Source of the DNA: Dethiobacter alkaliphilus
GTDB taxonomy: Bacteria; Bacillota; Dethiobacteria; DTU022; UBA8154
DNA length: 64,000 nucleotides
Assembly (NCBI GenBank): GCA_016841605.1
Contig: JAENYV010000005.1
Coordinates: 8,103 to 72,102 of the forward strand
Direction of reading: 5' to 3'
This document shows positions 1-64,000 of this stretch, piece by piece. Under the pieces are notes generated by a model. It had not been told where the DNA came from. It made no database searches and saw only the letters and a program-made list of their open reading frames with translations. Every line of letters starts with the position of its first letter. Positions within the stretch are counted from its first letter, which is position 1. The position numbers were made by a program, and so were the translations under genes.

Positions 1-2
1 AT

Positions 3-440
3 GATGACGATGACGAAAACGAAGACAATGAAGAAGGCAATGAAAATGATGACGAAGATGACCTACTGACCATCAAAGAGACTATGCGGAAAGCTAGGTT
101 GGATGAAGGGGATTATCCAGCAAAAATTGGTAAACTTTCTGCCAAAAAGATGATGGGCGTCTATGAACCTTGGGTTAGGGTAACTATCCCTTTTAACATC
201 AAAAATCGGAATTCAGGAAAAAACGTGACTGTGAACTTTATGGCTAGCTGTAGCTTGAACGTTAATAGTAGACTATTTCCCATCGTCAAAGGAATTCTTG
301 GCAAAGTTCCAAAAGGCGATTTTAAGTTGCGTCAGCTTGAGGGGAAAAAGGTGACAGTTTCCATTAAGCATTGGGAGGACAAGAAGGGCAATGTGTGGGA
401 AAACGTGGTGGCCGTGCGTCAGCTGAAAAAGAAAAAGTAG
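3..440 (+). CDS. Partial CDS: acidic-linker protein with OB-like C-terminal domain, element-borne
   Basis: The reading frame is open from base 3, so the gene starts left of the window and only its last 145 codons are seen. The first 20 visible residues are all D, E, N or G, an acidic linker, and are followed by a compact domain. That domain has a GDYPAKI start, alternating strands and a PKGDFKLRQLEGKKVTVSI segment, reminiscent of small OB-fold proteins carried by phages and integrative elements. The end is lysine-rich. An ATG inside the frame at 84 has no good ribosome binding site, so an independent start there is unlikely. It lies upstream of the excisionase-like and integrase genes on the same strand and probably belongs to the same element. 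The function is not known; single-strand DNA binding is only a guess from the fold-like pattern. Confidence 0.6.
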   Translation, partial: DDDDENEDNEEGNENDDEDDLLTIKETMRKARLDEGDYPAKIGKLSAKKMMGVYEPWVRVTIPFNIKNRNSGKNVTVNFMASCSLNVNSRLFPIVKGILGKVPKGDFKLRQLEGKKVTVSIKHWEDKKGNVWENVVAVRQLKKKK

Positions 441-466
441 GGTTTAAACCATTTTCCGAGGTAATC

Positions 467-490
467 GGGGCAGAAACTAAAGTCTGCCCC
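467..490 (+). other. Perfect 8-bp inverted repeat after the OB-like gene
   Basis: GGGGCAGA and TCTGCCCC form an 8-bp stem with an 8-nt loop, 26 nt after the stop at 440. No T-run follows, so it is not a standard intrinsic terminator. It could be an RNA hairpin in the leader of the excisionase-like gene or an operator. Confidence 0.4.
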
Positions 491-642
491 GGTTGCCCCG
501 GGAAAAGAGATGCTGGACTAGCTTTAGTAGATAAAAAACCAAACTACTATAAGATGTAAGTATTCATCTTTCAAATGTATATTATTTTCATAGAATCTTT
601 AGCAAGACAATTTTTGGAGATGATAATATGGAGGTATAAAAA

Positions 643-849
643 GTGGACACAAACGGAAGCCTTGATACTTACCCGGAAATCCTCACCCCTAAGCAGATTG
701 CCAACTATCTTGGAATCGGCTACATTAAGGCCTTACGCTTGGTAAAGTCGGGCGAGATATCATGTGTTAAGATTGGCAACGCTTATAAGGTGCCAAGACT
801 TCAATTTCAGAAATGGTTGGACGAGCCAGGGCTCAGAAAGTTTTTGTAA
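643..849 (+). CDS. Excisionase-family helix-turn-helix protein
   Basis: This is a 68-residue protein with a GTG start at 643, chosen because GGAGGT at 630-635 sits 7 nt upstream. Residues 12-60 read as a MerR/excisionase-type winged helix: LTPKQIANYLGI is the first helix-turn-helix part, ALRLVKSGEI the recognition helix, and CVKIGNAYKVPRLQFQKWL the wing and tail. Small proteins of this family bind attachment-site arms and bias the integrase toward excision, or act as element repressors. It lies 69 bp upstream of a tyrosine integrase on the same strand, the usual xis-int order. The family assignment is fairly sure; the excision role is inferred from the neighbour. Confidence 0.8.
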   Translation: MDTNGSLDTYPEILTPKQIANYLGIGYIKALRLVKSGEISCVKIGNAYKVPRLQFQKWLDEPGLRKFL

Positions 850-858
850 TTAGCACAG

Positions 859-890
859 GTGCCAGCTTGCCAATTATGGTAAGCTGGCAC
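859..890 (+). promoter_or_regulatory. Strong 13-bp hairpin between xis-like gene and integrase
   Basis: GTGCCAGCTTGCC (859-871) pairs with GGTAAGCTGGCAC (878-890), 13 bp with one G-T wobble, across a 6-nt loop. An A-run follows on the plus strand, so it would only look terminator-like on the minus strand. It ends about a dozen bases before the integrase ribosome binding site (GGAGAGGAGG). It may modulate read-through or translation of the integrase, or be a protein site; both are inference. Confidence 0.5.
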
Positions 891-918
891 CCAAAAAAAT
901 GGAGAGGAGGAAATAACT

Positions 919-2103
919 ATGACCGGACATATCCGGAAGAAAAAAATTAAAAATGGCCATATCTGGCAAGTTATCGTTGAACTCGGAAGTGATGAATCCG
1001 GAAAGCGGAAGAGAATATACCGAAATATTAGGGGACAAAAACAAGAAGCCCAGAAACTCCTGGCTTCACTACTTACTGAATTGAGCAATGGAACATATAT
1101 TGAACCATCCAAGATCACGCTAAAGGAATACTTTCTTGACTGGATGGAGACTTATGTCAAAATGAATCTTTCTCCTACAACTATTGATAGTTATAGAATT
1201 AATATTGAAAAGCATGTAATTCCCACTCTTGGTCATATCAAGCTCCAGGAGCTCAAACCCATGGACCTGCAAAAATTCTACAAAATGAAGTTAGAGAATG
1301 GCAGAACTGATGGTAAAGGTGGCTTGTCGGCTCGTTCAGTTCGTTATATCCACCGAAACATCCATGAAGCCCTGGAACATGCAGTTCGGATGCAGCTAAT
1401 CCCCCGCAATGTTGCTGCTCTTGTAACTCTGCCTAAAGCTAAGCCTTATAAAGCCAATGTTTATAATGAGAAACAGCTTTTAATCCTGTTAGAGAAAGCT
1501 ATGGGGACGGATATGGAGTTGGCAATCTTCCTGACAGCCACCCTTGGATTGCGCCGTGGGGAACTGCTTGGCTTGAAATGGTCTGACGTAGACTTTGAAA
1601 CCGGAAGGATTCGAATCCAGAACAATCTTGTCCAGACTCAAAAAGGAAGTGTGTGCAAGGAACCGAAAAGCAAGTCAAGCAGTCGGGGGCTTGATTTGCC
1701 GGAAGGCCTGGTTGCTATTTTGAAGAAGCACCACAAAATCCAGGCCCAGAACAAGCTTAAGCTGGGAGCAGCCTATGACAAACGGGATTTTATTTGTTGT
1801 CAGAACAATGGGTATCCCTTCTCGCCTGGTTACTACTCTAAAAAGTTTAAAACCTTTCTTGAGGAGAACGGCCTTCCACATATTAGGCTGCACGATCTGA
1901 GACATTCGAATGCTACTTTGATGCTTATGTATGGGATCCAGCCGAAAGTTGCATCAAGCAGCCTTGGACACTCTTCTATAGGTATTACCCTGGATCTCTA
2001 TTCTCATGTATTGCCGGAAATGCAGAAAGAAGTGGCGGATAAGATCGAAAGCGGTATATTCAAAAAACTTTCAAATGGTGTTGTTGGCAGCAAAGCCAAG
2101 TAA
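919..2103 (+). CDS. int: Tyrosine site-specific integrase of a tRNA-Ser-associated element
   Basis: This 394-residue protein matches the usual size of Tn916/phage-type integrases. Residues 1-55 form a basic arm-binding domain (IRKKKIKNGHIWQVIVELG), about 65-170 the SAM-like core-binding domain, and 180-380 the catalytic domain. Visible catalytic residues are the Arg in TLGLRRGELLGLKW, His and Arg in HDLRHSNAT, the His in SLGHSSIGIT, and the Tyr in LDLYSHV. The start has a strong GAGGAGG upstream. It recombines attP with a chromosomal attB. The 3' end lies about 870 bp from the 3' end of tRNA-Ser(CGA), a common attB type, and the last ~30 bp of the gene are repeated next to that tRNA. It appears intact; the rest of the element lies left of the window. 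Confidence 0.93.
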   Translation: MTGHIRKKKIKNGHIWQVIVELGSDESGKRKRIYRNIRGQKQEAQKLLASLLTELSNGTYIEPSKITLKEYFLDWMETYVKMNLSPTTIDSYRINIEKHVIPTLGHIKLQELKPMDLQKFYKMKLENGRTDGKGGLSARSVRYIHRNIHEALEHAVRMQLIPRNVAALVTLPKAKPYKANVYNEKQLLILLEKAMGTDMELAIFLTATLGLRRGELLGLKWSDVDFETGRIRIQNNLVQTQKGSVCKEPKSKSSSRGLDLPEGLVAILKKHHKIQAQNKLKLGAAYDKRDFICCQNNGYPFSPGYYSKKFKTFLEENGLPHIRLHDLRHSNATLMLMYGIQPKVASSSLGHSSIGITLDLYSHVLPEMQKEVADKIESGIFKKLSNGVVGSKAK

Positions 2104-2251
2104 TTTCAACTATTCTCATCTTTTATGGCAACTAAATGGCGACTGTCGTCGACTCTTTCGTCGACTGCAGCAAAAAAAAATGCAGTAAGTATAGAGACAG
2201 AGGGTTTAAGCCATGGATCGGCTTAAACCCTCTATTTGTAAGGAATTTGAC
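2074..2251 (+). repeat. Attachment-arm-like segment, copy A (integrase 3' end and downstream)
   Basis: This stretch is repeated at 2801-2974 at roughly 80-85% identity by eye. It holds the last ~30 bp of the integrase, tandem 9-mers of the ATGGCGACT type, two direct GTCGACT repeats (2148-2154 and 2160-2166, start-to-start spacing 12), a CTGCA/TGCAG mini-hairpin (2165-2185) and a long inverted repeat (2199-2233). Similarity to copy B stops at GTAAGGAATTTG, the exact point where copy B meets the tRNA 3' end. The arrangement looks like the integrase-proximal arm of an attachment site. Arm-type integrase binding is inferred. Confidence 0.75.
2199..2233 (+). terminator. Probable terminator of the integrase gene (14-bp perfect stem)
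   Basis: AGAGGGTTTAAGCC and GGCTTAAACCCTCT pair perfectly over 14 bp with a 7-nt loop, followed by ATTTGT, a weak T-tract. Copy B has the same hairpin at 2922-2956 with a G-C pair replaced by T-A (AGAGTGTTTA / TAAACACTCT), so pairing is kept despite change. It may act as terminator or insulate integrase from outside transcription. Confidence 0.6.
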
Positions 2252-2386
2252 GATTCCTGATTGGATAATCCCGGAATCACTGACCGGATAAATAAGAATT
2301 CAATGGTCGGAAATCAGCGGAATGACTAATCGATTCCAGCAGAATATTCAACAAAAATAAAGAAATAGCCGATATGTCTTTAATTG

Positions 2387-2416
2387 TTGAGTAAGAATAG
2401 GTCAGAATGTTATAAT
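2387..2416 (+). promoter_or_regulatory. Promoter for the small gene at 2523
   Basis: TTGAGT at 2387-2392, an 18-bp spacer and TATAAT at 2411-2416 resemble a sigma-A promoter. The next gene starts 106 bp downstream. The -10 is a consensus match and the -35 a 4 of 6 match. Confidence 0.5.
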
Positions 2417-2522
2417 TTTAAGAAGGATCGGGGAAAAACAGGTGTGACAATAAAGATAAGAGTATAGAGAGTATAACTATAATAAGCCATATAGATTTTT
2501 TAAGAGAAATGGGTGGATAGAA

Positions 2523-2735
2523 ATGAAATCAGAAATAAAACCAGATACAGTTTTACGTTCTGAAGGAATGAAAGTTCTGTTAGAAAAACTTGGTAGAGTT
2601 GATGCAGAGAGATTCATTGCTTTAATTATTAAGGAACCGTTTGATTATACAAAATGGCAGAGTGATCTCATGAAAGATATATCGGTTAGGGAGTTAAGTA
2701 GTAAGGCAATGAAAGAAATAGGTGAAGTAATTTAG
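2523..2735 (+). CDS. Small hypothetical protein between the two arm repeats
   Basis: The 70-residue protein starts at ATG 2523 behind a weak GGTGG site and has its own likely promoter at 2387-2416. It is charged, with no membrane segment. Residues 10-50 carry SEGMKVLLEKLG, then VDAERFIALIIKEPFDYTKWQ, a pattern I associate with a widespread family of short helical proteins often found near toxin-antitoxin genes; this is memory, not a search. No partner gene is adjacent. It is the only intact gene between the two attachment-arm copies, so it may be cargo left from an older element. Function unknown. Confidence 0.6.
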   Translation: MKSEIKPDTVLRSEGMKVLLEKLGRVDAERFIALIIKEPFDYTKWQSDLMKDISVRELSSKAMKEIGEVI

Positions 2736-2800
2736 TCTGGGCAGAATTCTAAAGAAAACAAAGCATACTGATAGGAGACTTCTTGCTGGAGACGTCCTTC

Positions 2801-2974
2801 AATGGTCTTGTTGTCAGCAAAGCCAAGTAGTTTCAACCATTTTCGCCTATTATGGCGACTAAATGGCGACTGTCGTCGGCTCTTTCGTCGGCTGCAGGAA
2901 AAAATGCAGTGAGTATGCAACAGAGTGTTTAGGCCATAAATTTGCTTAAACACTCTGTTTGTAAGGAATTTGGC
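2801..2974 (+). repeat. Attachment-arm-like segment, copy B, abutting tRNA-Ser
   Basis: This is the diverged counterpart of 2074-2251: a truncated integrase 3' end (AATGGTCTTGTTGTCAGC), a perfect tandem ATGGCGACT pair, two GTCGGCT direct repeats (2875-2881 and 2887-2893, again 12 bp apart), a CTGCA/TGCAG mini-hairpin and the hairpin 2922-2956. It runs straight into the 3' end of tRNA-Ser at 2971. No integrase body precedes it, so it looks like the residual end of an earlier, related element at the same tRNA. Confidence 0.75.
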
Positions 2975-3065
2975 GGAGAGAGTGGGATTTGAACCCACGA
3001 AACGGCTCAACACCGTTTACTCGATTTCGAGTCGAGCGCCTTCAACCGAGCTCGGCCATCTCTCC
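2971..3065 (-). tRNA. tRNA-Ser(CGA), integration target
   Basis: The minus strand folds as a class II tRNA with a long variable arm. The acceptor GGAGAGA pairs with TCTCTCC, followed by discriminator G and an encoded CCA (2971-2973). The anticodon stem CTCGA/TCGAG encloses the loop CTCGAAA, giving anticodon CGA for UCG. The 3' end faces the integrative element, as expected for a tRNA used as attB. Between 3106 and 3355 no gene is seen. Confidence 0.92.
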
Positions 3066-3076
3066 ATGTTAAAATA

Positions 3077-3105
3077 ATTATATAATAGGCAAAACAGTTT
3101 GTAAA
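3077..3105 (-). promoter_or_regulatory. Promoter of tRNA-Ser(CGA)
   Basis: On the minus strand TTTACA (3105-3100), a 17-bp spacer and TATAAT (3082-3077) form a near-consensus sigma-A promoter. The -10 ends 11 bp before the tRNA 5' end. Confidence 0.75.
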
Positions 3106-3355
3106 GCAAAGGGAAGCGTATAAAATATCTGCTGTTTTTTCCAGTAAGTGCCCCTCTCTAAAAGACAGCGCTCAAAAAGACATTTTCTCAATCATGCGTA
3201 ATCTTTGTTTAAGACAATTTTTACCGGCAAACCAGGCTGTGAAAAAGGCCTTCAAAAAAATACTCGCATAGTTTACGGACCGGATCTATAATGTGTGGTT
3301 TATAAATATTCGGGATACGCTTTTATATTTTTTTTTAACCAAAGTAAGGGAAAAA

Positions 3356-3811
3356 TTATCTTCGCTGCTGAAAAAATCTTTTTAAGATCTCTGAGCACTG
3401 CTTCTGAAGAACACCCTCTGTAAATTCCAGGCGGTGATTCAGTCGGTGGTCACGAAGCAGATCGTAGAGTGATACAACCGCTCCGGCCTTGGGATCACGG
3501 GTGCCGAAAACCAACCTGGAGACTCGGGCTTGGATCAGCGCACCGGCACACATGGGGCATGGTTCCAGAGTAACGTATAATGTTGTCTTCGGAAGTCTCC
3601 AACTGCCCAGAAGACGGCCCGCCTCCCGCAGAACAAGAATTTCTGCGTGTGCCGTGGCATCTTCCATCTCCTCGCGTCGGTTGTGATTCCCAATCAGAAT
3701 TCGTCCATCGTAAACCAGCACTGCTCCCACAGGGACTTCTTCACGGCGGTAGGCTTCTTCGGCCAGGTGAAGTGCTTCTTGCATGTATAATTCGTCATTT
3801 TGCATGTTCAT
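3356..3811 (-). CDS. tadA: tRNA-specific adenosine deaminase TadA
   Basis: The 151-residue protein has the family's usual length. It deaminates A34 to inosine in the anticodon of tRNA-Arg(ACG), letting one tRNA read CGU, CGC and CGA. The zinc-binding and catalytic motifs are visible: HAE at residues 55-57 and PCPMC at 84-88 (Cys85 and Cys88). AGAGGT precedes the ATG at 3811. Its predicted substrate, tRNA-Arg(ACG), is encoded at 10166-10242 in this window. No dnaX or SRP RNA follows, unlike the common Firmicute arrangement; instead the tRNA-Ser/element region lies downstream. Confidence 0.95.
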   Translation of the reverse strand: MNMQNDELYMQEALHLAEEAYRREEVPVGAVLVYDGRILIGNHNRREEMEDATAHAEILVLREAGRLLGSWRLPKTTLYVTLEPCPMCAGALIQARVSRLVFGTRDPKAGAVVSLYDLLRDHRLNHRLEFTEGVLQKQCSEILKRFFQQRR

Positions 3812-3848
3812 TCTTATTTAACCTCTAACATCGTCATTCGGGTTTCGC

Positions 3849-3977
3849 TTAGAATCGGTCGCCATAAGCCATTAGGATCGTTCCATCGGCTTCCCATTTT
3901 CTTATGTTCAGGAACACATCTTGCAGAGGAAAACCCTCAAGTCCTCCGCTGAGTTCCGGTGGCACTTGAACCGTCAC
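3849..3977 (-). pseudogene. C-terminal remnant of an unidentified protein gene
   Basis: On the minus strand a 42-codon frame reads as convincing protein (for example GLEGFPLQDVFLNIRKWE, then ADGTILMAYGDRF) and ends in TAA at 3849. In frame, only 14 more codons lie upstream before a TAA. There is no ATG, and the only GTG (3977) lacks a ribosome binding site. It therefore looks like the tail of a gene that lost its 5' part. It ends 37 bp before tadA. The tail vaguely resembles secreted DUF2993-type proteins, but I cannot identify it. Confidence 0.45.
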
Positions 3978-4040
3978 TATATTAATGCTAATTATTATTT
4001 TTCGCTGTAATACTAGTAATTATAGCATAGAAAGAAAAAT

Positions 4041-4075
4041 ATGCCAGATGTGGTTTCCCCAAAGGGCTCTGGCAT
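4041..4075 (-). terminator. Intrinsic terminator, minus strand
   Basis: ATGCCAGA (4041-4048) and TCTGGCAT (4068-4075) form an 8-bp stem with extra pairing inside. On the minus strand the stem is followed by ATTTTTCTTTCT. It would end transcripts coming from the repeat region or from the gene at 4978-5364. Confidence 0.65.
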
Positions 4076-4117
4076 TAAAATCGGACAACAAACAATACCT
4101 GTCTGCTTGACAAACAA

Positions 4118-4154
4118 CAGGTGCGGCCCGCGCGGATTTCCTTAACCGCACCTG
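4118..4154. other. GC-rich 9-bp inverted repeat
   Basis: CAGGTGCGG (4118-4126) pairs with CCGCACCTG (4146-4154) around an 19-nt loop. On the minus strand TTGTTTGTC follows, so it may be a second terminator or the 3' part of a structured RNA arising from the repeats upstream. Confidence 0.45.
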
Positions 4155-4282
4155 TGCTTCATTCCTGGAGTTTAATGGGTTTAACAATATCTCGGTAACC
4201 AGTGCTTGAGATGATTTATTTTTTAATTTTTGCTAACACTCCCTTCTTTATTATAATTATTAAGACGACGGACCTAATTCCA

Positions 4283-4474
4283 TTTCCACACGTTTCGCCG
4301 CGTATGGAAAAGTAATAATCATTTTAGATCTTGATGAGGGTAATTTCCCAGTAGCCTTTAGCAGACGTTCCCTTATTCACCTGGACAAGGGTAGTTCCCG
4401 CTAATAATTCTCGGGGTTTTTCGAAGGGATTCGTTTAACAGGCCCTGGTATTCACTTCTTTACACGGTTGCCGG
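4283..4474 (-). repeat. ~190-nt hairpin-bearing tandem repeat, copy 1
   Basis: Compared with 4556-4747 this copy shares a series of blocks in the same order. On the minus strand these are GGCAACCGTGT, AAGTGAATACC, CGAATCCCTT, GAAAAACC, GAATTATTA, GGAACTACCC, AAGGGAACG, CTGC-AAAG-CTAC and a closing hairpin TTTCCATACG/CGTGTGGAAA (10 bp, one G-T). No long reading frame crosses it. It could be a structured RNA, a decayed group II intron-like or other mobile piece, or a decayed coding repeat. I do not recognise the family; strand is inferred from neighbours and the terminator at 4041-4075. Confidence 0.6.
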
Positions 4475-4555
4475 TAGTTGTGGTTGCTGGTGATACAGTA
4501 GGTAGAGCTTTCATGTATTGGCTTCTAAGCCGTTAGTTTACGAAGCCGGACACTA

Positions 4556-4747
4556 TTTCCACACGTTTCCGTCGCGTATGGAAAATACTTGTCCCTTTTC
4601 AAAGATCAATCCTAGTGACTCCCTGGTAGGCTTTCGCAGGCGTTCCCTTTTCGCCCCGTGAAGGGGTAGTTCCTGTAATAATTCTTAAGGTTTTTCAAGG
4701 GATTCTTTCCGACTGATCCAGGTATTCACTTCCTCACACGGTTGCTG
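4556..4747 (-). repeat. ~190-nt hairpin-bearing tandem repeat, copy 2
   Basis: This is the second copy, offset 273 bp from copy 1. The same closing hairpin occurs with identical arms (4556-4565 and 4575-4584) but a different loop. Internal arms differ between copies, for example CCCC-GTGAA-GGGG here. The linker between the copies holds a GGCTTC/GAAGCC stem (4520-4525 with 4542-4547). The rest of the gap, 4748-4977, shows no gene, no strong hairpin and no promoter I can defend. Confidence 0.6.
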
Positions 4748-4977
4748 ATACCTATAAATCACGCTTGTTACACCTTTATGTCCTCACTCGTCGCTGCCCG
4801 GAATTGCCCGGTAAGATCCATTTAGCGACTTATTAACATCCTTTCTTCATGAGATATTTTTTATCCCTCAGCTTCCTTTAACTTAATCTGGGAAGAAAAG
4901 AACTATACCTCGAAATCATATGCCACTAAACTGTATATGACGCAACCTATAACTGTTAAATACTAAACACAACCCCG

Positions 4978-5364
4978 TCATAACGGCCCCCTGGGTTCCG
5001 GATCAGCCCTGGCCGGCGGGTTGCCAAGGATCTCCCGGAAACTGGATGTTGCTAGGGGCATATAGCCCAGCAATTTAAGTGGGGCATGGATCATCTGGCC
5101 TTCGTATTTTAACCGGACAATAGGCAACTTAATTCCTGTGTCCGAAATGTAAAATTGGATATCTGTTTTCTTAACCGGACTTTGATTAATAATTATGTTT
5201 TTCTCAGCTTCAGTTTTCTTCTCGGTAATAATAACTTTCGTTCCCTCCACAGGTTTTTTAGCAACTACTCCTTTTGAAGCTGTAAACTCAATCATGGTTG
5301 TCCAACCGATCATGGCGATAGACAAACTGATTATCAGGACTTTACCTAATATGCGAAATCTCAA
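4978..5364 (-). CDS. Small exported or membrane-anchored hypothetical protein
   Basis: The 128-residue protein starts at TTG 5364 (AGGGGGTG lies 7-8 nt upstream). Residues 5-23 form a hydrophobic segment after a basic start, a signal anchor or signal peptide. Residues 35-70 are charged and Lys/Glu-rich. Residues 70-110 look like a folded beta-rich part (DIQFYISDTGIKLPIVRLKY), and the tail is Pro/Arg-rich. It lies 110 bp downstream of the signal peptidase gene on the same strand, so it may be that enzyme's substrate or partner; that is inference from position only. No family is recognised. Confidence 0.6.
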   Translation of the reverse strand: MRFRILGKVLIISLSIAMIGWTTMIEFTASKGVVAKKPVEGTKVIITEKKTEAEKNIIINQSPVKKTDIQFYISDTGIKLPIVRLKYEGQMIHAPLKLLGYMPLATSSFREILGNPPARADPEPRGPL

Positions 5365-5474
5365 TTAAAACACCCCCTAGATAACTTGTTTTTTACTCCA
5401 TACGCCAGAACTTAGACAACTTCATGATATTCCCTTTCTGCTTTCTACCCACAACCCCGGGCATAAATAATCTG

Positions 5475-6662
5475 TTATGTAAACACTTCTTTCCGATTTA
5501 AAATTTTTCGGCGATTTTTTAAATTACGGGAGGCGGGACTAATAGAAACACGCATTTTATTATTCATATTACAATTTTGACGCCCCTGAACCTCCGTTTT
5601 ATGCAGTAAACGGTTGTAACGACTTTGGAGATTACCGGTTTGACCGGCTTTTCCTGCTTGTCCTGCTTGTCCTGCCTGCCTCTCGACAGTAGTGGCAGGG
5701 TCCATATCCTTTTGTGCAAGTGTGATTAAAGTAGCCTTCTGCCTGTAATTATGACTTGCATAGTTAAGGTTTGCATAATTGTGGCCGCTAAACTCAGGAA
5801 AATGTTGGCCTTTACGGTTTTTCCCGAAAGTATTTCCACTCTTTTTCGCCAACCCGGCAGAACGGCCGTTTATTTTCTTTAAAGCTTTAACTTTACTCTT
5901 CTCAGGAAGGAGTAGAATCTGTGCATACGCTTTATCATCCTTCCTTTTATCAGCAGTAATTGACATTTCATCATTACTGATTAATTCCGAATCGAGTTCC
6001 GATTCGCTTGGCAAATTTATCTTCCATGCCGCTATTCTCCGCCTTTTCATTAGCGTTGCTATCTTGCGCAGGCTGCGAAACTCACAAATAATCAGCAGGA
6101 TTGCCGGTATAATAATCATTGCTAAGAGGCCTATCCTGGTCCTGGCAAAACTTATCAGATAACCTACTGTCGGAATAAAGTACTTTACCCTTCCTACTAC
6201 ATATTGAGCCGGAACGGAAGCCGGATCACCTACTTTATTGGCATCACCGCGGGTAATAAAACTCAACCCCTCTTTACTTGTCTGCAACCGGACAACCCGA
6301 TGGGTCGTAAATTCTTCAATTCCAGCTGCATTTTGTTGAAAGGTAATGATATCTCCAACAGCGATATTTTCCGGTTCCAAAGGATGGACAAAGACAAGAC
6401 TTCCATTATGGAATGTCGGGCTCATGCTGTCACTTTGAACAATATACATTCGGTATCCGCATACAGAAGGGTTTTCCCCCGTGACTTTATGTTGCACGAG
6501 GAAAAAGACTAATATTCCCAGAAGCAGATACAAACATACTAAAAAGGCATTACGGATGAGACGAGGCAACAAGAACAAAAATCGCTGAACATTGCCGGCA
6601 TCTTCTCCTGTCTTCATATCCTTTTCCAGACGGTCGTAGTCCGCTATTAAATCGGCCTGCAT
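5475..6662 (-). CDS. Signal peptidase I of the SipW/ER type with long C-terminal extension
   Basis: The 395-residue protein is about twice the usual SipW length. A membrane segment spans residues 38-56. The catalytic core has SDSMSPTF with nucleophile Ser79, THRVV with His121, and TRGDAN with Asp140. A His in place of the Lys of ordinary bacterial enzymes marks the SipW/ER (S26B) subtype. A second membrane segment lies at 177-193. Residues 200-395 are a basic, low-complexity tail with tandem AGQ-type units near 328-340, not found in SipW. The ATG is preceded by GAGGG. SipW-type enzymes process particular secreted fibre or coat proteins. The only neighbour that could be a client is the small exported protein at 4978-5364. 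Confidence 0.85.
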   Translation of the reverse strand: MQADLIADYDRLEKDMKTGEDAGNVQRFLFLLPRLIRNAFLVCLYLLLGILVFFLVQHKVTGENPSVCGYRMYIVQSDSMSPTFHNGSLVFVHPLEPENIAVGDIITFQQNAAGIEEFTTHRVVRLQTSKEGLSFITRGDANKVGDPASVPAQYVVGRVKYFIPTVGYLISFARTRIGLLAMIIIPAILLIICEFRSLRKIATLMKRRRIAAWKINLPSESELDSELISNDEMSITADKRKDDKAYAQILLLPEKSKVKALKKINGRSAGLAKKSGNTFGKNRKGQHFPEFSGHNYANLNYASHNYRQKATLITLAQKDMDPATTVERQAGQAGQAGKAGQTGNLQSRYNRLLHKTEVQGRQNCNMNNKMRVSISPASRNLKNRRKILNRKEVFT

Positions 6663-6928
6663 TAAGATAACCCTCTTTCCCTGTTATTTAATAACTGTGG
6701 GGTCTATCCATTCTCTCTCTAAAGATAACTTGTCCGCCCTACTCCAGGAATTTACTTGAGCAAGCTTTAGCCTTAAAAAGGTAAGGGATGATCAAGCTAT
6801 TTTATCTTACTTCGATTATGATGAAAAAACGCCATCCTGCAGAAGTATTTTTTCTAAACTTCAATGATACTTTTTCTCTACTCCTAAAGGAGTATGCCGG
6901 TAACCCCTGAGAATAATATGCTCTTTTC

Positions 6929-7567
6929 TTAATTTTTACGGCTATCCGTCTCTGTGCCAAGGCCGTGGGAAAATGCATAAAGAGCAGCCTGGGTCCGATC
7001 CTCTAAGTCTAATTTGTCAAGCAAATTACAGATATGTTTTTTAACAGTATTTTCACTGATACAAAATTCCCTGGAAATAGAACGGTTATTAAGACCACGG
7101 GCCAGGGCTTGAAGAATTTCTTTTTCCCTGGAAGTCAAATCACGAAACGGATCTTTGTCGTCTATTTGTAAAATATTTTCTAGAATCTCGGGATCATAAT
7201 ATCGTTTGCCCTTTGCCAAGATGCGAATAGCGGAAATTAGTTCTTCAGGAAGCGCACTTTTTAAAATGTAACCGCCAACATTTTCCGCCAGGGCTGTGTT
7301 AATATCTTTTTTGGAGGCAAAGGAAGTAAGAATAAGAAAGCAGCAGGAAGGGGAAAAATCCCTTACCCGGCGAATTACATCAAAACCGCTTTCTCCGGCC
7401 ATCCTTATATCCACAATAGCCAAATCGGGCTTCTCTTCCCTAATCAGCTCTACACCCTGACAGCAGGACATAGCAACTCCGACAACATCCAAATCTTCTT
7501 CCAGGCCAACAATCTGCTGAATACCGCTTAAGACCAGAGGATGATCATCAATAACAACAATTTTCAT
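6929..7567 (-). CDS. NarL/LuxR-family response regulator
   Basis: The 212-residue protein has a receiver domain (residues 1-120, acidic pocket Asp7/Asp8, phosphoacceptor Asp53 in LAIVDIRM) and a LuxR-type helix-turn-helix (about 145-205: LTSREKEILQALARGLNNRSIS, split here as LTSREKEILQ and GLNNRSIS, then ENTVKKHICNLLDKL). The start at 7567 is chosen over an in-frame upstream ATG at 7660 because GAGGAGG lies just ahead and the receiver begins there. It overlaps the 3' end of the kinase gene by 20 bp, so the pair is co-translated. The target genes are unknown; the signal peptidase cluster downstream is a candidate. Confidence 0.93.
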   Translation of the reverse strand: MKIVVIDDHPLVLSGIQQIVGLEEDLDVVGVAMSCCQGVELIREEKPDLAIVDIRMAGESGFDVIRRVRDFSPSCCFLILTSFASKKDINTALAENVGGYILKSALPEELISAIRILAKGKRYYDPEILENILQIDDKDPFRDLTSREKEILQALARGLNNRSISREFCISENTVKKHICNLLDKLDLEDRTQAALYAFSHGLGTETDSRKN

Positions 7568-8888
7568 TAATTTTTTCCTCCTCTGCAGTAAAAATAACAG
7601 GATAGGTATATTTGGGGATTTCACATGAAACTCTGGTTCCTTTTCCCGGATTGCTTTCAAGGAGAAAAACCCCGCCCTTGCTTCTGCTCAATTCTCGCAT
7701 ACTATCCAGACCCAACCCCCGTTTCTCCTTTTCACTGACCTTCTGGAGATGAAAACCGCAACCATTATCTTTGATACTTACTTTTACTTTGTCCGGAAGG
7801 GCCTCGAGGCTAACCACAATGCTGCTGCATTTGGCATGCCGAACTGCATTCCCCGTCGCTTCCCTGATAAAACGATAGATGGTTTTTTGCAGAGGAAAGC
7901 TGAGGTGCTCAAAATCCCCTCTGTTGTCAAAACAGATAAGAATATCGTTTAATTCCCCCATATCGGAAAGATATTCACTAATAAGTTGAAGAAAGTCCCG
8001 CTTATTATTTCGCGAAGAGAGATCATAAATAAAGTTGCGCAACTCCTGAAAGCTTGTCCGGGCATTTTTTTGCAAAAGCCTGAGCTGTTTTCCGGTATCT
8101 TCATCCAGTCCTTCCCGTTTAAGAAGTGCTTCAATTCCGTATATTATGCTGAAGATATTCTGTGTGACTCCATCATGGATTTCTCCGGCAATACGATCTT
8201 TTTCCTCTAATAAGATTGCTTCTTGAACATTTTTTTCCAGAAAATATTTTTCCAGCGAGACTGCACATAAATCCGCTAAAAGAGAGAGGACCGGCTCAAT
8301 TTCTGTCCGGCAAAAATCATGATCAGTAAAATACGCAGAGAGGACACCAAATCTATTAGAATTTGATTCTATGCCGACGATCAGCAAATTCCCCATTAAG
8401 TTGTCATTAACTTTCCGGCCGAACACCCCACCTAAATTTTCTTTTTTCTCGAAAAACTGCCGAAGATATGGTAGCCATAAATTTTCAGGGAATATATTTT
8501 TCGGTCCCCGAACCACAGAGCATTCACGCATGGGAAAACGGCCCGCCAATTCCAATTCCCCTTTTAACCATATGATAACTTTTTGGGCACCTGTAAGTGT
8601 CCGGCTATAGGAGGCAAAAAGGCCCGCGATTTCCTCCGGATGATTATTGTATGAAAACCCTTCAACAACCTTAATGAGAGTTCTAAGATGGGATAGCTCA
8701 TTTTTTACTTTCTCGGTCTGTCGGGAAAATTTTCGGGCCAGCAAATTACAATATTGAAAATCAAAACTTATTAGGATAAAAATACTTAACGGAATCCAGA
8801 AAAAAGGGCTTTTCATGCCTCCACTGTAAACAAGTAAAATAGCTAAACCGACGGATTCCAGGATAATGGTCGCCTTTTTAATCATCAT
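7548..8888 (-). CDS. Sensor histidine kinase of the NarX/DegS/LiaS (HisKA_3) type
   Basis: The 446-residue protein has two short membrane segments at about 8-22 and 28-45. A coiled stretch and a GAF-like domain (about 80-215) follow. The dimerisation motif EEKDRIAGEIHDG carries His238 as phosphoacceptor, and an HATPase domain (about 335-435) has DNGCGF and GLGLDSM. The start has GAGGAG about 10 nt ahead. The lack of a large extracellular loop means the signal is sensed in the membrane or cytoplasm. It pairs with the regulator at 6929-7567. The 385-bp gap 8889-9274 upstream holds only the terminator at 9133-9157 and AT-rich DNA. Confidence 0.93.
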   Translation of the reverse strand: MMIKKATIILESVGLAILLVYSGGMKSPFFWIPLSIFILISFDFQYCNLLARKFSRQTEKVKNELSHLRTLIKVVEGFSYNNHPEEIAGLFASYSRTLTGAQKVIIWLKGELELAGRFPMRECSVVRGPKNIFPENLWLPYLRQFFEKKENLGGVFGRKVNDNLMGNLLIVGIESNSNRFGVLSAYFTDHDFCRTEIEPVLSLLADLCAVSLEKYFLEKNVQEAILLEEKDRIAGEIHDGVTQNIFSIIYGIEALLKREGLDEDTGKQLRLLQKNARTSFQELRNFIYDLSSRNNKRDFLQLISEYLSDMGELNDILICFDNRGDFEHLSFPLQKTIYRFIREATGNAVRHAKCSSIVVSLEALPDKVKVSIKDNGCGFHLQKVSEKEKRGLGLDSMRELSRSKGGVFLLESNPGKGTRVSCEIPKYTYPVIFTAEEEKINENCCY

Positions 8889-9132
8889 ACATAATTCACT
8901 CCTCTTTCATCAGGCACAATTTCCTGAGATTACTTGTACTATTACTGAAAAGGAACTCTTCCTTAAGGCAGCAAAATCCTTAAAAGATCTCCACATCTTA
9001 ACAGGTAATTTCGACATAAAATAGCAAAAACTGGAAATATGTTTAAATAAAAATATTCTCTCTTTATCAAACAAAATCCTTCTTTTAAAAAAGATTTTTT
9101 ATATTTTTTAGTAGCGACCATAAAACCAAAAA

Positions 9133-9157
9133 AGGAACCGCATTAGATGCAGTTCCT
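9133..9157 (-). terminator. Intrinsic terminator after the hydrolase gene
   Basis: On the minus strand AGGAACTGCA pairs with TGCGGTTCCT around a short loop, followed by TTTTTTGG. It lies about 118 bp past the stop of the hydrolase gene. Confidence 0.75.
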
Positions 9158-9274
9158 CTTAAGAAGCCAATCTGTCTTAAACCGGCAATTTTCCGTATTG
9201 CCATGGAGCGGGAAGGGGAGAGAAGATAACAATAACAAGCGTCTTCATATATCCGGAATTTCTTTTTTGCTTTC

Positions 9275-10069
9275 TTATCCTTCAGCTTCTTCTTGATTAT
9301 GGTGGATAAATTCCCTTATCGCTTTAAAATATCCGTCAATATCGACAGCCATGACGATATTATGATCCGCTCCAGGAATAATAAACAGCGTTTTCTCTGC
9401 TGATCCCAGTTCCCTTTCCAGAGTATAGGCCTCCTGAACAGATACCAGGCTGTCCTGCTCTCCGTGAATGATCAGGGCTGAAAGAGTTATTTTTCGCATT
9501 TTTTGCAGACACTCATCTTCCAAAACTTTTAGGTCTGTTTCTGCTATCGGAAGCTCAAGGCGCCTGGTAATCCGAGCTGCACAAGGAAACCCGCTTTCAA
9601 TGATTAACCCCCGGATTTTTTCCGGATAACAGGCAGCCAGTTCCAAAGCAGAAACGCTGCCCATAGATCTGCCCATAACCCAGATTTCCTCCCGAAAGCC
9701 ACGCTCGGAGAGTTCTCTGGAAACAGCAGTCAAGATGGGGTGGGCATCAGCGATAAGCCCGGCAAAAGTGGGTGACCCATTGCTGGCCCCATAACCTCGG
9801 AACTCGGCAACAAGGAGGTTGACACCGCAAATTTTAAAATAGTAAGGGGCAATGAGATTATAATCGCCGGCCACCTCTCCATTCCCGTGGAAATAGAGGA
9901 GCGAAGGGTAGTCAGGATCGCCGATAAAGAAACGACATGAAACATGAATATTTTCTTCCACTGGAATAGCAAGGTCAAAAGCATAATCAGGACACTCACT
10001 AAATTCATTAGTGGGAAAAAAGGCATAAGGCAATATATGGGGCTGGTCAAGTAAATGATAATAAGACAT
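9275..10069 (-). CDS. Alpha/beta hydrolase
   Basis: The 264-residue soluble protein shows the family's landmarks in order: an oxyanion-hole HGNGE motif (about residue 60), nucleophile elbow GRSMGS (about 132-137), an acid in HGEQD (about 206) and a catalytic His in GADHN (about 237). There is no signal peptide. Such enzymes hydrolyse esters or amides, and the substrate cannot be read from sequence. The fold is close to the FrsA/YqkD-type cytosolic hydrolases. AAGGAGG precedes the ATG. It is flanked by terminators and tRNA genes, so probably monocistronic. Confidence 0.9.
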   Translation of the reverse strand: MSYYHLLDQPHILPYAFFPTNEFSECPDYAFDLAIPVEENIHVSCRFFIGDPDYPSLLYFHGNGEVAGDYNLIAPYYFKICGVNLLVAEFRGYGASNGSPTFAGLIADAHPILTAVSRELSERGFREEIWVMGRSMGSVSALELAACYPEKIRGLIIESGFPCAARITRRLELPIAETDLKVLEDECLQKMRKITLSALIIHGEQDSLVSVQEAYTLERELGSAEKTLFIIPGADHNIVMAVDIDGYFKAIREFIHHNQEEAEG

Positions 10070-10134
10070 GAAAAATTCCTCCTTGGGATATAATCCTGCC
10101 GATTAACAGTATTATACCATAAAAATGCAAAAAA

Positions 10135-10156
10135 CGGCACCCTTGGACGGATGCCG
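10135..10156 (-). terminator. Intrinsic terminator of the tRNA cluster
   Basis: On the minus strand CGGCATCC and GGGTGCCG pair, followed directly by TTTTTTG. It lies 10 bp past the 3' end of tRNA-Arg and would end the tRNA transcript. Confidence 0.85.
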
Positions 10157-10165
10157 ATATTTTCG

Positions 10166-10242
<77 letters not shown>

Positions 10243-10246
10243 ATGA

Positions 10247-10341
10247 TGGCGGAGAGAGAGGGATTCGAACCCTCGAAGCAGGCTTTAACCCGCTTAATCG
10301 CTTAGCAGGCGACCGCCTTCGACCGACTCGGCCATCTCTCC
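10247..10341 (-). tRNA. tRNA-Ser(GCT)
   Basis: This is a class II tRNA with a long variable arm, acceptor GGAGAGA/TCTCTCC and encoded CCA. The anticodon loop CTGCTAA gives GCT, reading AGC/AGU. It is only 4 bp from tRNA-Arg, so they are processed from one transcript. Confidence 0.95.
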
Positions 10342-10390
10342 GCATATATTTAATTAATAAGTTATTCCCATTCTGCCACAGACAGGTTTG

Positions 10391-10478
10391 TGGCGGAGGG
10401 GGTGGGATTCGAACCCACGGCTCGTTTAGAGTCACTAGTTTTCAAGACTAGCTCCTTAAACCGCTCGGACACCCCTCC
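10391..10478 (-). tRNA. tRNA-Ser(TGA)
   Basis: This is a class II tRNA with acceptor GGAGGGG/CCCCTCC and encoded CCA. The anticodon stem CTAGT/ACTAG encloses CTTGAAA, giving TGA for UCA-type codons. It lies 66 bp downstream of serS on the same strand, so the synthetase and its substrate may share a transcript. Confidence 0.95.
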
Positions 10479-10544
10479 GTGTCCATTTTTTCTTTGTAAA
10501 AAAAAGTATAGCACATGGCTTTTTTTTTGTCAATTAAAAATGCC

Positions 10545-11828
10545 TCAAGCCGGGCGGATAACGCCGGGGTGAGAAGAGGGGAAATAGGGACGCAATGCCC
10601 GGGGAATCAGCACGCTGCCGTCGGGCTGCTGGTAGTTTTCCAGGATGGCGGCCAGAGTCCGCCCTATGGCTACGCCGGAACCGTTAAGCGTATGCACGTA
10701 TTCAGCTTTGCTCCCCCGGTCGCCCCGGAAACGAATCCCGGCACGGCGGGCCTGAAAATCCCGGAAGTTACTGCAGGAGGAGACTTCCCGGTAAGCATCA
10801 TAAGCCGGAAACCAGAGTTCCAAATCATACTTTTTCGCTGCAGAAAAGCCCAGATCCCCGGTGCACATCAGCATTACTCTGTAGGGTAATTCCAGAAGCT
10901 GCAGAACCTTTTCTGCATCTTGGACCAGCTTTTCCAGTTCTTCATTGGAATTCTCCGGAGCTGTAAATTTAACCAGTTCCACTTTATTAAATTGATGCTG
11001 CCGGATCAGCCCTCTGGTATCGCGGCCGTGAGCTCCGGCCTCGGCCCGGAAGCAGGCACTGTAGGCAACATAGTAGAGAGGCAGTTGCTCCTTATCCAGG
11101 AAATCGTCTCTGTGTATATTAGTTACCGGGACTTCAGCAGTAGGAATAAGCCAGTAATCAGTCCCTTCCACATGAAAAGCATCTTCGGCAAATTTAGGAA
11201 GTTGACCCGTCCCTACCATGCTCTTGCTGTTGACCATAAAGGGCGGAAATATCTCCTTGTAACCGTGTTTCTCAGTATGTAAATCGAGCATAAAATTAAT
11301 AAGCGCTCTCTCCAGACGGGCCCCTTCTCCCTGATAAAGGGTAAAGCGCGTCCCGGTAATCTTGCCGGCACAGGCGAAATCCAGGATACCCAGGTCTGTT
11401 CCCAGATCCCAGTGCGCTTTGGGGGCAAAATCAAACCTGGGATGCTCCCCCCAGCGACGCACCTCCACGTTGTCTTCTTCCAGGGCTCCAACGGGAACTT
11501 CGGCATCAGGAAGATTGGGTATGCCCAGCAGGGTATTTTCCAGGCGCGTATCAAGCTCCCGGAGTTCTTCATCCAACTCGCGGATGCGCTCGTTGGAAAG
11601 ACGCATCTTCTCCATCATCTCCCCTGCCTCTTCACCAGCCTTCTTCAATCGCCCTATTTCCTTGGAAACAGTATTTCGCTGGTGTTTCAGCGTTTCCGCT
11701 TCCTGGAGCAGTTCACGCCGCTTCCGGTCCATTTGCAAAAACTCTTCCAGGTCTGCCTGCTCTCCCTTAGCAGCTATCGCTTTTATGACCAATTCCGGAT
11801 TTTCTCTCACAAAACGGACATCCAGCAT
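10545..11828 (-). CDS. serS: Seryl-tRNA synthetase
   Basis: This 427-residue class II synthetase charges tRNA-Ser. Residues 28-100 form the antiparallel coiled-coil arm that grips the long variable arm of tRNA-Ser. The catalytic domain shows the motif 2 region [20 protein letters not shown] (about 260-279) and motif 3 [18 protein letters not shown] near the C-terminus. TAC-CTCCTC upstream gives a GAGGAGGTA ribosome binding site. Two tRNA-Ser genes follow on the same strand. The 171-bp gap before it has a small TGCCCC/GGGGCA hairpin (11893-11912) but no T-box motif. Confidence 0.97.
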
Positions 11829-12000
11829 TTTAAGAGTACCTCCTCTGCGAATTCGCTCGCTCGATAATTCATTATTTTAGGGTAACCCCCCATGCCCCCA
11901 CAAGACGGGGCACCATCAGATGGATGAAAATAAAAAAGTCATTTTCAGAGTAGTTTCTCCGGCCCGCCGGCACCTGACTTCCGACCTCTGCATCTTCACT

Positions 12001-13758
12001 CTACATCTCCCGGGGAGCGGCGATCCCGAGAAGTTTCAACCCGTTGCAAAGAACGGTGCGCACCCCCTGGATAAGTAAAAGCCTGGCGGTTTTGGACTTC
12101 TCGTCTGCAGTCAAAACCGGACAGGTATGGTAAAATTTATTAAAATCCCTGGCAAGATTTACGAGATAATGTGCCAGGATCGACGGTTTTAATTCTTCGC
12201 CGGCTCGCCGGATCTGCTCTGAAAAACGAGACATTGTAATAATTAGCTGTTCTTCTTCCGGTGCGTTAAAGGCTTCTCCGATTTTCCGTAATTCGGCGCT
12301 TTCGTCTGCGGAAGACGAATTAAAAAAATGAAGGTCTGTCTTTAAATCCCCTGAAAAATTCGCTCCGGCTCGGCGCAGGATGCTGCAAATGCGTGCATGA
12401 GCGTACTGGATATAGGGAGCCGTTTCACCGGAAAAATCAAGGACGCTATCCCAGTCAAATTCTACGTCCTTAATGCGGTCATTGACCAGGTCGCCAAAGA
12501 TTACCGCCCCCAGGCCTACTGCCTGGGACGCGTTTTCTTTATTTTCCAAATCCGGGTTTTTTTCCTGGATAATGCTGCGGGCTAGCTTAATGCTCCTGTC
12601 GAGGACATCTTCCAGGAAGATAACGTTCCCCTCCCGGGTGGACATGCGTCCCTCTTTAAAGCGGATCAGGCCAAAAGGCACATGGACGCAATCTTTTGCC
12701 CAGGGGAAACCCAGCAATTCCAAGATTTTAAAAAGCTGTTTGAAATGCAAGGTCTGCTCCGATCCCACCACGTAAAAAAGCTTGGAAAAGCGGTATGTCT
12801 CGTAGCGGTAAATCGCTGCAGTAAGATCCCGGGTAATATACAGAGCTGCACCGTCCTTTTTCTGTAAAAGGCAGGAGGGAAGACCGTAAGGTTCCAGGTC
12901 CGCTACCAGAGCACCCTCACTCTCCTTGGCCAGGCCTTTTTCCTGAGCCAGCTTAATGGTCTTCTCCAGCATATCATTGTAATAGCTTTCCCCCAGGTAA
13001 GAATCAAAAGAAATCCCCATAAAATTGTAAATACGCTGAAATTCGTCCAGGCTAAGCGTTCGAAAGCGTTCCCAAAGAGCCAACGCATCCTTATTCCCTT
13101 TCTCCAGCTCACGAAACTTCTGCCGGGCTTCATCATCCAGCTCGGGATTGTCGTCTGCTTCTTTGTGAAAGCGGACATAGAGTTGAAAAAGGTAATGGAC
13201 CGGATCTCTTTCCAGCAAAGACTGTTCTCCCCAGCGCTGAAAAGCGACAATCAACTTGCCGAACTGGGTCCCCCAGTCCCCCAGGTGGTTAATTCCCACC
13301 ACCCGGTAGCCCAAAGCCCGATAAATTCTGGAAAGAGAATTACCGATTACTGTGGAACGCAAGTGCCCGACACCAAAAGGTTTGGCGATGTTCGGAGCCG
13401 AATAATCAATTAGCACGGTCTGTCCCTCTCCATCGGAAAGGAAGCCGTAGTTCTGTTCTTTTTCCAGAACTTGCGAAAAGATACCGGCAGCAAGGGCCGG
13501 ACGACGGACATAGAAATTAAGATATGGGCCGGAATTAATCGTTTTCTCCAGAAGTAACCCCGGCTCTATCTGCAAGGCCAGGGAAGAGGCTATCTCCTGG
13601 GGTGCCTTTTTCATGCGCCGGGAAAGAACAAAGCAGGGAAAAGCGTACTCACCCATTTCCGGATCAGGAGGAATCTCCAAATATGATTCAACTTCCCCGG
13701 CGGACATTTCCACCAGGGGGCCCAGGACAGTTCCTATTTCATTTTTAAAATTTAGCAA
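12001..13758 (-). CDS. argS: Arginyl-tRNA synthetase
   Basis: This 585-residue class I synthetase has an N-terminal Arg-S domain (about 1-90), the HIGH-type motif as GVGH in NIAKPFGVGHLRSTVIG, a Rossmann catalytic core, the MSTREGN sequence in place of KMSKS, and a DALR anticodon-binding domain ending in GLKLLGIAAPREM. The predicted start is TTG at 13758; no clear ribosome binding site is visible, so the start is less sure than the gene. It lies upstream of serS on the same strand, and tRNA-Arg(ACG) is 2 kb away. Confidence 0.96.
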   Translation of the reverse strand: MLNFKNEIGTVLGPLVEMSAGEVESYLEIPPDPEMGEYAFPCFVLSRRMKKAPQEIASSLALQIEPGLLLEKTINSGPYLNFYVRRPALAAGIFSQVLEKEQNYGFLSDGEGQTVLIDYSAPNIAKPFGVGHLRSTVIGNSLSRIYRALGYRVVGINHLGDWGTQFGKLIVAFQRWGEQSLLERDPVHYLFQLYVRFHKEADDNPELDDEARQKFRELEKGNKDALALWERFRTLSLDEFQRIYNFMGISFDSYLGESYYNDMLEKTIKLAQEKGLAKESEGALVADLEPYGLPSCLLQKKDGAALYITRDLTAAIYRYETYRFSKLFYVVGSEQTLHFKQLFKILELLGFPWAKDCVHVPFGLIRFKEGRMSTREGNVIFLEDVLDRSIKLARSIIQEKNPDLENKENASQAVGLGAVIFGDLVNDRIKDVEFDWDSVLDFSGETAPYIQYAHARICSILRRAGANFSGDLKTDLHFFNSSSADESAELRKIGEAFNAPEEEQLIITMSRFSEQIRRAGEELKPSILAHYLVNLARDFNKFYHTCPVLTADEKSKTARLLLIQGVRTVLCNGLKLLGIAAPREM

Positions 13759-13867
13759 GCCGGCATCACGACCTTTAATACAATATTTTCACTAAATATT
13801 TGTTGTTTATACTTATTTTATCCCAACTGGAGAGGGAAAACAATCAGTTTAAAGGAAAAGAATTGAT

Positions 13868-16015
13868 CTATTCAGGGTTGATAAAAAAGGGACGGCTGAT
13901 TTCACTGGAAAGTGTATAGTCCTCGGGAGGCGTCCAGAGCTTTCCTTCAACTTGAAAGATCAGACGGTCGGGAGGCAAATTTTCCCCCAGTGTAAGAAGC
14001 AGGGCATCTGTAAAAAGCTCGGCCAAAGCCTTTTCTTTTGGGCTTCCGCCGGGAGGAAACAGCTCCGTAAAAGAAGCTTCCCAGTCTAAAATAATTTCCT
14101 TTTCGTAAACTTTGATCTCTCTGAGGCGAGGTTTTACCGGCAGGAAGGCAGAACTCTCCCGGATAACCGCGTTTACCAGGCCCACAGGATCTTTCAATCC
14201 GCTATTCTCCTGGGGAAAAAGGTAATAACAATCGCCGGAGCGGTAAGGAAGATAAATATGCGGCTTATCCCCCAAACGACAAGGAGAAAAAACTTTATCC
14301 ACAGCAACTCCCTCTCCGCTAAGAAAAGATACTTTTTCTCCTTCCAACAAAAATTGTATTCCATCCACTGAGGAAAATTGAGAAAGGGTCAACACCAGGG
14401 AATCAACCAGACCCAGGATCTGAGTAGAACCTGAAAGCCGGTTTAGCTCTGCAGGGAGATCCAGATAAACAAGCCCCTCTTTGACCTCCACCTCAATATT
14501 TATATCTTTGGATATGGTGCGGGAGAGTCCGCTGGAGCTCCGTGGGCCTTTAACCAGTTCGTTAACCGCTGTTTGGAGTAACTGGGGAGCAGCCTTGACA
14601 CTGCGGTTTACAGGAATAAGGTTACGGGCCTCTTCATCGAAGAAAAACAGATTTATGTAGCTTTCCCCCTCCGGTCTTTCAAAGGTTACCGGCCGGTAAA
14701 GAATTTTTGCCTGCTCCCCATTCTCGGATTTCCCATTTTTCTCTTCGAGGTTTCTATTTTCACCTGCTAAGCTTTCGGCATCAGGCGTTTCCAGAATAAA
14801 CAGATTGCCGTCGCTGCCGGCCAGGGCCAGGATGTTGCCATCGCCGGAAAGAGCATTTTTTTCAATACGGCTGGCCATCTCCATCTCTCGCAAAGTATTC
14901 CCATAATTATCCATTACAACTATTTTACTGAAATCCTCACTATATTCCTGCCAGGAAGAGGCGACAATCCTCTCTCCGGAGGAGGAAAAATCCAGTAATG
15001 CCCCGCTGGGGATTCTTCGCCCCCAGAGCAGTAATCCGTCATGGTTATAGACCCAAAAATTATTGTTCCCTGCAGCAAAAGTATTGTAAGCCAGGAGATA
15101 GCGTCCTTTTTCCGTCAGGCCAAGCCAATTAATCTCCTTTTCGCTTCCCGTCCGGCAAGACCATAAACAGGAAGGCTCCTCGTCCGGTCCTAATCGGTAA
15201 TACTGCAATTCAATGCCATTGTAAAGAACGAAATACCCTCCTTCCGCGGAAAATGCCGCAAGCTGAGCCTCTTTTTCCCAAAGCAAATCGCCTTCTCGAA
15301 TAACTTTGAAGATACTATCAGACTCTCCTTTTTCCAGATAACAAATTTCTTCCCCGGAGGTAAAAGAAAGTGCTTGGAGCGGGTCTGTCTCCATTTGCCA
15401 AAGAAGAGCCCCCCATTTATCCAGACAATAAAGAGTACTTTTCTTTTCTTCGGAAACCGAAAGGGCCAGTTTATCACCGTTTTTATTTAAAACCAGATGT
15501 TCAATTTCCCCATCAAAAGATGTTTGCCAGAGAATATATCCATCCTCGCGTAAGAAATATATTTTCCCCTCATCAGTCCCCACAGCCGTAAAACGTCCGT
15601 CTTCCGTCAACGCTGCACAGACGGGAAGACCCTCGGAAGCAATCTCCCAGAGAAGATTGGCCTCGTCATCCAGCTTGCTAATCGTCCGTGCTTCGGAGCT
15701 AAAAAGAATTTCTTCCCCATTGTGGGAAACGGATAGAGCGAAAACCTTCATTTCGGGATTAAGTACAGAAAAACGCCCTCGCAGGGAAAGCTCACCTTGC
15801 AGGGGTTCTTGCCCCGTTACCAGGGGCTCAATCGGTTCTTCCAGGGAAGAATGCGGCGGGGTTTGACTGCATGAAGAAAGCGTACTAAACACAAAAAGAA
15901 AAGTGATTAAAAACATTATTAACCTTTTAGTAAAAGATAACTTTCTACTGATATGAAAAATTGTCTTCCCGGCCTGTCTTTTAAACGGCGTTACAAGTTT
16001 TCTCTGTCTAATCAT
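13868..16015 (-). CDS. Lipoprotein with beta-propeller and two GerMN domains
   Basis: The 715-residue protein starts at ATG 16015, chosen over ATG 16042 because GGGAGGG lies just ahead. After a basic stretch, a hydrophobic helix ends in LSSC, a plausible lipobox (Cys about 49), so it is likely anchored outside the membrane. Residues about 70-420 hold repeated units of the type GEEILFSSE, GRFTAVGTDEGKIYFL and NLFILETP, a PQQ/WD-like propeller. About 450-580 is one GerMN domain (LVKGPRS, VYLDLPAEL), and 590-710 a second. GerM takes part in sporulation and germination in Bacillus; propeller plus GerMN also resembles LpqB. It lies downstream of the PhoR-like kinase gene (stop at 16154), echoing the MtrAB-LpqB order of actinobacteria. 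Confidence 0.85.
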   Translation of the reverse strand: MIRQRKLVTPFKRQAGKTIFHISRKLSFTKRLIMFLITFLFVFSTLSSCSQTPPHSSLEEPIEPLVTGQEPLQGELSLRGRFSVLNPEMKVFALSVSHNGEEILFSSEARTISKLDDEANLLWEIASEGLPVCAALTEDGRFTAVGTDEGKIYFLREDGYILWQTSFDGEIEHLVLNKNGDKLALSVSEEKKSTLYCLDKWGALLWQMETDPLQALSFTSGEEICYLEKGESDSIFKVIREGDLLWEKEAQLAAFSAEGGYFVLYNGIELQYYRLGPDEEPSCLWSCRTGSEKEINWLGLTEKGRYLLAYNTFAAGNNNFWVYNHDGLLLWGRRIPSGALLDFSSSGERIVASSWQEYSEDFSKIVVMDNYGNTLREMEMASRIEKNALSGDGNILALAGSDGNLFILETPDAESLAGENRNLEEKNGKSENGEQAKILYRPVTFERPEGESYINLFFFDEEARNLIPVNRSVKAAPQLLQTAVNELVKGPRSSSGLSRTISKDINIEVEVKEGLVYLDLPAELNRLSGSTQILGLVDSLVLTLSQFSSVDGIQFLLEGEKVSFLSGEGVAVDKVFSPCRLGDKPHIYLPYRSGDCYYLFPQENSGLKDPVGLVNAVIRESSAFLPVKPRLREIKVYEKEIILDWEASFTELFPPGGSPKEKALAELFTDALLLTLGENLPPDRLIFQVEGKLWTPPEDYTLSSEISRPFFINPE

Positions 16016-16153
16016 TCGAGCCCTCCCGACAAGATAACTCATAAATCGTCATATTACTCTATTGTAAAGGACAGGTGTTATGCACATGTTATTATTCCTT
16101 TAAGTTTACATAATAAATAGAATGCCCGTCTGATCGGAGTCGACAAAAAAGGT

Positions 16154-17569
16154 CTATTCAGGCTGGAGTGAAGGATCAATAGGAAGAGAAAAGAAAAACG
16201 TACTTCCTTTTCCCTCCAAACTTTTTACGTAAATTTTCCCATCGTAATGTTCTACGATCTCCTTGCAAATCGCCAGTCCCAGCCCTGTACCTCCCAAGTA
16301 ACTGGAGCGGGACTTGTCAACGCGGTAAAAACGTTCGAAGATAAAGGAAAGGCTGTCTTCCGGAATTCCACACCCGGTATCCTCGACAGTTATAAGCACT
16401 TCATTCTCACTCGTTTCAGCACTAAGCTTAATCCATCCGCCGGAGGGAGTAAATTTTACCGCATTATCCAAAAGATTAAAGAGAACTCTTTTCATAGCTT
16501 CCGGAGAAACAAAAAGGTATGGAAGCTTTTCAGGAATAAGGGTAAAAAACTGCTGGTCCTTGCGCTCCAGGCGCGGCCGGGTCACATCAACAACTTCTTC
16601 CAGGAGCAAGCTCAGAGGTATAATCTCCCGTTTATCGGCAACTTCCTGACGCCGGGTAAGATCAAGTAGATCTTCCACCAGGTAGATGAGGCGTTGTGTC
16701 TCCTGGTTGATGTCTTGCAAAAATTCCTTTTGTTGTTCGGGTTCCATTTCATAATTTTGCAGGGATTGGAGACAGATATGGATGGAGGCCAGGGGTGTGC
16801 GCAGATCATGGGAAACGTCGGCTACAAAACGCGTCAGACGCTGGTTCATATCTTTAACCCGGGCAGCCATGATATTAAACTGTTCGGCCAGATGGCCAAT
16901 CTCGTCTTTGGAAGAGACGGTTATTTTCTGATCCAAATTCCCCTCGGCCATCTGCTGTGCTGCGCTGGTTAGCTCCTTAATCGGTCCGGTCAGATGGTGG
17001 GCAAAGAGCACAACCAGTGTTCCTGCTAAAAACATGGCTACAATAGTGGAAAAGAAAAGAAAACGACGGACCGCGGCCAGTGTTTCATGGACCGGTTCCA
17101 GTGACGTCGAAAAGAAAACCGCCCCCTGGAGTAAACCTTCTCTCTCCACAGGAACAGCGACCTGCAAAACCCACTGTTCTGAAAGACTGCTGAACTGAAT
17201 GTTACGCCCTGTTCTGCCCTCCAGGGCTTCCTGAATTTCCGGTCTTTCCAGGCGGCTCCCCAAATATCCGCCGATGCGCAAAGAATCCCCCAGGACAGTG
17301 GACTGGGGATTGACAATAATTACTCTGGCGTTAATCTGACGGCTAAAATTTTCCGCTACACTGCTGAGCAGAACCGGATCGGCTCCTTCCCGCAGGTAGG
17401 TGGAAATAAACTGGGCCGCAAGCTTCCCAGTGCGCTCCAAATTTTCCTCTTCCGAGCTAAGATAATACTGTTCCAACATATTAAGGAGGATGAGTCCTGT
17501 TACAAGCATAACAGCTAATATTACTAAAAGATATGTGATGGTCATTCTGAAGCGTATGCTTCTCAACAT
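16154..17569 (-). CDS. HAMP-domain sensor histidine kinase, PhoR/ResE/WalK-like
   Basis: The 471-residue protein has a membrane segment at about 8-28, an extracytoplasmic region of ~130 residues, a second membrane segment at about 165-187 and a HAMP linker (LTGPIKELTSAAQQMAEGNL). HisKA follows with VADVSHDLRTPLAS (phospho-His near 255), and HATPase has the N box (LLDNAVKFTP), G1 (DTGCGIP) and G2 (GGTGLGLAI). It autophosphorylates on a cell-envelope signal. The gene begins 12 bp after the stop of its regulator gene, so the two form an operon, with the GerMN lipoprotein further downstream. Confidence 0.93.
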   Translation of the reverse strand: MLRSIRFRMTITYLLVILAVMLVTGLILLNMLEQYYLSSEEENLERTGKLAAQFISTYLREGADPVLLSSVAENFSRQINARVIIVNPQSTVLGDSLRIGGYLGSRLERPEIQEALEGRTGRNIQFSSLSEQWVLQVAVPVEREGLLQGAVFFSTSLEPVHETLAAVRRFLFFSTIVAMFLAGTLVVLFAHHLTGPIKELTSAAQQMAEGNLDQKITVSSKDEIGHLAEQFNIMAARVKDMNQRLTRFVADVSHDLRTPLASIHICLQSLQNYEMEPEQQKEFLQDINQETQRLIYLVEDLLDLTRRQEVADKREIIPLSLLLEEVVDVTRPRLERKDQQFFTLIPEKLPYLFVSPEAMKRVLFNLLDNAVKFTPSGGWIKLSAETSENEVLITVEDTGCGIPEDSLSFIFERFYRVDKSRSSYLGGTGLGLAICKEIVEHYDGKIYVKSLEGKGSTFFFSLPIDPSLQPE

Positions 17570-17581
17570 ATTTTTCGTTCT

Positions 17582-18268
17582 TCAGACCTCCCTGAATTTA
17601 TAACCTGTTCCCCAGACAGTTAAAATAAAATATGGTTCTGCGGGATATTCTTCAATTTTTTCCCGCAAGTGCCTGATGTGAACATCAACCGTCCTGGCAT
17701 CACCACAATATTCGTAGCCCCAAATTTCCTCCAACAGCAGGTCCCGAGAATAAACCCTCCCCGGGTTAGATGCCAAAAAACTCAGCAGAGCATATTCTTT
17801 GGAAGTAAGAGATACTTCCCGCTCCTTAACGCTAACCCTGTGTTTAATTAAATCAATTTCTATATCACCTACTCTAACCACTTTATTCCCTGTAAAGGTA
17901 TGCTGTGCCGTACGGCGCAGAATGGCCCGGATACGGGAAAGAAGCTCCCTTGTATTAAAGGGCTTGGTCATATAATCATCGGCACCCAGCTCCAACCCCA
18001 GGATCTTGTCAATATCCTCATCCCTGGCAGTGAGCATGATGATAGGGACTTCGGATTCCCGTCGGATCGTACGGCATACCTCAAATCCGTCTATTTTGGG
18101 AAGCATGAGATCGAGGATAACCAGGTGAGGTTCATCACGGTCGACCGCTTCCAGTGCTTCTTCTCCGTCATAGGCCACATAAACAGTAAATCCTTCTTTT
18201 TCCAGGCTAAACTTAAGTGCTTTAGCCAACGTTTTTTCGTCCTCAACCAGAAGAATTTTTTCGTTCAT
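17582..18268 (-). CDS. OmpR/PhoB-family response regulator
   Basis: The 228-residue protein has a receiver domain (1-120; acidic pocket Glu9/Asp10, phosphoacceptor Asp53 in VILDLMLPKIDG, Lys in DDYMTKPF) and a winged-helix DNA-binding domain (about 130-227; LTSKEYALLSFLA, RTVDVHIRHLREKIE). It lies just upstream of its kinase gene. It follows the uracil-DNA glycosylase gene by only 7 bp, so it is read from the same transcript and may be translationally coupled. Confidence 0.95.
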   Translation of the reverse strand: MNEKILLVEDEKTLAKALKFSLEKEGFTVYVAYDGEEALEAVDRDEPHLVILDLMLPKIDGFEVCRTIRRESEVPIIMLTARDEDIDKILGLELGADDYMTKPFNTRELLSRIRAILRRTAQHTFTGNKVVRVGDIEIDLIKHRVSVKEREVSLTSKEYALLSFLASNPGRVYSRDLLLEEIWGYEYCGDARTVDVHIRHLREKIEEYPAEPYFILTVWGTGYKFREV

Positions 18269-18275
18269 TGTCCTT

Positions 18276-18902
18276 TTATCCCTCCGGGAAAAGTTTCCTG
18301 TATTTCTTCATGACTTCCTGCATATCTTCCCAGACCGCCTTTTTTTTCCGCGGATCCCGCAGAAGTGCGGCCGGATGAAATGTCGGCATGATATGACGTC
18401 CTTCGATTTGATGCCAACTGCCACGCTGAGTAGTAATGGCAATATCCGGGCTGATTAACGCTCTGGAAGCCACAGCTCCAAGGCAAACCAAAATCGGCGC
18501 ATCAATAATTTCTATCTGCCTTATTAGTAATGGTAAACAGGCTTGGACCTCGTCTTTTTGCGGCGTTCTATTCCCCGGAGGCCTGCACTTGACTATATTT
18601 GCTATATAAATCTCTTGCCTCTTCAAGGCGGAAGCCGCGAAAATGCGGTCTAACAACTCACCGGCAGCCCCTACAAATGGACGCCCCAACCGGTCTTCCT
18701 CTCCCCCGGGCCCTTCACCGATAAACATAATCCGGGCATCAGGCGAGCCCTCGCCGAAAACAATATTTCTTGCCCCTTTCCGCAGAGAACAGCGACGACA
18801 TTGTAGACAAAAATTTTTCCACTCCTGCAAAATTTCAGCAGATGTTTTCTTTTCCTCGTCCTGGTTTTCCAGGTATTTAAAAAGGTTTACCTGTTCTTCC
18901 AA
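18276..18902 (-). CDS. Type-4 (iron-sulphur) uracil-DNA glycosylase
   Basis: The 208-residue enzyme removes uracil from DNA. Family 4 marks are visible: the motif GEGPGGEEDRLGRPFVGAAG, the HPAALLR motif near residue 175, and four cysteines for a 4Fe-4S cluster (Cys in NFCLQCRRC, in VKCRPP and in QACLPL). The start is TTG 18902 with GGAGGTGG about 9 nt upstream. It precedes the OmpR-type regulator by 7 bp. An N-terminal acidic extension of ~30 residues is typical of the bacterial phage-SPO1-polymerase-related subgroup. Confidence 0.93.
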   Translation of the reverse strand: MEEQVNLFKYLENQDEEKKTSAEILQEWKNFCLQCRRCSLRKGARNIVFGEGSPDARIMFIGEGPGGEEDRLGRPFVGAAGELLDRIFAASALKRQEIYIANIVKCRPPGNRTPQKDEVQACLPLLIRQIEIIDAPILVCLGAVASRALISPDIAITTQRGSWHQIEGRHIMPTFHPAALLRDPRKKKAVWEDMQEVMKKYRKLFPEG

Positions 18903-18953
18903 TCAGTCCGCCACCTCCAGAAAAAGAAAATGGCCAAAATTTCTTCTCTAGCT

Positions 18954-19598
18954 CTAGTTTGTCCCCCGCATATCCTGCCATCTTTCTCTGGCCATACGGA
19001 TGATACCCGCATCGTTAATTTTTTTATCATTAATAATTCTTGCAAAATAAAGAATCGCTTCTCTGTCATTTCCCAGACGCCTGTTCAGTTCCCCCATAAC
19101 ATAAAGTGTGCGGGCCGGGTTGCCAATATCCGCGTCTTTTTCAAAAGCATCCTGAAAATATTTCACCGATTCCCTCATATATTTTTTTTCCGGCTCCTCT
19201 TCACCGACAAAACGGTAAAGCCAGGCCGTATGCAGAGTTAAACCGGCCAGGAGAATATTTTTTGCTTTTTGTAACAAGGCACAATCAATAGCTCGCCTGT
19301 AAGCCAGGATCGCCAGACCTACCGTCCTTATGCCGCTAAAATCAAGGGATAATTTGATAATTTTGTTCTTGATAGCCTCTTTAAATTTCTCTCCCGGTGC
19401 TTGAAAACTTTCTGTAAATCCATATCCGCAAAAAGGACAAATATTAACATTGTAGTAAATAGGATTCTCTCCCTTATAGTGAGTGCAAAAATCCGTATCT
19501 ACTTTTGAAACAACATATCTGCTTCTTCTTACCTTTGAACTCTGAAAATTCTGGCCGCAGACCAGGCAGGTCAGATTCTTTAAGAAAAGGTCATCCAT
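18954..19598 (-). CDS. DUF2225 protein with N-terminal zinc-binding cysteines
   Basis: The 214-residue version starts at ATG 19598, with GGAGAG 6 nt ahead; an upstream TTG (19676) would add 26 residues of no clear domain. Near the N-terminus CLVCG and, 45 residues on, CPFCGYGF pair as a probable four-Cys zinc site. The rest is helical, TPR-like (AILAYRRAIDCALLQKAKN; ARTLYVMGELNRRLGNDREA). The family is widespread in Firmicutes, and its function is not established. It lies upstream of the glycosylase gene. Confidence 0.85.
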   Translation of the reverse strand: MDDLFLKNLTCLVCGQNFQSSKVRRSRYVVSKVDTDFCTHYKGENPIYYNVNICPFCGYGFTESFQAPGEKFKEAIKNKIIKLSLDFSGIRTVGLAILAYRRAIDCALLQKAKNILLAGLTLHTAWLYRFVGEEEPEKKYMRESVKYFQDAFEKDADIGNPARTLYVMGELNRRLGNDREAILYFARIINDKKINDAGIIRMARERWQDMRGTN

Positions 19599-19764
19599 TC
19601 CCGTCTCTCCAATCACTGATTTGATATGATTGACAGCATATAAAAAAACTTTCTCCACGGTTGCCCTTTTTCGCAAGCCACTTTTAAATCCTTATTCTTT
19701 ACACGCAGGAGTTTTCCTCTAATTTAGCAAGGTTTTTGCAGAAATAGTTCTACCAACGATTAAA

Positions 19765-19793
19765 AAGCCTGGCGGGACAAGTCCGTCAGGCTT
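19765..19793 (-). terminator. Terminator of the pdxST operon
   Basis: On the minus strand AAGCCTGACGGAC pairs with GTCCCGCCAGGCTT, one bulge and one wobble, followed by TTTAATCG. It lies 44 bp beyond the pdxT stop. Confidence 0.85.
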
Positions 19794-19836
19794 GCTTTAT
19801 ATAAAATAGACCTGTATCCAGAGGGAAAAACTTACT

Positions 19837-20499
19837 TTATTCCACATTTTGGCCAATTTTAACATTAAAAATCTTATGCTTAACTTCCAGGGCCATCTCT
19901 AGAAAATAACAATGCAGTCTCGTATCGTCGGTAAGTTCGGGATGAAACGCCGTAACAAGAAGATTTTTCTCCCGGGCTGCGACAACAACTTCATCTAAAA
20001 TAGAGAGAACTTCCACCCCTTCACCGATGGAGGTAATCTGGGGTGCCCTGATAAATACTCCGCAAAAAGGCTTCTCTCCCAGCACCGGAATAGAAAGATC
20101 CGTTTCAAAACTTTCCCGCTGGCGTCCAAAAGCATTACGACGTGTCTTAATCGACATCAACGGTAGAATTGGTTCCTGCTCTTCCACTTCCCTGGCCAGA
20201 AGGATTAAACCCGCACAAGTTCCTAAAACCGGCTTACCCGCCGCAGCAAGGGAACGAATTTCGTTCAGGTAACCGTACTTCCTGCTCAGACGACCGATAG
20301 TTGTGCTCTCTCCGCCCGGAATAATCAGCCCGTCCAACTCAGGAATTAACCCGGCATTTCTTATGGGAAAAGCCCTGGCACCACAATTTTCAATTGCGTC
20401 AATATGCTCTGAAACTGCACCCTGTATTGCCAGGACACCGATCTTTAAATCTCCATAGAAACCGGAAGCAGTTATCTTGTTTTCCGCATCTTGGGGCAT
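19837..20499 (-). CDS. pdxT: Pyridoxal 5'-phosphate synthase glutaminase subunit PdxT
   Basis: The 220-residue class I glutamine amidotransferase supplies ammonia to PdxS for vitamin B6 synthesis. Nucleophile Cys95 lies in GTCAGL, and His186/Glu188 in FHPEL complete the triad. PGGESTT is the family signature. The N-terminus is about 18 residues longer than usual (KIGVLAIQG starts at 19), but GGAGAG precedes the ATG at 20499, supporting that start. The gene follows pdxS by 30 bp. Confidence 0.96.
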   Translation of the reverse strand: MPQDAENKITASGFYGDLKIGVLAIQGAVSEHIDAIENCGARAFPIRNAGLIPELDGLIIPGGESTTIGRLSRKYGYLNEIRSLAAAGKPVLGTCAGLILLAREVEEQEPILPLMSIKTRRNAFGRQRESFETDLSIPVLGEKPFCGVFIRAPQITSIGEGVEVLSILDEVVVAAREKNLLVTAFHPELTDDTRLHCYFLEMALEVKHKIFNVKIGQNVE

Positions 20500-20529
20500 T
20501 TTTTTACTCTCTCCTCTTTAAAAACAGGG

Positions 20530-21414
20530 TTAAATTCCCCTGATCTGCATCTTCTCCGTTTCAGCTAAGAGATTAATATCCAGGCCGGGCATTGCTTCTC
20601 CCAGGCCACGGGAAACCCTGGCCACGAGTTCGGGATCATCATAATGAAGAGTCGCTTCAACGATAGCCACCGCCCTTTTATGAGGATCCGAGGATTTAAA
20701 TATGCCGGAACCGACAAAAATACCGTCGGAACCTAATTGCATCATTAGCGCAGCATCGGCCGGAGTGGCAATACCGCCTGCTGCAAAGTTGACAACAGGA
20801 AGTTTCCCCAGTCTCCTCACTTCCAGTAAAAGTTCATATGGGGCACCCAATTCCTTGGCCAAAGTCATAAGCTCTTCTTCCGGAAGATATTGGACTTGGA
20901 GAATCTGCTCGGTAATCTTGCGCATATGTCGAACGGCTTCAACGACGTTCCCTGTTCCGGGTTCCCCCTTAGTGCGAATCATTGCCGCCCCTTCTCCGAT
21001 GCGGCGGAGTGCTTCACCCAAATCCTTTGCTCCGCAGACAAAGGGAACTTTAAAATTTTTTTTATTTATATGGAACCGCTCATCTGCCGGGGTTAAGACT
21101 TCACTCTCATCAATATAGTCAACTCCAAGAGACTCCAGGACCTGTGCCTCAGCAAAATGACCGATACGGCACTTGGCCATAACAGGAATTGTAACTGCTT
21201 CCATAATAGCGACAATTCTTTCCGGATCCGCCATGCGGGCCACTCCACCCGCACTACGTATATCAGCCGGCACCCTCTCCAGAGCCATAACCGCCACAGC
21301 GCCGGCTGCTTCGGCAATTTTAGCCTGTTCCGGTAGGGTAACATCCATAATAACCCCACCCTTTTGCATTTCAGCCATCCCTTTTTTTACCCGATAAGTG
21401 CCTTTCTCTGCCAT
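20530..21414 (-). CDS. pdxS: Pyridoxal 5'-phosphate synthase lyase subunit PdxS
   Basis: The 294-residue barrel enzyme condenses ribose 5-phosphate, glyceraldehyde 3-phosphate and ammonia to PLP. The start at 21414 gives [12 protein letters not shown], the family's length and N-terminus; AGGAGG lies 10 nt ahead. Seen are QKGGVIMDV, the catalytic Lys in [10 protein letters not shown] and [16 protein letters not shown]. It forms a two-gene operon with pdxT. The 238-bp gap upstream of it has no gene. Confidence 0.97.
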
Positions 21415-21652
21415 CTTCAACCAGCCTCCTGCTTTTATAACGCTATTATTATATTGAATTTCTATCATAAAGATATATGGTGGGTATTAAGATAATTTAA
21501 CACAGGCTCGTCCTGGTTTGTAATCCTAATATTAAGTTAGTTTTCCGTAGGTATAAATATTATCTCACAAATAAAAATTACTTTCAAGAAATAATCTGCA
21601 AATAATACTCTTATTTAAAGTAAAGACTTTATGGGGAATTTTAACATTATTT

Positions 21653-22765
21653 CTAGTTCTCTGGCGAAATGAGCAAATTTTTTTTCCGGCGGAAACGATT
21701 TAAAGCTATTGTTATAAGTTTATCAATCAAATCCGAATATGGAAGACCGCTGAATTCCCAAAGTTTTGGATACATGCTGATACTGGTGAAACCGGGCATA
21801 GTATTAATTTCATTGGCAATAATCTTTTTTTCATCCGGTAGATAAAAGAAATCAACCCTTCCCAACCCGCTGCATTCTACGGCAAGAAAAGCCTCTATCG
21901 CATACGCTTGAATCAGTTCGGTTATCTCCTTTTCCAACGGAGCCGGGATGAGAAGACGCGAACGGTTATCCAGGTATTTTGCCCTGTAATCATAAAAATC
22001 GTTACAGGGAACGATCTCCCCCGGAACGGAGGCAATCGGTCTCTCATCTCCAAGAACGCTGCATTCAATCTCCCGTCCGGAAATATTTGCCTCAACAATA
22101 ACTTTGAGATCGAAATAAAATGCTTCCTGGACGCCTTGAATAAGCATTTCCCTATTGGAACATTTGCTAATACCCACACTGGAACCCATATTAGCCGGCT
22201 TGATAAAACAGGGGTATCCCAGTTGGTCTTCAATTTCCGAAATGATTAGATCTTGCTCTTTTTCCCATCTCCAGGTATGAAATGCCAGAAAATCTCCTAC
22301 ATGCAGGCCTCTATGGCGGAAAAGAATTTTCATAAATTCCTTATCCATGCCCGTTGCAGAAGCGAGGACCCCGGCTCCCACGTAAGGAATCCCGGCAAGT
22401 TCCAATAAACCCTGTACTGTTCCGTCTTCGCCGAGGGGCCCATGAAGGGCAGGGAAAACTAGATCCAATGCCAGAAAACCGTTCCCGAAACCCTGCTCCC
22501 GCCGGTCCAGCAGTAAAAGTCCCGGTGATGACGGATCGGTTATTATCGTTGCATAGCTGCAGTCACCGGGAATAAGTTTCTCCTTCAATGACTTCAGGGG
22601 ATCCCCTCCCGCCAGCCAGCGCCCTTCTTTGGTAATTCCAATCGGAATAATGTTGTATTTCTCAGGGTCCATAGCTTCCATAACCGCTGCCGCGGATATC
22701 AGAGAAACTTCATGTTCCCCGGAACGCCCTCCGAAAAGCACACCCACGTTTATTTTTTCCGGCAA
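21653..22765 (-). CDS. ddl: D-alanine--D-alanine ligase
   Basis: The 370-residue ATP-grasp enzyme makes D-Ala-D-Ala for peptidoglycan. Seen are LFGGRSGEHEVSL at the N-terminus, HGPLGEDGTVQGLLEL, the ATP-grasp lid, and NEINTMPGFTSISMYP near the C-terminus (metal-binding Glu and Asn). The Tyr-Lys type selectivity is consistent with D-Ala rather than D-lactate ligases (MYPKLWE). The start is taken as TTG 22765, which has AAGGGG 9 nt upstream and gives the family's N-terminus. An ATG at 22828 would add 21 residues but lacks a ribosome binding site. Confidence 0.94.
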   Translation of the reverse strand: MPEKINVGVLFGGRSGEHEVSLISAAAVMEAMDPEKYNIIPIGITKEGRWLAGGDPLKSLKEKLIPGDCSYATIITDPSSPGLLLLDRREQGFGNGFLALDLVFPALHGPLGEDGTVQGLLELAGIPYVGAGVLASATGMDKEFMKILFRHRGLHVGDFLAFHTWRWEKEQDLIISEIEDQLGYPCFIKPANMGSSVGISKCSNREMLIQGVQEAFYFDLKVIVEANISGREIECSVLGDERPIASVPGEIVPCNDFYDYRAKYLDNRSRLLIPAPLEKEITELIQAYAIEAFLAVECSGLGRVDFFYLPDEKKIIANEINTMPGFTSISMYPKLWEFSGLPYSDLIDKLITIALNRFRRKKNLLISPEN

Positions 22766-22872
22766 AATTACCAACCCCTTCAGACATTTCCTTAATTTTT
22801 TTTCGGCAACTAATATTATCATATGCATTTTCCGGCGCTAAGAGTCTAACTTCATAAAGATCCGAGCAATTT

Positions 22873-22904
22873 AACAAGCTCCCCGTTTTTCCGGGGAGCT
22901 TGTT
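22873..22904. terminator. 12-bp hairpin after the EF-G-like gene
   Basis: AACAAGCTCCCC and GGGGAGCTTGTT pair perfectly over 12 bp, directly beyond the stop of the EF-G-like gene. On the minus strand only AAATTG follows, so the T-tract is poor; a pyrimidine-rich run follows on the plus strand. It is likely a 3'-end hairpin for the minus transcript. Confidence 0.6.
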
Positions 22905-22907
22905 CTT

Positions 22908-25001
22908 CTACTTATCTTTCTCCTCTTTTGCCGCTTTGGCAGCAGCAATAATTTTATCGCTCTCCTGGAAGGGAACTTCCTCATAATGAGAAAATTTCAT
23001 CTTGAAGACTCCTCTTCCCTGGGTCATGGAACGTAACTCAATAGAATAAGTGAACATCTCCGCCAGGGGTGCCTGAACCTTGATGATCTGCTGTCCTTCT
23101 CCGGGAATCATCCCCTGAATCCGGCCCCTTCTGCTGTTCATATCACCCATAATATCGCCCATAAAATTCTCCGGAATGGTAATCTCTACATCCATGATCG
23201 GCTCCAGGAGAACCGGCTCCGCTTTTTCCATCGCACCCCGAAACGCCATGGCAGCAGCAATCTTAAAGGCCATTTCGGAAGAGTCTACAGTATGATAAGA
23301 ACCGTCGTAGAGAGCTACTCTAATATCCACCACCGGGTACCCGGCGAGGATACCTTCCTCCATGGCCTCCACAACCCCTTTTTCAACTGCCGGTATATAC
23401 TGACGGGGAACAACACCACCGACAATCTTATCATCGAATACGAAGCCCTCTCCCCGGGGCATGGAATTTAACTCCAGGTACACATGGCCGTATTGCCCGC
23501 GGCCACCGCTTTGTTTTTTATATTTACCCTCTTTTTTAAAGCTGCCGCGAATAGTTTCCTTATAGGGGACCTTGGGTGTACTCAGGTTTACCTCCACGCC
23601 GTACCTCTGCGCCAGACGGTCAACAATAACATCCAGATGCGTATCACCCATTCCTGAAATAATAATCTGTTTTGTCTCTGTATTGCGCTCAACCCGAAAA
23701 GTAGGATCTTCCTCCAGGAACCTAGCCAGGCCGACCCCGACTTTATCTTCATCCCCTTTGGATTTTGGCTCAATAGCAAAAGAAATAACAGGCTCCGGAA
23801 AGTCCATTGATGGTAAAATAATAGGAGATGCTTTATCACAAAGAGTATCTCCGGTTGTGGTTGCTGCCAGTTTGACCAGTGCCCCGATATCCCCGCAAAC
23901 AACTTCAGGAGTTTGAATCTGGGTTTTACCACGCATATAAAAGATATTTCCCAACCGTTCAGCTTTTTCCTTGCCGGCATTATAAATCTGCGAATCAGCT
24001 TTCAGAGTCCCGGAGTAAACCCGCACATAGTTAACCCGCCCCACGTAGGGGTCTGCCACGGTTTTAAAAACAAGGGCGGAAAAGGGCTCATCGGCAGCCG
24101 CTTTGCGCATGGTCTCCTCTTCTTTTCCGGGAAGTCTCCCGGAGACAGCCGGACGGTCTGCCGGAGAAGGCAATGCACCGGAAATGAGATCGAGAAGCGG
24201 TTGCATCCCTAAATTTTTCGTTGCAGATCCGCACAGGACAGGAATAATCTTTCCTTCCAGGGTCCCGATGCGTAAGGCTTTGCGAATCTCTTCTTCTTCC
24301 AGGGCTTCTTCTTCAAGGTATTTCTCCATCAGGCTGTCATCCGCTTCCGCGGCAGCCTCGACAACTTTTTCCCGGAGCTCTTCCGCTTTCTCCCGGAGGT
24401 CTGCCGGAATCTCATCTTCACGCATCTTCAGACCGGACTCGTCTTCATAGAGAAGGGCTTTCATTTTGACCAGGTCCACTACTCCTTTGAAAGACTCTTC
24501 TTTCCCGATCGGAAACTGCAGCGGAAAAACTTTGACCCCAAAGTGGCTGCGTAGTTGGTCCAGAGCTCCTTCAAAGTTGGCATTTTCCCGGTTTAATTTG
24601 TTAATAAAAACCAGGCGCGGCAACTGATATTCATCCGCGTATCTCCATACTTTTTCCGTGCCCACTTCCACTCCGGAAACACCGCAAACCACAACAACAG
24701 CACTGTCCGCAACACGAAGGGCTGACTGAACATCAGCAAAAAAGTCGAAAAAACCGGGAGTATCTAAAATATTAATTTTAACCCCGTCCCATTCCAAAGG
24801 GGCAAGAGCTGTCCCGATCGTAACTTGTCGCTTAATCTCGTCAGGCTCAAAGTCGGTAACAGTGTTTCCTGCTTCCACTTTCCCCAGCCTGTTTACCGCA
24901 CCTGTGGTAAACAGAAGGGCCTCTGCAAGGGAAGTTTTTCCCGCACCACCATGCGAGATAAGGGCAACATTGCGAATCTGTTCTGTCTTATAATTTTTCA
25001 T
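22908..25001 (-). CDS. EF-G-like translational GTPase with altered G3 and G4 motifs
   Basis: The 697-residue protein has the full EF-G domain order: G domain, domain II, and domains III-V ending in an EF-G C-terminal fold. The start is ATG 25001 (AGGG about 6 nt ahead); a TTG at 25028 is a weaker option. G1 (HGGAGKTS) is intact. In G3 the reading is DTPGFFDF, where canonical EF-G has His after DTPG, and G4 reads NKLN instead of NKxD. This is the stand-alone EF-G-like paralogue family rather than fusA, which sits in the str operon. Its role is uncertain. It is flanked by ddl and the leu operon, with no ribosomal genes. Confidence 0.9.
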   Translation of the reverse strand: MKNYKTEQIRNVALISHGGAGKTSLAEALLFTTGAVNRLGKVEAGNTVTDFEPDEIKRQVTIGTALAPLEWDGVKINILDTPGFFDFFADVQSALRVADSAVVVVCGVSGVEVGTEKVWRYADEYQLPRLVFINKLNRENANFEGALDQLRSHFGVKVFPLQFPIGKEESFKGVVDLVKMKALLYEDESGLKMREDEIPADLREKAEELREKVVEAAAEADDSLMEKYLEEEALEEEEIRKALRIGTLEGKIIPVLCGSATKNLGMQPLLDLISGALPSPADRPAVSGRLPGKEEETMRKAAADEPFSALVFKTVADPYVGRVNYVRVYSGTLKADSQIYNAGKEKAERLGNIFYMRGKTQIQTPEVVCGDIGALVKLAATTTGDTLCDKASPIILPSMDFPEPVISFAIEPKSKGDEDKVGVGLARFLEEDPTFRVERNTETKQIIISGMGDTHLDVIVDRLAQRYGVEVNLSTPKVPYKETIRGSFKKEGKYKKQSGGRGQYGHVYLELNSMPRGEGFVFDDKIVGGVVPRQYIPAVEKGVVEAMEEGILAGYPVVDIRVALYDGSYHTVDSSEMAFKIAAAMAFRGAMEKAEPVLLEPIMDVEITIPENFMGDIMGDMNSRRGRIQGMIPGEGQQIIKVQAPLAEMFTYSIELRSMTQGRGVFKMKFSHYEEVPFQESDKIIAAAKAAKEEKDK

Positions 25002-25176
25002 ATTTTCCCTGTCACCTGATTCCTGCAAAATCTGGTTTTAAATTCTGTCCGGAACCAGGCCACACCTCCTTTCTAATTTACCGTAATTGTCGCATATTAT
25101 TATCTTAGTTTCGTATAATTTATATTTTTTATTTATATCCTTTTTGTGCAAATTCCCTTGAATATTACCTTTGATA

Positions 25177-25683
25177 TTATTTTTTTACTTTCCCTTTAAT
25201 ATAATTAATTAACCCTCCAGTAGCCATAATCTCCTGCATAAACGGAGGAAAAGAAACTGCTTTAAATTTCCGGCCGCCGGTAAGCTCAGTAATTTCTCCC
25301 TCGGCCAGATTTATTTCTACCTGGCTCCCTTCCTGCAGGACTTCAGGTGCCTCCGGAGATTCCAGGATAGGAAGGCCGATATTAATGGCATTACGATAAA
25401 AAATACGGGCAAAACTTTCGGCGACAACACAGGCAATACCCGCCTCCTTCAAAGCCAGGGGAGCATGTTCCCTGGAACTTCCACAACCAAAATTTTTTCC
25501 GGCAACAATAATATCTCCGGGGGATACTTTGCGGGGAAAATCCGGATCCGCGTCTTCCATACAATGCCGGGCCAGCTCAGCCGGATCGGAAGTATTCAGA
25601 TAACGGGCCGGTATAATAGCATCTGTATCTATATCATTCCCGAAGGTCCATACTTTTCCTCTTAAGAGGCTCACTTTATCCAA
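25177..25683 (-). CDS. leuD: 3-isopropylmalate dehydratase, small subunit
   Basis: The 168-residue swivelling domain of isopropylmalate isomerase acts with LeuC in leucine synthesis. Seen are FGNDIDTDAIIPARYLNTSDP and the signature NFGCGSSREHAP, then ARIFYRNAINIGLPILE. This is the short form typical of archaea and Clostridia. It overlaps leuC by 8 bp, so the two are translationally coupled. It is the last gene of the operon; no clear terminator follows in the 175 bp before the EF-G-like gene. Confidence 0.96.
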   Translation of the reverse strand: MDKVSLLRGKVWTFGNDIDTDAIIPARYLNTSDPAELARHCMEDADPDFPRKVSPGDIIVAGKNFGCGSSREHAPLALKEAGIACVVAESFARIFYRNAINIGLPILESPEAPEVLQEGSQVEINLAEGEITELTGGRKFKAVSFPPFMQEIMATGGLINYIKGKVKK

Positions 25684-26947
25684 CCCCCTTTATTTCTCTT
25701 GGGTGAACAATGCATCCGGCCACAGCCGATGCTGCAGCGACAGCAGGACCCGCAAGATAAATTTTGCTCTTTGTATCACCCATCCTGCCGACAAAATTAC
25801 GATTTGTCGTAGCCAGGGCCGTCTCCCCAGCAGCCAGAATACCCATATGCCCCCCCAGACAGGGACCACAAGTGGGAGTGCTCACCGCAGCTTCCGCTTC
25901 AGTAAATATTTCCAGCAAGCCTTCGCGCAAGGCTTGCAGATAAATTGCCTGCGTTGCAGGGATAACGATCAGCCGCACATGAGGGTGTACCTTTTTGCCT
26001 TTTAAGATACGGGCAGCCACCCGCAAATCGTCGATTCTTCCATTGGTACATGAACCGATCACCACCTGATCCAGATGCGTTCCTGATATTTCGGATACCG
26101 GACGGGCATTGGCCGGACTTGAGGGAAGGGAGACCTGCGGTTCCAGATCATCGACCTCCCATTCATAATTCTCCAAAACTGGGGCATCTTTATCACCCAG
26201 AATAATTTCATATGGTCGGCGGGCACGTCCCTCCAGATATTCTTCCGTAATTTTATCCGGCGGTATCAAACCGGCTTTGGCTCCGGCCTCAATAGCCATA
26301 TTTGAGATAGTCAAACGACCATCCATGGGTAGCTCCCCAATCACCGGACCTGTAAATTCCAGTGCGCAATAGCGGGCTCCATCCACCCCAAGCTGTCCAA
26401 TAGTAAATAAAATAAGATCTTTTCCTCCAACCCAAGGCGCCAGGCGTCCCTTAAAAACAATGCGGATAGTAGGAGGAACTTTAAACCATAGTTCGCCCGT
26501 GGCCATGACTGCAGCCAGATCAGTACTGCCGACACCCGTAGCAAAAGCACCAAGGGCTCCATAGGTGCATGTATGAGAATCTGCTCCGATAATTACTTCT
26601 CCGGGTAAGACCAGGCCAAGCTCCGGAAGCAAAGCATGTTCCACACCCATTCGCCCGACCTCGTAAAAGTGGACAATTTCCTGTTCCCGGACAAAACGGC
26701 GTATTTCATTAACCTGCTCGGCTGATTGGATATCTTTATTGGGAGTAAAATGATCCGGAATAAGAGCAATCCTTTCCCGGTCAAAAACGTGTTCCACACC
26801 GATTTTTTTAAATTCCCTGATTGCAACGGGAGCAGTAATATCATTTCCCAGGGCCATATCAATACGCGCATTAATCAAATCACCGGGAGAAAGAGCCTTT
26901 TTACCGGTAGCCCTGGCGAGAATTTTTTCCGCCATTGTTTGCCCCAT
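25676..26947 (-). CDS. leuC: 3-isopropylmalate dehydratase, large subunit
   Basis: The 423-residue aconitase-family subunit has cluster cysteines in GSCTNGR (about 300) and in the TPTCGPCLGGH region (about 360), and GADSHTCTYGALGAFATGVG. The start at 26947 (MGQTMAEKILARATG) has GAGGAGG 9 nt ahead and matches the family N-terminus; 26983 would add 12 residues. It is the LeuC type that pairs with short LeuD. It needs a 4Fe-4S cluster, as does IlvD upstream, making the operon oxygen-sensitive (known for these families). Confidence 0.96.
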   Translation of the reverse strand: MGQTMAEKILARATGKKALSPGDLINARIDMALGNDITAPVAIREFKKIGVEHVFDRERIALIPDHFTPNKDIQSAEQVNEIRRFVREQEIVHFYEVGRMGVEHALLPELGLVLPGEVIIGADSHTCTYGALGAFATGVGSTDLAAVMATGELWFKVPPTIRIVFKGRLAPWVGGKDLILFTIGQLGVDGARYCALEFTGPVIGELPMDGRLTISNMAIEAGAKAGLIPPDKITEEYLEGRARRPYEIILGDKDAPVLENYEWEVDDLEPQVSLPSSPANARPVSEISGTHLDQVVIGSCTNGRIDDLRVAARILKGKKVHPHVRLIVIPATQAIYLQALREGLLEIFTEAEAAVSTPTCGPCLGGHMGILAAGETALATTNRNFVGRMGDTKSKIYLAGPAVAAASAVAGCIVHPREIKGVG

Positions 26948-27059
26948 TCCAGAAAGCCTCCTCTTTAGAAAGTCAGGATACACTTATGAAAAAAAGTATA
27001 ATAAAAATTACATAATGTTAATTCTACTATAAATAAAAGCCCTTGTATACATCTACCCT

Positions 27060-27563
27060 CTAGCATCTAGTTTCCCGGGTTAGTTTATTTCCCCTGTAAA
27101 GGGCAACTTTACCGGTACTGGCAATCTCTTTAATGCCAAATTCCTGCATCATAAGCAAAAAGGCTTTCAATTTTTCATCGTCTCCGGTAACCTCAACAAT
27201 CATGGAATCAGGGGATACATCTATAATTCGCGCCCGGAAAGTGTTTACCATCTGCTGAATATCGCTTCTTTTTACGGGATCCGCTTTTACTTTAACCAGC
27301 AAAAGTTCCCGTGCTACGGAGGGTTCATCAGTCAGGTCACTGATTTTTAAAACATTGATTTGCTTATTAAGCTGTTTAACAATTTGTTCGACCGTGATGG
27401 GATCCGCCTCCACAGTTACCGTCATACGGGAGACTCCCGGCTCCATCGTCCGTCCGACGGCTATATTCTGAATATTATATCCCCTGCGGCTAAAAAGCCC
27501 TGAAACCCGGGTCAGCACACCGGGACGGTCCTCCACCAGGATGGCAAGAATTCTCTTCCCCAT
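27060..27563 (-). CDS. ilvN: Acetolactate synthase, small regulatory subunit
   Basis: The 167-residue protein has an N-terminal ACT domain (ILAILVEDRPGVLTRVSGLF, about 5-75) that binds valine for feedback inhibition and a C-terminal domain (85-160) that contacts the catalytic subunit. The start ATG overlaps the ilvB stop by one base (TAATG), so it is translationally coupled. 112 bp separate it from leuC. ilvC, which normally follows in Firmicutes, is absent. Confidence 0.96.
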   Translation of the reverse strand: MGKRILAILVEDRPGVLTRVSGLFSRRGYNIQNIAVGRTMEPGVSRMTVTVEADPITVEQIVKQLNKQINVLKISDLTDEPSVARELLLVKVKADPVKRSDIQQMVNTFRARIIDVSPDSMIVEVTGDDEKLKAFLLMMQEFGIKEIASTGKVALYRGNKLTRETRC

Positions 27564-29239
27564 TATTCGTCACCCCCGATCATCTCCACAATGGAAGTAT
27601 TGGGTGCAACCATCGGCAGAACATTTTCTTCCGGATCAACATGGAAATCCATCAGTACCGGACCGGGCGTATTAAAGGCTTTTTCAATCACCGGGCCCAC
27701 CTCTTCCACTGTCGTTGCTCGATAACCTTTTGCCCCGTAAGCTTCCGCCAGGCGAACAAAATCCGGGCTTCCGTCCATGGAGGTCTGAGAATATCGCCCC
27801 CCATAAAACATCTTCTGCCACTGCCGTACCATCCCCAGATACTTATTATTAATAATGGCAACCTTAACAGGAATTTGATAATGAACTGCAGTGGCAAGTT
27901 CCTGAGAATTCATTTGGAAGCTACCGTCTCCGGCAATACAGATAACGAGCTGCCCGGGAAAGGCCACCTGGGCTCCAATCGCTGCCGGAAAACCGTAACC
28001 CATTGTTCCCAGTCCACCGGATGTGATTAAAGTCCTCGGCTGTTTAAAACGAAAATATTGGGCCGTCCACATCTGGTGCTGTCCTACATCGGTCGTAACA
28101 ATGGCATCCCCATCCGAAAGGCGATCCAGCTCTTCAATGACGAATTGGGGCTTAAGGCAGCCCGGCTCCGTCTGTTTATAGCGCAGCGGGTGTGCAGCTT
28201 TCCATTCCTGTATTTTCTTGCACCAGTCTTCCGTCTCTCCGCTTTTAAAGCGTTTCAGTATCTCCTTTAAAACCATACGGACATCGCCCACAATGGGAAT
28301 ATCCGCAACAATATTTTTCCCAATCTCTGCCGGGTCAATATCAATATGAATAATTCGGGCATGAGGTGCAAAATGCTCAATCTTCCCCGTAACGCGATCG
28401 TCAAAACGAGCCCCTATGGTTATGAGCAGATCAGACTCATTGATGGCATGGTTGGCGGCATAAGTCCCATGCATCCCCGGCATACCAAGAAAAAGTTCAT
28501 AATCGTACGGAATACTTCCCATCCCGGTCAGGGTAGTCGTTACCGGAATAGTCCCCGTTTGAGATAACTCCATGAGCTCCTGGTGCGCTCCGGAAGTGAT
28601 CACTCCTCCTCCCGCATAAATTAGAGGTTTCCGGGCTTTTTTTATCAGTGCCAATGCTTTGGAAATCTGACCTGCATGACCTTCATACGTAGGTCTGTAC
28701 CCATAAATTTCTATCTGATGCGGATAACGAAACTCGCCTTCCTCTACCTGAAGATCCTTGGGAAGATCGATGAGAACAGGTCCCTGACGTCCGGTGGAAG
28801 CGATAAAGAAAGCTTCTTTGAAAATACCGGGAAGCTCTTCAATCTCCTTGACCAGATAATTATGCTTGGTAATCGGCAAAGTAATCCCCGTAATATCCGC
28901 TTCCTGGAAGGCATCCGTTCCGATAAACGGCCTGGCAACTTGCCCGGTAATAACAACGAGCGGAATAGAATCCATATACGCTGTGGCGATACCTGTCACC
29001 AGGTTGGTCGCTCCGGGCCCCGAAGTGGCGATAACTACTCCCGGTTTTCCGGAAGCTCTGGCATACCCGTCGGCTGCGTGTATGGCCCCCTGTTCATGGC
29101 GGCTGAGAATATGTCTCAGGCCTTTTTTATATATTTCATCATAGAGGGTTAAAACAGACCCGCCCGGAAAGCCAAAAACCACATCTACTTTCTCCGCTTC
29201 CAGACAGGAGAGAACCATCTCGGCTCCAGTCAATTTCAT
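27563..29239 (-). CDS. ilvB: Acetolactate synthase, large catalytic subunit
   Basis: The 558-residue ThDP enzyme makes acetolactate and acetohydroxybutyrate. Seen are GFPGGSVLTLYDEI, the catalytic Glu in SRHEQGAIHAADGYARASG, and the ThDP motif GDGSFQMNSQELATAVHYQ-type region with ICIAGDG. The start at 29239 leaves 4 bp after the ilvD stop and has GGAGGG upstream; an upstream start at 29311 would overlap ilvD by 68 bp. FAD-binding residues of the middle domain are present by pattern. Confidence 0.97.
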   Translation of the reverse strand: MKLTGAEMVLSCLEAEKVDVVFGFPGGSVLTLYDEIYKKGLRHILSRHEQGAIHAADGYARASGKPGVVIATSGPGATNLVTGIATAYMDSIPLVVITGQVARPFIGTDAFQEADITGITLPITKHNYLVKEIEELPGIFKEAFFIASTGRQGPVLIDLPKDLQVEEGEFRYPHQIEIYGYRPTYEGHAGQISKALALIKKARKPLIYAGGGVITSGAHQELMELSQTGTIPVTTTLTGMGSIPYDYELFLGMPGMHGTYAANHAINESDLLITIGARFDDRVTGKIEHFAPHARIIHIDIDPAEIGKNIVADIPIVGDVRMVLKEILKRFKSGETEDWCKKIQEWKAAHPLRYKQTEPGCLKPQFVIEELDRLSDGDAIVTTDVGQHQMWTAQYFRFKQPRTLITSGGLGTMGYGFPAAIGAQVAFPGQLVICIAGDGSFQMNSQELATAVHYQIPVKVAIINNKYLGMVRQWQKMFYGGRYSQTSMDGSPDFVRLAEAYGAKGYRATTVEEVGPVIEKAFNTPGPVLMDFHVDPEENVLPMVAPNTSIVEMIGGDE

Positions 29240-29243
29240 CAGT

Positions 29244-30929
29244 TTATTTTCCCTCCTCTGCCGGTTTTCGCAAGATAGCTCCTTTCCCGGCGGAAGTGAC
29301 AAGTCCGGCATAACGGGCCATATATCCTTTTTTAATTTTGGGTTCCGGTAGTTTCAAACCGGCCTGACGCTTTTCCCATTCTTCTTCGGAAATACACAAT
29401 TCGAGACGTTTCTCGGGAATATCTATCTCCACGATATCCCCTTCCTGTATAAGGGCTATCGGGCCTTTATCCATAGCTTCCGGAGAGACGTGTCCTATCG
29501 ACGCTCCTCTGGTAGCTCCGGAAAAGCGGCCGTCAGTAATCAGTGCCACATCTTTATCCAGATCCATCCCTGCTACTGCCGCTGTGGGAGCCAGCATTTC
29601 CCGCATCCCCGGACCTCCTTTGGGTCCTTCGAAACGGATTACGACAACATCCCCCGGACGGATTTCTCCTCCCAGGATAGCTTTAACGGCAGCTTCTTCT
29701 TCATCAAAGACGCGGGCTTTTAAAGTACGCTTCAGCATCTCGGGCGCTACGGCTCCCTGCTTTACCACCGCCCCACCGGGGGCCAGGTTACCAAAAAGTA
29801 TGGCAAGTCCGCCTTCCGGTTTGTAAGGAGCGTCCAAAGAGCGAATAACCTGGCCGTCGGGAAGGGGAGCATTCTTAAAACCTGCCCTGAGTTCCTCACC
29901 GGTTACAGTTATAAGTCCCGCATCGATCAAACCGCCCCTGGCCAACTCTTTCATTACAGTCTGGATACCTCCTGCTCTGTCCAGATCTTCAATATGGTAA
30001 GGACCTCCCGGGCTCAAAGAACAGAGCTGGGATGTATTGCGGCTGATCGTGTTAATTTCCTGCAGATCCCATTCAATCCCCACTTCTGAAGCAACAGCTG
30101 GAAGATGCAGGATAGTATTGGTGGAACAGCCCAAAGCCATATCCACAGCAAGGGCATTGCGAAAAGCCTGCGGCGTCATAATAGCAGAAGCACGGAGATC
30201 CTTTTTCCAAAGTTCGATAATCTTCATACCCGCTTCTTTGGCCAATCTGAGCCGGTGGGCCATTACCGCGGGGACAGTTCCGTTTCCGGGTAGCGCCATA
30301 CCCAAAGCTTCCGTCATACAGTTCATGGAATTAGCGGTAAACATTCCGGAGCATGATCCGCAACTCGGGCACGCGGAAAGCTCCAACAGACCCAACTCTT
30401 CTTCATTCATCTTTCCGGCTTTGACGGCCCCGACAGCTTCAAAGAGATTGCTCAGACTCACCGAACGTCCCTGAAATTCACCGGCCAGCATTGGCCCACC
30501 ACTGACAAAAATAGAAGGAAGATCAAGCCTCCCGGCAGCCATAAGCATCCCGGGGATAATTTTGTCACAATTAGGAATAAAAACAAGAGCATCAAAGCCA
30601 TGTGCCTGAACCATGGCTTCCACCGAATCAGCAATCAACTCTCTGCTTGCCAGGGAATATTTCATCCCCGAATGTCCCATGGCAATACCATCGCAGATAC
30701 CTATGGTAGAAAACTCTATGGGAACACCTCCCGCCGCATAGATCCCGGCTTTGACTGCAGCGCCAACTTTATCCAAGTGCACATGTCCGGGGACAATCTC
30801 ATTAAATGAATTTACAACACCAATGAGCGGTTTCTCCAGTTCTGCTGGATGGTATCCCATTGCATAAAATAAAGAACGGTGAGGCGCTCTTTCCAGACCT
30901 TTTTTAACTATGTCGCTACGCATTATCAT
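29244..30929 (-). CDS. ilvD: Dihydroxy-acid dehydratase
   Basis: The 561-residue Fe-S dehydratase forms 2-keto acids from dihydroxy acids in valine and isoleucine synthesis. Cluster cysteines lie in [10 protein letters not shown] (about 122) and in the [11 protein letters not shown] motif (about 190-200). [28 protein letters not shown] and the C-terminal substrate region are present. GGAG lies 6 nt ahead of the ATG at 30929. It lies 27 bp after ilvE, in the T-box operon. Confidence 0.97.
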
Positions 30930-30956
30930 TTATCTCTCCTTATTTCTAATTTTTGA

Positions 30957-31838
30957 TTAGCCAGCTTTTGTACCGTTATTTTGGGCATAAAGATGATACT
31001 TTTCCATCAGCATCCTGGTCACTCTTCCAGGTGTCCCATCGCCAATGGTACGTTTGTCTACGGAGATAACAGGAATCAGTTCCGCTGCTGTTCCGGTTAG
31101 GAAACATTCCTTAGCTACGTAAAGCTCATGACGTGTAAACGGTAATTCCGTAACTGTATGACCCATATCCCGGGCTAACTCCATAACTGTATTGCGTGTA
31201 ATTCCTTCCAGTATTCCAACATAAACAGGAGGAGTAATCAGCAGGCCTTTTTTATCGATAATAAAAATATTGGAGCCTGAACCTTCCACAACATAGCCCT
31301 GAGGATTTAACATAATGGCTTCCATTACTCCTGCTTGAGCTGCTTCAATTTTTACGAGAATATTATTCAGATAATTCAGCGATTTAATTCTGGGTTCAAA
31401 GGTATCGCTGCTGCGCTGACGGGTAGCCGACGTAATTACTTTAAGTCCATTTTCATAATGCTCCTGGGGAAAAAGAGATATATGATCAGCTATAATAACA
31501 ACTGTTGCACCAAAACACTTTTTGGGGTCCAGCCCCAGGTCTCCAACACCTCTGGAAACGATAATACGGATATAAGCATCGCTGAGATTGTTTCTGCGCA
31601 AGGTTTCCAATGTAGCTTTCTCCATTTCATCAATGGAAAGAGGAATTTTCAATAAAATGTGCTGGGCGGATTCATAGAGTCTTTCCAAATGTTCTTGAAG
31701 TTTAAAAACCGCACCATTATAAGCACGAATCCCTTCAAAAACCCCGTCTCCATATAAATAGCCATGGTCAAATACGGAAATCTTTGCTTCTTCTTTCGAA
31801 AAATAATCCCCATCTATATATACCTGAACGCTCATCAC
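30957..31838 (-). CDS. ilvE: Branched-chain amino acid aminotransferase
   Basis: The 293-residue class IV aminotransferase does the last step to valine, leucine and isoleucine using PLP. Seen are DHGYLYGDGVFEGIRAY, the PLP Lys in EPRIKSLNYLNN and EGSGSNIFI. Two starts, GTG 31838 and ATG 31835, are adjacent; the choice does not change the domain. It is the first gene after the T-box leader (31905-32252), so the whole ilv-leu operon is controlled by tRNA charging. Confidence 0.95.
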   Translation of the reverse strand: MMSVQVYIDGDYFSKEEAKISVFDHGYLYGDGVFEGIRAYNGAVFKLQEHLERLYESAQHILLKIPLSIDEMEKATLETLRRNNLSDAYIRIIVSRGVGDLGLDPKKCFGATVVIIADHISLFPQEHYENGLKVITSATRQRSSDTFEPRIKSLNYLNNILVKIEAAQAGVMEAIMLNPQGYVVEGSGSNIFIIDKKGLLITPPVYVGILEGITRNTVMELARDMGHTVTELPFTRHELYVAKECFLTGTAAELIPVISVDKRTIGDGTPGRVTRMLMEKYHLYAQNNGTKAG

Positions 31839-31904
31839 CCGCCTGTTTTCCTTAAATAGGTAAAATCAGGCCTTCACCTCCCTTTGAATTTTAACTCTCC
31901 TTAT

Positions 31905-32252
31905 TAAATTTTTATAAAAAAGCTCCCTCATCCTTTTACAAGGGACGAAGGAGCCATATCTCCGCGGTACCACCCTTTTTGCCCGAAATAACGGGCCACC
32001 TCAGGTACATTTCTCAAGATAACGGATTTACCGTCCAACCCTAGTAAAGCCTGGTTAGGAAAAGATTTTTTTTACAACTCCTGTGGAAACTAACTTCATA
32101 TCCACAAGTAAACAATAACTTCATTTATCCTAAACCATTCTCTTTCAAGGAAGAACTCCGAGGTGACGAGAAAGACTTCAACCCGCTGCCTTTGCAGCAA
32201 CCGACAGCTCTCTGTAAGGGCAGAAACGACTCCCCATATCCCCATCATCGTC
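31905..32252 (-). ncRNA. T-box leader of the ilv-leu operon
   Basis: The conserved T-box AGGGTGGTACCGCG reads on the minus strand at 31976-31963, followed by a terminator. Stem I is bounded by GACGA (32252-32248) and TCGTC (32169-32165). In the predicted specifier segment GAAGTC the codon would be GTC, Val, but the fold is not secure, and Leu or Ile cannot be excluded. Uncharged tRNA would stabilise the antiterminator and let the polymerase reach ilvE. Confidence 0.93.
31922..31954 (-). terminator. T-box attenuator terminator
   Basis: On the minus strand GCTCCTTCGTCCCTT pairs with AAGGATGAGGGAGC and is followed by TTTTTT. It competes with the antiterminator formed with the T-box sequence, as expected for this class. 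Confidence 0.85.
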
Positions 32253-32330
32253 TTGCGTATATAATTGCTAATAATTATATATGGAGCTGAACATCCTTGT
32301 CAATGAAAATTATTTCTTTCCTAAAGCTTT

Positions 32331-33824
32331 TTAGGCACTGGGATAAATAAAATATTTTTCATGCTCTGAAAAACAAAGTGTATCATCTACAGTATATATG
32401 TTCTCCAGTTGGGGTTCCTTCTTAGCCTCAGCCTGCGCCGGTTTCGCCTGAATTTCTTTTGAAACCACAACGTTTTTTGAGGCAGAGCCCTTCTTACTCC
32501 TGTCTTTAAAAAGAGCCATCGCTTGTTGTGGAAAAAGAATATAGGAGAGGATATCTTCCTCTTTCTCCATGTATTCCCCCAATTCTTCCCTCGCTTTTTC
32601 CATCTGGGGTTCAAGGAGATCTGCGGGCCTTCCCTGAAAGGGCTCTTCATCTTTAAGCACTTTTTTTAAAAGATCCGGATCGACCTGCCCGGGGGGTTTA
32701 CCGTAAAGACCTTTTAAGTAATTTTTTACCTCTGTCAGGGTAACTTTATAGCGCTCACCGGTAATAATATTCATCACCGCCTGGGTTCCCACAATCTGGC
32801 TGGAGGGGGTTACTAGAGGCGGATACCCCAGCTCACGGCGAACACGAGGAACTTCTTCAAAAACTTTATCCATTAAATGTGAAGCATTCTGTGCAGCCAA
32901 TTGGGAGACCAGGTTGGAGATCATACCGCCCGGGATCTGATAATTAAGCACAGCCGTATCAACCCCTACATCCAGTGGAACCTCGTAATTGCCCCGGATC
33001 TTCTTGAAGTATTCACCGATACGGGCAATTAGTTTCAGATCCAGCTCTGTGTCATACGGTGTCCCTCGAAGAGCTGCTACAATAGTGTCTGTTGCCGGTT
33101 GTGAGGAACCCTGTGATAAACTTGAAGTAGCCGTATCCACTACATCACAACCGGCTTCAATAGCTTTTAAATAGGACATAGCAGCCATTCCGCTGGTAAA
33201 ATGGCAGTGCAGCTGAACAGGTATTTTTAAGTTGGCTTTAAGTTTTTCTACCAGTTCATAAGCATCATAAGGATTAATTAAGCCGGCCATATCCTTTATA
33301 CAAAGTGAATCTGCACCTTTTTTTTCCATTTCCACGGCCAGATCTACAAAATGGTCTATATTATGGAGAGGGCTAATCGTATAACTGATCGTTGCCTGTA
33401 CGTGACCTCCAGCCGCCTTTACCGCCTTCATAGCCCTTTCCATATTGCGAATATCGTTAAGCGCATCAAAAATACGCACAATATTTATTCCATTTTTTAC
33501 AACGGCTTTGGCAAATGCATCCACTACATCATCGGGATAATGACGATATGCGACCAGATTTTGCCCTCGCAGGAGCATTTGAAGGTTTGAATTTTTGGCA
33601 CGCTCCCTTATTTTAGCCAGTCTTTCCCACGGATCTTCGTTCAGGTAGCGTAAGCAGGTATCAAATGTTGCACCTCCCCATACTTCCAAAGAATGATACC
33701 CAACCTGATCTATATCCTGTAAAACAGGAAGCATATCTTCTGTCCGCATACGAGTAGCCATCAGAGATTGATGGGCATCTCTCAACGTTGTATCAGTAAT
33801 TCCAACTTTATGTTTTCTTTCCAA
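32331..33824 (-). CDS. Carboxyltransferase subunit (oxaloacetate decarboxylase alpha / pyruvate carboxylase B-like) without biotin domain
   Basis: The 497-residue protein has the full carboxyltransferase TIM barrel and the conserved post-barrel domain. Seen are GITDTTLRDAHQSLMATRMR, the metal His pair in QLHCHFTSG, and the carboxylated Lys in SLCIKDMAGL. After residue ~430 there is only a 60-residue polar linker (PAQAEAKKEP) and a short unusual tail (CFSEHEKYFIYP). No biotinyl domain with its MKM site exists here or in the neighbouring genes. A separate carrier and, for OadA, a membrane pump would be needed; neither is in the window. It lies upstream of the BCAA operon, with its own ribosome binding site. 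Confidence 0.9.
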   Translation of the reverse strand: MERKHKVGITDTTLRDAHQSLMATRMRTEDMLPVLQDIDQVGYHSLEVWGGATFDTCLRYLNEDPWERLAKIRERAKNSNLQMLLRGQNLVAYRHYPDDVVDAFAKAVVKNGINIVRIFDALNDIRNMERAMKAVKAAGGHVQATISYTISPLHNIDHFVDLAVEMEKKGADSLCIKDMAGLINPYDAYELVEKLKANLKIPVQLHCHFTSGMAAMSYLKAIEAGCDVVDTATSSLSQGSSQPATDTIVAALRGTPYDTELDLKLIARIGEYFKKIRGNYEVPLDVGVDTAVLNYQIPGGMISNLVSQLAAQNASHLMDKVFEEVPRVRRELGYPPLVTPSSQIVGTQAVMNIITGERYKVTLTEVKNYLKGLYGKPPGQVDPDLLKKVLKDEEPFQGRPADLLEPQMEKAREELGEYMEKEEDILSYILFPQQAMALFKDRSKKGSASKNVVVSKEIQAKPAQAEAKKEPQLENIYTVDDTLCFSEHEKYFIYPSA

Positions 33825-33851
33825 GTAGAATAACCTCCTTCTTTTATTTTC

Positions 33852-35216
33852 CTAGCGGCGGGCATATTCTGCTGCTGACCGGCCGGCTCTCTCGGCAAGA
33901 AAAAACGTCTCACTAAGAGCCATTCCGGGAAGCAAACCTTCGCCGTTTAGTCCACCGGTTATCTCTCCCGCAGCATAAAGCCCCCTAATAATTCCACCTT
34001 CTTCATTTTTAACCTCTCCCAGGGGGGTAACGGAAAGCCCTCCTGGGGTATAATCAATACCTACTCTTACATCCGCTAGATAATAAGAGGATAAAGAGGA
34101 AACGGAAACCGGAAAAAGAGGCGCCTCTCTTAATCTACAGGCCTCAACCAATTCATCCAGGGAATCAAAAGACTGAAAGAATTCGCTCTCCTCTAAAGCT
34201 ATTTCTTCCGGAACCAGAACAAAAATTCTCCCTTCAGGAGAACGTAAAATAAAATCCGAACATTCTTCCAGGGAAACATCCCCGGTTAAAAGCTGCCCTT
34301 TACTATTGAAAAAAAAGAGGCTGTTCCGCTTTTCAGGAAAAAATTCTTTAACTTGGCTATTCGAAGAGTTATAAAGTAAAATTTTTTTATTCAAAAAACC
34401 AGTCTGCACAAAATCCGCTTTTACTTGAAGGGCTAGCTTCAGCCCCTTTCCTTTTTGCTCCGGACGCAAATTCACCAAATTTCCCTGTGGAAGATACAGG
34501 TGACTACTTTGAATATCCCCGCTGTATCCGCCGTCTGCCAAGATCACCCCCTGAACATAGAAGTGGAATAATTCCCCCTCATCGTTTTCCAAAAGAAGCG
34601 ATTGGACTCTTTCACCATCTTGCAAAAAACAAATTTCTAGCACTTTTTCGGGACGAAACAGCACTCCCTCTTTTTCTACTTTCTCTCTAAGCCTCTCTTT
34701 AAACTTTTCTCCGGCGTCGAGTAAAGATGAAAGATGAAAATAAGGTTTCCCCCTGGAATCGGGAAGATTATCGAATTCAATTCCCCCATAATATAAGGCT
34801 GAACTGTAAAGAGAGTCCGCTTCCAGAACAAACGCTTCCAATAATTGAGGATCTGCAACCCCTTTTCCGTTATTCTGAATCATTTCCTTCAAATTTTCGC
34901 TGGTAAAAGCGATATCCTGTTCATACTGAGCAGGAGTAGAAATAGCAGTCAGACCTTCTGAAACGAGAAATGAGGTATCTTCAAGAAGTTCTCCTCCATT
35001 TGGAAAAATAAATACTTTGGCTCCTGCTTTAACACCCTCCAGGGCTGAGATAAATGCAGCCGTACTACCACCTATCACAGCCAGATCCCCTCCATCGGGA
35101 ATTGAAAAAGAATTTTCTTCACCTTTTTGCAGAATAGCCTGGAAGATAAAAAAGATAGATATAAAAAGAATCAGCAACAATGTAACCGTCGCTGAATTTT
35201 TCCTTGGTTGCAACAC
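33852..35216 (-). CDS. Membrane-anchored FAD flavoprotein, fumarate-reductase/urocanate-reductase-like
   Basis: The 454-residue version starts at GTG 35216 with AAAGGAG 10 nt ahead; a TTG at 35267 would overlap gyrA. A hydrophobic helix (about 12-28) anchors it. The FAD-binding site is seen as AVIGGSTAAFISALEGVKAG (about 41-60) and the C-terminal nucleotide loop GLYAAGEITGGLNGEG. Middle motifs typical of the FAD_binding_2 family are present, such as DADGG-like VILADGGYSGD. Against a true fumarate reductase, the usual catalytic His/Arg pattern is not clear to me. It sits 28 bp after gyrA and before the carboxyltransferase gene. Confidence 0.8.
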   Translation of the reverse strand: MLQPRKNSATVTLLLILFISIFFIFQAILQKGEENSFSIPDGGDLAVIGGSTAAFISALEGVKAGAKVFIFPNGGELLEDTSFLVSEGLTAISTPAQYEQDIAFTSENLKEMIQNNGKGVADPQLLEAFVLEADSLYSSALYYGGIEFDNLPDSRGKPYFHLSSLLDAGEKFKERLREKVEKEGVLFRPEKVLEICFLQDGERVQSLLLENDEGELFHFYVQGVILADGGYSGDIQSSHLYLPQGNLVNLRPEQKGKGLKLALQVKADFVQTGFLNKKILLYNSSNSQVKEFFPEKRNSLFFFNSKGQLLTGDVSLEECSDFILRSPEGRIFVLVPEEIALEESEFFQSFDSLDELVEACRLREAPLFPVSVSSLSSYYLADVRVGIDYTPGGLSVTPLGEVKNEEGGIIRGLYAAGEITGGLNGEGLLPGMALSETFFLAERAGRSAAEYARR

Positions 35217-35244
35217 CTGGCCTTTTCTCCTTTCATATGGGCTG

Positions 35245-37719
35245 TTACTCCCGGGAGAGGACGGCAATATTTCCTACTTTATCTTCCGGGGAAAGCCGGA
35301 TCAGCGTCACCCCCCGGGCATATCTGCCCTGAATAGGAACCTGAGAAATTTTTTCCCGAATAATATTACCCCGAGCCGTAATAATTATAAATTCTTCTTT
35401 TTTTTGCACCGGAAAAACACCACATAAAAGACCCGCTGTTTCACCGGTTTTTATGGCGATAATTCCTTTTCCGCCCCGATTTTGAGATCGGAATTCTTCC
35501 AGCTTTGTTCTCTTTCCATAGCCCTTTTCAGTAACAAAAAGGAGCTTAACATTATCATCCGAGACCAGGCTCATACCCACCACACAATCACCATCCGAAA
35601 GATAAATACCCCTGACACCCCGGGCTGTTCTTCCTAAAGGACGTAATTGTTCTTCAGAAAAACGGATAAGCAGTCCATAGCCCGTGACCAACAAAATGTC
35701 CACATGCTCCCCTGTATTTACCTCCGGTGTATCATCATTATCAAGGCTGACTGGCGGTGCTTTAATATGTTTCACCGAAATAAGCTCATCATTTTTTTCC
35801 AAAGCCAGGGCGATAAGACCGGATCGCCTTGCTTCCGCATATTCTCTTAACCTGGTCTTTTTAACAATGCCTTTTTTTGTGGCCATAATAATAAAATCCT
35901 TTTCCCCATATTCCACAAGGGGAAAGACAGCGGTAATATATTCACTGTTTTCCAGGGGAAGAAGATTTATAATAGCCGTTCCTCTGGCCTGTCGACCTGC
36001 CTCCGGAATTTCATAAACCTTCAGGGGGTATACTTTCCCGTTGTTGCTAAAACAGAGAAGCAAATCACGGGTCGAAGAAACAAAAAGGTGCTCAACAAAA
36101 TCTTTTTCACGAATGCCATGGGCAATCATTCCCCGTCCTCCCCTGTGCTGACTGCGATAGGTGGAAAGGAGAATACGCTTCATATACCCCTGATTAGTCA
36201 GCGTTATGACGACCTTTTCTTCGGGAATTAAATCTTCTATATCAATCTCTTTTTCTTCAGGAATAATTTTTGTCCGTCTTTTATCCCCAAACTTTTTCTT
36301 AATTACTTGAAGTTCTCTTTTTATTTCTTCCAAAATAAGTTTTTCATTAGAAAGGAGGGCTTCTAAATAGGCAATTTCTTCCTTCAAAGCACGGTATTCT
36401 TCATCCAATTTATGCCTTTCCAAAGCTGTAAGTCTTTGCAGACGCATTTCCAGAATAGCCTGGGCTTGCTTTTCACTCAGGGAGAATTCTGCAATAAGAC
36501 TTTCCCGCGCACTGTTTACATCGGCTGAATTGCGAATAAGCTCAATAACCCGATCCAGGTTATCAAGGGCAATACGTAATCCCTCAACAATATGTGCCCT
36601 ATCTTTCGCCTTGCGCAACAGGAAACGGGAACGCCTGGTTACGATTTCTTTTTGATGTTCAAGATACGCGCTGAGAAGCTCTCTTAGATTAAGCACCTTG
36701 GGCCTTCCGTCAACAAGTGCCAGAAGAATAATTCCAAAGCTCTGCTGCAGAGGAGTAAACTTATAAAGTCGATTTAAAACGACCTGTGGACTGATTCCCC
36801 TTTTTAGTTCAATGACAATGCGCACTCCATTGCGATCCGATTCATCCCTTAACTCGGCAAGACCCTCAATCTTTTTTTCTCTGACCAATTCAGCAATCTT
36901 TTCAATTAACCTGGCCTTATTTTGCTGATATGGTATTTCGGTTATAAGAAGCCTATCACGGCCTTCTTTTGTTTTTTCAATAACAGTTTTTCCTCTGATC
37001 TTAATCGTACCTCGCCCGGTTGTATAGGCTTCCTGAATTCCTTTAAAGCCGATAATCACTCCTCCGGTCGGAAAATCCGGACCCTTGATGCAGGTAAAAA
37101 GTTCGGCGATGGAAATATCGGGTTTTTCAATGATCATAGAAACAGCATCAATAGCTTCGATAAGATTGTGGGGAGGAATATTGGTCGCCATTCCAACAGC
37201 AATTCCCGCCGAACCATTGACAAGAAGATTGGGAAAGCGTGACGGTAAAACAGTAGGTTCCTCCAACGTCTCGTCAAAATTTGCCCGGAAATCGACTGTT
37301 TCCTTTTCCAAATCGCGAAGCATTTCCATAGCAAGATGGGAAAGTCTGGTCTCTGTATACCGCATGGCCGCCGGGGCGTCTCCGTCCATTGAACCGAAAT
37401 TTCCTTGACCGTCTACCAACAGATAGCGGCTGGAGAAATCTTGACCCATTCTTACCATAGCATCATAAACAGCCTGATCTCCGTGGGGATGATATTTACC
37501 CAGTACTTCTCCCACAAGGCGGGCTGATTTTTTATGCGGTTTATCCGGAGTTAAGCCCAGGTCCTGCATACCATAAAGGATACGTCTGTGAACCGGTTTT
37601 AAACCGTCCCTCACATCAGGAAGCGCCCGGCTGACAATTACGCTCATGGCATAGTCTAAAAATGAATTTTTAACTTCTTCATGAAGGGGAACGGAAAGAA
37701 TTTTTTCTTCTTCAGGCAT
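35245..37719 (-). CDS. gyrA: DNA gyrase subunit A
   Basis: The 824-residue protein breaks and rejoins DNA. Seen are [20 protein letters not shown], the catalytic Tyr in [11 protein letters not shown] (about 121), the coiled coil, and six beta-pinwheel blades in the C-terminal part ([48 protein letters not shown]). The GyrA-box appears as HRGGRGMI. The start is ATG 37719, with AGGAAGGG about 10 nt ahead. It is separated from gyrB by 236 bp with a terminator, so has its own promoter. Confidence 0.98.
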
Positions 37720-37902
37720 ATTGTTCAAACCCTTCCTGCTGTTTTTCCCGGCTCTTTTAAACTTATATTGTTAACATAAAGGCATAATCTTAAAACAAAT
37801 AACTACATTTTTACTTGCTTTTCATATTTTAAAAGTTATTTTATCATATCCTTACTTCTTAGGAAAGAAAAAAAGTTGTAAAAAAATATAACAAAAAATA
37901 AA

Positions 37903-37944
37903 ACGGCCTTATAATATTATTCTCATAATATAAATAAAGGCCGT
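37903..37944 (-). terminator. Terminator of the gyrB transcript
   Basis: On the minus strand ACGGCCTT and AAGGCCGT pair (8 bp) and are followed by TTATTTTTTG. It lies 22 bp beyond the gyrB stop. Confidence 0.85.
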
Positions 37945-37965
37945 CCCTCTAACTGTTTTTTGCTT

Positions 37966-39879
<1,914 letters not shown>

Positions 39880-39922
39880 CTACCAGTCCTCCTGCAAATT
39901 CTAAGGCACATTTTTCAAGCTT

Positions 39923-40168
39923 TTACTTACCAACCTCGCTCTTATTGATTCTTTTCTGCAGCGTTAGTGGAGAAATCGGAGAGTAACAAACTTTTTCTCT
40001 GGTGACAATAAAGGAATTACATGTTTCCTCTTCCTTTTTACTGAGGTATTCTCCTGGAAAACTTTCCAAAAACTGAGTGTTAATTTGATTGTTTTTAAGG
40101 TCAATATTAAAAATACCAATAACTTCATCCATGGAAATAACACGGGAATTTCCAATATGCAGATACAT
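39923..40168 (-). CDS. remB: DUF370 protein RemB (YaaB)
   Basis: The 81-residue protein starts MYLHIGNSRVISMDEVIGIF, the DUF370 signature; GAGGAGG is 6 nt ahead of ATG 40168, so the longer frame start at 40183 is dropped. In Bacillus the same gene sits between recF and gyrB and helps to switch on extracellular-matrix genes. Its exact biochemical action is not settled. Confidence 0.9.
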   Translation of the reverse strand: MYLHIGNSRVISMDEVIGIFNIDLKNNQINTQFLESFPGEYLSKKEEETCNSFIVTREKVCYSPISPLTLQKRINKSEVGK

Positions 40169-40228
40169 TTTTTGCCTCCTCAACTTTATAAATTTACGTA
40201 ATTTCCTGGAATTTTTACTACTACTTTA

Positions 40229-41179
40229 TCATTGAACATAATCATTATTATACTCTATTTTTCCACCTTCTAAATACTTAATTAAACCTGCAAAATCTTT
40301 TATCGCCTTAAATTCATCCTCAGGCTGAATAAGAAACGGTTCCTTTCCAGTCACGAAAAGTATATAATGCTGGAGAAGTTTGCTCAAAACTGTGTTTCTA
40401 TCTTCTTTTTGCCATCCTTCATCTGTAAGAAACATCATAATATCATCAAAATACTTTTTTCTAATCTTCTCTTTACAAAACTTAAATAATTCTTCGCGGA
40501 GAGGAAAAAAACTTTTTTTAAGATCAGAAAAATTTAGCCAAGGTCTTTTTTGAAAAATTAATTGTAATAATTTTAACCATTCTTCACTCTCTCTGTAACA
40601 AAAAAAACAGAGATCTTCTCTAATTTCATTTTTATAACATGGTAAACCGCATACACGACAGAGTACTGCCCCTTGCTCTCTTCTATTTTTTTGTTGAAGG
40701 TAAATATTGTTAAAAAAATCTCTTAATTTATTTTTAAAATGAAGCGGTATAATCTCTACTAATTTTTCTATTTCTTGCCTTTCTTTCTTATCCAAAACTA
40801 ATCTATTTTTAAAATCTTTGTTTTCTGCAAAAATAATATTTTCTTGTACAAAACTATTTTCATAAGGCTTTACTATTTCTTTTTCTTGTTTAAATGTTCC
40901 CGTATTTACCAACTTAATCTTTTTAATAAAATTAAAACCAATAATCTTATTGAAATCATTTTTAATTTTTTCTTGCAAGGTAGTCAAATGATACAACCAA
41001 CTGCTATCACTAACTTCAACCCACAACATTCCATCTTTGAAAACCAGCGGTCTGGTATAACGATTAATATGTGTACCAACTACTTCAGGCCATTTTTCAA
41101 GCCATTTTCGTTGTCTTATCTGCTCCTTCAGACCTATTTTCTGAAAATACTCATCCATCACCTGATCAAATCTATTCAT
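40229..41179 (-). CDS. DUF721 (DciA-like) protein fused to a zinc ribbon
   Basis: The 316-residue protein opens with a DUF721 domain (about 1-95): WLEKWPEVVGTHINRYTRPL, MLWVEVSDSSWLYHLTTLQ. That domain characterises DciA, the common bacterial loader of DnaB. It is followed by a charged linker, a four-Cys element (CRVCGLPCYKNE, then CFFC; about 172-193) and a helical, Lys-rich C-terminal part. It lies between recF and remB, an oriC location. In Firmicutes with DnaI-type loaders, DciA is often absent, so its presence may tell which loader is used; that is inference. Confidence 0.85.
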   Translation of the reverse strand: MNRFDQVMDEYFQKIGLKEQIRQRKWLEKWPEVVGTHINRYTRPLVFKDGMLWVEVSDSSWLYHLTTLQEKIKNDFNKIIGFNFIKKIKLVNTGTFKQEKEIVKPYENSFVQENIIFAENKDFKNRLVLDKKERQEIEKLVEIIPLHFKNKLRDFFNNIYLQQKNRREQGAVLCRVCGLPCYKNEIREDLCFFCYRESEEWLKLLQLIFQKRPWLNFSDLKKSFFPLREELFKFCKEKIRKKYFDDIMMFLTDEGWQKEDRNTVLSKLLQHYILFVTGKEPFLIQPEDEFKAIKDFAGLIKYLEGGKIEYNNDYVQ

Positions 41180-41192
41180 CTTTATTCTCTCT

Positions 41193-42344
41193 TTAAATCT
41201 TTTCTTTTAAAATCTCTACCATTCCTTCATTAACTGTAAAAAGTGAAAATGGTCTATCATATTCCAAAAAAATATTTTTAAATGATTCATTAAGAGAAAC
41301 TGTAATAAAAATCTGCTGGGCTTCCTGAAAAAGTGAAAAACACTGTTTTCTTCTTTTTTCATCCAACTCGGAAAAGATATCGTCAAGGATAAAAATAGGT
41401 CTTTCGTAATTCCGGCTGTAAAATTGAATTTGCGCTGCTTTTAATGAAATAATGGCGCTTCTTTGTTGTCCGTGCGAAGCAAAACGTCTGGTTTCTTTTC
41501 CTCCAATTAAAAAAGTAAAATCATCTTTGTGAATACCAACCAGAGAAAAACCTTTTTCAGCTTCTTCTTTTTCCGCTTTTTCTATTTGTATCTCCATTTC
41601 TTTCTCAATTTCTTTAAGCGTATCTATAAATTCTGTTTTAATAAAAATACCGGGATTATACTCCAGGGTTAAAAGTAAATCGTCTTTTTCCGTTTCAAAC
41701 AAATGTGTAAAATTACGAGAAGCAAGCTTTCCCCAAATTGAAAGAAGGCGAGCCCTTTGCTGCAAAATACGACTTCCAAAATAAGTTATTTGTTTATTCC
41801 AGGGAGCAATAATTTCTCTGTTAATTTTTTTTTGCATCCTGTTTAATTTCAATAATCTGTTTTTCTGACGTAATGCTCTTTTATATCGTTGCAGGCAATC
41901 CCGATAAAAAAAACTTATTTGACCTATTTCTCTATCAAGAAAATTCCTTCGTTCTTCAGGGCCTCTTCTTATTAAGTCAAGATCCTCCGGTACAAAAAAA
42001 ACAACCGGGCAAAAATTAAAATTATCATCTTTTTGTAATAAACGCCCATTAATTTTAGTAACTTTTCGGCTTTTATACACCTCATAGCCGACTTCCACTT
42101 TGAATATCCTGTTTTGAAAAAACACGTTGCCCTGTAAAAAGTAGTATGGCTTATCCCAGCAAACCATATCACTTTCTTTCACAGTACGAAAGGATTTTCC
42201 CAAACAGAGATGATAGATAGCTTCAAGAATATTACTTTTACCCTGACCATTAGCCCCCTGCAAAACATTTAATCCTTTTTTAAATTGAAGCTTTTCTATT
42301 TTTAGATTACGAAAATTTACTAAATGTAAATCTTTGATAAACAA
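41193..42344 (-). CDS. recF: DNA replication and repair protein RecF
   Basis: The 383-residue SMC-like ATPase loads RecA at gaps. Seen are the Walker A GANGQGKSNILEAIY (about 30), the family phrase RGPEERRNFLDREI, the ABC signature region FASHGQQRSAI (about 280) and Walker B PIFILDDIFSELDEKR. The start is TTG 42344 with AGAGGTG 6 nt ahead. It follows dnaN by 25 bp and is in the dnaA-dnaN-recF order. Confidence 0.97.
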   Translation of the reverse strand: MFIKDLHLVNFRNLKIEKLQFKKGLNVLQGANGQGKSNILEAIYHLCLGKSFRTVKESDMVCWDKPYYFLQGNVFFQNRIFKVEVGYEVYKSRKVTKINGRLLQKDDNFNFCPVVFFVPEDLDLIRRGPEERRNFLDREIGQISFFYRDCLQRYKRALRQKNRLLKLNRMQKKINREIIAPWNKQITYFGSRILQQRARLLSIWGKLASRNFTHLFETEKDDLLLTLEYNPGIFIKTEFIDTLKEIEKEMEIQIEKAEKEEAEKGFSLVGIHKDDFTFLIGGKETRRFASHGQQRSAIISLKAAQIQFYSRNYERPIFILDDIFSELDEKRRKQCFSLFQEAQQIFITVSLNESFKNIFLEYDRPFSLFTVNEGMVEILKEKI

Positions 42345-42369
42345 TCATGGCACCTCTTAACAGTATTTA

Positions 42370-43524
42370 TTAGGGGCCGTTTTTTTCTGTTTTAATTGGT
42401 AAAACAAGATAACGATAAAAATAATTATTGTTCTCTTCTTTACTATTTTGCACAAAAACACAAGGTCCAAGTGAACCATTAAATTCAATACGAACAAAAG
42501 TATCTTCGAAAATTCGAAGGGGATCTAAAAAGTAACGGGCGTTTAGAAAAATTTCCTCAAGATTTTCTCCTTCTTTTTCTTCTAAGAGTAGTTCTTCATC
42601 CATTCTTCCCAACTCTGATACTGCCTTTACCTGTAACCTATCTTCATTAATTTGCATTGATATCATCTGATTGGAACTGGGTGACAAAAGAATGGCTCTC
42701 TGTATCATTTTTTCCAGCATTCCCGTATTTACTAAAATAGCTGTAGAATAACTTTTAGGAAAAACATTTTTTAAATCAGGATATTTATCATCCAAAAGTC
42801 TGCTTGCAAAGATATAATTTTTATAAATTATAATAAGTTCTTTATCTGTAAAGTAACACTGCAATTCTTCATCAGAATCGTCTATAATTTTTATTATTTC
42901 ACTTAATAATTTTGCCGGAACCAATATTCTGAAAGCTTTACTTTCATTTTCTATTATATATTCTTTTTCAAAAAGAGCCAAACGATAAGTATCAGTAGCC
43001 AAAGTATATAATTTGTTTTCTCCTTCGAGTAATTCCAATAAAATTCCTTTAAAAGCAGGTTTTCCTTCATCATTAGAAGCAGCAAAAATAACTCCTTTAA
43101 AAATTTTTTTGAAGTTCTCGGCAGTAAATATCAAAGAAGACCATAAAGCCCATTGTTCTTTGTCGGATAATTGTGGATATTCTTCAGGATCAATTCCGTA
43201 AAGAAAAAAATTTGCTTTTCCACTGCAAATTTCTACTCTGAGTTTATCATAATCCATTTTTATTTCTACGCTTTGATCGGGAAGTTGTCGTAAAATATCA
43301 AGAATTTTATCTTGAATAACTATACTTCCGGTCTTTAATATTTCTATATTTTTTAAAATAGCTTTAATAGATAGTTCTAAATTATTTGCTGAAATAATAA
43401 ATTCTTCCTGAGTAGCATTTAAAAAGAATCCTTTAAGAATATTCATAGGAGTTTTTGTAGGAATTGCTTTATGAACTATAGTAAAAACTTCCAGAAGAAT
43501 ATTTCTGTTTGAAATTATATGCAT
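42370..43524 (-). CDS. dnaN: DNA polymerase III beta subunit (sliding clamp)
   Basis: The 384-residue protein has three clamp-fold repeats (about 1-120, 125-245, 250-384). Seen are IISNRNILLEVFTIVHKAIP at the start, GILLELLEGENKLYTLATDTYRLAL and a C-terminal YLVLPIKTEK, the usual clamp ending. AAGGAGGT lies 9 nt ahead of ATG 43524. The 260-bp gap to dnaA is AT-rich and carries DnaA-box-like sequence. Confidence 0.98.
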   Translation of the reverse strand: MHIISNRNILLEVFTIVHKAIPTKTPMNILKGFFLNATQEEFIISANNLELSIKAILKNIEILKTGSIVIQDKILDILRQLPDQSVEIKMDYDKLRVEICSGKANFFLYGIDPEEYPQLSDKEQWALWSSLIFTAENFKKIFKGVIFAASNDEGKPAFKGILLELLEGENKLYTLATDTYRLALFEKEYIIENESKAFRILVPAKLLSEIIKIIDDSDEELQCYFTDKELIIIYKNYIFASRLLDDKYPDLKNVFPKSYSTAILVNTGMLEKMIQRAILLSPSSNQMISMQINEDRLQVKAVSELGRMDEELLLEEKEGENLEEIFLNARYFLDPLRIFEDTFVRIEFNGSLGPCVFVQNSKEENNNYFYRYLVLPIKTEKNGP

Positions 43525-43784
43525 ATTAAAAATACCTCCTTATAAAATTCACAATTAGTAATTATTAATATTTATTTATTAAAAAATTAGTAGTAGTAAT
43601 ATAGACTGTGAATTTGTGAAAAACTATCATGAAATACTAAAAAAATGTATATCTACAAAAAAATTAAATGTGAAAAAATCTTACTATTTATTCACAGAAA
43701 TAACATCACAAAAAAAATAAAAAAAAATAAAATTAGTTTTCCACATAAAATTATCATAAAGTCCACAGATTAATTAACAACTTG
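43525..43784. other. dnaA-dnaN intergenic part of oriC
   Basis: The 260-bp stretch is very AT-rich, with long A and T runs. One DnaA-box-like TTATTCACA lies at 43688-43696, and weaker TGTGAAT-type matches occur around 43605-43680. In Bacillus subtilis this side holds the box cluster and unwinding element of a bipartite origin. Confidence 0.65.
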
Positions 43785-45170
43785 TCAATAAAAAAATAAA
43801 AGATTTTTGATATCTTTAATTTTACGTTTTAAATTATCATCATTTTTTAAATCAGCTACAATTTTTTTATGTGCATGAATAACCGTGGAATGGTCTTTGC
43901 CACCAAAATTTTCTCCTATTTTTAAAAGTGGAATATCTGTAAGCTCACGACATAAATACATAGCGATCTGTCTGGGAACAGCAATATTTTGTGTTCTTTT
44001 TTTGGACTTAATATCTTCTGTTTTTATATTAAAATAATTAGACGTTGTTAATATTATTTTATCTATTGATAAATTTTTATTTTTACCTGAAGAAAAGAAA
44101 TCTTTTAACACCTCCTCGGCAAGAGGAAGATTAATTTTTTTATCTTCAAGGGAGCTAAAAGCAATAATACGGATTAGAGCACCTTCTAATTCTCGAATAT
44201 TTGTTTGAATTTTTTCAGCAATGTATGAAAGGACTTCATCAGGTATAATAATTCCTTCATGGGAACTTTTTTTGCGTAAAATCGCAATTCTTGTTTCAAG
44301 ATCAGGGGGTTGAATATCTGTAATAAGGCCCCATTCAAAACGGGAACGAAGACGATCTTCCAATGTGGGAATTTCTTTAGGCGGACGATCACTGGAAATA
44401 ACAATTTGTTTATTATTTTCATGTAAAGCATTAAAAGTATGAAAAAACTCTTCTTGGGTCTGTTCTTTACCGGCAAGAAATTGAATATCGTCGATGAGAA
44501 GAACATCAATGTTTCTATATTTATTTCTAAATTCAACGGTTTTATTATCACGAATAGCATTAATAAAGTGATTGGTAAATTTTTCGGAAGAAAGATAAGC
44601 CACTTTTTCACTAATATTATTAGAGATTACATAATGCCCGATGGCATGCATAAGATGTGTTTTACCAAGACCTACACCTCCATATATAAATAATGGATTA
44701 TAAGCTTTAGAAGGAGATTCGGCAACAGCAAGAGAGGCAGCATGAGCCAACCTATTGCTACCGCCAATAACAAAACTATCAAAAGTATATCTAGGATTAA
44801 GCCATTTACAAATACTGGATAAATCTTTAATATCTACGGGATATTGTTTTGATAACTGATTAGTAAATTTAAAAGAAAAAATATCTTCGTTTTCTATTTC
44901 TTTGGTTTCAAGTTCGTTTTTTTGTGGAGTAACGAAATGAATTCTTAAAGAAATATCTCCGATTTTTTCTAATGCTTTGGAAATAATATTTTGGTAGTGA
45001 TTTTGAATCCAGCTTTTTGTAAATTCATTGGGAACTTCAACAATTAAATTTTCTCCTTTAAGAGAAATAGGACGTGTTGTTTTAAGCCATGTTTCAAAGC
45101 TTGCTTTACCAAGATTATTTTCCATTTCTGCTAGAAATGAACGCCAGATTTCTCCTAAAAACTCATCCAT
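43785..45170 (-). CDS. dnaA: Chromosomal replication initiator DnaA
   Basis: The 461-residue initiator binds oriC boxes and opens DNA. Domain I (1-85, [21 protein letters not shown]), a variable linker, AAA+ domain III (Walker [19 protein letters not shown]; Walker [20 protein letters not shown]) and domain IV with the box-recognition motif ([19 protein letters not shown], then [12 protein letters not shown]) are all seen. The start is ATG 45170 (GGAGGT about 11 nt upstream); the longer frame to 45227 would cross DnaA boxes. It is flanked by boxes on both sides and probably autoregulated through those at 45199-45242. Confidence 0.97.
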
Positions 45171-45506
45171 GATAAAGATATACCTCCAAAAAAGAAAGTT
45201 ATTCACAATATGCAACAATTTATCCACAAAAAATGTGAATAACTTTTTGCATATTTTGGTATCAATGTTTTTTTATAGACAATTAATAATAACAAGAAAA
45301 ACTAAAGGCTGCAATAAAGAAAAAAAATGAAATGGAAATATTTTTTTTGAAATTATCTAAATAATATCAAAATCGATTAAAATTAAGCAATAAATTTTAA
45401 AATAAAAGTAAGCTATTGTTGACATCGATTTCAGTGATAAGTTATAATCAGAGCCAGAGTTTTACGTTATTTGGAAAGAAATTTTATAGAAAAGAGGTAA
45501 CAAATA
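45171..45506. other. oriC, upstream part with three DnaA boxes
   Basis: This is the divergent gap between dnaA (minus) and rpmH (plus). It has TTATTCACA (45199-45207), perfect TTATCCACA (45220-45228) and TGTGAATAA (45234-45242, inverted), start-to-start 21 and 14 bp. AT-rich DNA follows to ~45480. Replication forks are inferred to start here because gene orientation flips exactly at this point. Confidence 0.85.
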
Positions 45507-45641
45507 ATGAAAAGAACATACCAACCAAAAAAAAGAAAAAGAAAAAGAATTCATGGATTTAGGAAAAGAATGAGAACAATATCCGGAAGAAAAGTGATAA
45601 AACGTAGAAGAAGAAAGGAAAGAGCAAAATTATCCGCGTAA
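45507..45641 (+). CDS. rpmH: Ribosomal protein bL34
   Basis: The 44-residue, very basic protein starts [20 protein letters not shown] and ends [13 protein letters not shown], an unmistakable bL34. AGAGGT lies about 11 nt ahead of the ATG at 45507. It is the first gene of the plus-strand operon rpmH-rnpA-yidD-yidC-jag, immediately beside oriC. Confidence 0.98.
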
Positions 45642-45645
45642 ATTT

Positions 45646-46023
45646 ATGAGAGTTAAGAATGGAGAATTTGAGAATAACAACGAAAAAAAAGTTGTAGTAG
45701 AACGTTTAAGAAAAAATATTCACTTTAAAAAAGTATATAGGCACGGAAAATCCCTGGCAACAAACAATATCGTTCTTTTTTTTAAAAAAAACGGAGATGA
45801 TAAAAACTACCTGGGAATATCGATTAATAAAAAAGTCGGAAATAGTGTGCAAAGACATCGCTTAAAACGAATATACAAAGAAGCTTTTAAAAAGATAAAG
45901 GGAAATATAGAAGAAGGTTATGATTTTATAATTGTAGCCAGAAGAGGCGCAGGACTGATTTCCTTTCATGAAGCGGTACAAGACCTATTGAAATTATTGT
46001 CCAGGGGAAAACTTTTAAGGTGA
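45646..46023 (+). CDS. rnpA: Ribonuclease P protein component
   Basis: The 125-residue protein binds the P RNA to mature tRNA 5' ends. The RNR motif is in [20 protein letters not shown] (about 66-85), and FIIVARRGA follows. The N-terminal ~20 residues are an extension; an internal start is possible. It begins 4 bp after rpmH and its stop overlaps the yidD GTG start. Confidence 0.97.
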
Positions 46024-46268
46024 AAATACTAATTTTAATTATTTTAAAAGCTTACAGAAACTTTATATCTCCTTTATTTCCTCCAAGATGTCGCTTTTAT
46101 CCTTCATGTTCACAATATTGTATTGAAGCAATCGAAGTATATGGGCTTGTAAAAGGTTTTAATTTTGCAATCAAACGGCTTTTGAAATGTCATCCTTTAA
46201 ATCCTGGAGGATATGATCCTCTTCCAGAAAGTAAACAAGCTACTAGAAAAAACCGACAAAGACATTAA
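46020..46268 (+). CDS. yidD: Membrane protein insertion efficiency factor YidD
   Basis: The 82-residue protein starts at GTG 46020, overlapping the rnpA stop by 4 bp. The family signature is complete: an amphipathic N-terminal helix, [20 protein letters not shown] (three Cys) and [16 protein letters not shown]. It aids YidC-dependent insertion and sits directly ahead of yidC. Confidence 0.97.
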
Positions 46269-46321
46269 TATTTTTGTCCTTTGTTTAAGTATAGTAAATT
46301 TAAAAAAAAGAGGCTTAAAAA

Positions 46322-47188
46322 ATGATCCAGGCATTGGCTGGTTATATTAACATAGTTCTTAGTTTTTTTTATACCCTGTTTAATAATTATGGAATTGCAA
46401 TTATATTGTTAACAGCGCTTGTAAATTTAATTACATTTCCATTAACAAGAAAACAACTTCAGGCTTCGCAGAAAATGCAGGATATACAACCTGAGTTACG
46501 AAAAATTCAAGAGAAGTATAAAAATGACAAAGAAAAATCCAACCAGGCAACAATGGAATTTATGAAGGATAATAAAGTAAATCCTTTGGGGGGATGTCTT
46601 CCTCTATTAATACAGTTTCCAATTATTATTGCTGTTTTTCAATTATTAAAACAACCTGAAATGATTAGCCAAACTGTTCCTAATTTTAGTCCTTTATTTT
46701 TATTTTGGGATTTAACAAAGGCTGATCCTTTTTATATTTTGCCTATTATGGCTGCAGCAGCAACTTTTTTTCATCAGCGTTTAGTAATTACAGATCCAAA
46801 GCAGAAATTAATGTTGTATATTTTTCCAGTTATGATTTTAGTAATAAGTATAAACTTTCCTTCAGGATTAATTCTTTATTGGTTTACAAATTCATTATTC
46901 TCTGTTGGAAATCATTATCTTATGAAAAAAAACAACACAAATATACTTAAGTCTGCAGATAATAACAAAGAAAAAGAAACAAAGAATGTTAAAAAAGAAA
47001 ATGAAGAGAAAAAAAATGTAGAAAATAGTATAGAAAAAATAAACAAAAATTTAGAACCTAAAAATGTAAAAGAAGAGAAATTTAGAAAAAAGGAATCAGA
47101 AAAAAAGAATAAAGGAACAGGAAACAAAAAAAATTTAAAAAAGAAAGCTACAAAGGGGAAAAAGAAAGGGGTTGGAAAAGCTAAATGA
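46322..47188 (+). CDS. yidC: Membrane protein insertase YidC/Oxa1 (SpoIIIJ-like)
   Basis: The 288-residue protein has five hydrophobic segments in the YidC1 layout: an N-terminal helix (10-35), a cytosolic hairpin rich in charge (45-85), FPIIIAVFQLLKQPEM (about 98-113), two helices around 135-155 and 160-178, and FPSGLILYWFTNSLFSV (about 180-196). There is no lipobox at the N-terminus. The tail (200-288) is strongly Lys-rich, as needed for ribosome contact. Its stop overlaps the jag start (ATGA). Confidence 0.96.
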   Translation: MIQALAGYINIVLSFFYTLFNNYGIAIILLTALVNLITFPLTRKQLQASQKMQDIQPELRKIQEKYKNDKEKSNQATMEFMKDNKVNPLGGCLPLLIQFPIIIAVFQLLKQPEMISQTVPNFSPLFLFWDLTKADPFYILPIMAAAATFFHQRLVITDPKQKLMLYIFPVMILVISINFPSGLILYWFTNSLFSVGNHYLMKKNNTNILKSADNNKEKETKNVKKENEEKKNVENSIEKINKNLEPKNVKEEKFRKKESEKKNKGTGNKKNLKKKATKGKKKGVGKAK

Positions 47189-47808
47189 CATCAGTAGAAG
47201 TTAGCGCTAAAACAGTTGATGAAGCGCTTACTGAAGGTATAAAAATGCTGGGTGTAAAAAAGACAAATGTAAAAGTTGAAATTATAAGTGAACCGGCTCA
47301 GGGATTTTTAAAATTACTAAGTTCAAGAACTGCAAAAGTAAAAGTAAGTATTTTAAAAGAACCTGGTGAATATATGAGGGATTTTGTAAGTGAACTTTTG
47401 AATATTATCGGATTAAAAGGGGAAGTAATTATTAGCAAAGAAGATGATGAAAATATTTGTCTGGAGATCAAAGGTGAAAAGTTGGGACTTCTTATTGGGA
47501 AACATGGTAACACATTAAATGATCTACAATATTTAGCGAATGTATTATTGCACAGGCAATTTGAAACAATAAAGAGAAGAGTTATTATTGATATTGAAAA
47601 TTATAGACATAAAAGAAAAAGAACACTGGAACAACTTGCTCAAAATCTTGCTTTTAAAGCTCTTAAAATGAAAAAAGAAATTAATCTGGAGCCAATGAGC
47701 CCTAATGAACGGAGAATTATTCATTTGGCATTAAAGAGTAATAGAGATGTGATAACTTACAGTAAAGGAGAAGAACCATACCGGAAAGTAATTATATCTC
47801 CGAGATAA
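47185..47808 (+). CDS. jag: RNA-binding protein KhpB/Jag
   Basis: The 207-residue protein has an N-terminal Jag_N domain (1-50; VEVSAKTVDEALTEGIKMLG), a KH domain (about 75-150; GLLIGKHGNTLNDLQYLAN) and an R3H domain (about 150-207; MSPNERRIIHLAL, then KVIISPR). It is in the usual spot after yidC, coupled by a 4-bp overlap. In other Firmicutes it forms an RNA-binding pair with KhpA affecting cell division. Confidence 0.96.
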   Translation: MTSVEVSAKTVDEALTEGIKMLGVKKTNVKVEIISEPAQGFLKLLSSRTAKVKVSILKEPGEYMRDFVSELLNIIGLKGEVIISKEDDENICLEIKGEKLGLLIGKHGNTLNDLQYLANVLLHRQFETIKRRVIIDIENYRHKRKRTLEQLAQNLAFKALKMKKEINLEPMSPNERRIIHLALKSNRDVITYSKGEEPYRKVIISPR

Positions 47809-47815
47809 AGAAAAC

Positions 47816-47846
47816 AACCGTCTTGGCTCTTCAAGGTCAGACGGTT
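47816..47846 (+). terminator. Terminator of the rpmH-jag operon
   Basis: AACCGTCT pairs with AGACGGTT over 8 bp and is followed by TTATTTTGTT. It is 8 bp past the jag stop. Confidence 0.85.
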
Positions 47847-47864
47847 TTATTTTGTTAGATAAAA

Positions 47865-47880
47865 TATTTCCCGGAAAATA
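47865..47880 (+). promoter_or_regulatory. Candidate Noc-binding site
   Basis: TATTTCCCGGAAAATA matches 15 of 16 positions of the Noc-binding palindrome TATTTCCCGGGAAATA known from Bacillus. It lies in an intergenic gap, between the jag terminator and mnmE, about 2.4 kb from the noc gene. Confidence 0.6.
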
Positions 47881-47916
47881 ATTTTTCTAAATATGGAGGG
47901 ATAATAATTAATTAAC

Positions 47917-49332
47917 ATGGAGTGTGATACGATTGCAGCACTTTCTACCCCCCCTGGAGAGGGAGGAATTGGTATTGTAAGAATTAGTGGTCCGGATTCT
48001 TTAAAAATTGCTTTAAAAATATTTAAGCCAAAAAAAAATATTGAAGAACGACAATATGCATTAAATCCGCGACATCTTACTTATGGTCATATATATGATG
48101 AAAAAAAAAATATTATAGATGAAGTTTTAATTTGCTATATGCCTTCTCCATATACTTACACAAGAGAGGATATTGTAGAGATTAATGCCCACGGAGGAGC
48201 TATCTTATTAAAAACAATTCTAAATCTTTTAATTAGCAAAGGGGCAAGACTGGCTGAGCCCGGAGAATTTACTAAAAGGGCATATCTTAATGGTCGTATA
48301 GACCTTATTCAGGCGGAAAGTATTTTATCAATTATTAGTGCGAACAGTCTTCAAGCACTAAAGAGTGCTCAGAATAATTTAAATGGTTTACTCTCAGAAG
48401 AAATACAAAAAATTATAATAGAATTGAATAATATTTTAAGTGAAATTGAAGCTGGTTTAGATTTCATTTCTGATGATTTAGAAGATGAAGTTGAAACTTA
48501 TGAAAAGCTTCGGGAGAGAGTTAAAAGTATTACTTATATTACGGATCAATTACAGGAAAAAAGTCGGAGAGGTAGAATATTACAGGATGGCTTAAAAACT
48601 GTGATTGTTGGAAGACCAAATGTTGGAAAATCTTCTCTTTATAATTACTTTATTGGAGAAGAAAGGGCTATAGTTACGGAATTCCCTGGGACAACAAGAG
48701 ACTTACTTATTGAAAACATTAACATAAAAGGTATTCAGCTAAAAATTATTGATACGGCTGGAATTCACAAAAAAGGTGAAAAAGACCCGATAGAAAAGAT
48801 TGGTATGAACTATTCAAAAAAAGCTATTCAAGAAGCAGATTTAGTTCTTTTTATTTTAGACGCTTCGTTTGGTATTACGAACGAAGATATTTGGATTTAT
48901 AAAAATTTGCTTCTTGAAAAAAAGGATGAACTAATAATTATTGCTAATAAAATTGATATTGGTGATATAATTAACAACAAGGATATTAATAACATTTTCG
49001 AGAATGACGGTTTAATAAAAATATCTATAAAAAATAAAACTGGATTATTAAAATTAGAGAATAAAATTGAAAAATATGTTTATTCTGGTGAGAACTTCGT
49101 TGAAAGTTTTAATGAAAGTTTATTAGTACTTCAATTAAGACAAGAGGACTTAATTTCAAGGGCAAATAAATTTTTAACAAATGCTTCTAATGCAATGAAA
49201 GAGAATATTCCTCTTGATCTTATAGTTATTGATTTAAGAATAGCGAGAAACATTTTTTTAGAATTAATAGGAGAAAATATTCAAGAAGATATTCTTGACG
49301 ATATTTTTGGGCGTTTTTGTATCGGAAAATAA
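47917..49332 (+). CDS. mnmE: tRNA modification GTPase MnmE
   Basis: The 471-residue enzyme works with MnmG to modify wobble U34. Seen are the folate-binding N-terminus (IAALSTPPGEGGIGIVRISG), the GTPase motifs GRPNVGKSSLYN, FPGTTRDL, DTAGIHK and NKID, and the C-terminal FCIGK with the catalytic Cys. GGAGGG lies 16 nt ahead, a longer distance than usual. It precedes rsmG by 20 bp; mnmG is not seen, although it usually lies between them. Confidence 0.97.
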   Translation: MECDTIAALSTPPGEGGIGIVRISGPDSLKIALKIFKPKKNIEERQYALNPRHLTYGHIYDEKKNIIDEVLICYMPSPYTYTREDIVEINAHGGAILLKTILNLLISKGARLAEPGEFTKRAYLNGRIDLIQAESILSIISANSLQALKSAQNNLNGLLSEEIQKIIIELNNILSEIEAGLDFISDDLEDEVETYEKLRERVKSITYITDQLQEKSRRGRILQDGLKTVIVGRPNVGKSSLYNYFIGEERAIVTEFPGTTRDLLIENINIKGIQLKIIDTAGIHKKGEKDPIEKIGMNYSKKAIQEADLVLFILDASFGITNEDIWIYKNLLLEKKDELIIIANKIDIGDIINNKDINNIFENDGLIKISIKNKTGLLKLENKIEKYVYSGENFVESFNESLLVLQLRQEDLISRANKFLTNASNAMKENIPLDLIVIDLRIARNIFLELIGENIQEDILDDIFGRFCIGK

Positions 49333-49352
49333 TTATTTAATATAAGGTAAAC

Positions 49353-50093
49353 ATGGATATTGATAAAATTATTAAAGAAGCTGAATTATGGAATATTAAA
49401 CTGTTAAAAAGACAAGCGCTACTTATACAGAAATACTTTGATATATTACTTTATTACAATAAAAAATTTAATCTTACAAGAATTACCGAACCACAAAAAG
49501 TTTTAGAAGAACTTTTTTTTGATTCTTATGCCGGTTTTTTTAATGGATTGAGCAAACCTGGAAACGAACTTTTAGATCTCGGAACAGGAGCAGGTTTTCC
49601 CGGATTACCAATCAAAATTTACATGCCTGATATTAAATTATATCTTTTGGATTCAAAACGAAAAAAAATATTATTTTTACAAAAAGTTGTAGAAAAACTT
49701 GATTTGGAAAATGTTTTTTTTATATACAATCGTGCTGAAGATTATGGTCGTGGAGACGGACGAGAAAAAAATTTATGGGTTACTGCACGAGCTTTTGCAC
49801 CTTTAAATATAGCAGCAGAAATTGCATTGCCAATGTTACAAATAGGAGGATATTTTTGGGCTTTTAAAGGACCTGATTTTAAAAAAGAACTGAAAGATGC
49901 TGAAGAAATTATTAAAAGATGTGGAGGAAGCCTGGAGAATATTATTAATTATACTTTACCTCATGCAAAAAAAGAAAGATCTTTGATTGTAATTAAAAAA
50001 GTAATTGAGTCGGAGAATCGTTTTCCACGCAAAGCAGGAATTCTACAAAAAAGACCTTTTAATTCTAAAAATACAACAGAATATGACAAATAG
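49353..50093 (+). CDS. rsmG: 16S rRNA m7G527 methyltransferase RsmG
   Basis: The 246-residue Rossmann methyltransferase has the SAM loop LLDLGTGAGFPGLPIKI (about 75) and YLLDSKRKKILFLQKV. The segment VTARAFAPL and ending are typical. It lies between mnmE and noc. The tail (about 230-246) is an extra basic piece. Confidence 0.96.
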   Translation: MDIDKIIKEAELWNIKLLKRQALLIQKYFDILLYYNKKFNLTRITEPQKVLEELFFDSYAGFFNGLSKPGNELLDLGTGAGFPGLPIKIYMPDIKLYLLDSKRKKILFLQKVVEKLDLENVFFIYNRAEDYGRGDGREKNLWVTARAFAPLNIAAEIALPMLQIGGYFWAFKGPDFKKELKDAEEIIKRCGGSLENIINYTLPHAKKERSLIVIKKVIESENRFPRKAGILQKRPFNSKNTTEYDK

Positions 50094-50232
50094 AAAACTA
50101 AAATTAATTTTATAAATATTTTCTAACGATTTAAGGAAGAAGGAAATTTTTATTAAATATTGAAATATATTTTATATAATGTTTTTATGTATTTATCTAT
50201 CTAAAAAAAAGATAAGCGATGTGATGTAAAAA

Positions 50233-51072
50233 ATGAAAGAACACTGGGGAAGGATATGGGGGAATAGGGATGAACACAAAGAAAAAGATCCTGAACAAAT
50301 TATAAACGTTCCTATTTCAAGTATTGTTTCAAATCCATACCAGCCCAGAAAACAATTTGAAAAAGAAAAGATTGAAGAGTTAGCACAGTCAATTAATACA
50401 TATGGATTATTACAACCGATAATTTTAAAAAAAATAGAAAACGGATATCAAATTGCTGCGGGAGAAAGACGATTTCTTGCTTGCTCTTTTTTAGGATGGA
50501 AAGAAATACCGGCAATTATACGTGAGTATCATGATAGTACTTTAGCTGCCGTAGCAATGATTGAAAATTTACAAAGGGAAGATTTAAACTTTGTTGAAGA
50601 AGCTCAAGGTTATAAACGTCTTATTAATGAATTTAATTTAACACAAGAAGTTCTTGCACAAAGGCTCGGGAAAAGTCAGTCTACAATTGCTAATAAAATT
50701 AGAATTCTAAAGTTACCGGATGAAATAATTTATAATTTAAAAAAGGGAAAGCTTTCGGAAAGACATGCAAGATCATTACTACGCTTGGACTCACTTGAAA
50801 AGCAAAAACAAGCTTTAAAAATTATGATGGATCTTGAGTTAAATGTTAAGGAAGCTGATGCATTAGTAGAAAAGTTTGTAAATGAAGGACTTCAAAAAAA
50901 GAAAAAGATAAAAAGTTTAAAAAAAGTAGTAATAAAAGATATGAGAATTTTTTTAAATACTATCAGACAAGCTATTCAAATTATTGAAAAAGCTGGTTTG
51001 TTTCCTGAAGTTGAAGAAATAGACGGGGATGGTTACTGGGAAGTTCGAATAAAATTACCCAAAAAAGAATAG
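50233..51072 (+). CDS. noc: Nucleoid occlusion protein Noc (ParB family)
   Basis: The 279-residue protein opens with MKEHWGRIWG, a short amphipathic helix-like start as in Bacillus Noc, which tethers Noc-DNA to the membrane. A ParB/CTPase fold follows (IINVPISSIVSNPYQPR, GERRFLACSFLGW, the ENLQREDLNFVEEA box), then the helix-turn-helix (LTQEVLAQRLGKSQSTIAN) and a C-terminal dimer domain. Noc keeps division away from the chromosome. It sits between rsmG and parA. A near-perfect Noc site lies at 47865-47880. Confidence 0.92.
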   Translation: MKEHWGRIWGNRDEHKEKDPEQIINVPISSIVSNPYQPRKQFEKEKIEELAQSINTYGLLQPIILKKIENGYQIAAGERRFLACSFLGWKEIPAIIREYHDSTLAAVAMIENLQREDLNFVEEAQGYKRLINEFNLTQEVLAQRLGKSQSTIANKIRILKLPDEIIYNLKKGKLSERHARSLLRLDSLEKQKQALKIMMDLELNVKEADALVEKFVNEGLQKKKKIKSLKKVVIKDMRIFLNTIRQAIQIIEKAGLFPEVEEIDGDGYWEVRIKLPKKE

Positions 51073-51095
51073 ATTATTATGAATATATCGAAAAT

Positions 51096-51119
51096 AGACC
51101 TATAGAGGTCTTTTTTTTT
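51096..51119 (+). terminator. Terminator of noc
   Basis: AGACCT and AGGTCT (6 bp, loop ATAG) are followed by eight T residues. It is a canonical intrinsic terminator 23 bp past the noc stop. Confidence 0.9.
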
Positions 51120-51256
51120 AATAAGAATCTAAAGATTTACTAAACAATTATATACAGCATTATTTACTTTTACCAAGGAAGGAACTGGGTTCTTTTTCTC
51201 GAATATATATTAAGCTTTTATAAATGTATATGTAAGCAAAACAGAGGTGAATTGAT

Positions 51257-52015
51257 TTGAAAGGGGTTATCGCAATAACGAACCAAAAAGGCGGTGTTGG
51301 AAAAACAACAACAGCTGTTAATTTAAGCGCTTGCCTTGCTGCTTTAGAAAATAAAGTCTTACTTTTGGATATTGATCCTCAAGGAAATGCAACGAGTGGA
51401 ATAGGTATAGATAAACAAAACATAAAACACTGTATTTATGATGCTTTAATAAATGATGTTCCTGCTGAAAAAATTATTTATAAAAGTTCGATTAATAATT
51501 TAGATGTTATTCCGGCTACAATTCAATTGGCAGGCGCGGAAATTGAATTGGTTCCAACATTGTCAAGGGAGGTACGTTTAAAAAAAGTTATCGAAAGTTT
51601 TCGTTATAAATACGATTATATAATTATTGATTGTCCTCCATCTCTAGGACTATTAACATTAAACGCTTTAACGGCTGCAGATATTGTCTTAGTGCCTATA
51701 CAATGCGAATATTATGCTCTTGAAGGACTCGGACAATTAGTTAATACAATTAACCTTGTAAAAAAACATCTTAATAGTAAACTTCAAATACGTGGTGTTG
51801 TTTTGACAATGTATGATAGCAGAACTAATTTATCACCTCAAGTTGCTGAGGAAGTAAGAAAATTTTTTGGAGAAATTGTTTTTAAATCTGTAATTCCAAG
51901 AAATGTACGTTTAAGTGAAGCACCAAGCTATGGAGAATCTATAATTACATACGATCCGCGAAGTAAAGGGGCGGAAGTTTATAAATTATTAGCTAAGGAG
52001 GTGCTCAAAAGATGA
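51257..52015 (+). CDS. parA: Chromosome partitioning ATPase ParA/Soj
   Basis: The 252-residue deviant-Walker ATPase has KGGVGKTTTAVNLSA (8-22), the switch region IDPQGNATSG and the Walker B IIIDCPPSLGLLTLNAL. It is the short chromosomal type without an N-terminal helix-turn-helix. It acts with ParB and parS to separate origins and also influences DnaA. Its stop overlaps the parB start by 4 bp. Confidence 0.98.
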   Translation: MKGVIAITNQKGGVGKTTTAVNLSACLAALENKVLLLDIDPQGNATSGIGIDKQNIKHCIYDALINDVPAEKIIYKSSINNLDVIPATIQLAGAEIELVPTLSREVRLKKVIESFRYKYDYIIIDCPPSLGLLTLNALTAADIVLVPIQCEYYALEGLGQLVNTINLVKKHLNSKLQIRGVVLTMYDSRTNLSPQVAEEVRKFFGEIVFKSVIPRNVRLSEAPSYGESIITYDPRSKGAEVYKLLAKEVLKR

Positions 52016-52902
52016 ATAAAAAGCGGCTGGGGAAAGGACTTGGTGCTTTAATTCCTGAAATGAGCACCAACAATGAAACTTCGGTTTTTGAAGGTAGAAA
52101 AGTTGTAGAACTTCCCCTTGAAAAAATTCGGCCAAATCCAAAACAGCCGCGACAAGAATTTAATCAACAAAAATTACTGAATATGGCCCAAACAATGTTA
52201 GAATACGGTATTATACAACCAATTTTGGTAGTAGAAGATGAAAATAAAAATTATATTATTATTGCCGGTGAAAGACGCTTTAGAGCTGCACAGCTTGCCG
52301 GTTTGAAAACGATTTCCGCTGAAATTAAAGAATATAAAAAAGATCAATATATGGAAATAGCTCTTATTGAAAATTTACAAAGAGAGGACTTAAACCCAAT
52401 TGAAGAAGCAATTGCTTATCAAAGATTAATCGAAGAATTTAAATTAACACAAGATGAAGTAGCAAAAAGACTAGGTCGTAGTCGTTCTTCTATTGCTAAC
52501 GCTATGAGACTTTTATCTTTACCTGATGATATAAAAAGAGAAATTACTTTAGGAAAACTGACTCCAGGACAGGTACGACCATTACTATCTTTAAAAACTG
52601 AAATCGAACAAAAAGAATATGCTAACAAAATTATTGATGAAAAATTAACAGCACGTCAAGTTGAAAAAATTGTTCAATATAATAGAGACGAAACTGAAAA
52701 AAATATTAATGGAAAAAAAATACAAGATCGAAAAGAAAAAAGAAGTGAATTATCTATTATTAAAGATATGGAAGACAAATTACGTAAAAAATTTGGAACA
52801 AAGGTATTAATTAAGTCCGGTAATAAAGAAGGAAAAGTTGAGTTTTCTTTTTATGATGATGATGATCTGAATAGATTATTACAAATATTTTTAAACCGGT
52901 AA
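52012..52902 (+). CDS. parB: Chromosome partitioning protein ParB/Spo0J
   Basis: The 296-residue CTPase-type DNA clamp opens with MNKKRLGKGLGALIPE, the ParA-contact peptide. VELPLEKIRPNPKQPRQEFN, GERRFRAAQLAGL, ENLQREDLNPIEEA and the helix-turn-helix LTQDEVAKRLGRSRSSIANAM follow, then a C-terminal dimer domain. It loads at parS, which lies one base after its stop, and recruits SMC. It is coupled to parA by an ATGA overlap. Confidence 0.98.
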   Translation: MNKKRLGKGLGALIPEMSTNNETSVFEGRKVVELPLEKIRPNPKQPRQEFNQQKLLNMAQTMLEYGIIQPILVVEDENKNYIIIAGERRFRAAQLAGLKTISAEIKEYKKDQYMEIALIENLQREDLNPIEEAIAYQRLIEEFKLTQDEVAKRLGRSRSSIANAMRLLSLPDDIKREITLGKLTPGQVRPLLSLKTEIEQKEYANKIIDEKLTARQVEKIVQYNRDETEKNINGKKIQDRKEKRSELSIIKDMEDKLRKKFGTKVLIKSGNKEGKVEFSFYDDDDLNRLLQIFLNR

Positions 52903-52903
52903 A

Positions 52904-52919
52904 TGTTTCACGTGAAACA
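52904..52919 (+). promoter_or_regulatory. Perfect parS site
   Basis: TGTTTCACGTGAAACA is an exact copy of the bacterial parS palindrome. It lies between parB and the M23 peptidase gene, about 7.7 kb from the DnaA boxes. It is the nucleation site for ParB/Spo0J. Confidence 0.97.
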
Positions 52920-52956
52920 TTTAGAAGTTACCGTTTTCTTAGGAGGTATTTATATT

Positions 52957-53871
52957 TTGCGTTTAATGAAAAAAGAACGCATTTTTACGATAATCGTTGT
53001 TCCTCATTCTGAAGATTCAGTATTCAGTTTTCGTCTTTCACTTTTTTTCTTTCAAATATTGTGTCTTTTTTTAATAGGAAGCGTTGTTTTAAGTTTAATT
53101 ATTTGTAAAAATTATTACAATGCAGAAAAAAAATTAATAGAGTTGAATGAAATTAAGCTAGAAAATTGTCGTCTAAGAGATAGTATGGATTTATTTGCTC
53201 AAGAAACAGAAGATCTGAAATTACAATTGGCGCAAATGAGTATTTTAAGTAGCGAGATTAAAGCACTTGCCGAAATATCATCTTTAGATCAAGAATTGAA
53301 AGGAAGTAGTTTGTTTTTCGAAGAGCAGGAGCTGACCCATAATATTATAGCAGGCAGAGGAGGTAATCCAGTTCTAGATCGTGTTCATATAAATATTTCA
53401 ATGCTTCAGCAGTCTATTCCTCAAAAAAAAGAACAATTATTTCAAATTAAAAATGATCTGCAAGAATATCAACGAGAATTAGCTTGTACACCTTCTATTT
53501 GGCCTACTAGAGGTAAAATTTCATCTCCGTTTGGTCTAAGAAATTCACCTTTTACAGGTAAAAAAGAATTTCATTATGGACTTGATATTGCAGCACCTAG
53601 TGGAACTCCAATTTATGCTGCTGCGGATGGTAAAATTATTGAAGCTAAGTATCGAAGGGGAACAGGAAATGTAATTATTATTGATCATGGTTATTCGTTT
53701 AAAACTCTTTATGCTCATCTCTCCCGCTTTGGTATAACTCAAGGGGAAATTGTCCAAAAAGGACAGGTTATCGGTTATATTGGCAGCACTGGACTTTCTA
53801 CCGGTCCTCATCTCCATTATGAAGTTCATGTAAAAGGAGTTGCCGTTAATCCTGTAGATTTTTTATATTAA
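52957..53871 (+). CDS. Membrane-anchored M23 (LytM) peptidase
   Basis: The 304-residue version starts at TTG 52957, with AGGAGGT 9 nt upstream; an open frame reaches back to 52903 but crosses parS. One membrane segment (about 25-48) is followed by a coiled coil (about 55-170). The M23 domain is at the C-terminus (about 190-304), with zinc His and Asp in HYGLD and the HLHYE motif, all catalytic residues present. It hydrolyses cross-links in peptidoglycan. The next gene is a bactofilin, a pairing seen where the cytoskeleton positions M23 enzymes. Confidence 0.92.
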   Translation: MRLMKKERIFTIIVVPHSEDSVFSFRLSLFFFQILCLFLIGSVVLSLIICKNYYNAEKKLIELNEIKLENCRLRDSMDLFAQETEDLKLQLAQMSILSSEIKALAEISSLDQELKGSSLFFEEQELTHNIIAGRGGNPVLDRVHINISMLQQSIPQKKEQLFQIKNDLQEYQRELACTPSIWPTRGKISSPFGLRNSPFTGKKEFHYGLDIAAPSGTPIYAAADGKIIEAKYRRGTGNVIIIDHGYSFKTLYAHLSRFGITQGEIVQKGQVIGYIGSTGLSTGPHLHYEVHVKGVAVNPVDFLY

Positions 53872-53886
53872 ATGTTATGGCGCATC

Positions 53887-53929
53887 GCCGGGATTTTGCA
53901 CGAGCTGAAAAAGTAGCACCTTGCCCGGC
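53887..53929 (+). terminator. Possible weak terminator before the bactofilin gene
   Basis: GCCGGG (53887-53892) pairs with CCCGGC (53924-53929) around a 31-nt loop and is followed by TTTTC. The long loop makes it weak. Confidence 0.35.
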
Positions 53930-53980
53930 TTTTCACCCAGGTTCAAAAATAAGAGAAATTATATAGAAAGGCAGATTAAA

Positions 53981-54490
53981 TTGCTTAAAAAAGAAAAAAA
54001 TAAATTTAATGGGAAGATAATTAATACATTAATCGGTCCTGAAACATCAATGAAAGGCAAATTGTATGCAAAAGGAATTATTCGCATTGAAGGCTTTTTT
54101 AAAGGTGAAATTGAAACGGAAAATGATCTTATTATTGGAGAACATGCCTATATTAAAGGCAATATCAATTGTCTTAATGCTACAATTGCCGGTAGAGTGG
54201 AAGGTAATATAGAGGCCAAAAAAAAAATAGAGGTTTTAAAGTCGGGAATTCTTTTTGGAGATATAAATACGGGTAGTTTGATGATGGAAGATGGTTCCTT
54301 TTTTTCCGGAAAGTGCTTAATGAATGATAGAGAAGAAAAATTAAGAGAGGGAATTAATGAATTATCTTTTTTCGAAATAAAAAAAAATGAGCAGATAAAT
54401 TGTATAAGTAAAGATAATAATGGAACTCAGTTAAATGGAAAAGAAAAATTTAAAACAATTGATTTAAAGAAGCAGTTGGCAAAGAAATAA
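53981..54490 (+). CDS. Bactofilin-family cytoskeletal protein
   Basis: The 169-residue version starts at TTG 53981 (GAAAGG about 9 nt upstream); the frame opens further upstream at 53921 without a site. The core (about 15-110) is the polymer-forming beta-helix pattern: TSMKGKLYAKGIIRIEG, KGEIETENDLIIGEHAYIKG, ATIAGRVEGNIEAKKKIEVL. Ends are charged and flexible. Bactofilins polymerise at the membrane and recruit peptidoglycan enzymes. It directly follows the M23 gene, the likely partner. Confidence 0.9.
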   Translation: MLKKEKNKFNGKIINTLIGPETSMKGKLYAKGIIRIEGFFKGEIETENDLIIGEHAYIKGNINCLNATIAGRVEGNIEAKKKIEVLKSGILFGDINTGSLMMEDGSFFSGKCLMNDREEKLREGINELSFFEIKKNEQINCISKDNNGTQLNGKEKFKTIDLKKQLAKK

Positions 54491-54508
54491 CTTTAACGAT
54501 ACAGAATA

Positions 54509-55102
54509 TTATGGATGAGCCAACCATGATATGTTATCGAGCGTGCAGGTAATACCTTTACTAATAAAGCGTGCGAGATTGAAGACAAGATTTAACCTTG
54601 TGCTTTGAAGGACCATAAAATCCATAAATCCTCCAACGTTGACAATTCCTGTAATATATAGATTTCCTACGGAAGGAAGTTCTTTTTTAACGGCGGCTCC
54701 AGGTTTAAGGCCGCCGTTTCCTAATTCTACGAAGCCAATATTGCTTTTTTTGCCGAGAGAAGCATCAACTGCAAGAATAATAGGAGAAAAGAAATTTAGT
54801 TCGATATTAGCCAGTTTTTGTTCGAGGTTAAGGGCATGCACCGGTTCCGATAAAGTTCCCATAATTTTTATAGAGTTAGTTAAATTATTTTCCAGCATAC
54901 TTCCAATAAGAGGTCCCAAAGCATCTCCTGTCGATCGATCACTACCTATACAAAGAATAATAAATTCAGATGTTTGACGAGGCATATTAATTAATAAGGA
55001 AGAAAGAGTAAGAATAAAAGTATGTAATGCTTTATTTTCTTCCGGATTAATAAGAATTTTTGTTTCTTTGTTAGGGTAAAATATTTTTTTAGTTAAGTTC
55101 AT
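54509..55102 (-). CDS. yyaC: Sporulation protein YyaC (GPR-related)
   Basis: The 197-residue DUF1256 protein resembles germination protease GPR. The core LCIGSDRSTGDALGPLIGSML and ILAVDASLGKKSNIGFVELG are visible. The start is ATG 55102 (GGAG about 11 nt ahead); the frame runs on to 55183. It is the only gene on the minus strand right of oriC, and sits near parB as in Bacillus. Its presence supports a spore-forming host; the precise substrate is unknown. Confidence 0.92.
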   Translation of the reverse strand: MNLTKKIFYPNKETKILINPEENKALHTFILTLSSLLINMPRQTSEFIILCIGSDRSTGDALGPLIGSMLENNLTNSIKIMGTLSEPVHALNLEQKLANIELNFFSPIILAVDASLGKKSNIGFVELGNGGLKPGAAVKKELPSVGNLYITGIVNVGGFMDFMVLQSTRLNLVFNLARFISKGITCTLDNISWLAHP

Positions 55103-55310
55103 TAAGATATTTTCTCCATTTAAAAGTAATTGCTTAAAGATATTAACCAGTATGCCTGTTAAAAAGAAAATTATGTATTTCAAGGCAGGATTTTTACTTG
55201 ACTATGAAGAATATTTATTTTTGCGAGTAGAGCATAAAGAGCATAAATCATAAGTAATAGTTGAAATTTGTCCAAACGCGTATTACCAATAAAAAAGGAG
55301 GAATATTCAA

Positions 55311-55973
55311 ATGCATTTAATTATTATGGGACCTCCTGGAGCAGGGAAGGGAACCCAGGCAGAAAGATTAACAAAAGAATTTTCCCTCTTACATATTTCG
55401 ACCGGCGATATATTTCGTAATGCTGTCAAAGAAGGAACAGAGATGGGTCTGAAAGCCAAAGAATATATGGATAAAGGTACTCTTGTACCGGATGAAATTG
55501 TTATCGGCATTGTTAGAGAAAGACTTGCAAAGCCGGATTGTGCCGGAGGAGTCTTACTTGATGGTTTTCCTCGTACTTTAGAACAAGCGGAATCATTGAA
55601 TGAAGTATTAAATGATGTGGGAATAGTTTTTGATGCAGTAATAAATATAGATGTTAATGAAGAAGAATTAATTAATCGGTTGACTGGCAGAAGAGTCTGC
55701 CGTAATTGTGGTACAACCTATCATATTAAATTTAATCCTCCCAAGGTTAGGACAATTTGCGATCATTGTGGAGGGGAACTTTATCAGAGAAGCGATGATA
55801 CTATTGATACGGTTAAAGAAAGGCTTATTGTTTATAAAAAACAGACACTTCCTATGATTGACTATTATCAGCGCAAAGGAATTTTGAAGACCTTTGATGG
55901 TGCTGGAGATATTAATGATGTTTTTTTAGATATTAAAGCCTATTTAGATGGTAAAAAAGAAAAGTTGGACTGA
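55311..55973 (+). CDS. adk: Adenylate kinase, zinc-lid type
   Basis: The 220-residue enzyme balances AMP, ADP and ATP. Seen are the P-loop [23 protein letters not shown], the signature [13 protein letters not shown] and a zinc lid with Cys pairs CRNC and CDHC (about 128-152). GGAGG is 9 nt ahead of the ATG. It is far from its usual secY/rpl context. It is followed 3 bp on by mscS. Confidence 0.97.
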
Positions 55974-55976
55974 TTA

Positions 55977-56840
55977 ATGTTAATCTATATTGATATTGTG
56001 AGAGAGTATATTCACCAGATTCCGGAAATGTGGCAAGAATTGTTCTTACAGTGGGGCGGAGGTTTTCTCCGCCTTATTCTTATCATTCTTCTTGCGAAGC
56101 TGCTACTAAATTTTGGTTTTAGATTTATTGATAGTATTTTTAGGAAACGGGAACGGGGTTTTTCACTTGGTGAAAAAACGCAAATGTTTAGCGGCTTTTT
56201 TAAAAGTTTTTTTCGATATTTAATAATTTTTATAGCTTCTATGATGATCTTAAAAGAGTTTCACATCGATTTAACTCCTATTTTAGCGGGTGCCGGCATT
56301 GCCGGATTGGCCATTGGCTTCGGTGCCCAAAGTCTTGTAAAGGACGTAATTACTGGTTTTTTTATAATTATTGAGGACCAGTTTTCCGTTGGTGATTATG
56401 TAAGAGTAGATTCCTTTAGCGGTTTTGTTGAACAGGTTGGACTTCGAGCAAGCAGAATTCAAGATTTTGACGGGCAGTTGCATATTATTCCGAACAGCAA
56501 GATAGAAATTGTTACCAATTTTAGCCGTGGTCCACAACGAGCTTTGGTGGATATTTCCGTGGCTTATGAAGAAAATATTGATTATGTCTTAGATGTTTTA
56601 AAAGAGCTTTGTGAAAAGTTTGCTGCCGATTATCCGGATATTACGGAAGGTCCTACTGTGCTCGGTATTGTTGATATGGGAGAATCAGATGTTGTTGTGA
56701 GAATTATTGCCGGCACCCAGCCCTTGCAGCAATGGCATATTGAGCGCGAATTGCGAAGAGAAATTAAAAAAAGTTTTAAAGAAAAAGAAATCGAAATTCC
56801 TTATCCTAAAAGAGCAATTTATTTACAACAGAATATCTGA
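55977..56840 (+). CDS. Small-conductance mechanosensitive channel (MscS family)
   Basis: The 287-residue protein has three membrane helices (about 28-50, 72-95, 98-122), the last with the Gly/Ala-rich pore line GAGIAGLAIGFGAQSLVKD. The beta domain follows (FSVGDYVRVDSFSGFVEQVG, IPNSKIEIVTNFS) and a C-terminal cage. It opens under membrane tension to release solutes in osmotic shock. It begins 3 bp after adk. Confidence 0.93.
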   Translation: MLIYIDIVREYIHQIPEMWQELFLQWGGGFLRLILIILLAKLLLNFGFRFIDSIFRKRERGFSLGEKTQMFSGFFKSFFRYLIIFIASMMILKEFHIDLTPILAGAGIAGLAIGFGAQSLVKDVITGFFIIIEDQFSVGDYVRVDSFSGFVEQVGLRASRIQDFDGQLHIIPNSKIEIVTNFSRGPQRALVDISVAYEENIDYVLDVLKELCEKFAADYPDITEGPTVLGIVDMGESDVVVRIIAGTQPLQQWHIERELRREIKKSFKEKEIEIPYPKRAIYLQQNI

Positions 56841-56900
56841 AAAGGAAAGATAGTCGAATAAAGATATTAAGAATGGTTTAGAGTTTGAGGTGATGGTAGG

Positions 56901-57083
56901 ATGTATAAGCTGGGGCAAATTGTAAGGATGAAAAAACAACATCCCTGTGGAGAAGAACGCTGGGTTATTATTAGAGTTGGTATGGATTTTCGCATTAAAT
57001 GTTTAAAGTGCGGCAGGAGCATTCTATTACCCCGTAGAAAGTTTGAAAGAATGGTGAAAGAGATAATACAAGAACCTGAATAG
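56901..57083 (+). CDS. DUF951 protein (YyzM-like)
   Basis: The 60-residue, small basic protein has the DUF951 signature: GQIVRMKKQHPCGEERW, FRIKCLKCGRSILLPR. Three Cys (HPCG and CLKCG) suggest a metal site. GAGGTGATGG lies ahead of the ATG. In Bacillus the gene sits near ychF (yyaF), as here. Function unknown. Confidence 0.9.
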   Translation: MYKLGQIVRMKKQHPCGEERWVIIRVGMDFRIKCLKCGRSILLPRRKFERMVKEIIQEPE

Positions 57084-57130
57084 TACTATAGCTATTTCAG
57101 ATAACTTTGATTAAATTGAGGGAAGAGATT

Positions 57131-58231
57131 ATGGGATTTAAATGCGGTATTGTAGGTTTACCTAATGTGGGAAAATCGACTTTATTTACAGCACTTTCTA
57201 ATTTGCCGGTGGAAAGGGCAAATTTTCCTTTTTGTACTATTGAGCCGAACAAAGGGATTATTCCACTAGAAGATAATAGACTTGTAGAAGTAGGAAAAAT
57301 CGTCGCGGCGCAAAAGATCACACCGGCAACGCTGACAATTGTTGATATTGCTGGTTTAATTAAAGGTGCCAGCAAGGGTGAAGGGTTAGGCAATCGTTTT
57401 TTGGCACATATCAGGGAAATGGATCTTCTTCTTTATGTTGTTCGGGGATTTCGCTCCCCTGATGTTCCCCATGTAACAGGTAATCCGTCTCCCCGGAAAG
57501 ATATAGAGGTTGTCGAGTTGGAACTGATTCTTGCCGATTTAAATGTAATTGAGAAGCGATTGGAAAAAACGGTTAAGATGCTAAAAGGAGGTACGAAGGA
57601 ACTCTTCGAAGAAAAAGAGCTTTTGGAGCAGATGATCAACCATCTTAACACCGGTAAATCTGCCGGAAGTTTTTCAAGTGGCCCGAAAGAAAAGAAAATA
57701 ATTCAAAATTGGCAGCTTTTAACCGATAAACCAGTTATTTTTGTTCTTAACATTGGGGAAGAAAGTTTATTAAAAGAGGATTATCAACAAGTAATTCAGG
57801 AAGCTAGAGAAGTGGCCGCAGAAAAAGAAGCTCCTTTTATGAGTATCTGTGCTTCATTGGAAGCGGATCTGCTTTCCCTTGAGGATGAAGAAAAAAAATT
57901 TTTTTTACAGGAATATGGAATTAAGGATATTGGTCTTACGGAAGTTACTCGTCTTGGCTATTCCAGTCTTGATTTACTTACATTTTTTACAATTAAGGGA
58001 AAAGAAACCCGGGCTTGGCCTGTAAAAGAAGGGGCGACTGCAAAGGAAAGTGCAGGTAAAATTCATAGTGATATTGAGCGAGGTTTTATTGCAGCAGAAG
58101 TTGTTTATTGGGAAGAGTTGGTTCGAGCCGGTTCGCTTGCTATTGTCAAGGAAAAAGGAATTTTGAGATTGGAAGGAAAGGACTACCAGGTTAAAGATGG
58201 CGATGTAATTTCGTTCCGTTTTAAAGTATAA
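57131..58231 (+). CDS. ychF: Redox-regulated ATPase YchF
   Basis: The 366-residue Obg-family protein binds ATP rather than GTP. Seen are G1 GLPNVGKSTLFTALS, G3 VDIAGLIKGASKGEGLGN, the NIGE stretch in place of NKxD, and a C-terminal TGS-like domain ending DVISFRFKV. The start is ATG 57131 with GAGGGAA ahead; an in-frame TTG at 57107 is less likely. It lies between DUF951 and the AI-2E-type permease gene. Confidence 0.96.
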   Translation: MGFKCGIVGLPNVGKSTLFTALSNLPVERANFPFCTIEPNKGIIPLEDNRLVEVGKIVAAQKITPATLTIVDIAGLIKGASKGEGLGNRFLAHIREMDLLLYVVRGFRSPDVPHVTGNPSPRKDIEVVELELILADLNVIEKRLEKTVKMLKGGTKELFEEKELLEQMINHLNTGKSAGSFSSGPKEKKIIQNWQLLTDKPVIFVLNIGEESLLKEDYQQVIQEAREVAAEKEAPFMSICASLEADLLSLEDEEKKFFLQEYGIKDIGLTEVTRLGYSSLDLLTFFTIKGKETRAWPVKEGATAKESAGKIHSDIERGFIAAEVVYWEELVRAGSLAIVKEKGILRLEGKDYQVKDGDVISFRFKV

Positions 58232-58278
58232 AAAAATAAAAGATAAAATATAAATTGCTGCTCGGAAAGGAAAGGGCA

Positions 58279-59295
58279 ATGGCAAATAGTGCAAAAATTG
58301 TTTTCCTTATTTCTTTTCTCATCGGGCTGGTGTGGTTTGCACAAAAAATTTCATGGGTTATCGAACTGATTATTATTAGCCTTTTAATTGTCTATATTCT
58401 TTATCCTATTACGGAGTATTTAAAAGAGAAACGAAAGGTTTCGCATCTTTTTGCTGTTATTGTTACATTTATTTGTTTTATGATTATTATCCTGACTATG
58501 ATTGGCCTAGTAATTCCTGTTTTTCAAAAAGAATTACAGGATATAGCGAACGATTTGCCCGAATATATTTCCCAGATTCAGTATTTTATTGAAGAAGCTG
58601 CGAATTATTTAATGGCTTTTAATCTGGGGCCGGAAATCATGAATTCTATTCTCAACTTTTCGACAAATTTGCAGCCTGTTCTAGAAGAGATAGCATCATT
58701 TAGTGTATCGATTATTTCCAGTTTTTTAGATGTGTTTTTTATCTTGTTTATTGTTTTTTATTTGCTTTATGATTTTAGAAATATACGTCAGATGTTAATA
58801 AGAATTTTGCCGAATCCATACAGAACAATTGGTGAAGATATTATCGGCATTGTTGATCGTAATTTTGGAAATTATATTAGAGGAAATATTATCCGATGTA
58901 CTATTGTTGGTCTTTTAACGGGATTTGTTCTTTTTGCTGTGGGAATGCCCTATTCATTTCTCTTGGGGATCATTGCCGGTCTTTTAAATATAATTCTTTA
59001 TATTGGTCCCTATATAGCGGCGGTTCCTGCACTTATTTTAAGTTTTTCTCCTCACACGCCTTCGCCTGTTATTGTCATCCTTATCTATTTGATTGTTCAG
59101 ATTATTGACGGGGTGCTTCTTTCACCACTGCTCCTTGGTCAGGCAGTTAAGCTAAAACCCATAACCGTAATTATCTCACTCCTGATTGGTCAACAATTGG
59201 CCGGTATCCTTGGTATGATCCTTTCTACACCTGTCGCCGGAATTATCCGGAGTCTTCTTGAATACTTCGACCGGAAAAGAGAAAAGGCAAGATAG
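58279..59295 (+). CDS. AI-2E family transporter / PerM-type permease
   Basis: The 338-residue protein starts at ATG 58279 (GGAAAGGG ahead). It has about eight hydrophobic segments (N-terminal pair, ~55-85, ~150-175, and a C-terminal set from ~205 to 330). The family stretch FGNYIRGNIIRCTIVGLLTGF and the ending AGIIRSLLEYFDRKREK are recognisable. Family members export varied substrates or act as Na+/H+ antiporters. Nothing here tells which. Confidence 0.88.
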   Translation: MANSAKIVFLISFLIGLVWFAQKISWVIELIIISLLIVYILYPITEYLKEKRKVSHLFAVIVTFICFMIIILTMIGLVIPVFQKELQDIANDLPEYISQIQYFIEEAANYLMAFNLGPEIMNSILNFSTNLQPVLEEIASFSVSIISSFLDVFFILFIVFYLLYDFRNIRQMLIRILPNPYRTIGEDIIGIVDRNFGNYIRGNIIRCTIVGLLTGFVLFAVGMPYSFLLGIIAGLLNIILYIGPYIAAVPALILSFSPHTPSPVIVILIYLIVQIIDGVLLSPLLLGQAVKLKPITVIISLLIGQQLAGILGMILSTPVAGIIRSLLEYFDRKREKAR

Positions 59296-59385
59296 CTAAG
59301 TTTTTCCAGTAATACTTCAAGATAAGTTTAAAGTTATAGAGCAGGTAGACGTGATGTGATGTTAAATTAAAAGTTAACAGGTCTC

Positions 59386-59414
59386 TTGCACGAGTTGCCC
59401 TGTTGTGTTATTAT
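59386..59414 (+). promoter_or_regulatory. Promoter of the rpsF-ssb-rpsR operon
   Basis: TTGCAC (59386-59391), a 17-bp spacer and TATTAT (59409-59414) make a strong sigma-A promoter about 94 bp before rpsF. Confidence 0.7.
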
Positions 59415-59439
59415 TATTGCCGTAATGTTCACAGATAGC

Positions 59440-59507
59440 GGAAAAAAGCTTTAACCCTGCTTCCTTTACCGAAGGAGGCCGTTAGTCCGAAGGGAGGTGA
59501 AGAAAAC
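59440..59507 (+). promoter_or_regulatory. rpsF leader, possible S6:S18 autoregulatory element
   Basis: The leader has CCTTTACCGAAGGAGG, then CCGTTAGTCCGAAGGGAGG before the ATG. The repeated CCGAAGG units and the ribosome binding site can pair into alternative small hairpins. Firmicutes with rpsF-ssb-rpsR often have an S6:S18-binding leader with exposed CCG; this match is suggestive only. Confidence 0.5.
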
Positions 59508-59846
59508 ATGTCAATGTATGAAGTAATGTTTATTATCCAACCGGATTTGGAAGGCGAACTTCTTGAAGGAGCCATCAGTAAGGTACAGGATCTTTTAGAG
59601 AAAGAAGGAGCCCGGATCGTTAATCTTAAAAAAGTGGGTAAACGCAGACTGGCCTATGAAATTAACGATTTTAAAGAAGGCTTTTATATTTTGCTTAATG
59701 TGGAATCTGAGTTTACGATAGTTCCTGTTTTGGAGCACTTTTTTAAAGTTACGGAAGGGTATCTTCGTTATATCGTAATTCGTCTGGAAGAGGAAAAGAA
59801 AAAAGAAAAGAAGGTTACCAAGGAGAACGTTGAGGAAAACGTATAA
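59508..59846 (+). CDS. rpsF: Ribosomal protein bS6
   Basis: The 112-residue 30S protein opens MSMYEVMFIIQPDLEG and carries VGKRRLAYEINDFKEGFYILLN, the bS6 hallmarks. The tail is Lys/Glu-rich. AGGGAGG lies 8 nt ahead. It starts the classic rpsF-ssb-rpsR operon, where S6 and S18 bind each other on the ribosome. Confidence 0.98.
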   Translation: MSMYEVMFIIQPDLEGELLEGAISKVQDLLEKEGARIVNLKKVGKRRLAYEINDFKEGFYILLNVESEFTIVPVLEHFFKVTEGYLRYIVIRLEEEKKKEKKVTKENVEENV

Positions 59847-59928
59847 AAAAGAACGATGAGTTTTTCCTGCCTTGAAAGATGAAGGTGGGCCGGGCGATAT
59901 AAATCTGTTTATTCCATGGGGTGATAAG

Positions 59929-60327
59929 ATGTTAAACAGGATCATTTTAATCGGACGGCTGGCACAGGATCCGGAATTGCGTTATACACAGACCGAGGGA
60001 GTTGCTGTGGCTACTTTTAGCATTGCGGTTGAACGTCCTTTTTCTAATCAGAAAGGCGAGAAGGAAGTGGACTTTATCCGTATAGTTGTGTGGAGGAAGC
60101 AGGCAGAAACTTGCGCAAACTATTTATCGAAAGGTAGAATGGTAGCAGTGGAAGGGCGTCTGCAGGTCCGCTCCTATGAAGACAGGGACGGTATTAAAAG
60201 GACGATTGCCGAAGTCGTTGCTTCCGGAGTTACTTTTCTTGATGGGCGTAAGGATACTACTAATGATCGGGATCGTTCTTTAAGTGGGGATAATTTTGAT
60301 GTTCATGATGACGATGTTCCGTTTTAA
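59929..60327 (+). CDS. ssb: Single-stranded DNA-binding protein
   Basis: The 132-residue OB-fold protein starts MLNRIILIGRLAQDPELRY. WRKQAETCANYLSKGRMVAVEG is typical, and the C-terminus DDDVPF is the acidic tail that recruits replication proteins. The start is ATG 59929 (GGGGTG 5 nt ahead); the frame extends upstream to 59872 without support. It is between rpsF and rpsR. Confidence 0.98.
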   Translation: MLNRIILIGRLAQDPELRYTQTEGVAVATFSIAVERPFSNQKGEKEVDFIRIVVWRKQAETCANYLSKGRMVAVEGRLQVRSYEDRDGIKRTIAEVVASGVTFLDGRKDTTNDRDRSLSGDNFDVHDDDVPF

Positions 60328-60386
60328 ATAAGAAGTGAAGATAAGAAGTGAAGGAGGCTAACCTGCCTTTATTTAGGCAATATAAC

Positions 60387-60614
60387 ATGAAGAGGGAAAA
60401 AAGAAAAGGGAAAAAAAAGGTCTGCAGTTTTTGTGTTGATAAAGTCGATTACATTGACTATAAATTATCTGAAAAGCTTCGCCGGTTCATCACAGACCGC
60501 GGTAAAATTTTGCCAAGACGTATTTCCGGAAATTGCGCCAAGCACCAGAGACAATTGACGACAGCTATTAAACGAGCTAGACAGATGGCCCTGCTTCCAT
60601 ATACGTCGGAATAA
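60387..60614 (+). CDS. rpsR: Ribosomal protein bS18
   Basis: The 75-residue form starts [16 protein letters not shown] at ATG 60387. The core [20 protein letters not shown] and [20 protein letters not shown] are classic bS18; CSFC and C..H suggest a zinc site. The AAGGAGG at 60351-60357 is about 30 nt ahead of this ATG, with a TGCC/GGCA mini-hairpin between. The frame is open back to a GTG at 60348, and a CTG at 60363 lies 5 nt after the AAGGAGG, so the start is uncertain. Confidence 0.95.
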
Positions 60615-60620
60615 AAATGA

Positions 60621-60646
60621 AGCGGTAGCTCGCCAGGGTTACCGCT
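60621..60646 (+). terminator. Terminator of the rpsF-ssb-rpsR operon
   Basis: AGCGGTA pairs with TACCGCT (extra pairs inside) and TTTT follows. It is 7 bp after the rpsR stop. Confidence 0.88.
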
Positions 60647-60766
60647 TTTTATATGCTAAAAATACCTTTTGCTGTGAAGATACACAGAAATTAGTTCTCT
60701 TTAGAGGGCAGGAAAACTGCATGGGAAAGCGAAGTATTTTACGTTGTAAGAAGGGAGTTGACGAGG

Positions 60767-61213
60767 ATGAAAATAATTTTAACCCAGGATTTACACAATC
60801 TTGGGCAAAAAGGAGAACTCAAGGAAGTTGCTTCTGGATATGCACGCAACTATCTTATTCCGAAAGGGATAGCTGTGGAGGCAACCACGGGTCAACTTAG
60901 AATGTTTCAAGCAAATAAGGAGACTCTATCCCGAAAAAGTGCTAAAGAGGAAAAAACAGCCCGGGAAATAGGAGAAAAGCTCAGCGGTAAAACTTTTACT
61001 ATAAAAGTTAAAGCCGGCGAGGCAGGCAGACTTTTCGGATCGGTAACTTCGGCAGATTTGTCTACGGTTATGGAAAAAGCCGGTTTTAAAGTAGATAAGA
61101 AGAAAATTGAAATGCCGGAACCCATTAAAGAGGTGGGGGAATTTCAAATTCAGGTAAAACTGCATCCCGAAGTTCGTGTTCCCGTGCAAGTACTCGTCGA
61201 AGCGGAAGAGTAG
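60767..61213 (+). CDS. rplI: Ribosomal protein bL9
   Basis: The 148-residue 50S protein opens MKIILTQDLHNLGQKGELKEV with ASGYARNYLIPKG, then a long central helix (about 45-75) and a C-terminal domain (80-148). The start is ATG 60767 (GGGAG about 9 nt ahead), not the in-frame TTG at 60758. It is followed by lonC and dnaB, a frequent order in Clostridia. Confidence 0.98.
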   Translation: MKIILTQDLHNLGQKGELKEVASGYARNYLIPKGIAVEATTGQLRMFQANKETLSRKSAKEEKTAREIGEKLSGKTFTIKVKAGEAGRLFGSVTSADLSTVMEKAGFKVDKKKIEMPEPIKEVGEFQIQVKLHPEVRVPVQVLVEAEE

Positions 61214-61278
61214 ACGAAGGGTTTGGGAAAGGAGGCGGCAGGGGTCCTGTTTAAGTTCAGATTTCCTGCCTGTTAAGA

Positions 61279-63210
61279 ATGCAAAAAAATGAAATAAATA
61301 TTTTTCGGGGATTACCGGGTGGAAGTAAGGATAAATTAAAGCAGCGAGTAAAAAGCTTTTATGATATGCTTACCGGTATCTATGGTGCTGATACTCTTAT
61401 CTTAAAAGCCGTTAAACTTGAAGCTCTTTCTTTAATGAGGTCCAAACAGATTGAAAAAAGAGTTCTCGGTTTACAAAAAATTATTCTTGAAGATCCAACT
61501 ATGGATAGGGTTCCTTTGTTGATGGAAATACCTAATATTATGGAGCAACTTGAGGAGCAGGCTGCCGAGTTTCTAGCTCAGCGTACATTGGAAGAATCGC
61601 TGGAACAAAAGATTAGCCGGAAGTTGCAGGAAAAACACGAGGAATATATCCGTGAAGTAAAAAAACAACTTCTTAAAGAAGAGGGGGGGGCGGAAAATCC
61701 TCAAACACTTAAAAAATATGCCTGGGTAGAGAAGATGCATTCGGCTGCTTTATCTAGCTCTGCTATGGAATTTTTGCGTCCATCTTCTTTAGAAGAAATT
61801 GTCGGCCAGGAAAAAGGAATTAGGGCTTTAATGTCCAAATTGGCTTCTTCATTTCCTCAACATTTAATTATTTATGGACCTCCGGGGATTGGTAAAACTG
61901 CCGCTGCAAGATTAGCCCTTGAAGCTGCAAAAAAAATGCCTCATACACCTTTTAGCCGTGAAGCCCCCTTTGTGGAAGTTGATGCGACGACTTTGCGCTG
62001 GGACCCGAGAGAAACTACCAATCCTCTTTTAGGTTCTGTCCATGATCCGATTTATCAGGGTGCTAGAAAAGATTTAAGCGAAGGAGGCATCCCTGAACCA
62101 AAACCCGGTCTTGTAAGTGAAGCTCATACAGGAGTGCTTTTTATTGATGAGATAGGGGAGATGGATCCATATCTCCAGAGTAAATTACTGAAAGTTCTGG
62201 AAGATAAAAAAGTTTATTTTGATTCTGCGTATTACGATCCTTCGGATCCCCAGATACCCAAGTATATTCGGAAATTGTTTGAGGAAGGGGCGCCGGCTGA
62301 CTTTGTTCTCATCGGGGCAACGACCAGATCGCCCGATGATGTTTCTCCCGCTTTGCGTTCCCGGTGCAATGCTGTTTATTTTGAACCGCTCTCCCCGGAG
62401 AATATTGTAGAAATTATTAAAAATGCCTCTAAGAAACTTAATGTGGATGTTTCTCAAGAAGCGGCAATGCTCATATCCCGTAATACAAGTGAAGGTAGAA
62501 AAGGGGTTAATTTGCTGGCTGATGCCTATGGACTGGCCAGGTATATTCGCTATCAGGAAGATCCGGACCAGCCGGATGAAGAAAATGAAAAAATATTTAT
62601 CTCCGAAGAACTTGCCAAAGAAGTAGTCCAGAGTAATCGCCTTGCTCCGACTATTTTGCCTGAAACGTCGGTTCCACAGGTGGGCAAGGTCCATGGATTA
62701 GCGGTTGCAGGTTACCTTGGAAGTGTCCTGGAGATAGAGGTCGTTTCTTTTCCCAGTGCTGAACCGGGAAAAGGGAAGATACGTTTTAACGAGGCAGCCG
62801 GTTCAATGGCCCGGGATTCAGTCTATAATGCCGCGTCGGTTTTACGTAAATTAACCGGGATGGATATCGGGGCTTTTGATCTACACTTTAATGTAGTAGG
62901 AGGAGGCAATATTGATGGACCTTCAGCAGGTGCCGCTCTTTTTCTAGCCCTTTACAGCTCTCTGAAGCAAATTCCGCTCAGGCAAGATATTGCTGTTAGC
63001 GGTGAACTTTCTCTTCAAGGAAAAGTTAAACCGGTGGGGGGGTTATTTGAAAAATTGTATGGTGCCAGAGTGGCCGGCATTAAAAGTGTTTGTCTTCCCG
63101 CTGTTAATTTATGTGAATTGCCCTCTACGTTGCAGGATATGGAAATTATTTATGTGCATACTGTAGATGAGTTGCTTTCCCGTATGCTGGTTAAGGAGTG
63201 CTCCGCATGA
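61279..63210 (+). CDS. lonC: LonC-type ATP-dependent protease
   Basis: The 643-residue protein has a helical N-terminal region (1-165), an AAA+ core with Walker A IYGPPGIGKTAAARLALE and Walker B VLFIDEIGEMDP, an insertion, and a Lon protease domain with catalytic Ser in DGPSAGAALFLAL and Lys in AGIKSV. It lacks the Lon substrate-binding N domain. In the described LonC family the ATPase motifs can be degenerate; here Walker A and B look intact, so ATP use is possible. It lies between rplI and dnaB and overlaps dnaB by 4 bp. Confidence 0.93.
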   Translation: MQKNEINIFRGLPGGSKDKLKQRVKSFYDMLTGIYGADTLILKAVKLEALSLMRSKQIEKRVLGLQKIILEDPTMDRVPLLMEIPNIMEQLEEQAAEFLAQRTLEESLEQKISRKLQEKHEEYIREVKKQLLKEEGGAENPQTLKKYAWVEKMHSAALSSSAMEFLRPSSLEEIVGQEKGIRALMSKLASSFPQHLIIYGPPGIGKTAAARLALEAAKKMPHTPFSREAPFVEVDATTLRWDPRETTNPLLGSVHDPIYQGARKDLSEGGIPEPKPGLVSEAHTGVLFIDEIGEMDPYLQSKLLKVLEDKKVYFDSAYYDPSDPQIPKYIRKLFEEGAPADFVLIGATTRSPDDVSPALRSRCNAVYFEPLSPENIVEIIKNASKKLNVDVSQEAAMLISRNTSEGRKGVNLLADAYGLARYIRYQEDPDQPDEENEKIFISEELAKEVVQSNRLAPTILPETSVPQVGKVHGLAVAGYLGSVLEIEVVSFPSAEPGKGKIRFNEAAGSMARDSVYNAASVLRKLTGMDIGAFDLHFNVVGGGNIDGPSAGAALFLALYSSLKQIPLRQDIAVSGELSLQGKVKPVGGLFEKLYGARVAGIKSVCLPAVNLCELPSTLQDMEIIYVHTVDELLSRMLVKECSA

Positions 63211-64000
63211 GTGTCGAAATTTCCCAGAAATTACCGCCACAAAATATGGAAGCCGAGCAGTCTGTTCTGGGTTCGATGCTAATCGATAAGGATGCCCTTT
63301 TGGAGGTTACGGAGATACTGACACTAGAGGATTTTTATCGAGAAGTACACCAGGAAATATTTCGCGCTATTACGAATTTATCCGATAGAAATGAACCGGT
63401 AGACCTGGTAACGGTTTGCGAAGAACTGGAAAAGAAAAAGCTTTTGGAGAAAGTGGGTGGAGCAGCTTATCTGGCGAATTTGGCCAATATAACGCCTACT
63501 GCTGCTCATGCTTCATATTATTCACAGATTGTCCGGGAAAAATCTATTTTGCGCCGGTTGATACGCGCGGCGACAGAGATTGTCGGTAAAAGTTATGAAT
63601 ACATAGAGGATGTGGAAGAGTTTCTGGATGAAGCTGAACAGACTATCTTTGAAGTTGCCGGGAGCAAGGATAGTCATAACTTTATTGCTTTGAAAGAAGC
63701 ACTTGAAGAAACTTTTGAAAAACTTGATCAGCTTAAACAGAAAAAAGGCGGAGTAACAGGCTTGTCTACAGGTTTTATTGAACTGGACAATCTTACATCG
63801 GGGCTTCAGGATTCCGATCTTATTATTGTCGCAGCACGTCCCAGCATGGGGAAAACAACCCTGGCACTTAATATGGCACAGGAGATCACCGTGAAGAAAA
63901 AGCAGCCCGTAGCTTTTTTTAGTCTGGAAATGTCAAGGGAGCAATTAGCTCAGAGGATGCTCTGTTCTTATGGGGAGATCGATTCTCAACGTTTGCGAAG
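63207..64000 (+). CDS. dnaB: Replicative DNA helicase DnaB, 5' part
   Basis: The gene starts at ATG 63207, overlapping the lonC stop (ATGA), and runs off the window; 264 codons are seen. The N-terminal domain has LPPQNMEAEQSVLGSMLIDK (about 9-28), and the RecA-like core begins with GLSTGFIELDNLTSGLQ and Walker A AARPSMGKTTLALN, then FFSLEMSREQL. It unwinds DNA at the fork. Overlap with lonC points to co-expression. Confidence 0.97.
   Translation, partial: MSVEISQKLPPQNMEAEQSVLGSMLIDKDALLEVTEILTLEDFYREVHQEIFRAITNLSDRNEPVDLVTVCEELEKKKLLEKVGGAAYLANLANITPTAAHASYYSQIVREKSILRRLIRAATEIVGKSYEYIEDVEEFLDEAEQTIFEVAGSKDSHNFIALKEALEETFEKLDQLKQKKGGVTGLSTGFIELDNLTSGLQDSDLIIVAARPSMGKTTLALNMAQEITVKKKQPVAFFSLEMSREQLAQRMLCSYGEIDSQRLR

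Follow-up and report, generated by a model that had tools for sequence, protein, structure and literature searches.

Tandem repeats of Dethiobacter alkaliphilus are copies of a lineage-restricted structured RNA linked to a small ORF with a candidate arrest tail

The tandem repeats between positions 4283 and 4747 of the window (the 64,000-nt stretch of Dethiobacter alkaliphilus DNA analysed here) are two copies of a structured RNA core of ~100-115 nt, encoded on the minus strand, which is conserved, absent from Rfam and restricted in its distribution. In all seven genomes that contain it, this RNA is located downstream of, and on the same strand as, an ORF ending in (R/K)A-x-PEP(R/K)GPL-UGA; every copy lies 3' of the stop codon of that ORF and, where sequenced, 5' of a terminator, and the co-occurrence of tail and RNA is exclusive. 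A sequence-only reading of this DNA had proposed an unknown structured RNA on the minus strand, and the same-context homologues in six other genomes, the conserved fold and the lack of an Rfam match bear this out. The linked gene ending in RADPEPRGPL, just upstream of the repeats, had been overlooked.

In the window, the repeats occupy a gene-free gap of 1.17 kb (previously given as 1.1 kb) between a tadA-like ORF (3356-3811) and a 128-aa ORF (4978-5364), both, like all features described in this paragraph, on the minus strand. Four matching blocks (59 nt at 71%, 19 nt at 89%, 18 nt at 83% and 15 nt at 100%) recur with a start-to-start distance of 273-275 bp and in the same order, as had been noticed for a distance of 273 bp; the repeats were thus correctly recognised, but their conserved part exceeds the blocks reported at the time. 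Core copy a (4613-4728) consists of P1 (CCTGG/CCAGG), P2 (TCCCTT/AAGGGA and CAGTCG/CGCCTG), P3 and P4, the last of which (CCCC-loop-GGGG; 4654-4666) is the best conserved hairpin, and core copy b (4338-4454) of P1 (CCAG/CTGG), P2 (TCCCTT/AAGGGA and ACG/CGT), P3 (CCCG/CGGG) and a weak P4. They score 80.7 and 89.2 bits, respectively, in cmsearch, each copy being itself in the training set. Based on the sequence, repeat comparison and folding, each core is followed by a 3' hairpin with a 10-bp TTTCCATACG/CGTGTGGAAA stem (4556-4584 for copy a and 4283-4310 for copy b), and sequence and folding place a GGCTTC/GAAGCC hairpin between the copies (4520-4547). These are the closing stems and the linking stem that the earlier reading had described, and they are best read on the minus strand, where one position of the 10-bp stem is a G-U pair; on the plus strand it would read as A-C, a mismatch. 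A terminator-like 10-bp hairpin, ACAGGTGCGG/CCGCACCTGT, with a T-rich tail (4108-4155) is likely to mark the 3' end of the RNA; a terminator had been noted here, although it lies ~130 bp beyond the second copy and not 200 bp. A matching terminator hairpin with compensated stem changes is present in two relatives (G001 and G002). When the whole 511-nt stretch is folded as a single sequence, the result is not significant (z = -1.27 and -1.22), and we therefore relied on comparative evidence from relatives.

The RNA is present in seven of 98 genomes of the class (the window genome, G000, and six others), all belonging to one family but to seven species of several genera, and the named carriers are metagenome-assembled genomes of uncultured Bacillota/Syntrophomonadaceae. 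Together they contain 11 core copies, arranged as two tandem copies in G000, G001, G002 and G022, and as a single copy in G005, G010 and G013. A blastn search of 100 relatives gave two loci, and a query taken from one of these gave two more genomes; a covariance model (R1) led to G002, and a profile of the small ORF led to G001, in whose sequence both copies are visible. A model of the 3' half of the core (R3) scores the 11 copies, which are also its training set, at 46.9-82.3 bits and everything else in the 98 class and 398 phylum genomes at no more than 27.8 bits. At the level of sequence, independent evidence for homology is provided by a sequence-only model trained without G001 and G002, which recovers G002a, G002b and G001b at 33.4, 20.5 and 18.4 bits, respectively; under this model G001a is weak. 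The R3 matches of up to 27.8 bits are regarded as chance, the top three overlapping protein-coding ORFs that by eye are PhoH-like, glutamine synthetase-like and solute-binding-like. Partial model matches in G021 and G113 (28.6 bits) were also rejected, being located upstream of an MNT/HEPN-like pair and lacking the tail ORF. The MNT/HEPN-like pair itself is identical in these two genomes (L017 and L046), which belong to different families, as would be expected from a recent transfer or from contamination.

Rfam scans of the window, the locus and four relatives at permissive thresholds returned chance matches only: nothing reached the gathering threshold, nor, beyond chance, E <= 5, and this included the OLE model. 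No further convincing copy was found elsewhere in the carrier genomes, each of which has one locus. In G000, G002 and G022, the copies look more alike within the genome than across genomes, which suggests repeated duplication or homogenisation of the tandem cores. MITE-like elements with AGTAACTGCTCAG/CTGAGCAGTTAC ends were observed inside the 3' part of the G022 RNA locus (L004, 1888-1999) and just beyond the G002 terminator (L024, about 2230-2380).

The core folds as a rod: P1 forms the base, P2 follows above it in two parts separated by an internal loop, and a junction holding P3 and P4 closes the top. The joining nucleotides of the junction are conserved, the P3 loop is A/U-rich (AUUAUUA in most copies) and P4 is usually CCCC/GGGG. 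P1 occurs as CCTGG/CCAGG, CCAG/CTGG, CTTCC/GGAAG, GGGGCC/GGCCCC and other variants; because these stems were picked by eye, the hand-made stem table is no independent test, which is provided instead by a permutation of the arms. The 5' arms of the G001, G002 and G010-like groups share little sequence, yet they pair with their own 3' arm: matched arms have a mean of -29.1 kcal/mol versus -24.8 for swapped arms (p = 0.0003), the arm boundaries being set solely by the conserved P3-P4 anchor. Unconstrained folding gives the same rod for G010, G005, G013, G022a, G022b, G002a and G002b, while the rod is less clear for G001b and both window copies when folded alone, and z averages -1.83 on the minus (RNA) strand versus -1.14 on the other strand. 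We do not claim a covariance statistic for the whole set, since MAFFT fails to align the 5' arms of G001 and G002 correctly. Taken together, these data support the view that the copies diverge while one architecture persists.

The 128-aa ORF upstream of the repeats has an N-terminal hydrophobic signal that by eye is of the SipW-substrate/TasA type, and it ends in RADPEPRGPL-UGA (codons at 4978-5010, minus strand), a candidate ribosome-arrest motif. Each of the seven RNA genomes contains one match to a degenerate DNA pattern for PEP-(R/K)-GPL-stop and the 91 other class genomes contain none, a reversed-pattern control gave zero matches in all 98, and the pattern is absent from viral contigs; one chance match was seen in Roseibium. 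Variation among the tail codons is found mainly at third positions (10/12, versus 2/12 at position 1 and 4/12 at position 2), and therefore selection acts on the peptide. AxPEPRGPL is nearly invariant, compared with 31-38% identity over the whole ORF, and the residues around its start read RADP in the window, RAGP in G001, RAPP in G005, RAAP in three genomes and KAAP in G022. All six unfused ORFs have a hydrophobic stretch after basic residues at the N-terminus (alignment and Kyte-Doolittle), and the best 17-residue Kyte-Doolittle window, 2.1-2.75, is N-terminal in five of them. The signal segment reads GGTTMAWY in G001 and GGTAMVWY in G002, which by eye resembles that of SipW substrates, whose GGATMAWF signal is found after sipW in G012 and G006. 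Three small ORFs that were compared with TIGR04088 and the TasA model match neither; the protein at the same position in another genus does match TIGR04088. Outside the genus, a profile of the small ORF found no more than weak local matches in the 398 phylum genomes. The distance from the stop codon to the first core varies between about 110 and 250 nt. We considered readthrough of the UGA but discarded it, as another in-frame stop follows within about 4-14 codons. In G022, the body of the small ORF is gone and a sipW remnant is fused in frame to KAAPEPRGPL-UGA, with tail and RNA being kept.

Upstream of the small ORF, the window encodes, on the minus strand and in one cluster, a SipW-type signal peptidase (5475-6662; TIGR02228, 118.7 bits, cutoff 51.85), a LuxR-type response regulator (6929-7660) and a histidine kinase (7548-8888). 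The upstream gene is sipW in G000, G001 and G002 and a truncated sipW in G005 and G022; no sipW was found in G010 and G013, though the tail ORF and RNA remain. The SipW homologues of G005 (L008, 321-1031) and G022 (L004, 729-1361) have apparently lost the catalytic part and kept membrane segments. In the closest relatives, the locus resembles SipW/TasA secretion clusters in having a histidine kinase, a response regulator, sipW and an ORF with a GG(A/T)TMAW(F/Y)-like signal; it differs from them in the PEPRGPL tail, the RNA that follows, the missing TasA body and a sipW that is sometimes truncated or absent. On the other side, the gene behind the terminator differs between genera, being tadA, thiolase or lepA. 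Elsewhere in the window, near a tRNA gene, a short HTH/excisionase-like ORF and one of 394 aa that is tyrosine-integrase-like (643-2103, plus strand; 2974-3065, minus strand) look like the end of an integrative element, and three tRNA genes are located between serS-like and alpha/beta-hydrolase-like genes (10169-10478, minus strand).

The closest known systems with which we compared the small ORF are the RQH-type and stop-codon arrest peptides (SecM, ApdA, ApdP, YwcI and the NAP-stop and NSP-stop groups; PMC10987492). Like these peptides, it is small, has an N-terminal export signal, a poorly conserved middle and a short conserved C-terminal tail, with RAGP, RAPP or near variants just before the stop and structured RNA thereafter; the spacing from signal to candidate arrest site, 80-104 residues in five genomes, exceeds the 30 residues expected for the RQH family. 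RAGP is the core of SecM and RAPP that of ApdA and ApdP, both with proven ribosome arrest and under-represented in Bacillota proteomes (PMC12992588, PMC10987492), and, among arrest peptides, some halt the ribosome when the stop codon occupies the A site (PMC10987492). The presence of these cores in the tails, together with known stop-codon stalling, therefore makes the tail of the small ORF a good candidate arrest sequence. RAGP (G001) and RAPP (G005) fit the published RQH motif, (R/Q/H)-(A/G/D)-(P/G/S)-(P/G), and RADP is a published query motif, whereas RAAP and KAAP fall outside it. Unlike RQH peptides, which precede secA, secDF or yidC, the ORFs studied here are followed by tadA, thiolase or lepA as the next gene, and they have a longer invariant tail, PEPRGPL-UGA. 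In addition, the structure after the tail is a tandem RNA of 0.5-0.9 kb, and not the single SD-masking hairpin of arrest-peptide systems.

Our tentative proposal, to which we give somewhat less than an even chance, is that the repeats are two copies of a lineage-restricted structured RNA that forms the 3' part of the sipW-operon transcript, with translation of the arrest-like tail acting as its gate in cis. The minus-strand transcript would carry sipW, a small ORF with the make-up of a SipW substrate and, in its 3' part, the RNA. Unless the export machinery takes hold of the nascent signal sequence, ribosomes translating the tail would slow down or stall, either at RAxP or at the stop codon. 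A ribosome placed in this way just upstream of the RNA would determine if that RNA is produced, folds or is retained. The structured RNA, and not one particular protein gene beyond it, would then serve as output or control element. Transcription as one unit, the arrest and the regulatory step are all inferred. Given the different genes behind the terminator, the most economical reading is cis gating with the RNA itself as the target of the tail, and the link of tail and RNA in all seven genomes, as well as the G022 deletion that spared both, point to a cis link. The RAAP and KAAP tails, the absence of a downstream sec or yidC gene and the variable distance from stop to core count against cis gating.

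The RNA could, however, act independently of the ORF. OLE, 6S and RNA sponges act in trans, and the main alternative to cis gating, a close rival that we consider possible rather than probable, is an independent trans-acting noncoding RNA of 0.5-0.9 kb, arising by co-transcription at the end of the sipW operon or by processing from there, with the tail linked to it by operon structure only. Consistent with this, the downstream genes are not conserved, which makes a fixed cis target after the RNA unlikely, and the RNA is multi-domain, with tandem cores and a terminator. This alternative does not readily account for an exclusive link with a short tail in seven of seven genomes, for a deletion in G022 that spares just tail and RNA, or for the lack of another convincing copy elsewhere in the carrier genomes. 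Like OLE RNA (PMC12265935, PMC9723947), the element is a large structured RNA limited to an anaerobic/extremophilic group of Bacillota and located beside a membrane-related protein gene; unlike OLE RNA, it matches no OLE or other Rfam model, is built of tandem small cores and resides in a sipW cluster.

We consider it unlikely that the element is a tandem aptamer of riboswitch type that controls the terminator and the following gene. The compact junction folds with conserved joining nucleotides, arranged in tandem ahead of a terminator, do recall tandem riboswitches (PMC9481103), but the element has no known aptamer and always follows the same ORF instead of preceding the same gene, the downstream gene not being conserved between genera, and the terminator is roughly 100-250 nt or more from the last core. 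Least probable of all is a functionless, locally duplicated remnant of an intron, insertion sequence or MITE. The copies are indeed diverged, lie in a gene-free stretch and are in several genomes more alike internally, so that duplication or homogenisation recurred; nevertheless, a single locus per genome, at a gene junction shared by seven species from several genera, and pairing that was kept during divergence, largely refute decay already. The decayed coding or intron origin raised by the sequence-only reading is not supported either, as there is no conserved protein frame, no intron family (group II included) or reverse-transcriptase family match in Rfam or at the locus, no transposon signature, and the element is neither multi-copy nor mobile.

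Returning to cis gating, a more specific version of it, which we regard as doubtful, is that the locus encodes a nascent-chain sensor of SipW/Sec export, in which a TasA-like leader and a SecM-like arrest tail would have a large structured RNA, with its tandem cores and terminator, as their output. An arrest-like tail followed by such an RNA suggests a new kind of output for export sensors, and the 11 copies in seven genomes provide a bounded test set for a motif absent from Rfam. The functions of large structured noncoding RNAs are mostly open. If true, this view would connect two fields with little contact so far, that of arrest peptides, which serve as export monitors, and that of large structured noncoding RNAs, and would show that the target of a nascent-chain sensor need not be a protein gene but can be an RNA element.
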